DNA of 37,289 nucleotides from Alphaproteobacteria bacterium. GTDB lineage: Bacteria; Pseudomonadota; Alphaproteobacteria; Caulobacterales; Aquidulcibacteraceae. Position 1 is the stretch's first letter, and each line of letters opens with the position of its first letter. The position numbers and the translations under genes were made by a program. Below the pieces are notes generated by a model. That model did no database searches. It saw only the letters and a list, made by a program, of their open reading frames with translations, and was not told where the DNA came from. Location of the stretch: assembly GCA_018969015.1 (NCBI GenBank), contig JAGWZE010000034.1:1-37289 (forward strand). Direction: 5' to 3'. Below are positions 1-37,289 of this stretch, in pieces.

Positions 1-1
1 C

Positions 2-820
2 CTGCCGCTCGATCGCTACGAGGCGCCGCTGGCGACGCGCGCGCAGCTCGCGCGGGTCCATCCCGAGGTCTATCTCGACGCCATCGAGCAGGCCTTTCCG
101 GCACCGGGCGAGGGGCTTGTGGCGATCGACGGCGACACCTTCCTCACCGAAGGCACGCAGGAAGCCGCGCTCCGCGCCGCCGGCGCCGTCACCGCCGCCA
201 TCGAGCATGTCCTGGCCGGTCGCGCCGAAACGGCGTTCTGCGCCGTGCGCCCGCCCGGCCACCATGCCGAGCCCGCGCAATCGATGGGCTTCTGCATCTT
301 CAACAACATCGCCGTCGGCGCCCTGCACGCGCTGGACGGCCTTGGCCTGTCGCGCGTCGCGGTGGTCGATTTCGACGTCCACCACGGCAACGGCACGCAG
401 GCCGTCGCCATGAAGGAGCCGCGCCTGTTCTTCGCCTCCACGCACCAAAGCCCGCTCTATCCGGGCACGGGCGCCGCCGAGGACCGCGGCCCGGCGGACA
501 ACGTCGTCAACGCGCCCCTGCCGCCGGGCGCCGACGGCGCGACATGGCGGCGCGCGATGGAGCGCACGGTTTTGCCCGCGCTCGACGCGTTCGCCCCCGA
601 GCTGATCCTCGTCTCGGCCGGCTTCGACGCCCACCGCGCCGACCCGCTCGCCAACATGGCGCTGGAGGAGGCCGACTATGCCTGGGCCGCAACGGCCCTG
701 CGGCGCGTGGCCCGGGCGCGGTGCAAGGGACATGTTGTCTCAGCCCTGGAGGGCGGGTACGACTTGGCGGCTTTGGGCCGGTCCTCCGCGGCGTTCGTGC
801 GCGCGTTGGGCGAACCCTGA
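2..820 (+). CDS. Histone deacetylase family protein (5' end outside window)
   Basis: Zinc-dependent deacetylase/amidohydrolase of the arginase-deacetylase fold; bacterial members act on acetylated amines or proteins in the cytoplasm and the substrate cannot be told here. The frame is open from base 2, so the N-terminus lies outside the window; a GTG at 119 is internal to the domain and not a credible start. Family motifs occur in order: RPPGHH (bases 248-265, the catalytic His pair), DFDVHHGNG (368-394, with zinc ligands Asp at 374 and His at 380), SAGFDAH (614-634, third zinc ligand Asp at 626) and GGYD (752-763, the transition-state Tyr at 758). All key residues of the visible part are intact, so the enzyme is probably active. 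It is followed at 127 nt by a histidine phosphatase gene. In many alphaproteobacteria this family sits near xseB, which is also found downstream here. Confidence 0.92.
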   Translation: MPLDRYEAPLATRAQLARVHPEVYLDAIEQAFPAPGEGLVAIDGDTFLTEGTQEAALRAAGAVTAAIEHVLAGRAETAFCAVRPPGHHAEPAQSMGFCIFNNIAVGALHALDGLGLSRVAVVDFDVHHGNGTQAVAMKEPRLFFASTHQSPLYPGTGAAEDRGPADNVVNAPLPPGADGATWRRAMERTVLPALDAFAPELILVSAGFDAHRADPLANMALEEADYAWAATALRRVARARCKGHVVSALEGGYDLAALGRSSAAFVRALGEP

Positions 821-947
821 GGCGCGACGAGCGGGGACGCGACGGGTGGGACCGGCGGGACTCGCGGCCCGATCGTCGGCGGGGCGCCTGCTTCGGCGGG
901 GCAAAGTCCGGCGCTGGGGCGCGCCGGAGAGGGGGCGGCGGCGTTCG

Positions 948-1538
948 ATGGAGCGCGAAGTCACAGGACGTCAGCCCGGGTCGATCCACATCGCCCGGCA
1001 CGGCCGCCCGGCTCTGGACCGGTCGGTCAAGATCGATTGGCGCGCCTTCCGTGACTGGTGGGCGCAATACGACGCGTCCGGACTGGCCGACGGCCAGGTC
1101 CCGCCGCCGGCCTTGTGCGAGGCCGCCCGCCGCTCCGACGTTCTCTTTTCCAGCACGTTGCGCCGCTCGATCGAGACGGCCGCGGCGGTCGCCGAAGGCC
1201 GCGAGGTCCTGCAGGATCCGGTGTTCGTCGAGGCGCCGCTGCCGCCGCCGCGCATCCCCGGGCGGCGCTCGCCCGATGCGTGGGGCGTCTGGTCCCGCGC
1301 GGCCTGGTGGATGGGCGACAGCAAAGAAATGGAGAGCCGCGAGGCCGCCGAGCTTCGCGCGGAAGCCGCCGTCGCCACGCTCACGGCGCGCGCCCTGCGC
1401 GGCGAAACCGTGATGCTGCTCGCGCATGGCTGGTTCAACCGCATGATGCGTCCGGTCTTGCGCGCGCAGGGCTGGCGGTGTGTCCGGGACGGCGGAGACG
1501 GCTACTGGTCGTTCCGCACGTACCAAAAAACCCTCTGA
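948..1538 (+). CDS. Histidine phosphatase (phosphoglycerate mutase-like) family protein
   Basis: A 196-residue protein of the histidine phosphatase superfamily. The N-terminus holds the signature ARHG (catalytic His at residue 18, which accepts the phosphate). A second conserved His lies near residue 160 in the stretch LLAHGWFNRMM, as expected for the acid/base partner region. The frame stays open upstream to base 678, but that part overlaps the preceding gene; the ATG at 948 has the purine-rich stretch GGAGAGGGGG about 12 nt before it and puts the RHG motif at the usual N-terminal place. No signal peptide is seen, so it is probably cytoplasmic. The substrate (sugar phosphate, protein phosphohistidine or other) cannot be told. 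Confidence 0.8.
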   Translation: MEREVTGRQPGSIHIARHGRPALDRSVKIDWRAFRDWWAQYDASGLADGQVPPPALCEAARRSDVLFSSTLRRSIETAAAVAEGREVLQDPVFVEAPLPPPRIPGRRSPDAWGVWSRAAWWMGDSKEMESREAAELRAEAAVATLTARALRGETVMLLAHGWFNRMMRPVLRAQGWRCVRDGGDGYWSFRTYQKTL

Positions 1539-1557
1539 GCTGCCTTCACATGGCCAT

Positions 1558-1586
1558 TTGACGGTTTCATGAGGGCGCCGTTAGGG
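1558..1586 (+). promoter_or_regulatory. Candidate sigma-70 type promoter
   Basis: TTGACG at 1558-1563, a 17-nt spacer, then TTAGGG at 1581-1586, about 95 nt before the exported-protein start at 1682. The -35 box is good; the -10 box is poor by the E. coli consensus, although alphaproteobacterial -10 boxes are loose. Confidence 0.35.
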
Positions 1587-1681
1587 TCCGCGCCGCTGGT
1601 GGACGCGCCGCGCGCGGCCCGAGGAGACACCCGGCCGTGGCCATGAGAGCCCCGGTCCGGACCAGGGAGGAGTACGCACCC

Positions 1682-2323
1682 ATGTTGAGATCGATCGTCA
1701 TCGCCGCTGCGCTGGCGGCCGCCGCCGTCACCGTCGCGCAGGCGCAAACGCCATGGACCGAAGCCGGCCAGGCCTTCTCCGTCACGTTGCCCAAAGGGTG
1801 GGGCAAGCTCGACAAGATGTCGGGCTCGCCGACGGTGCTCGAATACGCCGGCGGCAACGCCAACGAGGAATGCGTCTTCTACCGCTTCGAGCGCGTGGAG
1901 ACGGTCACGGCCTCGCCGACGGCGCTGAAGAAGGCCTGGTCGACCCCGCTCGGCGGCCCGAAATGGCTCGAACTGACCGCCAAACTGTCCTGGGCCCAGC
2001 CCACCTCGGTCGTCACGGACGACAAGGTCGACACCGTCAATGGCTGGCCAGTGCAGACCGCGATGATCAGCGGCGCGAACGGCCCGGTCGTGGCCGCCAT
2101 CCACCCGCGCCCGGGTGCGGAAATCTGGGTGTTCTGCCAGAGCTATGACGGCAAGGACCGCGTCGCCCAGTTCCGCACCACGGCGCTCTCCGTGACGACG
2201 CCGCGCGACGCCGATTACGCCGCCGCGGAAGCCGCGGAAGCCGCCAAGGCCGCCGAAGCCGCCAAGGCCGCAGAAGACGCCGCCGCCGCGGCGCAGCAAA
2301 AGGGCAAGAAGAAGAACAAATGA
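1682..2323 (+). CDS. Exported hypothetical protein with Ala/Lys-rich C-terminal helix
   Basis: A 213-residue protein of unknown function. It begins with a clear Sec signal peptide (hydrophobic Ala-rich core, likely cleavage after AQA near residue 20). The middle is a globular region of about 150 residues containing two Cys residues. The last 40 residues are a low-complexity Ala/Glu/Lys helix built from repeats such as AAEAAKAAE, ending in a basic KGKKKNK tail. The start at 1682 is chosen over an in-frame ATG at 1643 because GGGAGGAG (1665-1672) sits 9 nt before it and the signal peptide begins there. The tail resembles the helical TolA-type or alanine-zipper segments in composition only. A periplasmic location is inferred. 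Confidence 0.75.
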
Positions 2324-2409
2324 CGCCAAGGCTGGCCCGCTCCGAGACCGCTTGCGCGCGGTCCTGGGGCGGGCCATGCACGGGCCAGCAGAACGCCCAG
2401 GAGAGCTCC

Positions 2410-2664
2410 ATGAGTCGCGACGCCGCCGAAGCCCCGAAAGAGATCGCCACGCTGAGCTTCGAGCACGCGCTGGCCGAACTCGAGCGCATCGTCGCCGCCC
2501 TCGAGCGCGGGGATGTGGCGCTGGAAGACAGCATCCGCCTCTACGAGCGCGGCGCCGCCCTCAAGGCGCACTGCGAGACCAAGCTCAAGGACGCGCAGCT
2601 GAAAGTGGAGCAGATCGTGCTCGGGGCCGATGGTCCGCGCGCGGAGCCGGCAAAGCTCGGCTGA
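2410..2664 (+). CDS. xseB: Exodeoxyribonuclease VII small subunit
   Basis: An 84-residue protein, the usual size of XseB, the small subunit that binds in several copies to XseA to make exonuclease VII, which degrades single-stranded DNA to oligonucleotides in the cytoplasm. The characteristic pattern is present: [20 protein letters not shown] followed by [15 protein letters not shown] and a charged coiled-coil region. The start at 2410 has AGGAGAG at 2399-2405 just upstream. A longer in-frame reading from 2320 would add a low-quality extension overlapping the previous gene and is rejected. The usual downstream neighbour dxs is absent; an opposing HTH gene follows, and xseA is not in the window. 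Confidence 0.93.
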
Positions 2665-2707
2665 GCGGCCCCAGACCCGGCCTCAGACTCAGCCTCAGAC
2701 CCGGGCC

Positions 2708-3160
2708 TCAGGCCAGAAACACCGCCACGGCCTCGGCCAACCGGCTCGCGTCGTTCGGGGCCATGGCGGTCAGCGCCGCGCTCGCCGCCGAGCCGAGCAG
2801 CGCGAGAGCGCCCGCCACCACCGCGATCCGCAGCAGCAGACGCGCCCGTTCGGACAGCCCCTGATGCGCCAGGCTCGGCCGCAGACGAAGCGGCCGCGCC
2901 GCGGCCGTGTGGGCCCGGCTGGCCGGCGGCGGCCCGGCGATGCGGTGGACGACGCTGTCGGTCAATTCGCTGGCCAGCAGCGGATCGGCCCGCGCAAACC
3001 GGATCATGGGGGGATGCACGTCCTCGATGCGGACGGTCGCTTCCTTCCGGCGACGGTAGTAGGTACTGGCGGAGATGCCCGCCGCGCGGCACGCTGCCGC
3101 GATGGACCGGCCATCGGCCCGAAGGGCCTCGACGACAGCGATAGGATCCGTGGACATCAT
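2708..3160 (-). CDS. Small HTH protein with C-terminal membrane segment
   Basis: A 150-residue protein of no family I can name. Residues 5-40 form a homeodomain-like helix-turn-helix of the kind seen in transposase/resolvase N-termini (SIAAACRAAGISASTYYRRR, with the expected Ala/Gly turn and Tyr/Arg-rich recognition helix). A Pro/Ala/Arg-rich linker of about 60 residues follows. Residues about 109-132 are strongly hydrophobic (LLLRIAVVAGALALLGSAAS) and probably cross the membrane once, leaving a short tail. This suggests a DNA-binding domain tethered to the inner membrane. The start is one of two adjacent ATG codons (3160 or 3157); the ribosome site is weak. It is divergent from lepB with a 117-nt intergenic region. 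Its regulatory role is inferred. Confidence 0.65.
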   Translation of the reverse strand: MMSTDPIAVVEALRADGRSIAAACRAAGISASTYYRRRKEATVRIEDVHPPMIRFARADPLLASELTDSVVHRIAGPPPASRAHTAAARPLRLRPSLAHQGLSERARLLLRIAVVAGALALLGSAASAALTAMAPNDASRLAEAVAVFLA

Positions 3161-3277
3161 GCACAGCCCGCCGTTTACGGAACCTTTACTATACCCCAAA
3201 ACAAGCAAACGGCGAATCGCCTTGGCCGCTCGGCGGTTAGCAAGGGGATGTGACGGCCGAGGATCGGACGCCACGGC
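3161..3277. promoter_or_regulatory. Divergent intergenic region (HTH gene / lepB) with two short dyads
   Basis: This region is visibly more AT-rich than its neighbours. On the minus strand a possible -10 box TATAGT lies at 3188-3193 (weak -35 TTCGCC 17 nt upstream). Two short dyads follow each other: GGCGA-A-TCGCC at 3211-3221 and CCGC-TCG-GCGG at 3226-3236. They could be operator half-sites for the adjacent HTH protein, but this is only inference. Confidence 0.3.
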
Positions 3278-4063
3278 ATGAGCGAGAAACCTTCCCTGGC
3301 GTCCCGGCTCGCCGACGAGGCGCGCGCCTTCCTGCGCGCCGGCCTCGTGTTTCTGCCGATCTGGATCGTGTTCAATACGGTCGGCTGGGCCCAGTACTCG
3401 ATCCCCTCCGAGAGCATGTCCCCGACGCTCGAAGTCGGCGACCGCGTGCTCGTGACCAAATGGGCCTACGGCTACAGCCGCTTCTCGGCGCCGATCGTGT
3501 GGCGGTTCATGCCGCCGGGCGAGGGGCGGGTTTTCGCGTCCGAGCCGCGCCGCGGCGACGTCGTGGTCTTCGCCCACCCGCGCGACGGACGCACGATGAT
3601 CAAGCGCCTGATCGGCCTGCCGGGCGACGTCATCGCCATGCAGGGCGGCAAACTCGTCGTCAACGGCGAGGCCGCCAGCTATGTCCGCGTGCGCGAAGTC
3701 GTTCGCCTGCCGCCCTCCGAGAAGAGCCTGTTCCGCGCCTACAACGCGGAAGAACAAGCCGAAACCATCGGCGGGCGCGAGCATCTCACGCTCGACATCG
3801 ACCCTGCGTCCCCCGGCGACCAGTGGGGCCCGATGGTGGTGCCGGAAGGCCACTTCCTGTTCATGGGCGACAACCGCGACAATTCGGACGATAGCCGGTT
3901 CCCCGACATGGGGTTTGTCTCCTACGAGCGGCTCATCGGCCGGGCGGAGACGGTCATCTTCGCACCGAGGGGCTGCGCCGCGTCTCCGGAAGTCAGCTGC
4001 TTCCGATCGCGGTTCCTGAAACCCTTGGCCCGCGAGGTCGGGACCGTCGGAGCGCCTTCATGA
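3278..4063 (+). CDS. lepB: Signal peptidase I
   Basis: A 261-residue inner-membrane serine protease that removes Sec and Tat signal peptides on the periplasmic side. One N-terminal membrane segment (residues about 21-38) is followed by the catalytic box SIPSESMSPTL with nucleophile Ser46. The Lys/Ser dyad partner is Lys109 in MIKRLIGLPGD, and the conserved box GDNRDNSDDSR begins at Gly197. All boxes are intact. The alphaproteobacterial form with a single N-terminal anchor fits the length. Its stop overlaps the start of the next gene (ATGA at 4060-4063), implying translational coupling. The many exported proteins in this window are potential substrates. Confidence 0.95.
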   Translation: MSEKPSLASRLADEARAFLRAGLVFLPIWIVFNTVGWAQYSIPSESMSPTLEVGDRVLVTKWAYGYSRFSAPIVWRFMPPGEGRVFASEPRRGDVVVFAHPRDGRTMIKRLIGLPGDVIAMQGGKLVVNGEAASYVRVREVVRLPPSEKSLFRAYNAEEQAETIGGREHLTLDIDPASPGDQWGPMVVPEGHFLFMGDNRDNSDDSRFPDMGFVSYERLIGRAETVIFAPRGCAASPEVSCFRSRFLKPLAREVGTVGAPS

Positions 4064-5040
4064 CAGATCGGATCACCTCGTCCTTCGGCGCGACCTCGAC
4101 GGCCAGGGATGTCGCCGCGGGGCACGATCTGCGCGGGCGCCGCATCGTCGTCACCGGCGCGGCCAGCGGCATCGGCGTCGAGACGGCGATCGCGCTGGCC
4201 GAGGCCGGCGCCGACGTGGTGATGGCCGTGCGCGACGTCCCCAAGGCCGAGGCGCTGGCCGCGCCGGTCAACGCGCGCCTTGCCGCGCCGCGCCTGTCGG
4301 CCCGCGCGCTCGATCTCTCCGACGCACGCTCGATCGCCAATTTCGCCGCCGCCGAACTCGAGACGGGCGAGCCGATCCACGTCCTGATCAACAATGCCGG
4401 CGTCATGGCCTCGCCGCTGTCCCGCGTCGGTCCGGGCTGGGAGGAGCAGTTCGGCGTCAATCACCTTGGCCACTTCCTGCTCACGGTGATGCTGCTGCCC
4501 GCGCTGGAAGCCGGCGCGGAGGAAACGCATCGCCCCTCGCGCGTCGTGTCGCTCAGCTCCATCGGCCATCGCCGCAGCGACGTGAACTTCGACGACCTGC
4601 ATTTCGAGCGCCGCCCCTACGACAAGTGGGAAGCCTACGGCCAGGCCAAGACCGCCAATTCGCTGTTCGCGGTGGGCCTCACGCGCAAGGCCGCCTCGCG
4701 CGGCGTCGTCGCCAACGCCGTGATGCCCGGCGGCATCATGACGGCGCTCCAGCGCCACCTGCCGAAAGCCGAGATGGTCGGCTATGGCTGGATCGACGAA
4801 GAGGGCCGTCCCAATCCGCGCATGAAGACGCCCGAGCAGGGCGCGGCGACGAGCGTGTGGGCCGCGATCGGCCCCGAACTCGAAGCGATCGGCGGCCTCT
4901 ATCTGGAAGACTGTGCGCAGGCCGAACCCTGGTCGCAGGACAAGCCCTGGAGCGGCGTGCTTCCCTATGCGCTGGATCCGGACAAAGCCGATCGGCTCTG
5001 GGCGGTCTCCGAAGAGCTCGTCGGCTTCAGCGCCGACTGA
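4060..5040 (+). CDS. Short-chain dehydrogenase/reductase (retinol-dehydrogenase-like)
   Basis: A 326-residue NAD(P)-dependent oxidoreductase with a Rossmann fold. The cofactor motif TGAASGIG starts at Thr32, NNAGVM follows near residue 110, the catalytic Ser lies in VVSLSSIGH (residues 166/167), and YGQAK gives Tyr193 and Lys197. The spacing and the stretch DVNFDDLHFE just before the catalytic Tyr are typical of the extended SDR group that includes retinol dehydrogenases and protochlorophyllide-reductase-like enzymes. The substrate is unknown. It overlaps lepB by 4 nt upstream, and its last 14 nt overlap the end of a convergent lipoprotein gene. The functional link to lepB is not obvious; co-transcription is likely. 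Confidence 0.9.
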   Translation: MTDRITSSFGATSTARDVAAGHDLRGRRIVVTGAASGIGVETAIALAEAGADVVMAVRDVPKAEALAAPVNARLAAPRLSARALDLSDARSIANFAAAELETGEPIHVLINNAGVMASPLSRVGPGWEEQFGVNHLGHFLLTVMLLPALEAGAEETHRPSRVVSLSSIGHRRSDVNFDDLHFERRPYDKWEAYGQAKTANSLFAVGLTRKAASRGVVANAVMPGGIMTALQRHLPKAEMVGYGWIDEEGRPNPRMKTPEQGAATSVWAAIGPELEAIGGLYLEDCAQAEPWSQDKPWSGVLPYALDPDKADRLWAVSEELVGFSAD

Positions 5041-5710
5041 ACCAGCCTTTTCCTTTCGGCTTCACGACGCCTTCTGCCCGCGGCGGAAGACGCGACGCCA
5101 GCAGCGCGAACGCCCGCGCGACGCTGTCCGGGCTGCGCACGATGCACGCGGCCGACGGCGCGCCGGGGGAGCCGTCCGCATTCGGCGGCGGGGGCGGCGG
5201 CGTCATGTCGAACGCATCACGCTCGGCTGGCGTCAGATCGGTGCACCGGAACTGGTAGGCGTAGAGTTTCGTGCCGTCGGCGCGCACGAGGTCGTAGTAG
5301 TAGGTGACCTTCGTGGGATCGCTCTCGTCCGCGTAGGCGATCTGCTGCACGTACCAGCTTCCGCTCGCCGGTCCGCCGGACGCGGACGAACCCGCCGGCG
5401 GCAGACCGGGCGCGGGATGCAGGCTCTCGCGCCACTGCGCTTTGTCTTTGCCGCGCGCGACCATGAGGTATTCGCCGTCGGCGAACGTGGCGTCGAGGCG
5501 GAGCTTCTTCGGGTCGGCGTCGTCCTCCGTCATCGTCCAGCGGACCAGCGCGGGCGCCGCGCCATAGACGGGCGCGCCCGCCGACGGCGTGAACATCGGC
5601 CGATCGGATTCGAACATCGTGCAGGCCGAAGCCGCCAGCGCCGCGGCGGCGGCCAGCGCGGCTTTCGCCCAGCGCAGCCCGCGGGCTGGATCGATCGTGG
5701 GTGTGTGCAT
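5027..5710 (-). CDS. Putative lipoprotein of unknown function
   Basis: A 227-residue protein with an N-terminal signal peptide ending in an Ala-rich core followed by SACTMF. The Cys near residue 31 is a plausible lipidation site, although the residue at -3 (Ala) is less usual than Leu. The mature part has no family I recognise; it contains a Pro-rich run (six Pro) near residue 175 and a very basic C-terminus (KPKGKGWFSRR). The start at 5710 is supported by GGGAGG at 5716-5721 on the minus strand, 6 nt upstream; the frame stays open further but without a comparable site. It converges with and slightly overlaps the SDR gene. Confidence 0.7.
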   Translation of the reverse strand: MHTPTIDPARGLRWAKAALAAAAALAASACTMFESDRPMFTPSAGAPVYGAAPALVRWTMTEDDADPKKLRLDATFADGEYLMVARGKDKAQWRESLHPAPGLPPAGSSASGGPASGSWYVQQIAYADESDPTKVTYYYDLVRADGTKLYAYQFRCTDLTPAERDAFDMTPPPPPPNADGSPGAPSAACIVRSPDSVARAFALLASRLPPRAEGVVKPKGKGWFSRR

Positions 5711-5912
5711 GAGACGCCTCCCGAACACGCAGCCTGCCGCCATTGCGCGGCGAAAGCGAGGCGGTTGCGGCGTCTTCGCGCGCAAGGCGAAACGCGCGTG
5801 CGCAAGAGTGCGCCATTTTGGCCAGGACGCCGCGGAAAGGCCCGGATGCGGCGATATCGCCCTTGTCCGTGGCCCGCTGACGCCGCAGATCGGTAGCGGA
5901 AAAAGGACGTCC

Positions 5913-7043
5913 ATGACGATGAACTGGCGCGGAATGATGTTGGCGGCGGCGGCGATCCTGGGCGCCGGAACGGCAAGCGCCGCTTGCCCGAAGGCCATGG
6001 CGGCGTTCAACGCCCGCGACCTCGACGGCGCGACCGCGGCGGCCGACGTCTGCATCGAACAGAGCGACGACGTCGAGGCCTACTGGCTGCGCGCCCGCAT
6101 CCGTTACGCCAAATCGCTCCTGTCTGACGCCGTGCGCGATTTCGAAGTCGTCACGAAACGCGCGCCGGGCTTCGCCGAGGGCTTCGTGATGTACGCGAAC
6201 GCGCTCGACGATCTCGGTCAGCAGGAGAAGGCGCTCGCGGCCTATGACAGGGCCGTCGAACTCGCGCCGAAGGACGCCCGTCCGTACGCGGAGCGCAGCA
6301 TCCTGCAGTATCGCATGAACGCCTTCGACAAGGCCAAGGACGACGCCGACAAGGCCATCGCCCTCGATCCCGGCATGGCGCAGGGCTGGCGCGCGCGCGC
6401 CGACGCGCTGGCGGGGCTCGGCCAGTACGAGGCCGCCGTCGCGGACTACACCCAGGCCGTGAAGATCGCGCCGGATCACGTGCGCACCTACACTCGCCGC
6501 GGCGAAGCGTTGCTGCTGCTCAACCGGCTCGACGAATCGATCGCCGATTCCACCAAGGCGCTGAGCCTCGATCCCCGCAATTTCGACGCCTTCACCAATC
6601 GCTGCGAAGCCCGCCGGGTCAAGCGCGACCTCGCCGCCGCGATCGCCGATTGCGACGCCGCGCTCGCGATCAATCCCAAGGCCGTGTTCGTCCTGAATGC
6701 GCGCGCCGCCGCCCTCAATGGCGCCGGCCGCACCGCCGATGCGCTCGCCGGGTTCGACGCCTCGATCGCGCTCGATCCCAACGATTCCTTCGCCCGCAAG
6801 ATGCGCGGCACGATCCGCTTCAACGCGAGCGACTTCGCCGGCGCCGCGGCCGATTACGCCGTCGTCGTCCGCGCCGAGCCGGACTCCTCCCTCTATCAGG
6901 GCTATCTCGGCGACGCGTTGGTGAAGATCGGCCGCACCCAGGAAGCGCGGGCGGCGTATGAAGCCGCGTTGAAGCTCAACCCCAACAATGCCGGGGCCGC
7001 CTCCGGGCTCAAGATGCTGGACGCCACCGCCCGCAAGCCCTGA
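5913..7043 (+). CDS. Exported tetratricopeptide repeat protein
   Basis: A 376-residue protein made of a signal peptide (hydrophobic LAAAAILGAGTASA, cleavage probably before ACPKAM) and about nine to ten TPR units covering the rest. Each unit shows the usual pattern, for example ALAAYDRAVELAPKDARPYA and AVADYTQAVKIAPDHVRTYT. TPR arrays mediate protein-protein contacts; no catalytic domain is seen. The start at 5913 follows AAGGA at 5903-5907 and begins the signal peptide; an upstream open extension is a shadow of the opposing lipoprotein gene. A periplasmic scaffold or assembly role is inferred. It is divergent from the lipoprotein gene and lies 186 nt before the DsbD-like gene. Confidence 0.88.
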   Translation: MTMNWRGMMLAAAAILGAGTASAACPKAMAAFNARDLDGATAAADVCIEQSDDVEAYWLRARIRYAKSLLSDAVRDFEVVTKRAPGFAEGFVMYANALDDLGQQEKALAAYDRAVELAPKDARPYAERSILQYRMNAFDKAKDDADKAIALDPGMAQGWRARADALAGLGQYEAAVADYTQAVKIAPDHVRTYTRRGEALLLLNRLDESIADSTKALSLDPRNFDAFTNRCEARRVKRDLAAAIADCDAALAINPKAVFVLNARAAALNGAGRTADALAGFDASIALDPNDSFARKMRGTIRFNASDFAGAAADYAVVVRAEPDSSLYQGYLGDALVKIGRTQEARAAYEAALKLNPNNAGAASGLKMLDATARKP

Positions 7044-7229
7044 GCCGCGCCGTGCGCCGCTGTCCGGGCGGCTCGCCTCGCCGGCGTGCGGCTTTGCGAC
7101 GCTCTCGTGATCGCCGCGCGCGGTTGGCCGGGAGCGGGCGGCCCGCTACATCCTCGGAAGCCACCCAAGGCGCGGCCGCGAACGCGCGGCCGGCCCGACG
7201 GCGTGTCGGATGGGGGGCGGAGGAGCCGC

Positions 7230-9422
7230 ATGCGCGCTGGGGTAGTCGAACCGATCACGCGGCGCGCCGCACGGGCCTGGTCGGCGGCGCTCGCCGCCGT
7301 GGCGCTGGGCGTCGCGGCGTTCGCGGCCCCGGCCACGCCCGCGGCGGCCGAACCCTTCCGCACCAAGAACGTCGAGGCCGAACTCCAGTCCTCGCGCCTG
7401 ACGGTCGCGCCCGGGGAAACCTTCCTCGTCGCCCTGCGCATGAAGGTCCGGCCCGAGTGGCACACCTACTGGCGCAACCCCGGCGATTCGGGCGCGGAGA
7501 CGACGCTCGACTGGTCGCTGCCGGCCGGGTTCAAGGCCGGCGACATCGTCTGGCCGACGCCAAAGCGCATGCCCGTCGGCCCGCTCGTGAACTACGGCTA
7601 CGACGGCGAAACGCTCTATCCCATCCGCATCACCGCGCCGAAAACGCTCGCGCCCGGCCAGCAGGCCAAGCTCGCCGCGGAAGGCGAATGGCTCGTCTGC
7701 AAGGACATCTGCATCTACGAGGGCGGCCTTCTCACGCTGACGATCACCGGCGCCGCGCCGGGCGCCGGCACGGATGATCCGGTATGGGCCGCGCGCATCG
7801 CCGCCGCCGAGGCCGCGGCCCCGAAGCCCGCCGACATCACCGCCCGCATCACCAAATCCGCCACGGGCGCGACGCTCACGGCGTCCGGCCCGGCGCTCGC
7901 GGGGCTCAAGCTCGGTTCGCCCTATTTCTTCCCGTATGACGGCGTCGCCATCGATCACGCGGCCAATCAGGCCCCGGTCGTGGGGCGCGACGGGCTGCGC
8001 CTCGATCTGAAATCCGGCACGTCCGGCGCGCTGGGAACGGCGCCGCTGCGGGGCGTTCTGGCCGCCGACGTCGCCACCGCGCAGGGCGTCGTGCGCGTGG
8101 GCTGGGAGATCGAAGCCAAGCCGGGCGACGCGCTCGCCACCGGCCCTGTGGTGGCGGGGCCGCCGCCCGCCGCCGCCAGCGGAACGGGCGCCGGCTCGGC
8201 CGCATCCGGCCCCGGCTCGGGCCTCACCTTCGGCGCGGCGCTCCTGTTCGCCTTCATCGGCGGCCTGATCCTCAACGTCATGCCCTGCGTGCTGCCGGTG
8301 CTTTCGATCAAGGCGCTCGGCCTCGCCGGCGGCGCCCACGCCAAGACCGCGCGGCGCGACGGCATGCTGTTCTTCGCCGGCGTGATGGTCACGTTCCTCG
8401 CGCTGGGGGGCGGCCTCGTCGCCCTGATGAGCGCGGGGATGGCCGCCGGCTGGGGTTTCCAGCTGCAGGAGCCGATGATCGTCGGCGCGCTGGCGATGCT
8501 GTTCTTCCTGATCGGTCTCAATCTGCTCGGCGCATTCGAGATCGGCGGCTCGGTGCAGAGCCTCGGCGGATCGCTCGTCGCGCGCGGGGGCGGCGTGGGC
8601 GCGTTCTTCACGGGCGCGCTGGCGGTCGTCGCCGCCGCGCCGTGCACCGCGCCGTTCATGGCCGGCGCGCTGGGCTTTGCGGTGACGCAGCCGCCCGCCG
8701 TCGCGCTGTCGGTATTCGCCGCCCTCGGGGCCGGGTTCGCGCTGCCGATGACGGCGCTGTCCTTCGCGCCCGCCATCCAGCGCCGCATTCCGCGTCCGGG
8801 CCCGTGGATGGACACCTTCAAGCAGGCGCTGGCGTTCCCGATGTTCGGCGCGGCGGTTTGGATGGCGTGGGTGCTCACCGCGCAGGCCGGCGCCTCGGGC
8901 GCGCTCGTGCTGCTCACGATCGCGACCGCGACCGGCTTCCTGGTGTGGACCATGAAGGCGTCCGCGGGCTGGCAGGGGCGGATCGTCGCGATGGCGCTCG
9001 CTTTGGCCGTCGTGGGCGGCGTCGCCTACGTGGCGCGGCCGCAATCGGTGGCGCTCGTCGCCGAACCCTGGAGCCCGGCGCGCGTCGAGGAGCTCACGGG
9101 GCAGGGCCGCACCGTGTTCGTCAACTTCACCGCCGACTGGTGCGTGACCTGCAAGGTCAACGAGCGCACGTCGCTCTCGAGCCCACGCGTCGCCGAGGCG
9201 TTCGCGGCCGGAAACGTCGCCTATCTCAAGGCGGACTGGACCGCGCGCGATGATGTGATCGCCGCCGCGCTGAAGGCGTATGGACGTCCGGGCGTGCCGC
9301 TTTATCTCGTCTTCCCGGGGAGTGGCGGCGCGCCGAAGGTGCTGCCGCAGACACTCACCGAAGACATCGTGATCGACGCGGTGCGCCCGTCTGGAGCGGC
9401 GCCGCGTCCGGCAGCGTCGTGA
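7230..9422 (+). CDS. dsbD: DsbD/ScsB-type transmembrane thiol:disulfide reductase
   Basis: A 730-residue membrane protein that carries electrons from cytoplasmic thioredoxin to periplasmic partners. After a signal peptide (cleavage near AAAEPF) comes a periplasmic DsbD N-terminal-like domain with a Cys pair C157-KDI-C161. An Ala/Gly-rich linker leads into about eight membrane segments (residues about 330-610) with the channel Cys residues C353 (NVMPCVLP) and C472 (AAPCTAP). A C-terminal thioredoxin-like domain carries C638-V-T-C641 in ADWCVTCK. All three redox pairs are therefore present. The start at 7230 is preceded by GGAGGAG (7219-7225). The long periplasmic domain (about 300 residues) suggests the ScsB-like branch rather than classical DsbD. 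An exported redoxin follows 7 nt downstream and is the likely partner. Confidence 0.9.
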   Translation: MRAGVVEPITRRAARAWSAALAAVALGVAAFAAPATPAAAEPFRTKNVEAELQSSRLTVAPGETFLVALRMKVRPEWHTYWRNPGDSGAETTLDWSLPAGFKAGDIVWPTPKRMPVGPLVNYGYDGETLYPIRITAPKTLAPGQQAKLAAEGEWLVCKDICIYEGGLLTLTITGAAPGAGTDDPVWAARIAAAEAAAPKPADITARITKSATGATLTASGPALAGLKLGSPYFFPYDGVAIDHAANQAPVVGRDGLRLDLKSGTSGALGTAPLRGVLAADVATAQGVVRVGWEIEAKPGDALATGPVVAGPPPAAASGTGAGSAASGPGSGLTFGAALLFAFIGGLILNVMPCVLPVLSIKALGLAGGAHAKTARRDGMLFFAGVMVTFLALGGGLVALMSAGMAAGWGFQLQEPMIVGALAMLFFLIGLNLLGAFEIGGSVQSLGGSLVARGGGVGAFFTGALAVVAAAPCTAPFMAGALGFAVTQPPAVALSVFAALGAGFALPMTALSFAPAIQRRIPRPGPWMDTFKQALAFPMFGAAVWMAWVLTAQAGASGALVLLTIATATGFLVWTMKASAGWQGRIVAMALALAVVGGVAYVARPQSVALVAEPWSPARVEELTGQGRTVFVNFTADWCVTCKVNERTSLSSPRVAEAFAAGNVAYLKADWTARDDVIAAALKAYGRPGVPLYLVFPGSGGAPKVLPQTLTEDIVIDAVRPSGAAPRPAAS

Positions 9423-9429
9423 GGACCTG

Positions 9430-10116
9430 ATGACGGGACGTTCGGCGGGAGTTCGGGGCGCAACGCGGGGGGCGCTGGTCTCGCGCCGCGCCCTGGGGAT
9501 CGCGGCCGGCGCGGCCGCCGCGCTCGCGCTCACGCTCGGCGCCTTGTCCTTCTCCGAGGACGCCGCCGCCGCCGTCGCCTCCGGCGGCAAGGCCCCCGCA
9601 TTCAGCGTCGTCGACGCGTCCGGCAAGACGCGCAGCCTCGCCGAGTTCGCCGGCAAGACGGTCGTCCTGGAATGGACGAACCACGAATGCCCGTTCGTGA
9701 AGAAGCACTACGACACCGGCAATATGCAGAAGCTGCAGAAGGCCGCCGCGGCCGATGGCGTCGTGTGGCTGTCGGTCGTGTCGTCCGCGCCCGGCAAGCA
9801 GGGCGCCGTCTCCGGGGCCGAGGCCGTCTCGCTCACCACGTCCCGGGGCGCCGCGCCGACCGCCGTGCTCCTCGACGCCAGCGGCGTCGTCGGCAAGGCC
9901 TACGGCGCGAAGACCACGCCGCACATGTTCGTCATCACCCCGAAGGGCGACATCGCCTATCAGGGCGCGATCGACGACACTCCCGCGCGTGAGCCGGAAA
10001 CGGTCAAGACGGCGAAGAACTACGTCACCGCCGCGCTCGCCGCGGTGAAGGCCGGCAAGGCGCCCGCCGTCACCGCGACGCAGCCGTACGGCTGCACGGT
10101 GAAGTACGCGAGCTGA
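9430..10116 (+). CDS. Exported redoxin / thioredoxin-like peroxiredoxin family protein
   Basis: A 228-residue protein with an N-terminal basic region and a hydrophobic segment (residues about 20-42), either a signal peptide or a membrane anchor, then an AhpC/TSA-like thioredoxin fold. The probable peroxidatic Cys is C87 in [12 protein letters not shown] second Cys, C222, lies at the C-terminus in YGCTVKY and may act as the resolving residue. The Thr/Pro loop TTPHMFVI is the usual cis-Pro element. GAGGA at 9421-9425 is the ribosome site; the gap to the DsbD-like gene is only 7 nt, so the two are surely co-transcribed. Known exported redoxins of this type get electrons from DsbD/ScsB partners; that pairing is inferred from context. 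Confidence 0.87.
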
Positions 10117-10162
10117 CGCCGCGCACATTGCCGCCGCGGGCCGGGCGGGGTACCACCCGCTC

Positions 10163-11650
10163 ATGAGTTCGCCCGCTTCCTCCGCCGAGTTCCGCCCCAA
10201 GGCGCGCCGTCCGCGCGGCTTCATGGACCGCCGCGGCGCGACGCTCGCGCAGGAACGCGCGATCGTCGACAAGGTCCTCGCCGTTTACCAAAGCTGGGGC
10301 TTCGAGCGCCTCGAGACGAGCGCGTTCGAGTATGCCGACGCGCTCGGCAAATTTTTGCCCGACCAGGACCGCCCCAACGAGGGCGTGTTCGCCCTGCAGG
10401 ACGACGACGAGCAGTGGATGGCGCTGCGCTACGACCTCACCGCGCCGCTCGCCCGCTTCGTCGCCGAAAACTACGACGCGCTCCCCAAGCCGTACCGTCG
10501 CTGCGCCGCCGGCCCGGTCTGGCGCAACGAAAAGCCGGGGCCGGGGCGCTTCCGCGAGTTCTGGCAGTGCGACGCCGACACCGTCGGCGCCGCCAGCCCC
10601 GCCGCCGACGCCGAGATGATCGCCATGGCCGGCGAAGCGCTCGAGGCGGCCGGTGTGCCGGCCGGCAAGTTCGCGCTGAAATACTCCAGCCGCCGCGCGC
10701 TCGATGGCGTGTTGCGTCTCGCCGGCGTTGCGGCCGACGACACCCGCACGCGCCTCACCGTGCTGCGCGCAATCGACAAGCTCGACCGCCTCGGCGCCGA
10801 TGGCGTGCGCGCGCTGCTGGGCGCCGGCCGCAAGGACGAGTCCGGCGACTTCACCCCCGGCGCCGGCCTCTCCGCCGCGCAGGCCGAAACCGTGCTCGGG
10901 TTCTTCGCCGCCAAGGACGCGCTCGCCGCGATGCGCGCCAACGAAGCCGCCTTCGCCGCCACGGGCGCGCTCGCCGAACTCGAACAGATCGCCGCCACGC
11001 TCGATCGCCTCGGCGCCGCCGGGTTTGCGCGCCTCGATCCCTCCATCGTGCGCGGCCTCGAGTACTACACGGGCGCCGTATTCGAAGCCGAGCTGCTGAT
11101 CGAGACCACCGACGAAGCCGGCCGCCCCGTGCGCTTCGGCTCCGTCGGCGGCGGCGGCCGCTATGACGATCTCGTCTCGCGCTTCAAGGGCCAGCCGATC
11201 CCCGCCACCGGCTTCTCGATCGGCGTCTCGCGCCTCGCCGCCGCGCTGGCGCACGCCGGCGCCGAAGCCGCGTTCGATGGCCCGATCGTCGTGCTGCCGT
11301 TCGACGCCGAGGCGATGGCCGAGTGCTTCGCCATCGCCCGCGAACTCCGCGTGCGCCTCGACCGTCCCGCCGAAGTTTATCTCGGCGGCTCCGGCCCCAA
11401 GGCGCAGCTCAAATACGCCGACAAGCGCGGCGCCCCCGTCGCCGTCATCATCGGAACCGACGAGCGCGCGGCCGGGCAGGCGACGGTGAAGGATCTCGTC
11501 CTCGGCGCCTCGCTCGCCGCCAAGGCCGGCGACGATCGCGAAGCCTACGCCGCCCTGCGCGAGAAGGTGCAGGTCACCGTGCCCCGCGCCGATCTCGTCG
11601 CGCAGGTCGCGCGCATGCTCGCCGCCCCGCACGCGGAGGGCGCCAGATGA
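10163..11650 (+). CDS. hisS: Histidine--tRNA ligase
   Basis: A 495-residue class II aminoacyl-tRNA synthetase that charges tRNA-His in the cytoplasm. Recognisable parts are the N-terminal PRGFMDRRG, motif 2 ([19 protein letters not shown]), the histidine-specific stretch [12 protein letters not shown], motif 3 region [12 protein letters not shown] with [10 protein letters not shown], and a C-terminal anticodon-binding domain. At 495 residues it is clearly longer than the E. coli enzyme (about 420) and matches the divergent alphaproteobacterial group. Its stop overlaps the next start (ATGA at 11647-11650). It leads a block that also holds hisZ and hisG, linking charging and synthesis of histidine. 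Confidence 0.95.
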
Positions 11651-12195
11651 TCCGCTTCCGGACGATCAGCGCCGCGCTCGCCGGCCTCGGCCTCGCCCTT
11701 GCCGCCGCCGCGCCGGCCCATGCCGCAATCGCCAGCGTCGCGCCGTCTGGCTTCACGAGCCAGATCACTGTCACCACCAAGGCCGATCCGGTGCGCGCCT
11801 GGCGCGCCTTCTTCAAGCCGCAGGACTGGTGGTCCGGCTCGCACACCTATTCGGGCGACGCGCGCAATCTGCGTATGGATCCCCGGGCCGGCGGCTGCTT
11901 CTGCGAGCGCCTCCCGCGCGACGGCGCCGTCAAGCACGGCGAAGTCGTGCTCGTCATCCCAGATCGCACGATCCGTCTCTCCGCGCCGCTCGGCCCGCTG
12001 CAGGAAATGGCCGCGACGGCGGCGTGGACCGTGCAGATCGCCGGAGCGGAAGGCGGCGGCGCCACGATCACCTGGACCTACGTCGTCACCGGCGCCGATC
12101 CGGAAGGCTGGGCCACGCTCTCGAAGGCCGTCGATTCCGTCATGCAGGAGCAGGCGCAGCGCTTCGCCGCCTACGTGGACGCGCCGCGCAAATGA
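11647..12195 (+). CDS. Exported SRPBCC (START/Bet v 1-like) domain protein
   Basis: A 182-residue protein. Residues 1-26 form a clear signal peptide ending AHA. The rest fits the SRPBCC hydrophobic-pocket fold as seen in AHSA1/polyketide-cyclase-like proteins: [16 protein letters not shown] at the N-side, a central beta sheet, TWTYVVTG, and a long C-terminal helix ([14 protein letters not shown]). Such proteins bind hydrophobic ligands; most are cytoplasmic, so export is unusual. It is locked into the his block by 4-nt overlaps at both ends (with hisS at 11647-11650 and hisZ at 12192-12195). A role in histidine metabolism is not evident; ligand and function are unknown. Confidence 0.8.
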
Positions 12196-13349
12196 CGAGC
12201 GCCGCCACCCCCCAACGCCAAGCGATCGACCGTGTCGACGCCGCCGCCGCCGCCGTGCGCGCCGCCATCGCGCGCCACGGCCCCGGCGCCGCAACGGCGG
12301 ACATCCTCCAGCCCGCCGGCCTCTATCTCGAACTGCTCGGCGAGGACATCCGCGCGCGCGCCTTCACGCTGACCGGGCCCGACGGCGGCGAATGGTGCCT
12401 GCGTCCCGACATGACCGCGCCGATCGTGCGCGACGTGCTCGCCGCCGCGCCGGCGGGGCAGGCCGCGGCCGCTTATGACGGCCTCGTCTTCCGCCGCCAG
12501 GCCCGCGGCTCGACGCGCGAAACCGAGTTCCGCGTCGTCGGCATGGAGGTGCTCGCGCCCGCCGCCTTCACTCCGGAGGCCGAAGCCGATCTCGTCGCGA
12601 CCGCGCTCGAGGCCGCGCGCAGCGCCGGCGTGACGCCGCGCCTGAAGCTCGGCGACATCGCGCTCGCCCGCGCGGTCATCGCCGCCGTCGGCCTCGCGCC
12701 GGCCTGGGAAGCCCGCATCCAGCGCGCCTTCGCCCGCACGGGCGCGCCCGGCGCCGTGCTCGGCGAGGCCGAAGCCGGCGCCCGCGACGGAGACGCCGTG
12801 GGCGAAGCCATCGCCGCGCTTCCGGCAGACCGCGCCGCCGCCGTCGTCGATGCGCTGCTCGTGCGCAGCGGCGCGCCGATGGTCGGCGGCCGCACCGCCG
12901 CGGACGTGGCCCGCCGCCTCACCGCGAAATCCGATCTCGCCCGCGCCGATCGTCCGCATCCGGATCAGATCGCACGCATCCGCGCCGCGCTTGCCGTCGA
13001 GGCCGCGCCGGCCGCCGCCTTCGAGCAGCTCGCCGGCGCGATGCCGTCGCTCGGCCCCGCGCTCGAAACCGCCGCGGCCCGCTGGCGCGCGCTCTCCGCC
13101 CATGTCGGCGCCGGCGTCGAGGTCGCGTTCTCCGCCGGCTTCGGCCGCGGCCCCGCCTACTACGACGGGTTCGTGTTCGAGCTCGAGGCGCCCGCGCTCG
13201 GCGAACGCGCCGCGCTCGGCGGCGGCGGCCGCTACGACGATCTCTTGCGCCGGCTCGCCGCGGGCGACGCCGTCCACGCCGACTGGCGCGCGATGGGCTT
13301 CTCGCTGCGCCCGCTGCGCCTCGCCGACGCCGCGGAGCCTGCCCGATGA
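12192..13349 (+). CDS. hisZ: ATP phosphoribosyltransferase regulatory subunit
   Basis: A 385-residue catalytically inactive HisRS paralogue that joins HisG to control the first step of histidine synthesis. It keeps the class II synthetase core (LRPDMTAPIVRD, VFRRQARGSTRETEF and the C-terminal [13 protein letters not shown]) but lacks the anticodon-binding domain. The expected HisRS sequence RGLEYYTG is changed to RGPAYYDG, as in HisZ proteins. It overlaps both neighbours by 4 nt (12192-12195 and 13346-13349). Placement directly before hisG is the standard arrangement. Calling it HisZ rather than a second HisRS rests on its length and on hisG being next. Confidence 0.92.
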   Translation: MTSAATPQRQAIDRVDAAAAAVRAAIARHGPGAATADILQPAGLYLELLGEDIRARAFTLTGPDGGEWCLRPDMTAPIVRDVLAAAPAGQAAAAYDGLVFRRQARGSTRETEFRVVGMEVLAPAAFTPEAEADLVATALEAARSAGVTPRLKLGDIALARAVIAAVGLAPAWEARIQRAFARTGAPGAVLGEAEAGARDGDAVGEAIAALPADRAAAVVDALLVRSGAPMVGGRTAADVARRLTAKSDLARADRPHPDQIARIRAALAVEAAPAAAFEQLAGAMPSLGPALETAAARWRALSAHVGAGVEVAFSAGFGRGPAYYDGFVFELEAPALGERAALGGGGRYDDLLRRLAAGDAVHADWRAMGFSLRPLRLADAAEPAR

Positions 13350-14308
13350 CCGCGCTCGTTCTCGCCATTCCCTCCAAAGGCCGTCTGCAGGAACAGACGA
13401 ACGCCTTCTTCGCCGATTGCGGCCTCGCCCTCGCCACGCAGGGCGGGGCGCGCGGCTACACGGCCCGCATCGCCGCGGCGCCGGACGTGGAGGTGCGGCT
13501 TCTCTCCGCCTCCGATATCGCCCGCGCCATCGTCGAGGGCGACGTGCATGTGGGCGTCACTGGCGAGGACGTGCTGCGCGAAGCCGCCGGCGGTCTGGAC
13601 ACGCCGATCCTCGTCAAGCCGCTCGGCTTCGGCCGCGCCGATCTCGTCGTCGCCGCGCCGTCGTCCTGGCTGGACGTGACGACGATGGCCGATCTCGCCG
13701 ACGTCTGCGCCGAGCATCGCGCCCGCACCGGCAAGCGCCTGCGCGTCGCCACCAAGTACCTCGTGCACACGCGCGCCTTCTTCGAGGCGCACGGCATCGA
13801 CGACTACCGCATCGTCGAAAGCCTGGGCGCGACCGAAGGCGCGCCCGCGGCCGGCACGGCGGAAGTGATCGTCGACATCACCACCACCGGCGCCACGCTC
13901 GCGGCCAACCACCTCACGCCGCTCGCCGATGGTCTCATCCTGCGAAGCCAGGCCCATCTGGCCGCCAGCCGCGCAGCGTCCTGGGGCGCCGCGGCGCTGG
14001 CCACCTTCGAACGGGTTCTGGACGCCATCGAGGCCCGCGGCCGCGCCAAGCGCGTGCGCCTCGTGCGCGCCGCGCTCGACGCCAGCCGCCGCGGGGACGT
14101 CGACACGCGGCTCGCCGCGCTTGGCTGCACGCCTGCGGGAGACGCCGCGCCGATGAGTGCGTGGTACTGCCCTGCCGAGCAGGTTTTCACCGCCTGTCGG
14201 ACGATCCAGGAGGCTGGCGGCGCCGCCGGCGTGTTCGAGCCCGACTATGTCTTCCAGCAGCCCAATCTGGCCTTCGAAGCATTCACAACAGCGCTGAACG
14301 GCGCTTGA
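13346..14308 (+). CDS. hisG: ATP phosphoribosyltransferase catalytic subunit
   Basis: A 320-residue enzyme that joins ATP and PRPP to form phosphoribosyl-ATP, the first and feedback-controlled step of histidine synthesis. The start LAIPSKGRLQEQ, the segment DVHVGVTGEDVLRE, and the PRPP-binding stretch EVIVDITTTGATLAANHL are all present. It is much longer than HisZ-dependent short HisG proteins (about 200-230 residues); the extra C-terminal 90 residues contain Cys-bearing YCPAEQVFTACR and do not obviously resemble the ACT-like regulatory domain of long HisG. The gene overlaps hisZ by 4 nt and ends the block; an intrinsic terminator lies about 125 nt downstream. Confidence 0.93.
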   Translation: MTALVLAIPSKGRLQEQTNAFFADCGLALATQGGARGYTARIAAAPDVEVRLLSASDIARAIVEGDVHVGVTGEDVLREAAGGLDTPILVKPLGFGRADLVVAAPSSWLDVTTMADLADVCAEHRARTGKRLRVATKYLVHTRAFFEAHGIDDYRIVESLGATEGAPAAGTAEVIVDITTTGATLAANHLTPLADGLILRSQAHLAASRAASWGAAALATFERVLDAIEARGRAKRVRLVRAALDASRRGDVDTRLAALGCTPAGDAAPMSAWYCPAEQVFTACRTIQEAGGAAGVFEPDYVFQQPNLAFEAFTTALNGA

Positions 14309-14342
14309 CAGACAGCGCGCCACACATTCACAGTGCGGGCGA

Positions 14343-14359
14343 GCGTTGTTTAACGACGC
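14343..14359. repeat. Imperfect 17-nt dyad, possible operator
   Basis: GCGTTGTTTAACGACGC reads nearly the same on both strands: seven of eight pairs match around a central T, with core GTTTAAC. It lies between hisG and the terminator, so it may be an operator, a processing site or chance. Confidence 0.25.
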
Positions 14360-14431
14360 CACGGCGTTTCGGGGAGGAGACGCCCCTCAGCTTTCGCGGC
14401 GATCCGGCGCGATTGCACACCACACACCGAG

Positions 14432-14464
14432 ACGGCCGCCGGGCAACCGGCGGCCGTTCTTGAT
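14432..14464 (+). terminator. Intrinsic terminator after the his block
   Basis: A perfect 11-bp stem ACGGCCGCCGG (14432-14442) pairs with CCGGCGGCCGT (14447-14457) around the stable loop GCAA, followed by TTCTTGATT. The T tract is short but the stem is strong. It would end transcripts from hisS-SRPBCC-hisZ-hisG. Confidence 0.75.
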
Positions 14465-14657
14465 TCCGCGATTGCCCATCCTTCCGGCAGATCGACCCCG
14501 GCGCAGGCGCCCGGCGCCGCTTCACGCGGCGTTGCGCAAGGCCCGTCGCGGGCGACGTGTGACGCTGCGTCAGGGGATGAAATCGCCGCGCGGTGGAGTA
14601 AACACACTGTGAGCGACGACCGCACGCAACGATGCGGCGCCGCCGGGGAGGAACATG

Positions 14658-16808
14658 ATGACCGTCCGCGGACCCGCTCGCGCCGCTTTCCTGGCGCTCG
14701 CCGGCGCCCTAGCGCTCGCCGCCTGCCAACCCGCCGCCAAGGCGCCCAAACCTGGGAACGTCACCGCCGAGCGTCTTACCGCCGCCGAGCCCGGGCAGTG
14801 GATGAGCTACGGCCGCACCTATGACGAGCAGCGCTTCAGCCCGCTCGACAAGATCACCCCGGCGAACGTCGGCCAGCTCGGCCTCGCCTGGCACGCCGAT
14901 TTCGACACCGATCGCGGCCAGCAGGCCACGCCGATCGTCGTCGACGGCACGCTCTACACCACGACCGCCTGGAGCAAGGTGTTCGCGTTCGACGCCAAGA
15001 CCGGCGCGCCGAAATGGACCTACGATCCCAAGGTCGACGGGAACACCGGCTTCAAGGCCTGCTGCGACGTCGTCAATCGCGGCGTGGCGGTGTGGAACGG
15101 CAAGGTGTTCGTCGGCGCACTCGACGGCCGCCTGATCGCGCTCGACGCCGCGACCGGCAAGGAAGTCTGGTCGAAGGTCACCGTCGACCAGTCGAAGCCC
15201 TACACGATCACGGGCGCGCCGCGCGTCATCAAGGGCCGCGTGATCATCGGCAATGGCGGCGCCGAGTACGGCGTGCGCGGCTATGTGAGCGCCTACGACG
15301 CCGAGACGGGCGATCTCGTGTGGCGTTTCTACACGACGCCGAATCCGGACGGACAGCCCGACAACGCCGCGTCCGACAAGATCTTCGCCGAGAAGGCCGG
15401 CGCAACGTGGTTCGACGGCGCGTGGAAGAAGTCCGGCGGCGGCGGCACCGTGTGGGACGCGATGGCCTACGACCCCGCGCTCAACACGCTCTATGTCGGC
15501 GTCGGCAACGGCTCGCCCTGGAACCACCGCGTCCGCTCGGGCGGGAAGGGCGACAACCTCTTCCTGTCGTCGATCCTCGCGCTCGATCCCGACACCGGCG
15601 CCTACAAGTGGCACTACCAGACCACGCCCGGCGAAACCTGGGACTACACCGCCACGCAGCACATCATGCTCGCCGATCTCACGATCGACGGTCAGCCCCG
15701 CAAGGTGCTGATGCAGGCGCCGAAGAACGGCTTCTTCTACGTGATCGATCGCACGGACGGGAAACTCATCTCGGCCAAGCCCTACATCCCGATCAGCTGG
15801 GCCAAGGGCGTCGACATGGCGACGGGCCGCCCGATCGAAGTGCCGGAAGCGCGCTTCGCCAAGAAGCCGGCGCTCGTGATGCCCGCGCCCTTCGGAGGCC
15901 ACAACTGGCACCCGATGGCGTTCAACGCCAAGGAAGGCCTCGTCTACATTCCGGCGATGGCGATCCCTTCCGCGTACGGAAACGTCGCCAAGTTCGGCTA
16001 TCGCGACGGGACGTGGAACACGGGCACCGATTTCCTGCTCGCCGCGCTGCCGAACGACGAGGCGCAGCGCAACGCCATGAAGTCGATGCTGAAGGGCATG
16101 CTGATCGCCTGGGATCCGGTGAAGCAGGAAGCGCGCTGGACCGTGGAGCATCCGTACTTCTGGAACGCCGGCATCCTGTCGACGGCCGGCGGGCTCGTCT
16201 TCCAGGGCGCGGCCGAAGGCAAGTTCCGCGCGTATGACGCCGCCACCGGCAAGGAGCTCTGGAGCACCGAGACCACGAACGGCGTCATCGCGCCGCCCTC
16301 GACCTACGAGATCGACGGCGAGCAATACATCGCGCTGATGGTCGGCTATGGCGGCGCAGCGCCGCTCGCGGCTGCGGCGTTCCTGCCGGATCGTCCGCGT
16401 CTGCCGGGTCGTCTGCTCGTCTTCAAGCTCGGCGGCAAGGCGACGGCGCCGGCCTACGACATCCCGCCGAAGCAGCCGATCGACCTGGCGGGCGTGACGT
16501 CGAAAGGCGATGCGAAAGCGGGCTTCGCGGCCTACATGGACAACTGCCAAGTCTGCCACGGCGCCAACGCCAGCGGCGCCTATCTGCCGGACCTGCGGCG
16601 CTCGGCGATCGTGAAGGACGAGGCGTCCTTCAAGTCCGTCGTCCTCGAAGGCTCGCTCGCGCAGAACGGCATGGTGAGCTTCGCGAAGTACCTCTCGCCC
16701 AAACAGGTCGAAGACGTGCGCGCCTATCTCCTCACCGAAGCCAAGCGCCAGCAGGCCCTCGACCAGGCCGCCGCCGCCACACCCGGCGCCGCCAAAGCCG
16801 GCCGCTGA
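14658..16808 (+). CDS. Lipoprotein PQQ-dependent quinohaemoprotein dehydrogenase
   Basis: A 716-residue periplasmic alcohol-type dehydrogenase: an eight-bladed PQQ propeller fused to a C-terminal cytochrome c domain. The signal peptide ends in LALAACQPAAK, a good lipobox, so the mature protein is probably lipid-anchored. Visible features are the adjacent Cys pair C135-C136 of PQQ enzymes, the catalytic Asp D329 in GETWDYTATQ, several propeller repeats (for example ALDAATGKEVW), and one haem c site C630-Q-V-C-H634. Two ATGs compete (14655 and 14658); GGAGGA at 14647-14652 is 2 nt from the first and 5 nt from the second, so the second is preferred. Electrons would pass from PQQ to haem c. No pqq synthesis genes or partner subunits are in the window. 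Substrate unknown. Confidence 0.9.
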   Translation: MTVRGPARAAFLALAGALALAACQPAAKAPKPGNVTAERLTAAEPGQWMSYGRTYDEQRFSPLDKITPANVGQLGLAWHADFDTDRGQQATPIVVDGTLYTTTAWSKVFAFDAKTGAPKWTYDPKVDGNTGFKACCDVVNRGVAVWNGKVFVGALDGRLIALDAATGKEVWSKVTVDQSKPYTITGAPRVIKGRVIIGNGGAEYGVRGYVSAYDAETGDLVWRFYTTPNPDGQPDNAASDKIFAEKAGATWFDGAWKKSGGGGTVWDAMAYDPALNTLYVGVGNGSPWNHRVRSGGKGDNLFLSSILALDPDTGAYKWHYQTTPGETWDYTATQHIMLADLTIDGQPRKVLMQAPKNGFFYVIDRTDGKLISAKPYIPISWAKGVDMATGRPIEVPEARFAKKPALVMPAPFGGHNWHPMAFNAKEGLVYIPAMAIPSAYGNVAKFGYRDGTWNTGTDFLLAALPNDEAQRNAMKSMLKGMLIAWDPVKQEARWTVEHPYFWNAGILSTAGGLVFQGAAEGKFRAYDAATGKELWSTETTNGVIAPPSTYEIDGEQYIALMVGYGGAAPLAAAAFLPDRPRLPGRLLVFKLGGKATAPAYDIPPKQPIDLAGVTSKGDAKAGFAAYMDNCQVCHGANASGAYLPDLRRSAIVKDEASFKSVVLEGSLAQNGMVSFAKYLSPKQVEDVRAYLLTEAKRQQALDQAAAATPGAAKAGR

Positions 16809-16819
16809 CGTCCGCTCCC

Positions 16820-16862
16820 GTCATTCCGGGGCGCGCGAAACACGCGAACCCGGAACCCAGGG
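16820..16862 (+). repeat. Palindromic intergenic repeat, family A copy 1
   Basis: Starts GTCATTCCGGGGCGCGC and ends CGAACCCGGAACCCAGG. The outer arms TTCCGGG and CCCGGAA pair, with an inner CGCG/CGCG pair. It is the same family as the two copies at 24667-24708 and 24731-24772; the conserved flanks surround a copy-specific inner palindrome. Confidence 0.75.
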
Positions 16863-16874
16863 GACCGGCTCTCC

Positions 16875-16914
16875 GTCATCCCCGCCTCGCACGTTGTGCG
16901 AGGCGGGGATCCAG
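16875..16914 (+). repeat. Palindromic intergenic repeat, family B copy 1
   Basis: A 40-nt unit GTCATCCCCGCC...GGGGATCCAG containing a perfect 15-bp inverted repeat, ATCCCCGCCTCGCAC at 16878-16892 and its complement at 16896-16910, with the 3-nt loop GTT. It matches copy 2 at 36 of 40 positions. Confidence 0.8.
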
Positions 16915-17011
16915 AATCCGCAGCGTCTCCAGCGCGTAGAGGACCGACCACCCAAATCCCTCCCCCAGCGGGCCAGGGTTGGGAAGGGGAGACGCACCCA
17001 CCCACCTCGTC

Positions 17012-17051
17012 GTCATCCTCGCCTCGCACCCCGTGCGAGGCGGGGATCCAG
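17012..17051 (+). repeat. Palindromic intergenic repeat, family B copy 2
   Basis: Same 40-nt length and same ends as copy 1 (16875-16914). Differences are one base in the left arm (T for C at 17019) and the whole 3-nt loop (CCC for GTT). Confidence 0.8.
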
Positions 17052-17070
17052 AGACCGCCGCGCCAAACGC

Positions 17071-17108
17071 CTGGATCCCCGCCGCGCCTGCGGCGCGTCG
17101 AGGATGAC
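17071..17108 (-). repeat. Palindromic intergenic repeat, family B copy 3 (inverted)
   Basis: Reads CTGGATCCCCGCC at 17071-17083 and ends CGAGGATGAC at 17099-17108, the reverse complements of the two ends of copy 2. The middle differs (GCGCCTGCGGCGC), itself palindromic. Copies 2 and 3 face each other 19 nt apart and could fold into one long hairpin. Confidence 0.7.
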
Positions 17109-17457
17109 GCCGTCGAGGTGTGGGATAGCCAAAAACTAATCCGCCCCCGGACGATCGCGTGCGATTCTCCTCCCGTCGCTGCGACAGGGCGGTCTAGAAC
17201 GTCGAGAACGCGCAGCGGATCGGTGAACGGGCCGGGAGAGGGTGACGCCTCGAACGGTTGCGGTCAGGACCCGGGAAAACCTGCCTCGAGAGCAGGGTCG
17301 CCCCCGTGTGGGTGTGCGCGCCTATCTCAAGCCGGGTGAGGGCGAGCTCCGGCCTCGGGTCTCAAGGAGGAACGCGAACGTCGGGAAAAGCGCCGAAAAT
17401 GTAGGCGACGATCCCGATCAATAGCCCCTCGCCGGGTTGACCAAACCGGCGCGCCGA

Positions 17458-17552
17458 ACGCGGCGGAGAGGCCGAAAGCCACTCCTCCCCAAAGCCTGCA
17501 AACCAGGGTCGGCCGACCCAGGCTCACGCCTCTCCGCCGCGTCCCTTTTTTT
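17458..17552 (+). terminator. Large terminator-like stem-loop with nested hairpin
   Basis: A perfect 15-bp stem ACGCGGCGGAGAGGC (17458-17472) and its complement (17528-17542) is followed by CCC and seven T (17546-17552). The 55-nt enclosed region holds a second hairpin: AGCCTG (17493-17498) with CAGGCT (17519-17524), around the palindrome GGGTCGGCCGACCC (17506-17519). Function is terminator-like by form. It lies about 100 nt before the TonB receptor start, so it may be a leader attenuator or the end of an unrecognised transcript. Confidence 0.6.
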
Positions 17553-17654
17553 CTCTCTGAACCCGCAGGCGCAGCCGCGCCGTGCGGCCAAATGTGTGTG
17601 GCCCATCCGTGCGGCCGATCGCGTGCGGATGTGCGCGCGCGCAAATCCGTCTAT

Positions 17655-19670
17655 ATGCGCCGCATGCGCGCTCTCGCCCTCTGCCTTGCCGCCGTGTCGC
17701 TCGCCGCGTCGGCCTTCGCTTCGGACGACATCGTCGTCACCGCCGAGCGCCGCGCCATCGCGGCCTCACGCGTGCCGAGCAACGCCGCCGCGCTCTCCGC
17801 CGCCGATCTCGAGGCCATCGGCGCGCAGGCCGGCAGCGAAGCGCTCAACCGCTTCCCGGGCGTCGCCATCCATCGCGGCTCGGGCATGGAGAGCCTGCCG
17901 GCCATCCGCTCGCCCGTGCTGACGGGCGGGCAGGGCGCCGGCTCCTTCCTCATTCTCGAAGACGGCGTGCCGATCCGCGCGCCCGGCTTCGCCAACATCA
18001 ACCAGCTCTTCGAGACCTCGCTGGATTTCGCCGGGCGCGTCGAGGTCACGCGCGGGCCCGGGTCGGCGCTCTACGGCGCCAACGCCGTGCACGGGCTCGT
18101 GAACGTGCTCACGCCGAAAGCGGGCGACGGCGACCGGATCGAAGTCGAGCTGGGCCAATGGGGCCGCCGACGCGTCACCGGGCGCGCCGACCACGGCCCC
18201 TTCATCGCCGCGCTCGACGCCCGCAAGGAGGAAGGCTGGCGCGACCAGGCGGGCCTCGAAGAGCAGCACGCGCTTGTCGGCTTCGATCTCGAGCGCGCGT
18301 CCTGGACGCTCGCGGGCCGCATCGCCGCCGTCAATCTCGCCCAGGAAACCGCCGGTTTCGTCGAGGGGACGAACGCCTACCGCGACCGCGCGCGCGCCCG
18401 CGCCAACGCCAATCCGGAAGCCTATCGCGACTCGCGCGCGCTGCGCGCGCACCTCACCGCCAATCGCTATCTCGGAGAAGGATGGCGTCTGCAGGTCACG
18501 CCGTTTGCCCGCACGATCGACACCGATCTTCTGCTGCACTTCCTGCCGTCGCGCGCGCTTGAGGAAACCGCGCAGCGCGGCGGCGGCGTTCAGACGGCGC
18601 TCTACTACGATCCGAACCCGGACGTTTCGCTCGCCTTCGGCGTCGACGCCGACCGCACCCGCGCGACGCTGCGCGAAACCCAGTCGCGCGCAACCCAGCC
18701 CGCCGGCTATGTCCGCGGCCTGCACTACGATTACGCCGTCGAGGCCGAAGTTCTCGCACTCTACGCCCAGGCGAACTGGGCCTTCACGCCCGGCTGGCGC
18801 CTCGTGGCCGGGGCCCGCGGCGAGCGCACCACGTACGATTACGACAACCGCGCGCCAACGGGCGATGTCGGCCGGTTCCGGCGCGTCGCCGATCGCCGCG
18901 ACCGCTTCGAAACAGTGACGCCGAAGCTCGGCCTGATCCGCGAGTTCGGCGACTGGGAAGAAGGCGGACAGCGCGGGTCGGCGTGGCTGAACTTCGCGCG
19001 CGGCGCCCGCGCGCCGCAAGCCGCCGATCTCTATTCGCTGCAAACGCTCCAGCAGCCCGGCGACCAGAAGGCCGAGACGATCGACAGCGTCGAACTCGGT
19101 TCGCGCTTCCTGCTGGGCGGCGCCCGCATCGAGGCCGCGGTCTATGCGATGGAGAAGGACAACGCGGCCTTCCGCAACGCCGACGGCTTCACCGTGCCGT
19201 TCGCGAAGGCGCGCCACCGCGGCGTCGAGCTTTCGGCGGAGGCGCCGCTCACCACGCAGCTATCGCTGTCCGGCTGGGTCTCGTACGCACGCCACACCTA
19301 CGCCTTTTCCGATCCGTCCACGCGCGCCGGCGAAAGCATCCGCAGCGGCGACGACGTCGACACCGCGCCGCGCTGGACGTCGAACATCCGTGCGACGTGG
19401 CGCCCGACGATGACGACGTCCACCGAACTCGAGTGGGTCCACATGGGCCGGTACTTCACGAACGCCGCCAACACGCGCGTCTACCCGGGACATGACGTCC
19501 TCAATCTGCGTGCGCGCCTGGCGCTGTCGCCGCGGGTGGACCTCGCCGCGGCCGTGCGCAACGTGACCGACAAAGCCTATGCCGAACGCGCCGATTTCGC
19601 TTTCGGCGCCGATCGGTACTTCCCGGCAGAGCCGCGCACGTTCAGCGTCAGCCTCGCGCTGAAGCGTTGA
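17655..19670 (+). CDS. TonB-dependent outer-membrane receptor
   Basis: A 671-residue receptor for TonB-driven uptake of an unidentified ligand. It has a signal peptide (residues 1-22, ending SAFAS), a TonB-box-like stretch DDIVVTAERR just after it, a plug domain (GSEALNRFPGVAIHRG, then VEVTRGPGSALYGANAVHGLVNV), and a 22-strand barrel ending in the typical terminal Phe-containing strand RTFSVSLALKR. The C-terminal NVTDKAYAERADF is the usual receptor motif. The ATG at 17655 starts the signal peptide; no strong ribosome site precedes it. The upstream region holds a terminator-like structure that could control it. It converges on nhaA with a 10-nt gap. No ligand-specific neighbours (haem, siderophore, cobalamin) are present. 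Confidence 0.9.
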   Translation: MRRMRALALCLAAVSLAASAFASDDIVVTAERRAIAASRVPSNAAALSAADLEAIGAQAGSEALNRFPGVAIHRGSGMESLPAIRSPVLTGGQGAGSFLILEDGVPIRAPGFANINQLFETSLDFAGRVEVTRGPGSALYGANAVHGLVNVLTPKAGDGDRIEVELGQWGRRRVTGRADHGPFIAALDARKEEGWRDQAGLEEQHALVGFDLERASWTLAGRIAAVNLAQETAGFVEGTNAYRDRARARANANPEAYRDSRALRAHLTANRYLGEGWRLQVTPFARTIDTDLLLHFLPSRALEETAQRGGGVQTALYYDPNPDVSLAFGVDADRTRATLRETQSRATQPAGYVRGLHYDYAVEAEVLALYAQANWAFTPGWRLVAGARGERTTYDYDNRAPTGDVGRFRRVADRRDRFETVTPKLGLIREFGDWEEGGQRGSAWLNFARGARAPQAADLYSLQTLQQPGDQKAETIDSVELGSRFLLGGARIEAAVYAMEKDNAAFRNADGFTVPFAKARHRGVELSAEAPLTTQLSLSGWVSYARHTYAFSDPSTRAGESIRSGDDVDTAPRWTSNIRATWRPTMTTSTELEWVHMGRYFTNAANTRVYPGHDVLNLRARLALSPRVDLAAAVRNVTDKAYAERADFAFGADRYFPAEPRTFSVSLALKR

Positions 19671-19680
19671 GGGATCGCGC

Positions 19681-20937
19681 CTAGCGCGGCTCGATCACGC
19701 CGCCGCGCTCCGCGGCGTCCTCGACTTCCGCAAACTCCGAGGATGTCTGCGGGCCGGGCGGGCCCCGCGTCGCCAGGGCGAGCACGGCGAGCCCGCCGAT
19801 CGCCGACAGCGCCGATCCGCCAAGCACGCCGAAGCGCACGGGCGCGGCGAGCGCGGGATCGGCGAAGGCCAGCGCGCCGACGAACAGGCTCATGGTGAAG
19901 CCGATCCCGGCGATCATCGTCACGCCCAGCATCTGCAGGAACGGTCCGGGCATCGCGCGCTTCAGAAGTGCAGCGCCCGCATAGGTCAAAGCGAGGATGC
20001 CGAGCGGCTTTCCGAGCGCGAGCCCCGCCGCGATGCCGACGGACACCGGATGCGTCAGCTCCGCAATCCCGACACCGACCAGCGACACGCCGCCGACCAC
20101 CAGCGCGAACAGCGGCATGATCCCGAGCTGCACCCACGGCTTCAGCGCGTGCTCGGCCGCGATTAGCGGCGAGCGGCCGTCCGGGCGTCGCATCGGGATT
20201 GCGATGGCGGTGAGCACGCCTGCGAGCGTCGGCGAGACGCCCGTCTTGGTCATCGCGGCCCACAGCGCGAGCCCAAGCACCCAGTACGGCGCAAGCCGAC
20301 GCACGCCCAGCCAGTTCATCGACATCAGCGCTAGGAAGATCGCGCCCGATACCGCCAGCGGAAGAACGGCGACGTCGGACGAATAGAAGATCGCGATGAC
20401 GAGAATGGCGCCGAGATCATCGGCGATCGCGAGCGCGAGCAGGAACAACCGCAATCCGGGCGGCGTGCGCGGCCCGAGCAGCGAGATCACGCCGACGGCG
20501 AAGGCGATGTCGGTCGCGGTCGGGATGGCCCAGCCATGGGCGTAGGCGGGCGAGGCGTCCGGATGCAAGGCGCCCGTGACGGCGAGATAGATCAGCGCCG
20601 GCGCGGCCATGCCGCCGATCGCGCCGAGCGCCGGCAGCGCCGCCTCGCGCGGATTGCGGAACGGACCTTCGACGCACTCGCGCTTCAGCTCGAGCCCGAC
20701 GAACAGGAAGAACACCGCCATCAGCGCGTCCTTCACGAATTTCGCGCCGGTGGTCTCGTAGAGCGTGACGCCGCCGATCGTCAGATCGAGGTGCTGCTTC
20801 AGCACGGCGCCGAACGCGGCTGCGGTCGGGCCGTTCTGCAGCACGAAGGACAGCACGGTCGCGCCCAGCAGCAGCCAGCCGGGCGTCGCGTCTTTGGCCC
20901 ACCAGGGCGTACGGGTCGAGGACGTGGCCATGCCCAT
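19681..20937 (-). CDS. nhaA: Na+/H+ antiporter NhaA
   Basis: A 418-residue inner-membrane antiporter that exports Na+ (or Li+) in exchange for protons, important for sodium and alkaline pH tolerance. About 12 membrane segments are visible. The key ion-binding pair D173-D174 occurs in ALAIADDLGAILVIA, equivalent to the Asp163/Asp164 pair of E. coli NhaA. The segments FLFVGLELKRE and HGWAIPTATDIAFAVGV are family signatures. Two starts fit (20937 MGMATSS or 20931); an AAGG sequence favours either. The frame stays open upstream into the end of the Hsp20 gene and that part is rejected. It lies 52 nt after hsp20 on the same strand and may share its transcript. Confidence 0.93.
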   Translation of the reverse strand: MGMATSSTRTPWWAKDATPGWLLLGATVLSFVLQNGPTAAAFGAVLKQHLDLTIGGVTLYETTGAKFVKDALMAVFFLFVGLELKRECVEGPFRNPREAALPALGAIGGMAAPALIYLAVTGALHPDASPAYAHGWAIPTATDIAFAVGVISLLGPRTPPGLRLFLLALAIADDLGAILVIAIFYSSDVAVLPLAVSGAIFLALMSMNWLGVRRLAPYWVLGLALWAAMTKTGVSPTLAGVLTAIAIPMRRPDGRSPLIAAEHALKPWVQLGIMPLFALVVGGVSLVGVGIAELTHPVSVGIAAGLALGKPLGILALTYAGAALLKRAMPGPFLQMLGVTMIAGIGFTMSLFVGALAFADPALAAPVRFGVLGGSALSAIGGLAVLALATRGPPGPQTSSEFAEVEDAAERGGVIEPR

Positions 20938-20989
20938 CGCCTTGCGGGACAAGCCGGGCCCGTTCAACCGAAATCGGATCGTGGCGCGA

Positions 20990-21541
20990 TCAAATCGCCG
21001 GATCGACAGGGCCTTGTGGCCCGCCCGAGGAGCGCTGCGCATCGTTCCTGGAAGCGCCGTTCGGTGCGTCCGCGCCACCGCTTATCGGGATGCGAACGCT
21101 GCGCGCCGAGGGCTCGCGCGTTTTCTGCACGACGATGTGCAAAACGCCGTGCGCGAGCTGCGCCGACACCGCCTGCGGGTCAGGCGCGAACGGCAGCGTG
21201 ATCGTCCGTGTGACGCCCGCGCTCGCGCGCTCGCGCACGTGCCAGTTCCGCTCGTGGTCGTCGCGCGCCACGTCCCGCACCGCGCGGATCGTGAGCAGAT
21301 CTCCGCGCAGGCTGACGTCGAGGCCGCGGTCGTCGACGCCGGGGGCCTCGATGTCGATCTCCAGCGCGTCCTCGGTCTCGCTCATGTCGACCCGTGCGAG
21401 CGCCATCCGGGCGCCGCCGGGCGTTTCGGGCGGGGCGGCGAAGCGGCTGAACTCCTCGGCCATGCGCGTGAGCTCCTGGCGCATGACGGACAGCGGATCG
21501 CCGAAGCGTCCGCGGGGAGAGAAAGGGCCATAGCGGCTCAT
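20990..21541 (-). CDS. Small heat shock protein (Hsp20/alpha-crystallin family)
   Basis: A 183-residue ATP-independent holdase chaperone. Residues about 47-150 form the alpha-crystallin domain (VDMSETEDALEIDIEAPGVD, then NWHVRERASAGVTRTITLPF and the conserved GVLHIVVQK). A C-terminal extension carries VRIPIS, matching the I-x-I/V oligomerisation motif, and then a long flexible hydrophilic tail. GGAGG upstream (minus strand, about 8 nt before the ATG at 21541) supports the start. It sits 46 nt after the M24 gene and downstream of groESL on the same strand, consistent with a heat-shock cluster. Confidence 0.92.
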   Translation of the reverse strand: MSRYGPFSPRGRFGDPLSVMRQELTRMAEEFSRFAAPPETPGGARMALARVDMSETEDALEIDIEAPGVDDRGLDVSLRGDLLTIRAVRDVARDDHERNWHVRERASAGVTRTITLPFAPDPQAVSAQLAHGVLHIVVQKTREPSARSVRIPISGGADAPNGASRNDAQRSSGGPQGPVDPAI

Positions 21542-21587
21542 GGGTGCGCCTCCTGATCCGGGAGGAACGCGAACGGGCGCGCGCGGT

Positions 21588-22277
21588 TCAGGGCCGCAGC
21601 AGGCGTTCGTAAAATCCGCCGAAGCTGCGATCGGGCGCGAGGAGGTGCGTCTCCACGATCCAGAAGCGCGTGCGCCCCAGATGATCGGGATCGCTCAGGC
21701 GCGTGGGATTATCCGGCCAGATGCGCGTGTGCGCGCGCTCGCCGGGCCAGGTGAGGTGGGAGAACTCGCCGATCGTGTGGCCGGCGATCTTGCCGCCGAA
21801 CACGAAGCCGCGCGCCGCCGCGGCCTCGTGCGCGAATTCGTACAACTCCGCGCCGGTGATGTCGGGGTGCGCGCGGGCGTGGGCGCAAATCGCCGCGAAC
21901 ACCTCGGGCAGTGCAGAGACCAGCGCGCGACGGGCAGGATCGTCCCCCACGACATAGGTGGCGCCGACATCGGCTTCCCATTCGCCGAACACCGGGCCGA
22001 GATCGAGATAGACGGTGTCGTTCGGCGCGATCACGCGATCGGGCGGGTCGTCGGAGAACAGGCAGACGGAATTCGGCCCGGCGCGCACGAGGCGTTTGTG
22101 CCAGTTGCGCGTCACGCCGAAATCGCGCGCCGCAATCGCGGCGATGTCGGCTTCGACCGCGCTTTCGAGACGTCCCGGCGCGACGATCGCGGCGGTTTCG
22201 ATCTCGTGCAGAAGGTTGAGCGCGCACGCTTCGGCGGCGATCAGGTGGGCGAGGCGCTGGGCGTCGGAAACGGTCAC
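21588..22277 (-). CDS. M24 family metallopeptidase-fold protein
   Basis: A protein of about 229 residues with the pita-bread fold of methionine aminopeptidase, Xaa-Pro peptidase and creatinase. Expected metal ligands are visible: Asp in VYLDLGPVF and EWEADVGATY, His in AGHTIGEFSHL and Glu in IVETHLL; activity as a peptidase is thus likely but the substrate is unknown. The N-terminal creatinase domain is absent. The start is uncertain: GTG at 22277 is chosen because the frame upstream only offers TTG at 22319, which would abut the terminator of groESL; no good ribosome site is seen for either. It lies between groEL and hsp20 and may be expressed by terminator read-through or its own promoter. 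Confidence 0.8.
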   Translation of the reverse strand: MTVSDAQRLAHLIAAEACALNLLHEIETAAIVAPGRLESAVEADIAAIAARDFGVTRNWHKRLVRAGPNSVCLFSDDPPDRVIAPNDTVYLDLGPVFGEWEADVGATYVVGDDPARRALVSALPEVFAAICAHARAHPDITGAELYEFAHEAAAARGFVFGGKIAGHTIGEFSHLTWPGERAHTRIWPDNPTRLSDPDHLGRTRFWIVETHLLAPDRSFGGFYERLLRP

Positions 22278-22321
22278 GCCGGGATCATACGCGCCGCGCG
22301 CCGCCGTCCAAGCCTGCAACG

Positions 22322-22350
22322 AAAAAGGGCGGAGCTTTCGCTCCGCCCTT
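22322..22350 (-). terminator. Intrinsic terminator of groESL
   Basis: A perfect 11-bp stem, AAGGGCGGAGC (22325-22335) with GCTCCGCCCTT (22340-22350), with a 4-nt loop that reads GAAA on the minus strand, followed on that strand by a T tract (22326-22322). It lies about 110 nt past the groEL stop. Confidence 0.88.
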
Positions 22351-22371
22351 CATTCAGTGCGATGGGATCGA

Positions 22372-24116
<1,745 letters not shown>

Positions 24117-24166
24117 CTACCTCTTCTCGATTGGAATTGTTCAGGAACGGAAGGCGAGGCGCCGTG

Positions 24167-24484
24167 TCAGGCGGCCTTCTTGCCCTTCGTCGTCGTCTCG
24201 ATGACGCCCATCACGTCGGATTCCTTCATGATGAGCAGGTCGTCGCCGTCGATCTTCACTTCCGTGCCCGACCACTTGCCGAACAGGATGCGGTCGCCGA
24301 CCTTCAGGTCCATCGCGATGCGCTCGCCGTCTTCGTCGCGGGCGCCCGGGCCCACGGCGATGACTTCGCCTTCCTGCGGCTTCTCTTGGGCCGTGTCGGG
24401 GATGATGATCCCGCCCTTCGTCTTTTCTTCTTCCTTCACGCGCTTCACGAGCACGCGGTCACCCAGAGGACGAAAGTTCGCCAC
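24167..24484 (-). CDS. groS: Co-chaperonin GroES (10 kDa)
   Basis: A 105-residue co-chaperonin that caps the GroEL ring. Known motifs are the N-terminal [13 protein letters not shown], the mobile loop [15 protein letters not shown], and the C-terminal [12 protein letters not shown]. The start is taken as GTG at 24484: AAGGAG lies 6 nt upstream on the minus strand, and this gives the standard N-terminus (V/M)ANFRPLGD. A longer reading from TTG at 24502 would place the ribosome site inside the gene. The C-terminus carries an extra basic tail (TTKGKKAA). It is the first gene of the groESL operon. Confidence 0.97.
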
Positions 24485-24532
24485 GTCTGACTCCTTGGTC
24501 AAAAGTCGGTTCAGAATTTGATGCGGCCGCCA

Positions 24533-24559
24533 TTAGCACTCGACGCGCCCGGCTGCCAG
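24533..24559. promoter_or_regulatory. CIRCE-like operator (HrcA site) with one degenerate arm
   Basis: TTAGCACTC (24533-24541), a 9-nt spacer, then GGCTGCCAG (24551-24559). The consensus is TTAGCACTC-N9-GAGTGCTAA: the left arm is perfect, while the right arm matches at only five of nine positions. It lies about 50 nt upstream of groES, right at the start point expected for the promoter at 24567-24595, as is usual for HrcA repression. hrcA is not in the window. Confidence 0.7.
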
Positions 24560-24566
24560 CGCCGTC

Positions 24567-24595
24567 GAGATAGGGAGAAGCGGAAGCGGCGTCAA
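24567..24595 (-). promoter_or_regulatory. Probable groESL promoter
   Basis: On the minus strand TTGACG (24595-24590), a 17-nt spacer and TATCTC (24572-24567), within CCCTATCTC. The -35 fits sigma-70; the -10 region CCCTATCT also resembles the heat-shock sigma-32 form, so both factors may act here. The CIRCE-like site covers the expected transcription start. Confidence 0.6.
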
Positions 24596-24666
24596 TGGGG
24601 GGCGGCGCGCCGCGGCGCGCGTTCCCCATTCCCCGGACGCCCGAATGAGGGGGGCAGTAGCTCCCG

Positions 24667-24708
24667 CCTGGGTTCCGGGTTCGCGCTGCGCGCGCCCCGG
24701 AATGACGG
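24667..24708 (-). repeat. Palindromic intergenic repeat, family A copy 2
   Basis: Reads CCTGGGTTCCGGGTTCG...CCCCGGAATGACGG, the inverse of copy 3. Inner part GCGCTGCGCGCG is specific to this copy. It faces copy 3 with 22 nt between them. Confidence 0.8.
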
Positions 24709-24730
24709 AGCGCACACGCCTATCCCCGGC

Positions 24731-24772
24731 CCGTCATTCCGGGGCGGCCGAAGGCCGAACCCGGAACCCAGG
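24731..24772 (+). repeat. Palindromic intergenic repeat, family A copy 3
   Basis: Reads CCGTCATTCCGGGGC, then the copy-specific palindrome GGCCGAAGGCC, then GAACCCGGAACCCAGG. Outer arms TTCCGGG/CCCGGAA pair. With copy 2 it forms a facing pair between pyk and groES. Confidence 0.8.
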
Positions 24773-24795
24773 GGAGCTGTTCGAAGGCAACCGGC

Positions 24796-26217
24796 CTACG
24801 AAAACCCGGCCAACCGGCTGATTTTTATGGTGTTCGTCTTGCCCGGTTCGCCGAATGGCGCGCCGGCGATGATGACGATCCGGGCGTCGATGGGCAGGCC
24901 CTGGGATAGGGCGTGCCCTTCGGCGTGGCCGACCATTTCGTCGAAGGTGGTGATGTCGGGGGCGACGGCGGCTTCCACGCCCCACACGAGGGCGAGGCGG
25001 CGGGCGGCGCGGATGTCGGGGGTGAGCACCAGGATCGGGCAAGGCGGGCGTTCGCGGGAGACGCGCTGGGCCGTGGCGCCCGTGCGGGTGTAGGCGACGA
25101 CGCCCTCGCAGCCGAGCACCTGGGCGATCTCGCGGGCGGCGAGGCTGACGGCGTCCGCCGTCTGCGGCGGGTCGGCGATGGCGGGGCGCCACAGCGCCGA
25201 CCAGTGCTCCGGGTCGGCCTCCACCGCGCCGATGATGCGATCCATGATGGCGGCGGCGGATTCGGGGTGGCGGCCGACGGCGCTCTCCGCCGACAGCATC
25301 ACCGCGTCGGCGCCCTGATAGATGGCGCTCGCCACGTCGGAGGCCTCGGCGCGCGTCGGGGCGGCGGCTTCGACCATGGATTCGAGCATGTGGGTGGCGA
25401 CGATCACCGGCTTGCCGAGCGTGCGCGCGACCCGGATCAGGCGGCGCTGCTCGATCGGCACGCGCTCGGCCGGCAGTTCGACGCCGAGATCGCCGCGCGC
25501 CACCATGATCGCGTCCGAGGCCGCCACGATGGCCTCCATGTCGGCGATCGCCGAGGGCTTCTCGATCTTGGCCACCAAGCCGGCGCGCCCGTCGATGCGC
25601 GCGCGGACTTCGGTGAGGTCCTCGACGCGCTGCACGAACGACAGGGCGACCCAGTCGACGCCGACCTCCAGCGCAAAAGCGAGGTCGATGGCGTCCTTTT
25701 CCGTCAGCGCCGAGATGGGCAGCGCCGCGCCGATCAAGGTGGCGCCCTTGCGCGGTTTCAGGGCGCCGCCGACGTCCACGCGGACGACGAGGTGGTCGCC
25801 ATGCGTCTCCGTCACCGTGAGCCGCAGCTTGCCGTCATCGATCAGGATCGCGTCGCCGGCGCGGGCCGCGGCGACGATTTCCGGGTGCGGCAGACGCAGG
25901 ACGCCGGGGGTGGTGGCGCCGTCGCTCGCTTCGAGGCGCAGCACGTCGCCGAAGCGCACGACCAGTTCGCCGCCCTCGATGTCGCCGAGGCGGATTTTCG
26001 GGCCCTGGAGGTCGGCCAGGATGGCGATCGGCCGGCCGAGTTCGGCCTCGACGGCGCGCACGCGTTCGACGACTTCGCCATGCCGCTCGTGGGCGCCGTG
26101 GCTGAAGTTCAGGCGAAAGCAGTCGACCCCGGCTTCGGCGAGCCGGCGCAGCATGGCCGACGAGGCGCTCGCGGGGCCGACGGTGGCGACGATCTTGGCC
26201 AGGCGGCGGCGATGCAT
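24796..26217 (-). CDS. pyk: Pyruvate kinase
   Basis: A 473-residue glycolytic enzyme converting phosphoenolpyruvate and ADP to pyruvate and ATP. The N-terminal KIVATVGPAS, the substrate region FRLNFSHG, the ADP-binding ILADLQGPKIRLG, the catalytic Lys in LVAKIEKPSAI and the signature VMVARGDLGVELP are all present. A typical C-terminal alpha/beta domain follows. The start at 26217 gives the usual N-terminus. It lies 39 nt after a UPF0114 gene on the same strand, so the two may be co-transcribed. Allosteric type cannot be told from sequence alone. Confidence 0.96.
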   Translation of the reverse strand: MHRRRLAKIVATVGPASASSAMLRRLAEAGVDCFRLNFSHGAHERHGEVVERVRAVEAELGRPIAILADLQGPKIRLGDIEGGELVVRFGDVLRLEASDGATTPGVLRLPHPEIVAAARAGDAILIDDGKLRLTVTETHGDHLVVRVDVGGALKPRKGATLIGAALPISALTEKDAIDLAFALEVGVDWVALSFVQRVEDLTEVRARIDGRAGLVAKIEKPSAIADMEAIVAASDAIMVARGDLGVELPAERVPIEQRRLIRVARTLGKPVIVATHMLESMVEAAAPTRAEASDVASAIYQGADAVMLSAESAVGRHPESAAAIMDRIIGAVEADPEHWSALWRPAIADPPQTADAVSLAAREIAQVLGCEGVVAYTRTGATAQRVSRERPPCPILVLTPDIRAARRLALVWGVEAAVAPDITTFDEMVGHAEGHALSQGLPIDARIVIIAGAPFGEPGKTNTIKISRLAGFS

Positions 26218-26256
26218 GCGCGACTCGTTCGGTTGCCAATCACTACAGGGTGGCCG

Positions 26257-26820
26257 TCACTTCGCCTTATGCGCTTTCGACTCGATGAAATCCATGAGCG
26301 CGAACGCGACGCCCGAGGCCACGAAGGTGAGGTGGATGATCGTGAACCACATCAGCTGGGCCTGGGTGTACTTGTCGACGTCCATGAAGACCTTGAGCAG
26401 ATGGATGCCCGAGATCGCGACGATCGAGGCGATCAGCTTGATCTTCAGCCCGGAGAAATCGAGCGTGCCCATCCATTCCGGGCGATCCTTCGCGCCCTGG
26501 GCGGCGTCGATCTTCGAAACGAAGTTCTCGTAGCCCGAGAACAGGATGATCAGGACGAGATTGCCGGCGAGCGACAGGTCCACCAGCGTCAGGATCAGCA
26601 GGATCACGTCGGTTTCGTCGAGCGTCATCACCGAGGGCAGGGCCGTGACCAGCTCCCGGAAGAAGGTGACGATCAGGATGCCCAGGCAGACGATCAGCCC
26701 GATATAGATGGGCGCCATAAGCCAGCGGCTGGCGAAGATCGCCTGTTCGATCGAGCGCTCGATCAGCGGCTGCTTGTCTTCGGGGTCGGCGATCGGCGTG
26801 GGTTCGACCTTCTGGTCCAT
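26257..26820 (-). CDS. UPF0114 family (YqhA-like) membrane protein
   Basis: A 187-residue inner-membrane protein of the conserved, functionally unassigned UPF0114/TIGR00645 family. It shows four hydrophobic segments (for example WLMAPIYIGLIVCLGILIV near residue 35 and ISGIHLLKVFMD) and the family pattern DLSLAGNLVLIILFSGYENFVS. The start at 26820 is preferred because GGAAG precedes it by 6 nt and it gives a hydrophilic N-terminus of the usual length; an upstream extension in frame adds an atypical 31 residues. It is divergent from the DUF1499 gene and precedes pyk. Confidence 0.88.
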   Translation of the reverse strand: MDQKVEPTPIADPEDKQPLIERSIEQAIFASRWLMAPIYIGLIVCLGILIVTFFRELVTALPSVMTLDETDVILLILTLVDLSLAGNLVLIILFSGYENFVSKIDAAQGAKDRPEWMGTLDFSGLKIKLIASIVAISGIHLLKVFMDVDKYTQAQLMWFTIIHLTFVASGVAFALMDFIESKAHKAK

Positions 26821-26895
26821 TTCAGGCTTCCATATTCCGGAACCGGTTGGCGGGTCGCCCCCCGCCAGCCATGGCTTAAGCAGATAAATGTAAAT

Positions 26896-26924
26896 TTGAC
26901 GCTGCGCGACCACGCCTTCTATCG
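26896..26924 (+). promoter_or_regulatory. Probable promoter of the DUF1499 gene
   Basis: TTGACG (26896-26901), a 17-nt spacer and CTATCG (26919-26924), inside an AT-rich patch. The start point would be near 26931, giving a leader of about 35 nt. It closely resembles the groESL promoter boxes. Confidence 0.6.
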
Positions 26925-26964
26925 TCCCGCGGCGTGAAAACCTTGGCTCCAGGGGACGACCGGG

Positions 26965-27768
26965 ATGGCGAAGCTACGTGATTTCTGGGTGCGGGCGGCG
27001 CTGGCGCTGGCCCTGGCCTTGCCGGTCTATTTCGCCGCCGTGGCGCTCGGGGTGAAGTTCGGGGCGCTCGATTGGCGGCTCGGGTTCGGGCAGCTCACGA
27101 TCCAGATCGGGCCTCTGGCCATTCTGGGGACGCTGGTGATCGCGGTCCTGGGCCTGCTGCTGGCCCTGATCGTGCCGCCCCGGCGCGGCCGGCGGATTGC
27201 GCTCGCTGCGCTCGCGGTCCCGGCGGCCGCGGCCCTCGCCGTGGCGGGCTTCATCCAGACGGCGCAGTCGGCGCCGCCCATCCACGACATCTCGACGGAT
27301 CTCCTGGATCCGCCGGCCTTCTCGGCCGCCGTGCTCGAGGCGCGCGCGAAGGTGCCCGGGAGCAATGGCGTGGACCTCGCCACCGCACGCGTTCCGACGA
27401 CGCCGCAGAAGCGGTTCGGCGCTGCCGAGGGGCGGCTGTCCCGCGAACTGCAGGTCGAGGCTTATCCTGACGTACAGCCCGTCCGCCTTTCGGCCGCACC
27501 GGCGGATGCGCTCAAGGCCGCCGAGGCGGCGGCCACGAAGGTCGGCTTGACGGTCGGCGCCGTCGATCCCGCCGGCGGGCGGATCGAGGCGACCGCGACG
27601 AGCTTCTGGTACGGCTTCACCGACGACGTCGTGATCCGCGTGCGGCCGGCGCCCGGCGCGGCCGGGTCGGTGGTCGATATCCGCTCCACGTCGCGGGTCG
27701 GCGTCAGCGATCTCGGGGCCAATGCAAAGCGCATCCGGGCGCTGCGCGACGCCCTCCAGGCAGGCTGA
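26965..27768 (+). CDS. DUF1499 domain membrane protein
   Basis: A 267-residue protein with three N-terminal hydrophobic segments (residues about 10-32, 46-70 and 74-97), then a soluble C-terminal DUF1499 domain of about 160 residues. The family pattern is recognised from HDISTDLLDPPAF near its start and RIEATATSFWYGFTDDVVIRV, followed by VVDIRSTSRVGVSDLGANAKRIR. Function is unknown. The start at 26965 follows a GGGACGACCGGG purine stretch. It is preceded by a good promoter candidate and followed by a small structured region that ends in an intrinsic terminator. Confidence 0.88.
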   Translation: MAKLRDFWVRAALALALALPVYFAAVALGVKFGALDWRLGFGQLTIQIGPLAILGTLVIAVLGLLLALIVPPRRGRRIALAALAVPAAAALAVAGFIQTAQSAPPIHDISTDLLDPPAFSAAVLEARAKVPGSNGVDLATARVPTTPQKRFGAAEGRLSRELQVEAYPDVQPVRLSAAPADALKAAEAAATKVGLTVGAVDPAGGRIEATATSFWYGFTDDVVIRVRPAPGAAGSVVDIRSTSRVGVSDLGANAKRIRALRDALQAG

Positions 27769-27783
27769 ACGGATTTATTGTCC

Positions 27784-27922
27784 GCCCTGCGCGCGAACGC
27801 CGCAGGGCAGATGATTCGGATGTGTGTTTTAGTATCCACACGTCGGCGACGAAAAGAGTCTGCAGCCCCTGACCCCCCTCCGTCGTCAGACATAAGCCCG
27901 CTGGCTCGCCGCGGGCTTTTTT
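27784..27922 (+). ncRNA. Possible small RNA or structured 3' UTR
   Basis: About 140 nt after the DUF1499 gene with four successive hairpins: GCCCTGCG (27784-27791) with its complement (27801-27808); GTGTG with CACAC around 27820-27840; GTCTG (27858-27862) with CAGAC (27887-27891), whose loop holds CCCCCCTCC; and the terminator at 27895-27922. The C-rich loop is complementary to ribosome-binding sites, a feature of known alphaproteobacterial small RNAs with anti-SD loops. No own promoter is clear, so it may be a processed 3' UTR. Confidence 0.35.
27895..27922 (+). terminator. Intrinsic terminator
   Basis: AGCCCGC (27895-27901), loop of 9 nt, GCGGGCT (27911-27917) and a run of six T (27917-27922). 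It ends transcription from the DUF1499 gene and the structured region before it. Confidence 0.88.
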
Positions 27923-27987
27923 CTGTTTCGGGCCTGGCTGTAGGCGCGATCGGGCAGGCGCCCCGCGGACCCGCTCTGCCTCTCTTG

Positions 27988-28890
27988 TCAGCTCAGGGTG
28001 TAAACCGCGTCGATCGTGACGGGCCCCGGCGTGCGCAGCCGGCCTTCCTGGGTCAGCTGGATGACGTGCGCCAGCATCGAGTGGCACGCGGCCGGGTGCA
28101 GGCGCGGATCGACATCGGCATAAAGCTTCGGCACCAGCGCGCGTATGCTGGCGGGCCCCTCCCGCAAGGCCGCGAGGATCTGCGCCTCTCGACCGCGGCG
28201 GTGGTCGATATAGGCCTGGATGAAGCCGCGCACGTTCGTGTCGATCGGTGGGCCGTGCGTCGGCCAGAGCGTCGCGTAGTCGGCGTCCCGCACCTTTTCG
28301 AGGCTCGCGAAATAGGCGGCCATGTCGCCATCTGGCGGGCTGATGACGGTCGTCGACCAGCCCATGATGTGATCGCCGCTGAAGAGCGCGTTCTCCTCCT
28401 TTAGCGCGTAGGCGACGTGGTGCGAGGTGTGGCCGGGCGTGAAGACGGCCTGGATCGTCCAGCCGGCGCCGGCCACCACTTCGCCGTCCGCGATCGGGCG
28501 ATCCGGGCGGAACGCCAGATCGTCGCCGGCCTCCATGCGCACCTCGGATTCGGTGGGGATCGGCTCGCCTTCGGCGCCGTAGATCACCGCGCCCGTCGCC
28601 TCGGCGAGCGGGCGAGCCGCGGGGCTGTGGTCCATGTGGCCGTGCGTGACGAAGATGTGGGTCACGCGCTCGCCCTCGACGGCCTTCAAGAGCACGTCGA
28701 GATGGCCGGGCTGGTCGGGGCCGGGGTCGATCACCGCCACGTTCCCATGGCCGATGATGTAGACGCCGGTGCCGAGAAACGTGAACGGGCCGGGATTGTG
28801 CGCGACGACGCGCCGGATCAGCGGGCTCACCTGCTGCGGCACGCCGTATTCGAAGGTCATGTCGCGCACGAACGGAATTTTCGAAGCCAT
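27988..28890 (-). CDS. MBL-fold metallohydrolase (LACTB2-like)
   Basis: A 300-residue metallo-beta-lactamase-fold hydrolase. The metal motif is VTHGHMDH (H-x-H-x-D-H) near residue 85; other ligands lie in FTPGHTSHH, LFSGDHIMG and WPTHGPP. The last 70 residues form a winged-helix-like extension (LRTPGPVTIDAVYTLS end), as in LACTB2-type members. Substrate unknown. Its ATG overlaps the preceding gene's stop by one base (TAATG), so translation is coupled to the ATP-grasp-like gene. Longer open reading upstream overlaps that gene and is not supported. Confidence 0.88.
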   Translation of the reverse strand: MASKIPFVRDMTFEYGVPQQVSPLIRRVVAHNPGPFTFLGTGVYIIGHGNVAVIDPGPDQPGHLDVLLKAVEGERVTHIFVTHGHMDHSPAARPLAEATGAVIYGAEGEPIPTESEVRMEAGDDLAFRPDRPIADGEVVAGAGWTIQAVFTPGHTSHHVAYALKEENALFSGDHIMGWSTTVISPPDGDMAAYFASLEKVRDADYATLWPTHGPPIDTNVRGFIQAYIDHRRGREAQILAALREGPASIRALVPKLYADVDPRLHPAACHSMLAHVIQLTQEGRLRTPGPVTIDAVYTLS

Positions 28891-29813
28891 TATGCGTCCC
28901 CGGCAGGCACGAGCCGGCGCAGCGCTGCGGCGAGCAGGCGCGTTGCGGCCATCTTGTCTTTGAGGGGCAAGGCGATTGGCGGCCCCATGTCGGTCTTGTT
29001 CACGTCGACGACGTAGAGGCGGCCATCCCGCGAGTCGCGCAGGACGTCGAGGCCGCCCCAGTCCAACCCCATCGCGCGGCAGAAGGCGCCAAGTCGCGCG
29101 ATCTCGTCTTCGGTGTAGATGTCGGCCACGCGGGCGAGCAGGACTTCGCTGTTGTGATTGGCGAAGCGCTCGGCGGCCTTGCGGCGCTTCCGGAAGACGC
29201 AGATCGGCCGCCCGCCGACCATCGGCGTGCGCAGATCCTCGACGAGGCCGTCGCGGCCCACGGCGTCGATCAGGCGCTGGTAGACGCGCCCGGGGCGCGG
29301 CTCCATCGGGCACTGGACGATGCGCCCGTCATGGGCCCCGTTGCGCTCGGACTTCTCGACGGCCGCGCCGACATGGGTGCGCGGATCGAGCGCGAGCGGG
29401 TAGCCGAACACCTGCTCGAAAACCGTCGCGACGGCGGATTTGGCGACGGTCTTGCAGCCGAAGTTCATGAGCCGCGCGTCGGGCCGGCGGCGCGCCGGCG
29501 GCGGGTTGTCGCTATCGGTGGAGTCGTCGAAATGGAAGACGATGTCGGCGGCTGCGGGATCGTCGACGATGCGGCCGCCGGCGAGGCGCACGGCCGGCCA
29601 GATCAGATACCAGGGGCGCGCGCGATCCGGGGAGAAGGCGATCGTGAACCGGCCCGGCGTCGGCGCAGCGGCGCGCACGGCGAAGAAGTAGCCGAACCAG
29701 GCCGCCACCTCCTGCAGCACGCCGCCTTCGATCGGCACGACCGCGCCGGTCTTGCGGACGCGCACGACGCCGCCGCCGAACTCGAAATCATTGAACCAGT
29801 TGCGGCTCGTCAT
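28890..29813 (-). CDS. ATP-grasp-like domain protein
   Basis: A 307-residue protein. The C-terminal part shows the ATP-grasp pattern AMGLDWGGLDVLRD followed by GRLYVVDVNKTDMGPP, in which the Asp/Asn pair would bind Mg-ATP; the middle contains the lysine-rich VFRKRRKAAERF. The N-terminal part (about 130 residues) is unassigned. Family members ligate a carboxylate to an amine or thiol; the substrates are unknown here. The stop TAA overlaps the start of the MBL hydrolase gene. The start ATG at 29813 has only weak ribosome-binding features. The assignment rests on motif reading alone. Confidence 0.65.
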   Translation of the reverse strand: MTSRNWFNDFEFGGGVVRVRKTGAVVPIEGGVLQEVAAWFGYFFAVRAAAPTPGRFTIAFSPDRARPWYLIWPAVRLAGGRIVDDPAAADIVFHFDDSTDSDNPPPARRRPDARLMNFGCKTVAKSAVATVFEQVFGYPLALDPRTHVGAAVEKSERNGAHDGRIVQCPMEPRPGRVYQRLIDAVGRDGLVEDLRTPMVGGRPICVFRKRRKAAERFANHNSEVLLARVADIYTEDEIARLGAFCRAMGLDWGGLDVLRDSRDGRLYVVDVNKTDMGPPIALPLKDKMAATRLLAAALRRLVPAGDA

Positions 29814-29938
29814 GCGCCCCTCGCACCCGCGTCCGCGGGGCCTCGATCGATCGATCGCGCCGTCAGTCCCGAGTCGGGGCCGGCAGTGCGGTCAACCATA
29901 GCCTGGATACGTGGCCCGTCCTTTGCTGGTTGCAGCCC

Positions 29939-30109
29939 ATGCGCGGACATGTGATCGACGCCGTTCTTTTCGCAACCGATCGGCTGCGCGTCGCCGTGTT
30001 GACCATCGCGCTGCTCGGACTGATGCAGACGTCGCTCGCGGTTTGGGCAGCCCAGGATCAGGCGTCGCGCATTCCGGCCAAGACGGCGCGCATCGGGCTC
30101 AAATCGTAA
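29939..30109 (+). CDS. Possible small hydrophobic protein
   Basis: A 56-codon frame encoding MRGHVIDAVLFATDRL, a single hydrophobic segment (VAVLTIALLGLMQTSLAVWA) and a basic tail. It overlaps the 3' end of the opposing phosphatase-like gene by 52 nt and has no clear ribosome site, so it may be chance in GC-rich DNA. Confidence 0.18.
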   Translation: MRGHVIDAVLFATDRLRVAVLTIALLGLMQTSLAVWAAQDQASRIPAKTARIGLKS

Positions 30110-30486
30110 CCGGCCGCCGCGGCGGTGCGGATCAACTCGACCGGATCGGCGCCGCCTTTGGCCTGCGCCATGGCCCACAAGGTGATCGAGCGCGTGCCGG
30201 ACCGGCAATACGCCAAATGCGGGCCGGGCGTTTCCTTCAGCGCGGCGGCGAAGGCGGCGACGGCGGTGAGCGGGATCGGCATCGTCACCGGAATGGAACG
30301 ATAGACGAGGCCGGCCGCTTCGGCGGCGGCGCGGGCCTGGGCGTCTGACAGTTGGTCCGGCGCTTCGCCGTCGGGCCGATTGTTGATGACGGTCCGCACG
30401 CCACGGGCGGCGGCGGCCGCGAAGTCTTCTGCCGTGATCTGCGGCGCCACGCTGAAATCGCGGGCGACACTGATGACGTTCGTCAT
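30058..30486 (-). CDS. TIGR01244 family protein (dual-specificity phosphatase fold)
   Basis: A 142-residue protein of the family also found fused to beta-lactamase-like sulfur dioxygenases (Blh). It has the Cys-loop AYCRSGTRSITLWA with catalytic Cys near residue 95, matching the C-x5-R phosphatase/sulfurtransferase loop, and the N-terminal VRTVINNRPDGEAPDQ typical of this family. Members have been linked to sulfide handling and phosphatase function; the activity here is not known. It is divergent from oppB and convergent with a doubtful small frame at its 3' end. No Blh hydrolase is adjacent, though an MBL-fold gene lies about 1.2 kb downstream. Confidence 0.85.
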   Translation of the reverse strand: MTNVISVARDFSVAPQITAEDFAAAAARGVRTVINNRPDGEAPDQLSDAQARAAAEAAGLVYRSIPVTMPIPLTAVAAFAAALKETPGPHLAYCRSGTRSITLWAMAQAKGGADPVELIRTAAAAGYDLSPMRAVLAGMRDA

Positions 30487-30572
30487 TGGGCAACCTCCCT
30501 GCGGTCGTGGCGCTCACGAAACGCGGCGTCGAGTTGACTTGCAGGCGCCGGATGGAAAAGGTCAATCCGCGT

Positions 30573-30629
30573 CGGCCGGGGTCTCAAGCCCCGGCCGCGC
30601 CGTGTCTGGCCGGCGTCCGTGCGCCGGCC
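30573..30629 (+). other. Two tandem hairpins in the oppB leader
   Basis: CGGCCGGGG (30573-30581) pairs with CCCCGGCCG (30589-30597) around TCTCAAG; GGCCGGCG (30608-30615) pairs with CGCCGGCC (30622-30629) around TCCGTG. No T run follows, so they are not a simple terminator. They could affect stability or translation of the leader. A TTGACT at 30534-30539 might be part of a promoter, but the -10 position is unconvincing. Confidence 0.45.
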
Positions 30630-30662
30630 GCGCCAAACAGGGACGACGGGACCTCGAACGCC

Positions 30663-31595
30663 ATGCTGGCCCAAATCGCGCGTCGCCTTCTGGTTGCGAT
30701 CCCAACCCTGTTCGTCATCATCGCCGCGGCGTTTTTCCTGATGCGGGCGGCGCCCGGCGGGCCGTTCGACGGCGAGCGCCAATTGCCGCCGGAAATCGAG
30801 AAGCGCCTTCTGGCGGAATTCAATCTCGATCAGCCGCCGCTGGTTCAGTTCCAGCGCTATGTGGGCGGCCTGCTCCAGGGCGATCTCGGCCCGTCCATGA
30901 AGTACAAGGACAAGACCGTTCAGCAGATCATCGCGGAGGGGTTCCCCACCAGCGCGATCATCGGCGCCTCGGCGATCACGCTGGCGCTTCTGGTGGGCTC
31001 CGCGCTCGGCATCTGGGCGGCGTTGAACCAGAACAAGCTCCAGGACGCGGGGGCGATGGCGTTCGCCGTCATCGGGGTCTGTCTGCCGCCCCTTGTGATC
31101 GCGCCGATCTTTTCGCTCGTGTTCGGGGTGCAGCTGCACTGGCTGCCGACGGCCGGGCTCTACAGGGACCAGTTCACGCTCTCGCACCTGACGCTGCCGA
31201 TCATCACGCTGGCGCTGCCACAGGTGGCTGTGATCTCGCGCCTGATGCGCGCGAGCATGATCGAGGCGATGCGCTCCAACGCGATCCGCACGGCGCGCGC
31301 CAAGGGCCTGCCGGAGGCGCAGATCGTGTGGCGCCACGCGCTGCCGGTCGCGATGATCCCGATCGTCTCCTATCTCGGGCCGGCGATCTCGACCGTGCTG
31401 ACGGGCGGCTTCGTGATCGAGACCGTGTTCCAGCTGCCGGGCATCGGCCGCCAGTTCACCACCGCGGCGCTGCAGCGCGACTACACGCTGGTGATGGGCG
31501 TGGTGATCGTCTACGCGGCGCTGATAATCTTCTTCAACATGCTCGCCGACGTCCTCTACGGCGTCCTCGACCCGCGCGCCCGCAAAGCGGCCTGA
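30663..31595 (+). CDS. Peptide/nickel-type ABC transporter permease (OppB/DppB family)
   Basis: A 310-residue inner-membrane permease with about six segments. The N-terminal MLAQIARRLLVAIPTLFVII and the conserved APGGPFDGE are family hallmarks. The EAA loop that contacts the ATPase is seen in SNAIRTARAKGLPEAQIVWRHA near residue 215. The C-terminus ends in YGVLDPRARKAA. The start at 30663 matches the family N-terminus; the ribosome site is weak. It lies 13 nt before the second permease gene. Substrate: oligopeptides most likely, by family and the binding protein downstream. Confidence 0.93.
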   Translation: MLAQIARRLLVAIPTLFVIIAAAFFLMRAAPGGPFDGERQLPPEIEKRLLAEFNLDQPPLVQFQRYVGGLLQGDLGPSMKYKDKTVQQIIAEGFPTSAIIGASAITLALLVGSALGIWAALNQNKLQDAGAMAFAVIGVCLPPLVIAPIFSLVFGVQLHWLPTAGLYRDQFTLSHLTLPIITLALPQVAVISRLMRASMIEAMRSNAIRTARAKGLPEAQIVWRHALPVAMIPIVSYLGPAISTVLTGGFVIETVFQLPGIGRQFTTAALQRDYTLVMGVVIVYAALIIFFNMLADVLYGVLDPRARKAA

Positions 31596-31608
31596 AGAGG
31601 ATCTCCTC

Positions 31609-32505
31609 ATGACCAACGCCGCGCTCGCCGACGCTCCGCTCGCCAAAGGCCGCTCCCTCTGGGACGACGCCCGCCGCCGCATGGCGCGCAACTCCGCCGC
31701 GATGACGAGCCTCGTCATCCTTGGCCTTCTCGTGCTGGTGGCGATCTTCGGCCCCTTCATCTGGAAGGCGCTGAGCGGCCACGGCTTCGAAACGATCTAC
31801 CGCGACCGCGTCGGCATCGGCCCGACGCTGAACGGCCTGCATCTGCTTGGCACCGACACCGAGGGGCGCGACGTGATGGCGCGCACGCTGGTGGGGCTGC
31901 GCATCTCGCTGATGGTGGGCGTGGTGGCGACCCTCGTGGCGCTCGCGATCGGCGTGTTGTGGGGCGCGACGGCCGGCTATGTGGGCGGCGCCGTCGACCA
32001 GGTGATGATGCGCATCGTCGACGTGCTCTACGCGGTGCCGTTCATTTTCTTCGTCATCCTCTTGATGGTGGTGTTCGGGCGCGAGCTGATCCTGATCTTC
32101 GTGGCGATCGGCGCCGTCGAATGGCTGACGATGGCGCGCATCGTCCGCGGCCAGACGATCGCGTTGCGCAACAAGGAATTCATCGAGGCGGCGCGCGCCG
32201 GCGGCGTCGGCGGCGGGGCGATCATCGCCCGCCACATCGTGCCGAACGTGCTGGGACCGGTGGTGATCTATGCGACGATCAACGTCGCGCGCGTGATCCT
32301 GCTGGAAAGCTTCCTGTCGTTCCTCGGGCTCGGCGTGCAGGAGCCGCTGACGTCGCTCGGCGCGCTGATCTCGGCGGGCGCGCGGCAGATGGAGACGGCG
32401 CCGTGGATGCTGATGGCGCCGGCGGTGACGATGTTCGTAACGCTCTTGTGCCTCAACTTCCTGGGCGACGGCCTGCGTGACGCGCTCGATCCGAAGGACC
32501 GGTGA
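31609..32505 (+). CDS. Peptide/nickel-type ABC transporter permease (OppC/DppC family)
   Basis: A 298-residue partner permease with about six membrane segments. Family features include the N-terminal segment MARNSAAMTSLVILGLLVLV, the linker HLLGTDTEGRDVMARTLVG, and the EAA loop KEFIEAARAGGVGGGAIIARH. The C-terminal LNFLGDGLRDALDPKDR is nearly invariant in OppC proteins. AAGAGG precedes the ATG by 8 nt. The stop is only 2 nt from the stop of the opposing exported-protein gene, and the binding protein lies beyond that gene. Confidence 0.93.
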   Translation: MTNAALADAPLAKGRSLWDDARRRMARNSAAMTSLVILGLLVLVAIFGPFIWKALSGHGFETIYRDRVGIGPTLNGLHLLGTDTEGRDVMARTLVGLRISLMVGVVATLVALAIGVLWGATAGYVGGAVDQVMMRIVDVLYAVPFIFFVILLMVVFGRELILIFVAIGAVEWLTMARIVRGQTIALRNKEFIEAARAGGVGGGAIIARHIVPNVLGPVVIYATINVARVILLESFLSFLGLGVQEPLTSLGALISAGARQMETAPWMLMAPAVTMFVTLLCLNFLGDGLRDALDPKDR

Positions 32506-32507
32506 CG

Positions 32508-33041
32508 TCAGTGCTCGCGGCGCACGCGCACCCCGATCCCGCCGGCCTTGGGCGTGAGCAGGTAGGAGCCGAGCGCCGCGCGCTCGATCACCACCTCCGC
32601 GCCGGCGACGATCCTGCGGTTCGTGTCGGTGTCGATCTGACGCCAGACCTGGCCATTGGTCATCGTGACACGCAGCGCCCCGTCCGCGCCGATGGTTCGC
32701 ACGTCCGCGATCGTCATCACCTGGGCGCGCGGCGGCGCTTCGGCGGCGGGCAGCGGATCGGGCGGCGTGGCGAGGCCGAAGGCGGCGCGCGCGCGTACGG
32801 CGGCGCCCGCGGCGTCGACGGCGGCGAACGTGCCGGCGTCCTGGCGGGCCTTCAAGGCGGCGGCCTCGCGGTCGTAGCAGGCGAGGCGTTCGGGCGCGGC
32901 GGTCACGCCGGCGCAGGCGTAGAGCGCGGCCATCGGGTCGCGGTCGGTGACTTTGGCGGCGGCGTCGTTAGCGGCGGCCGGGACGGGCGCCAGCGCGGCG
33001 GTGAGAAGCGCGGTGGCCGACGCAACACGGAATTTTGGCAT
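32508..33041 (-). CDS. Exported hypothetical protein
   Basis: A 177-residue protein with a signal peptide (MPKFRVASATALLTAALAPV, cleaved near AAAND) and no family I can name with certainty. After the signal comes a short segment with two Cys (ALYACAGVTAAPERLACYD), then an Ala-rich helix and a C-terminal beta-rich part (TNGQVWRQIDTDTNRR) that resembles a small SH3-like fold. The two Cys suggest a disulfide. It is opposed to the opp genes: its stop is 2 nt from the oppC stop, and its start diverges from the binding protein gene by 139 nt. The start at 33041 begins the signal peptide. Confidence 0.7.
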   Translation of the reverse strand: MPKFRVASATALLTAALAPVPAAANDAAAKVTDRDPMAALYACAGVTAAPERLACYDREAAALKARQDAGTFAAVDAAGAAVRARAAFGLATPPDPLPAAEAPPRAQVMTIADVRTIGADGALRVTMTNGQVWRQIDTDTNRRIVAGAEVVIERAALGSYLLTPKAGGIGVRVRREH

Positions 33042-33180
33042 CGCGGGAGTCCTGTGCGGGACGCACGCCCGCGGGACTTCGATACGGGACGGCGCGGCGC
33101 CCCGTCCAAATCCGGGCGCCCCATTTCGGGGGCAGGGCCGTCGGGTCCGCGTCCTCCGTTCTTCGTGGCAAGGTGAGGTT

Positions 33181-34815
33181 ATGATCGGTCGTCTTTCCCG
33201 TCCGTCTCGACGCACGCTTCTCGCCGGCTCGACGGCCGTTGCGGCGGGCGCTCTCACCGCGGGATGCGGCGGCGCGGTCGTCGGGCTCGATCCGATCAAG
33301 AAGAGCCTCGACATCGGCAACGGCTCCGAGCCGCTGTCACTCGATCCCCACAAGGCCTCGGGCCAGTGGGAGAACAACATCATCGGCAATCTCTTCATGG
33401 GCCTGACGACCGATGACGAAGAGGCCCAGCCGATCCCCGGCATGGCCGAGCGCTGGGAGACGAGCGAAGACGGCCTGACCTGGACGTTCTACCTGCGCGA
33501 CGCGACGTGGTCGGACGGGACGCCCTGCACGGCGCACGATTTCGAGTTCGCGCTGCGCCGCATTCTCGATTCCGCGACGATCGCGGAATACGCCTCGATC
33601 CTCTATCCGATCCTCAACGCCGAGGCCTGCAAGAAGGGCGATCTGCCCATCGATGCGCTCGGTGTGCGCGCGATCGACGCCAAGACGTTCGAGATCCGCC
33701 TCGAGCATCCCGCGCCGTATCTGCCCGGCCTTCTCAAGCACTACACCGCATTCCCCGTGCCGCGGCACGTCGTCGAGAAGCACGGCGACGCCTGGATCAC
33801 GCCGGAGAACGTCGTCACCAACGGGCCGTTCACGCTCGTCAAATGGTGGTCGAACTACATGATCCAGTTGAAGCGCAATCCGCGCTTCTTCGACGCCGGG
33901 AACGTCAAGCTCGAGGAGCTGTTCTTTTATCCGACCACGGACGATGACGCCGCCGCGCGCCGTGTCATGCGCGGCGAACTGGCCTGGAGCACGAGCTTCC
34001 CCGGCAAGAAGGCCGACTATTACGAGAAGGAGCTGCCAGGCTACGTGCAGATCCATCCCTGGATGCTGCTCAACTACATCTCGCTCAACACGCGCCGCCC
34101 GCCCTTCAACGATCCGCGCGTGCGCAAGGCGCTGGCGCTCGCGGTCGACCGCGACTTCCTCTGCAGCCAGATCTGGAAGGCGGGCTATTCGCCGGCCTAC
34201 TCGATCGTGCCGCCCGGCATGTACAACTGGCCGTCGGGCTCGAAGGTGTTCTTTGCCGACTGGCCGCTGGAGCAGCGCCGCGCCGAGGCGGTGAAGCTTC
34301 TGGAGGAGGCCGGCTATGGCCCCGGCAAGCCGCTGAAATTCGCCTTCCGGCACCGCAACTCGCGTGACAATCCGCGCATCGCCGTCGTCGTGCAGAACGA
34401 TTGGCGCTCGCTGGCGCCGTGGGTGGACGTGGAGCTCGTCGGCACCGAGACGGCGATCCACTACGCCGCGATGCGCGCGGCCGATTTCGACGCCGCCGAC
34501 GGCGGCTGGATCGCCGACTACAACGACCCGCGCAACTATCTCTATCTGTTCGAGACGCGCACCGGCCCGCAGAACTATCCGGCGTTCTCCGACGCGCGCT
34601 ACGACGAGCTGATGCACGCCGCCGACAACGAGCGCGACGCGACCGTCCGCGCCGGCCTGATGCGCGAAGCCGAGAAGATCGCGCTCGATGCCTGCCCGAT
34701 CGTGTGCCTCGCGTTCGGCGGCTCGACCAACCTCGTGCATCCGCGCATCGAGGGCTGGAAGGGCAATCTGGAAGACACGCACCGCGCGCGCTGGATGTCG
34801 ATCAAGGGCGCGTGA
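33181..34815 (+). CDS. Peptide ABC transporter substrate-binding protein (OppA-like)
   Basis: A 544-residue solute-binding protein of the SBP_bac_5 family. The N-terminus has a Tat-like motif (SRRTLLAGS) and a lipobox-like TAGC at residues 27-30, so it is probably a Tat-exported lipoprotein. The body has the family signatures LSLDPHKASGQWENNIIGNL, TWTFYLRDATWSDGTPCTA, and NTRRPPFNDPRVRKALALAV. The C-terminal half contains DGGWIADYNDP, typical of oligopeptide binders. GAGG precedes the ATG at 33181. The gene is separated from the permeases by an opposing gene, so it probably has its own promoter between 33042 and 33180. It ends before a strong bidirectional terminator. Confidence 0.93.
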   Translation: MIGRLSRPSRRTLLAGSTAVAAGALTAGCGGAVVGLDPIKKSLDIGNGSEPLSLDPHKASGQWENNIIGNLFMGLTTDDEEAQPIPGMAERWETSEDGLTWTFYLRDATWSDGTPCTAHDFEFALRRILDSATIAEYASILYPILNAEACKKGDLPIDALGVRAIDAKTFEIRLEHPAPYLPGLLKHYTAFPVPRHVVEKHGDAWITPENVVTNGPFTLVKWWSNYMIQLKRNPRFFDAGNVKLEELFFYPTTDDDAAARRVMRGELAWSTSFPGKKADYYEKELPGYVQIHPWMLLNYISLNTRRPPFNDPRVRKALALAVDRDFLCSQIWKAGYSPAYSIVPPGMYNWPSGSKVFFADWPLEQRRAEAVKLLEEAGYGPGKPLKFAFRHRNSRDNPRIAVVVQNDWRSLAPWVDVELVGTETAIHYAAMRAADFDAADGGWIADYNDPRNYLYLFETRTGPQNYPAFSDARYDELMHAADNERDATVRAGLMREAEKIALDACPIVCLAFGGSTNLVHPRIEGWKGNLEDTHRARWMSIKGA

Positions 34816-34851
34816 GGGGGGGAGCGCGGGGCCGCCGTCTACGAAAGCGTG

Positions 34852-34912
34852 GCCGCATCTCTGGATGCGGCGCAAAAAAATGCGGCGGGCCGTGGCCCGC
34901 CGCTTCAGTTTT
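34852..34912. terminator. Bidirectional terminator region (two hairpins)
   Basis: Hairpin 1: GCCGCATC (34852-34859), TCTG loop, GATGCGGC (34864-34871), then an A7 tract (34874-34880). Hairpin 2: GCGGCGGGC (34882-34890), CGTG loop, GCCCGCCGC (34895-34903), then TTCAGTTTTC. Read on the minus strand, hairpin 2 is followed by seven T after one A, ending the receptor gene; on the plus strand hairpin 2 with its TTTT serves the binding-protein gene. Confidence 0.85.
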
Positions 34913-34929
34913 CTCGTTGGTGACGCCGA

Positions 34930-37147
34930 CTAGAACTTCCACTCGAAGCCGACGCGCACGAAGCGCGGCTGCTGATAGGACGTCGGTTTGCCGTAGGTGG
35001 AGCGCGGAGCGCCGCTGTTGAGCTCGCCGCGTTCCTCGGTCGACAGCACGTTTTGCTGGTTGAAGATGTTGAACACATCCAGACGCAGCTGCAGATCGCC
35101 CGGGCGCTTGCCCATGTCCGGAACCGTCCAGCGCAGCGACATGTCGAGCTGCGACAGCCAATCCGATTCCGAGACCGAGCCGCGGGGCGTCAGCTTGCCG
35201 CCGCAGTACCAGGACGCAGCGCCATAGAGCTGGGCCGGGTCGAACTGGCCGATGCTGGGATCGTAGTCGAAGGCCGACACGCCAATGCAGCCGAACTTGC
35301 GCGGCGACGTCACGACCGCGTTCGCGCCGAGCAGCAGGCTGTCGTTCACCGCGTAGGTGCCGAACAGCTTGAACTGGTGCTCGCGGTGGTTCGGCAGATA
35401 GCCGGTCGATCCGTCGACGAGACGCGGCGTGTCGAAGTCGGTCGTGATGCCGACGTCGTCCTGGCCGTTGTCGGACTTCGCAAAGCCTTCGTAGTTGCCG
35501 CGGTTTTGCGACCAGACATACGAGCCTTGCAGGCCCCACTTGCCGTCGAACTTGCGCTCGAAGTCGAAGGTGAGGGCGTAGTAGTAGCGCTTCGCCTTCG
35601 GGTAGCCGAGGTCCTTGGAGCTGAAGTTGATCGTCCGCAGGGTCGTTTCACCCGGCAGCGGATCCGACAGCACGACCTTGGCGCTCGAGCCCGGGTTGAT
35701 GATCACGTACTGGTGGAAGCCCGTCCACGTGTCCTCGCAACCGACGATGTTGTTGCGCTGACAGTAGACGAGCACCGCGGGGTCGACGGACGAATCCTCG
35801 GCGGCGCGGCCAAGGTTGCGGTACGTGAAGGCCGCGCCGACGCGCCAATCGTCATTGAGCTCGCGCTTGTAGCCCGCGATGAACTCGTCCTCGTAGGTCG
35901 ACTTGAGGTCCTGGTCGACGAACGAGGTCGGGATCGCGGCGATGCCGTCGCCCGTGACTTCGCATCCGCGCGTGCCCGCGGCGGGGAAGCCGCCGGCCGG
36001 GCACGGCGCCGCGCCCGTAAAGTTCAGGATCTGCGGGCCGAGGCCGCCCGAGGGGAGGCCCGTCACCGGATCCGGCGTTCCGTTGAAGCGGTAGAACGAC
36101 GAGAAGAACAATTCCGCAGCGCCGTTGCGGTACGCGGTGTTGGCCGCGACCGGCAGATAGGTGCGGCCATAGAAGCCGTAGAACTTGCTGCGGCCGTCAT
36201 TGTTCGGGTCCCAGCTGATGCTGACGCGCGGCCCGATTTCCTTGTCGAAGCTGATGAACTCGATGCCGTCCGCGTTCGCCGCATTGAACTTGTCGAGGCG
36301 GACGCCGACCGAAAGGTTCAGGTTCGGTTTGATGTCCCACGAGTCCTGCACGTAGTACGACTCGTTCTTCTGGCTGAACGTCCCGCCGGAATTGAACGTC
36401 GTGATCTGCAGGTATTCGGTGCCTGCCGGCTGGTCGCGCGTGTCGGTCGCGCCGGCGCGGAGGTACGAATAGCGGCTGCCGCTGATCGTGTTGCTGGTGT
36501 GAAGCAGCGTCAGATCTTCGTTGTCCCAGCCGATCCGCACATGGTGCTTGCCGAACAGGTTGAAGAAGAAGTCCGCGTCCATGCGGACGAACTCGCGTTC
36601 GCGCTCGACGGGCTCGATCTGGATGTCGGTCTGCCGGCTGATGCGCACCGGCGTGCCGCTGCGCTCATCCTGGACGAACGGATCGGTCTGGTTCGACGGC
36701 ACCGTCGTTTCGTTGTCCTGGTTCTTGCCGTAGGCGGCCGAGAACGTGAACCAATCGGTGAACGAACCGGTGTAGCGGCCAACGTAGTTCTCGCCGCCAT
36801 CGTCGAAGCGCGTGCGCCCTTGCACGGCGCCGATCTGGTTGGTGGTCGCCGAGAACGCACGCGTGATCCGGTCGGTCGTGCGCGTGGTGTCGAAATACGT
36901 GAACTCGAGGTGCTGGCTGTCCCAGGGGAGGAAGTCGAGTTTGATGCCGTAGAACGGATCGTTCGACACGTCGGTGATGGCGCTGTTGCCGGTGATCGAC
37001 GCGGACTTGATCTTGTTGTTCCGGAACTGGCTCAGGCCGTAGAAGAACAGCTTGTCCTTGATGATCGGCCCGCCGACTTCGACCGAAGTCGTGTAGCGCT
37101 GGTTGCGATCGAAGTCGTTCGCGTCGTTGACCGTGCGCGGCTGCGTC
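34930..37147 (-). pseudogene. TonB-dependent receptor (Oar-like), cut by an IS element
   Basis: C-terminal 739 codons of an outer-membrane receptor of the Oar-like type (TonB-dependent receptors, often with an N-terminal carboxypeptidase-regulatory-like domain). The reading frame remains receptor-like up to 37147: the plug-to-barrel sequence SVEVGGPIIKDKLFFYGL lies at about 37084-37035. It then meets the left end of an insertion sequence at 37148. The barrel ends PRFVRVGFEWKF, the typical terminal strand with final Phe. Four Cys in the barrel loops may form disulfides. The N-terminal part, including signal peptide, presumably lies beyond the element outside the window. The only start-like codon within the remaining frame is GTG at 36969, inside the barrel, so the gene is probably inactive. 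Confidence 0.85.
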
Positions 37148-37289
37148 TGAGGCGCCCCCCGTTTGGTCCCTCGTTTGAAAGGAGAGTCCTCCAGTAGCGG
37201 GAAGGCTCTCAGATGCGCAAAAGCCGTTTCACCGAAGAACAGATCATCGCGATCCTTGCGGAGCAGGAGCGCGGATTAACCACGGCGGA
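37148..37289 (+). mobile_element. Left end of an IS3-family insertion sequence
   Basis: The receptor reading frame stops making sense at 37148, where TGAGGCGCCCCCC begins; TGA and a C-rich stretch is the usual tip of IS3-family ends. A transposase orfA starts 65 nt inside. The right end and the target duplication are outside the window, so neither the exact border nor the member of the family can be proven. Confidence 0.8.
37213..37289 (+). CDS. IS3-family transposase OrfA, N-terminal part
   Basis: Starts MRKSRFTEEQIIAILAEQ, the standard opening of the helix-turn-helix OrfA protein of IS3-family elements (IS407-like group), which binds the element ends; OrfB carries the DDE catalytic domain by frameshifting. 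GGGAAGG at 37198-37204 lies 8 nt upstream. Only 25 codons are visible before the window ends, so completeness cannot be judged. Confidence 0.82.
   Translation, partial: MRKSRFTEEQIIAILAEQERGLTTA

Follow-up and report, generated by a model that had tools for sequence, protein, structure and literature searches.

A predicted exported SRPBCC protein encoded between hisS and hisZ, with probably no specific part in histidine synthesis

The window considered here is the whole stretch of 37,289 nucleotides analysed, from an alphaproteobacterial assembly (GCA_018969015.1, contig JAGWZE010000034.1). It carries hisS, a gene for a predicted exported protein of the SRPBCC superfamily, hisZ and hisG in the same orientation, preceded by genes for a DsbD-like protein and a redoxin (Table 1). 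An earlier note on this DNA had described the SRPBCC gene as overlapping both of its neighbours, and this description of the two junctions is correct. Such ATGA overlaps are ordinary in the window. Another one joins hisZ and hisG (13346-13349), and the open reading frames 3278-4063 and 4060-5040 overlap in the same manner. Within hisS, the SRPBCC gene has a likely ribosome-binding site, and no similar stretch was evident ahead of hisZ when the window sequence was read. Because no ribosome-binding site is visible before hisZ, translation of hisZ is suggested to depend on the SRPBCC gene, to which it would probably be coupled through the ATGA overlap. Further upstream, DsbD was observed ahead of hisS in seven of the eight family loci read further out, and redoxin in five of the eight, with the SRPBCC insert present or absent.

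Table 1. Features of the hisS-hisZ region, with positions in the window.
Feature	Position	Strand	Basis
DsbD-like gene (7086-9422) and redoxin gene (9430-10116), upstream of hisS	7086..10116	+	profile matches, locus comparison
hisS	10163..11650	+	TIGR00442, 359.9 bits, above cut-off
GGAGGG within hisS, probable ribosome-binding site (SRPBCC gene)	11635..11640	+	read from sequence
ATGA overlap, hisS stop / SRPBCC start	11647..11650	+	window sequence
SRPBCC (AHSA1-like) protein, predicted exported, 182 aa	11647..12195	+	ORF, Pfam, homologue profile matches, AlphaFold2 fold
Predicted Sec signal peptide, residues 1-26, cleavage after AHA	11647..11724	+	sequence, rule-based check on homologues, low pLDDT over roughly the first 25 residues
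C84-x-C86 codons of the GGCxCE motif, predicted strand 84-89	11896..11904	+	both Cys in 88 of 95 distinct homologues
ATGA overlap, SRPBCC stop / hisZ start	12192..12195	+	window sequence
hisZ	12192..13349	+	NF008953, 221.5 bits, below its cut-off; best NCBIfam models all HisZ
hisG	13346..14308	+	TIGR00070, 164 bits, above cut-off

In the translation of the window, the frame of the SRPBCC gene is intact and has no internal stop. The Pfam model PF10604 gives 26.3 bits with the encoded protein, for a curated cut-off of 27.4. It matches 51 of 60 aligned members of the family at E<=0.01 (best 9e-12), and AHSA1 (PF08327) matches 15 of the 60 at the same threshold. No NCBIfam model matched the window protein, a sequence search of solved structures returned chance-level or weak matches only (TxnO9, E 0.023), and the best match for a paralogue in the genome itself merely reached E 0.134. 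The AlphaFold2 model, built from 60 sequences, has a pLDDT of 90.9 and a predicted helix-grip fold. Solved AHSA1/START folds were matched to this model with Z up to 15.2 (3q64, 138 residues, rmsd 3.0), and 3put (Z 14.6) and the Aha1 structure 8z3h (Z 14.1) were among the other matches. Invariant residues are kept in the family though identity to relatives is just 32-46%, a conservation that would make the open reading frame more than a chance one. As judged from the modelled structure, the gene encodes a protein of the SRPBCC superfamily, of the AHSA1/Polyketide_cyc2 type, with a known fold. The helix-grip fold is common to the window protein and to this type (PF08327, PF10604; 3q64, 3put). 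Unlike those examples, the family has a predicted signal peptide and motifs of its own, WWxxHTYSG, GGCxCE and GPLQ, and would thus represent an exported variant within a known fold class.

The N-terminus has a signal of the Sec type, with neither an RR pair nor a lipobox. A home-made rule, requiring a hydrophobic stretch, an A-x-A motif and a non-negative n-region, scored as exported 93 of the 95 distinct homologues (101 of 103 with copies included). These 95 correspond to 104 homologues minus nine second copies of a contig. Six of 110 homologue loci have no clear start and stand outside the homologue counts and the tree discussed below; one of them, L020, is also devoid of the CxC pair. Export of the SRPBCC protein via Sec is predicted on these grounds. 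The claim of an exported SRPBCC protein is thereby borne out at the level of prediction, by the signal peptide on the one hand and by the AHSA1-like fold on the other.

W61, W62, H66, S69, E87, H97 and G116-P117-L118 are invariant in the family. For the residues of the pattern WW..HT[YW]S, invariance within the best 80 of 241 relatives (see below) arises because these 80 were chosen by that very pattern. W61, W62, H66 and S69 are invariant also in 28 distinct loci chosen by overall similarity. Alignment A2 leaves out 17 of the 80 named loci, in which the open reading frame exceeds 200 aa, and four that have no start. The CxC pair shows seven exceptions among the 95 distinct homologues, six without both cysteines and one without one of them. 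Taken together, the invariant residues and the CxC pair suggest that the protein has a specific site. It may be envisaged that C84-x-C86 builds a metal or redox site together with H66, E87 and H97, and that the protein is a metal- or thiol-active component of the envelope. The high conservation of the pair and its loss as a pair in six of the seven exceptions would fit such a role, as would the presence of DsbD and redoxin upstream of hisS and the absence of both CxC and redoxin from one genome, G020. However, G020 is the single concordant case, because the CxC-less genomes G045, G048, G049 and G060 have redoxin and the CxC-bearing genomes G006, G007, G014, G018 and G058 are without it (G006 and G007 being 85-87% complete). 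Moreover, the order DsbD-redoxin-hisS also exists without the SRPBCC gene. A metal- or thiol-active protein is therefore rather unlikely. The redoxin was also considered as a redox partner of the CxC pair and was rejected, as the two are not co-distributed apart from G020.

The gene was detected in 39 of the 61 genomes searched, that is, the genome of the window and 60 relatives. In 60 genomes of the family, it occurs in 47 and hisZ in 27, the latter at E<=1e-8, a threshold at which a diverged hisZ could be missed. Both genes are present in 20 of these genomes, hisZ alone in seven, the SRPBCC gene alone in 27 and neither in six. Thus, 20 of 27 genomes with hisZ carry the SRPBCC gene versus 27 of 33 without hisZ, which corresponds to no association (p 0.54). 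In the largest genus (g12), a hisZ match was obtained in one member, G063 (1.4e-74), and none in the other 29 of 30 at E<=1e-8. The SRPBCC gene adjoins hisZ in three of the 60 family genomes, those of the window, G008 and G020, which belong to two genera. In the other 44 of the 47 carriers it is not beside hisZ, and no hisZ was detected in 27 of the 47.

A survey of hisS-hisZ-hisG loci in relatives had been proposed in the earlier note. It covered 30 hisZ loci, drawn from 30 of 38 relatives that gave a match. The order of the his genes proved conserved, with hisS upstream of hisZ in 30 of 30 loci and hisG downstream in 29 of 30, the locus without hisG ending at a contig end, whereas the SRPBCC gene lies between hisS and hisZ in just three of the 30. 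In the insert-free genomes G015 and G063, hisS and hisZ overlap directly by ATGA; therefore, the insert most likely arrived between two genes that were already coupled. G015 is one of the three genomes of the second genus, together with G008 and G020, and has no insert at hisS-hisZ. The earlier note had considered that confinement of the insertion to one strain or genus would make a link with histidine metabolism unlikely. The actual distribution comes close to this, with three genomes in two genera and one member of the second genus devoid of the gene at this place.

Comparison of the junctions and of the proteins bears on the origin of the insert. At the left junction, the window has the ATGA overlap, whereas the two genes are separated by 19 nt in G008 and by 6 or 9 nt in G020, depending on which of two possible starts is used, and both gaps contain a purine-rich stretch. 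The right junction to hisZ is always a four-base overlap, ATGA in the window, GTGA and ATGA in the two further genomes. In the protein tree, the three hisS-hisZ copies are united in 0% of 200 bootstrap trees. The window copy groups with Brevundimonas copies (87/90) and those of G008 and G020 pair up elsewhere (94/94). A single clade of the three copies is not rejected (p-AU 0.419), the gene being short and the branches long. From these sequences, the insert would have either one origin or two independent arrivals. A phage or plasmid origin of the gene was considered and rejected, as no match was obtained among 50,697 phage records at E<=1e-3 and a single one among 72,556 plasmid records, where the gene stands behind secY-adk. 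The placement in the his operon looks like a local relocation, not like a histidine function.

Could the protein nevertheless sense or regulate histidine, or the activity of HisZ or HisG, from the envelope? This idea would gain from the close overlap with each neighbour in the window and from the four-base overlap with hisZ in G008 and G020, and also from two arrivals at one junction, which the tree makes possible. However, one clade of the three copies is compatible with the data as well, most carriers have the gene away from hisZ or have no detectable hisZ at all, and the SRPBCC protein is predicted to be exported while HisS, HisZ and HisG are cytoplasmic enzymes. Such a sensing or regulating role is highly improbable, and the histidine reading of the gene is very likely wrong. 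The SRPBCC gene as a component of the histidine operon was accordingly rejected, in view of a linkage seen in three of 47 carriers and of the lack of co-occurrence with hisZ. Hence, the earlier statement that the gene has no obvious role in histidine metabolism stands, and a functional link with this metabolism finds no support.

Other genomic homes of the family were sought in genome contigs. A scan with the single protein gave no match, and a scan with a profile made from an alignment gave 241 relatives, belonging by record title to Alpha- and Gammaproteobacteria, Acidobacteria, Planctomycetes and others. Among the best 80 of these 241, the gene is associated with adk or rpsM in 31 cases (24 with adk upstream and rpsM downstream, 5 with adk alone and 2 with rpsM alone), mostly in Sphingomonadales by title. 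It lies behind murI in 14 others, from Caulobacterales by title, and an OmpA-type glycine-zipper gene is located downstream of it in 12. Three have a TetR neighbour, one (L045, the contig of G020) corresponds to hisS-hisZ, and 19 show none of these homes. The names of the neighbours are a reading of translated open reading frames, except for the annotated record of Sphingopyxis indica, in which rplO-secY-adk is followed by the SRPBCC gene, labelled 'hypothetical protein'. The family has lineage-specific homes, often adjoining constitutive genes. As a side observation, locus L150 (NZ_CP076395.1 270492-280905) has a spc-type cluster of ribosomal genes, rplF to secY-adk, annotated on a conjugative 'plasmid' of 404 kb in Sphingopyxis indica. 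This element would be a secondary chromosome, unless the arrangement arose during assembly.

These neighbourhoods also bear on the possibility that the protein is a periplasmic chaperone escorting an exported client. A precedent is CpaB of Acinetobacter, described as a chaperone with an SRPBCC domain that is mostly periplasmic and serves a type II secretion substrate; its model has a membrane segment at the N-terminus, and its client CpaA is encoded next door (PMC4713064). The likeness resides in an SRPBCC domain on the periplasmic side, which is predicted here. The AHSA1 matches within the family and the presence of an Aha1 structure among the fold matches point in the same direction. However, where CpaB is described with a membrane segment and an adjacent client, the window family has a cleavable-type signal and no constant neighbour. 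The genes next to it are hisS and hisZ in the window and other housekeeping genes in many relatives, and no constant client gene adjoins it across the lineages examined. In addition, its co-distribution with a TetR regulator of the LmrA/YxaF type, described below, suggests a small-molecule signal. A chaperone role seems doubtful.

The clue to regulation comes from two related genera. There, a palindrome, TTGA-N8-TCAA, is found within 150 nt upstream of the SRPBCC gene in four of four and seven of 12 distinct loci, respectively. This pattern was defined after inspection of upstream sequences. It was found in 0 of 79 other loci, including the three hisS-hisZ loci, and members from Sphingomonadales and Brevundimonas have no such palindrome upstream of the gene. 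Genome-wide, forward sites number 4 in G032, 4 in G017, 3 in G036, 3 in G025, 1 in G022 and 0 in the genome of the window, for 2, 1, 1, 0, 3 and 0 sites of a reversed control pattern in the same genomes. These counts are near background, and it is the position just upstream of the SRPBCC gene that stands out, not the number. An additional palindrome exists in four of five site-bearing relatives, either ahead of a TetR gene (G036, G025) or ahead of a second exported SRPBCC gene and the TetR gene (G032, G017).

The palindrome follows the presence of this TetR, whose C-terminal domain is LmrA/YxaF-like, with matches to PF21993 and PF16925 above cut-off. The regulator occurs at >=75% identity in 10 of the 61 genomes, three more having a best match of merely 23-30%. 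Among the 30 of 39 carriers with available loci, the palindrome is present in nine of 10 with TetR versus none of 20 without it. In the larger genus, it is present in 14 of 18 genomes with TetR versus none of seven without (p 0.0007), and in the 12 genomes of this genus with upstream DNA new to the analysis the figures are six of seven and none of five. Because the genomes are related, such p values overstate independence. Four genomes of the larger genus have TetR and no palindrome just ahead of the SRPBCC gene. In G069, the contig ends and 22 nt are left upstream; in G074, TetR and SRPBCC genes form a pair with the palindrome ahead of TetR (read in L108); in G076, the SRPBCC copy is matched in two frame-shifted pieces; and in G017, the site lies ahead of the second SRPBCC gene and TetR. 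G066 and G072, which are incomplete (57% and 79%), have TetR and no SRPBCC match.

TetR adjoins the SRPBCC gene in three of the best 80 loci (of 241), one being that of an acidobacterium in which TetR (45% identical), the SRPBCC gene and a second exported SRPBCC gene (31% identical to P0003) stand in a row. The exact TTGA-N8-TCAA sequence was not found in this acidobacterial locus. The scope of the TetR link is thus two genera plus one acidobacterium. An SRPBCC unit with both the palindrome and TetR is seen in the two related genera and not in the genome of the window, which has 0 palindrome sites and no TetR match at E<=1e-15. P0003, the second exported SRPBCC protein, gave a match at E<=1e-10 in five of the 61 genomes, including four TetR-containing genomes of one genus. 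Since it occurs in merely five of 61, it is not an obligate partner. This second protein, of the AHSA1 type, is encoded beside the same TetR in one genus and in the acidobacterium (L152 1531-2121; L155 1606-2091; L041 5587-6232).

Considering these observations, it is reasonably probable that the protein is a periplasmic binder of a hydrophobic compound, TetR-controlled elsewhere and carried here in a constitutive operon, with no specific part in histidine synthesis. An SRPBCC fold with a cleavable-type signal most likely means a hydrophobic molecule bound in the periplasm. With its predicted Sec signal directing it to the periplasm, the protein would most likely have a small hydrophobic ligand in the envelope. 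In the two related genera, the LmrA/YxaF-type TetR appears to repress the gene via the palindrome; this TetR type senses small molecules, and its involvement therefore fits a response to a hydrophobic compound that is toxic or acts as a signal. In the lineage of the window, TetR control would have been lost or never present, and the gene would presumably be read constitutively with the his operon, with hisZ translation probably coupled to it. Overlap with each neighbour would also be compatible with selection for an output matched to HisS and HisZ.

A wider scenario may be imagined, although it is distinctly more speculative. A so far uncharacterised family, made of exported SRPBCC proteins with a coupled CxC pair and joined in some lineages by a second exported SRPBCC protein and TetR, would help the envelope respond to a compound that is hydrophobic or reactive. 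On several occasions it would have escaped its repressor, or managed without it, by settling in constitutive clusters of essential genes (hisS-hisZ, adk-rpsM, behind murI). If true, in such lineages the protein would act permanently as a house-keeping binder of the envelope.

LmrA/YxaF repressors are known to act on genes for transport or for oxidoreductases. The TetR co-distributed with the palindrome belongs to this type (PF21993, PF16925), and its putative targets are genes of exported SRPBCC proteins. An SRPBCC protein tied to envelope lipids is AhfA (Cgp_0475) of Corynebacterium, which is described as required for mycolic acids, as a DUF2505 protein with a predicted hydrophobic pocket and as almost exclusively actinobacterial (PMC9671496). 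The window family is set beside AhfA by that description, and differs from it in that AhfA is a DUF2505 protein nearly restricted to actinobacteria. In open-licence PMC text, no paper on the SRPBCC family or on its place by hisZ was among the matches listed. The present analysis takes away an attractive idea that is probably wrong, that of a histidine sensor in the envelope, and offers a testable lead instead, a widespread exported SRPBCC family whose inducer might be traced through its TetR. It also recalls that tight operon overlap on two sides need not imply common function.

Finally, variant palindromes with a TTGACCG half-site were observed at matching places in two genomes (L161, L163, L164, L165). 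By eye, the open reading frames beside them resemble genes for an acyl-CoA ligase, an acyl-CoA dehydrogenase and a thiolase. Palindromes of this type perhaps mark a related TetR regulon.
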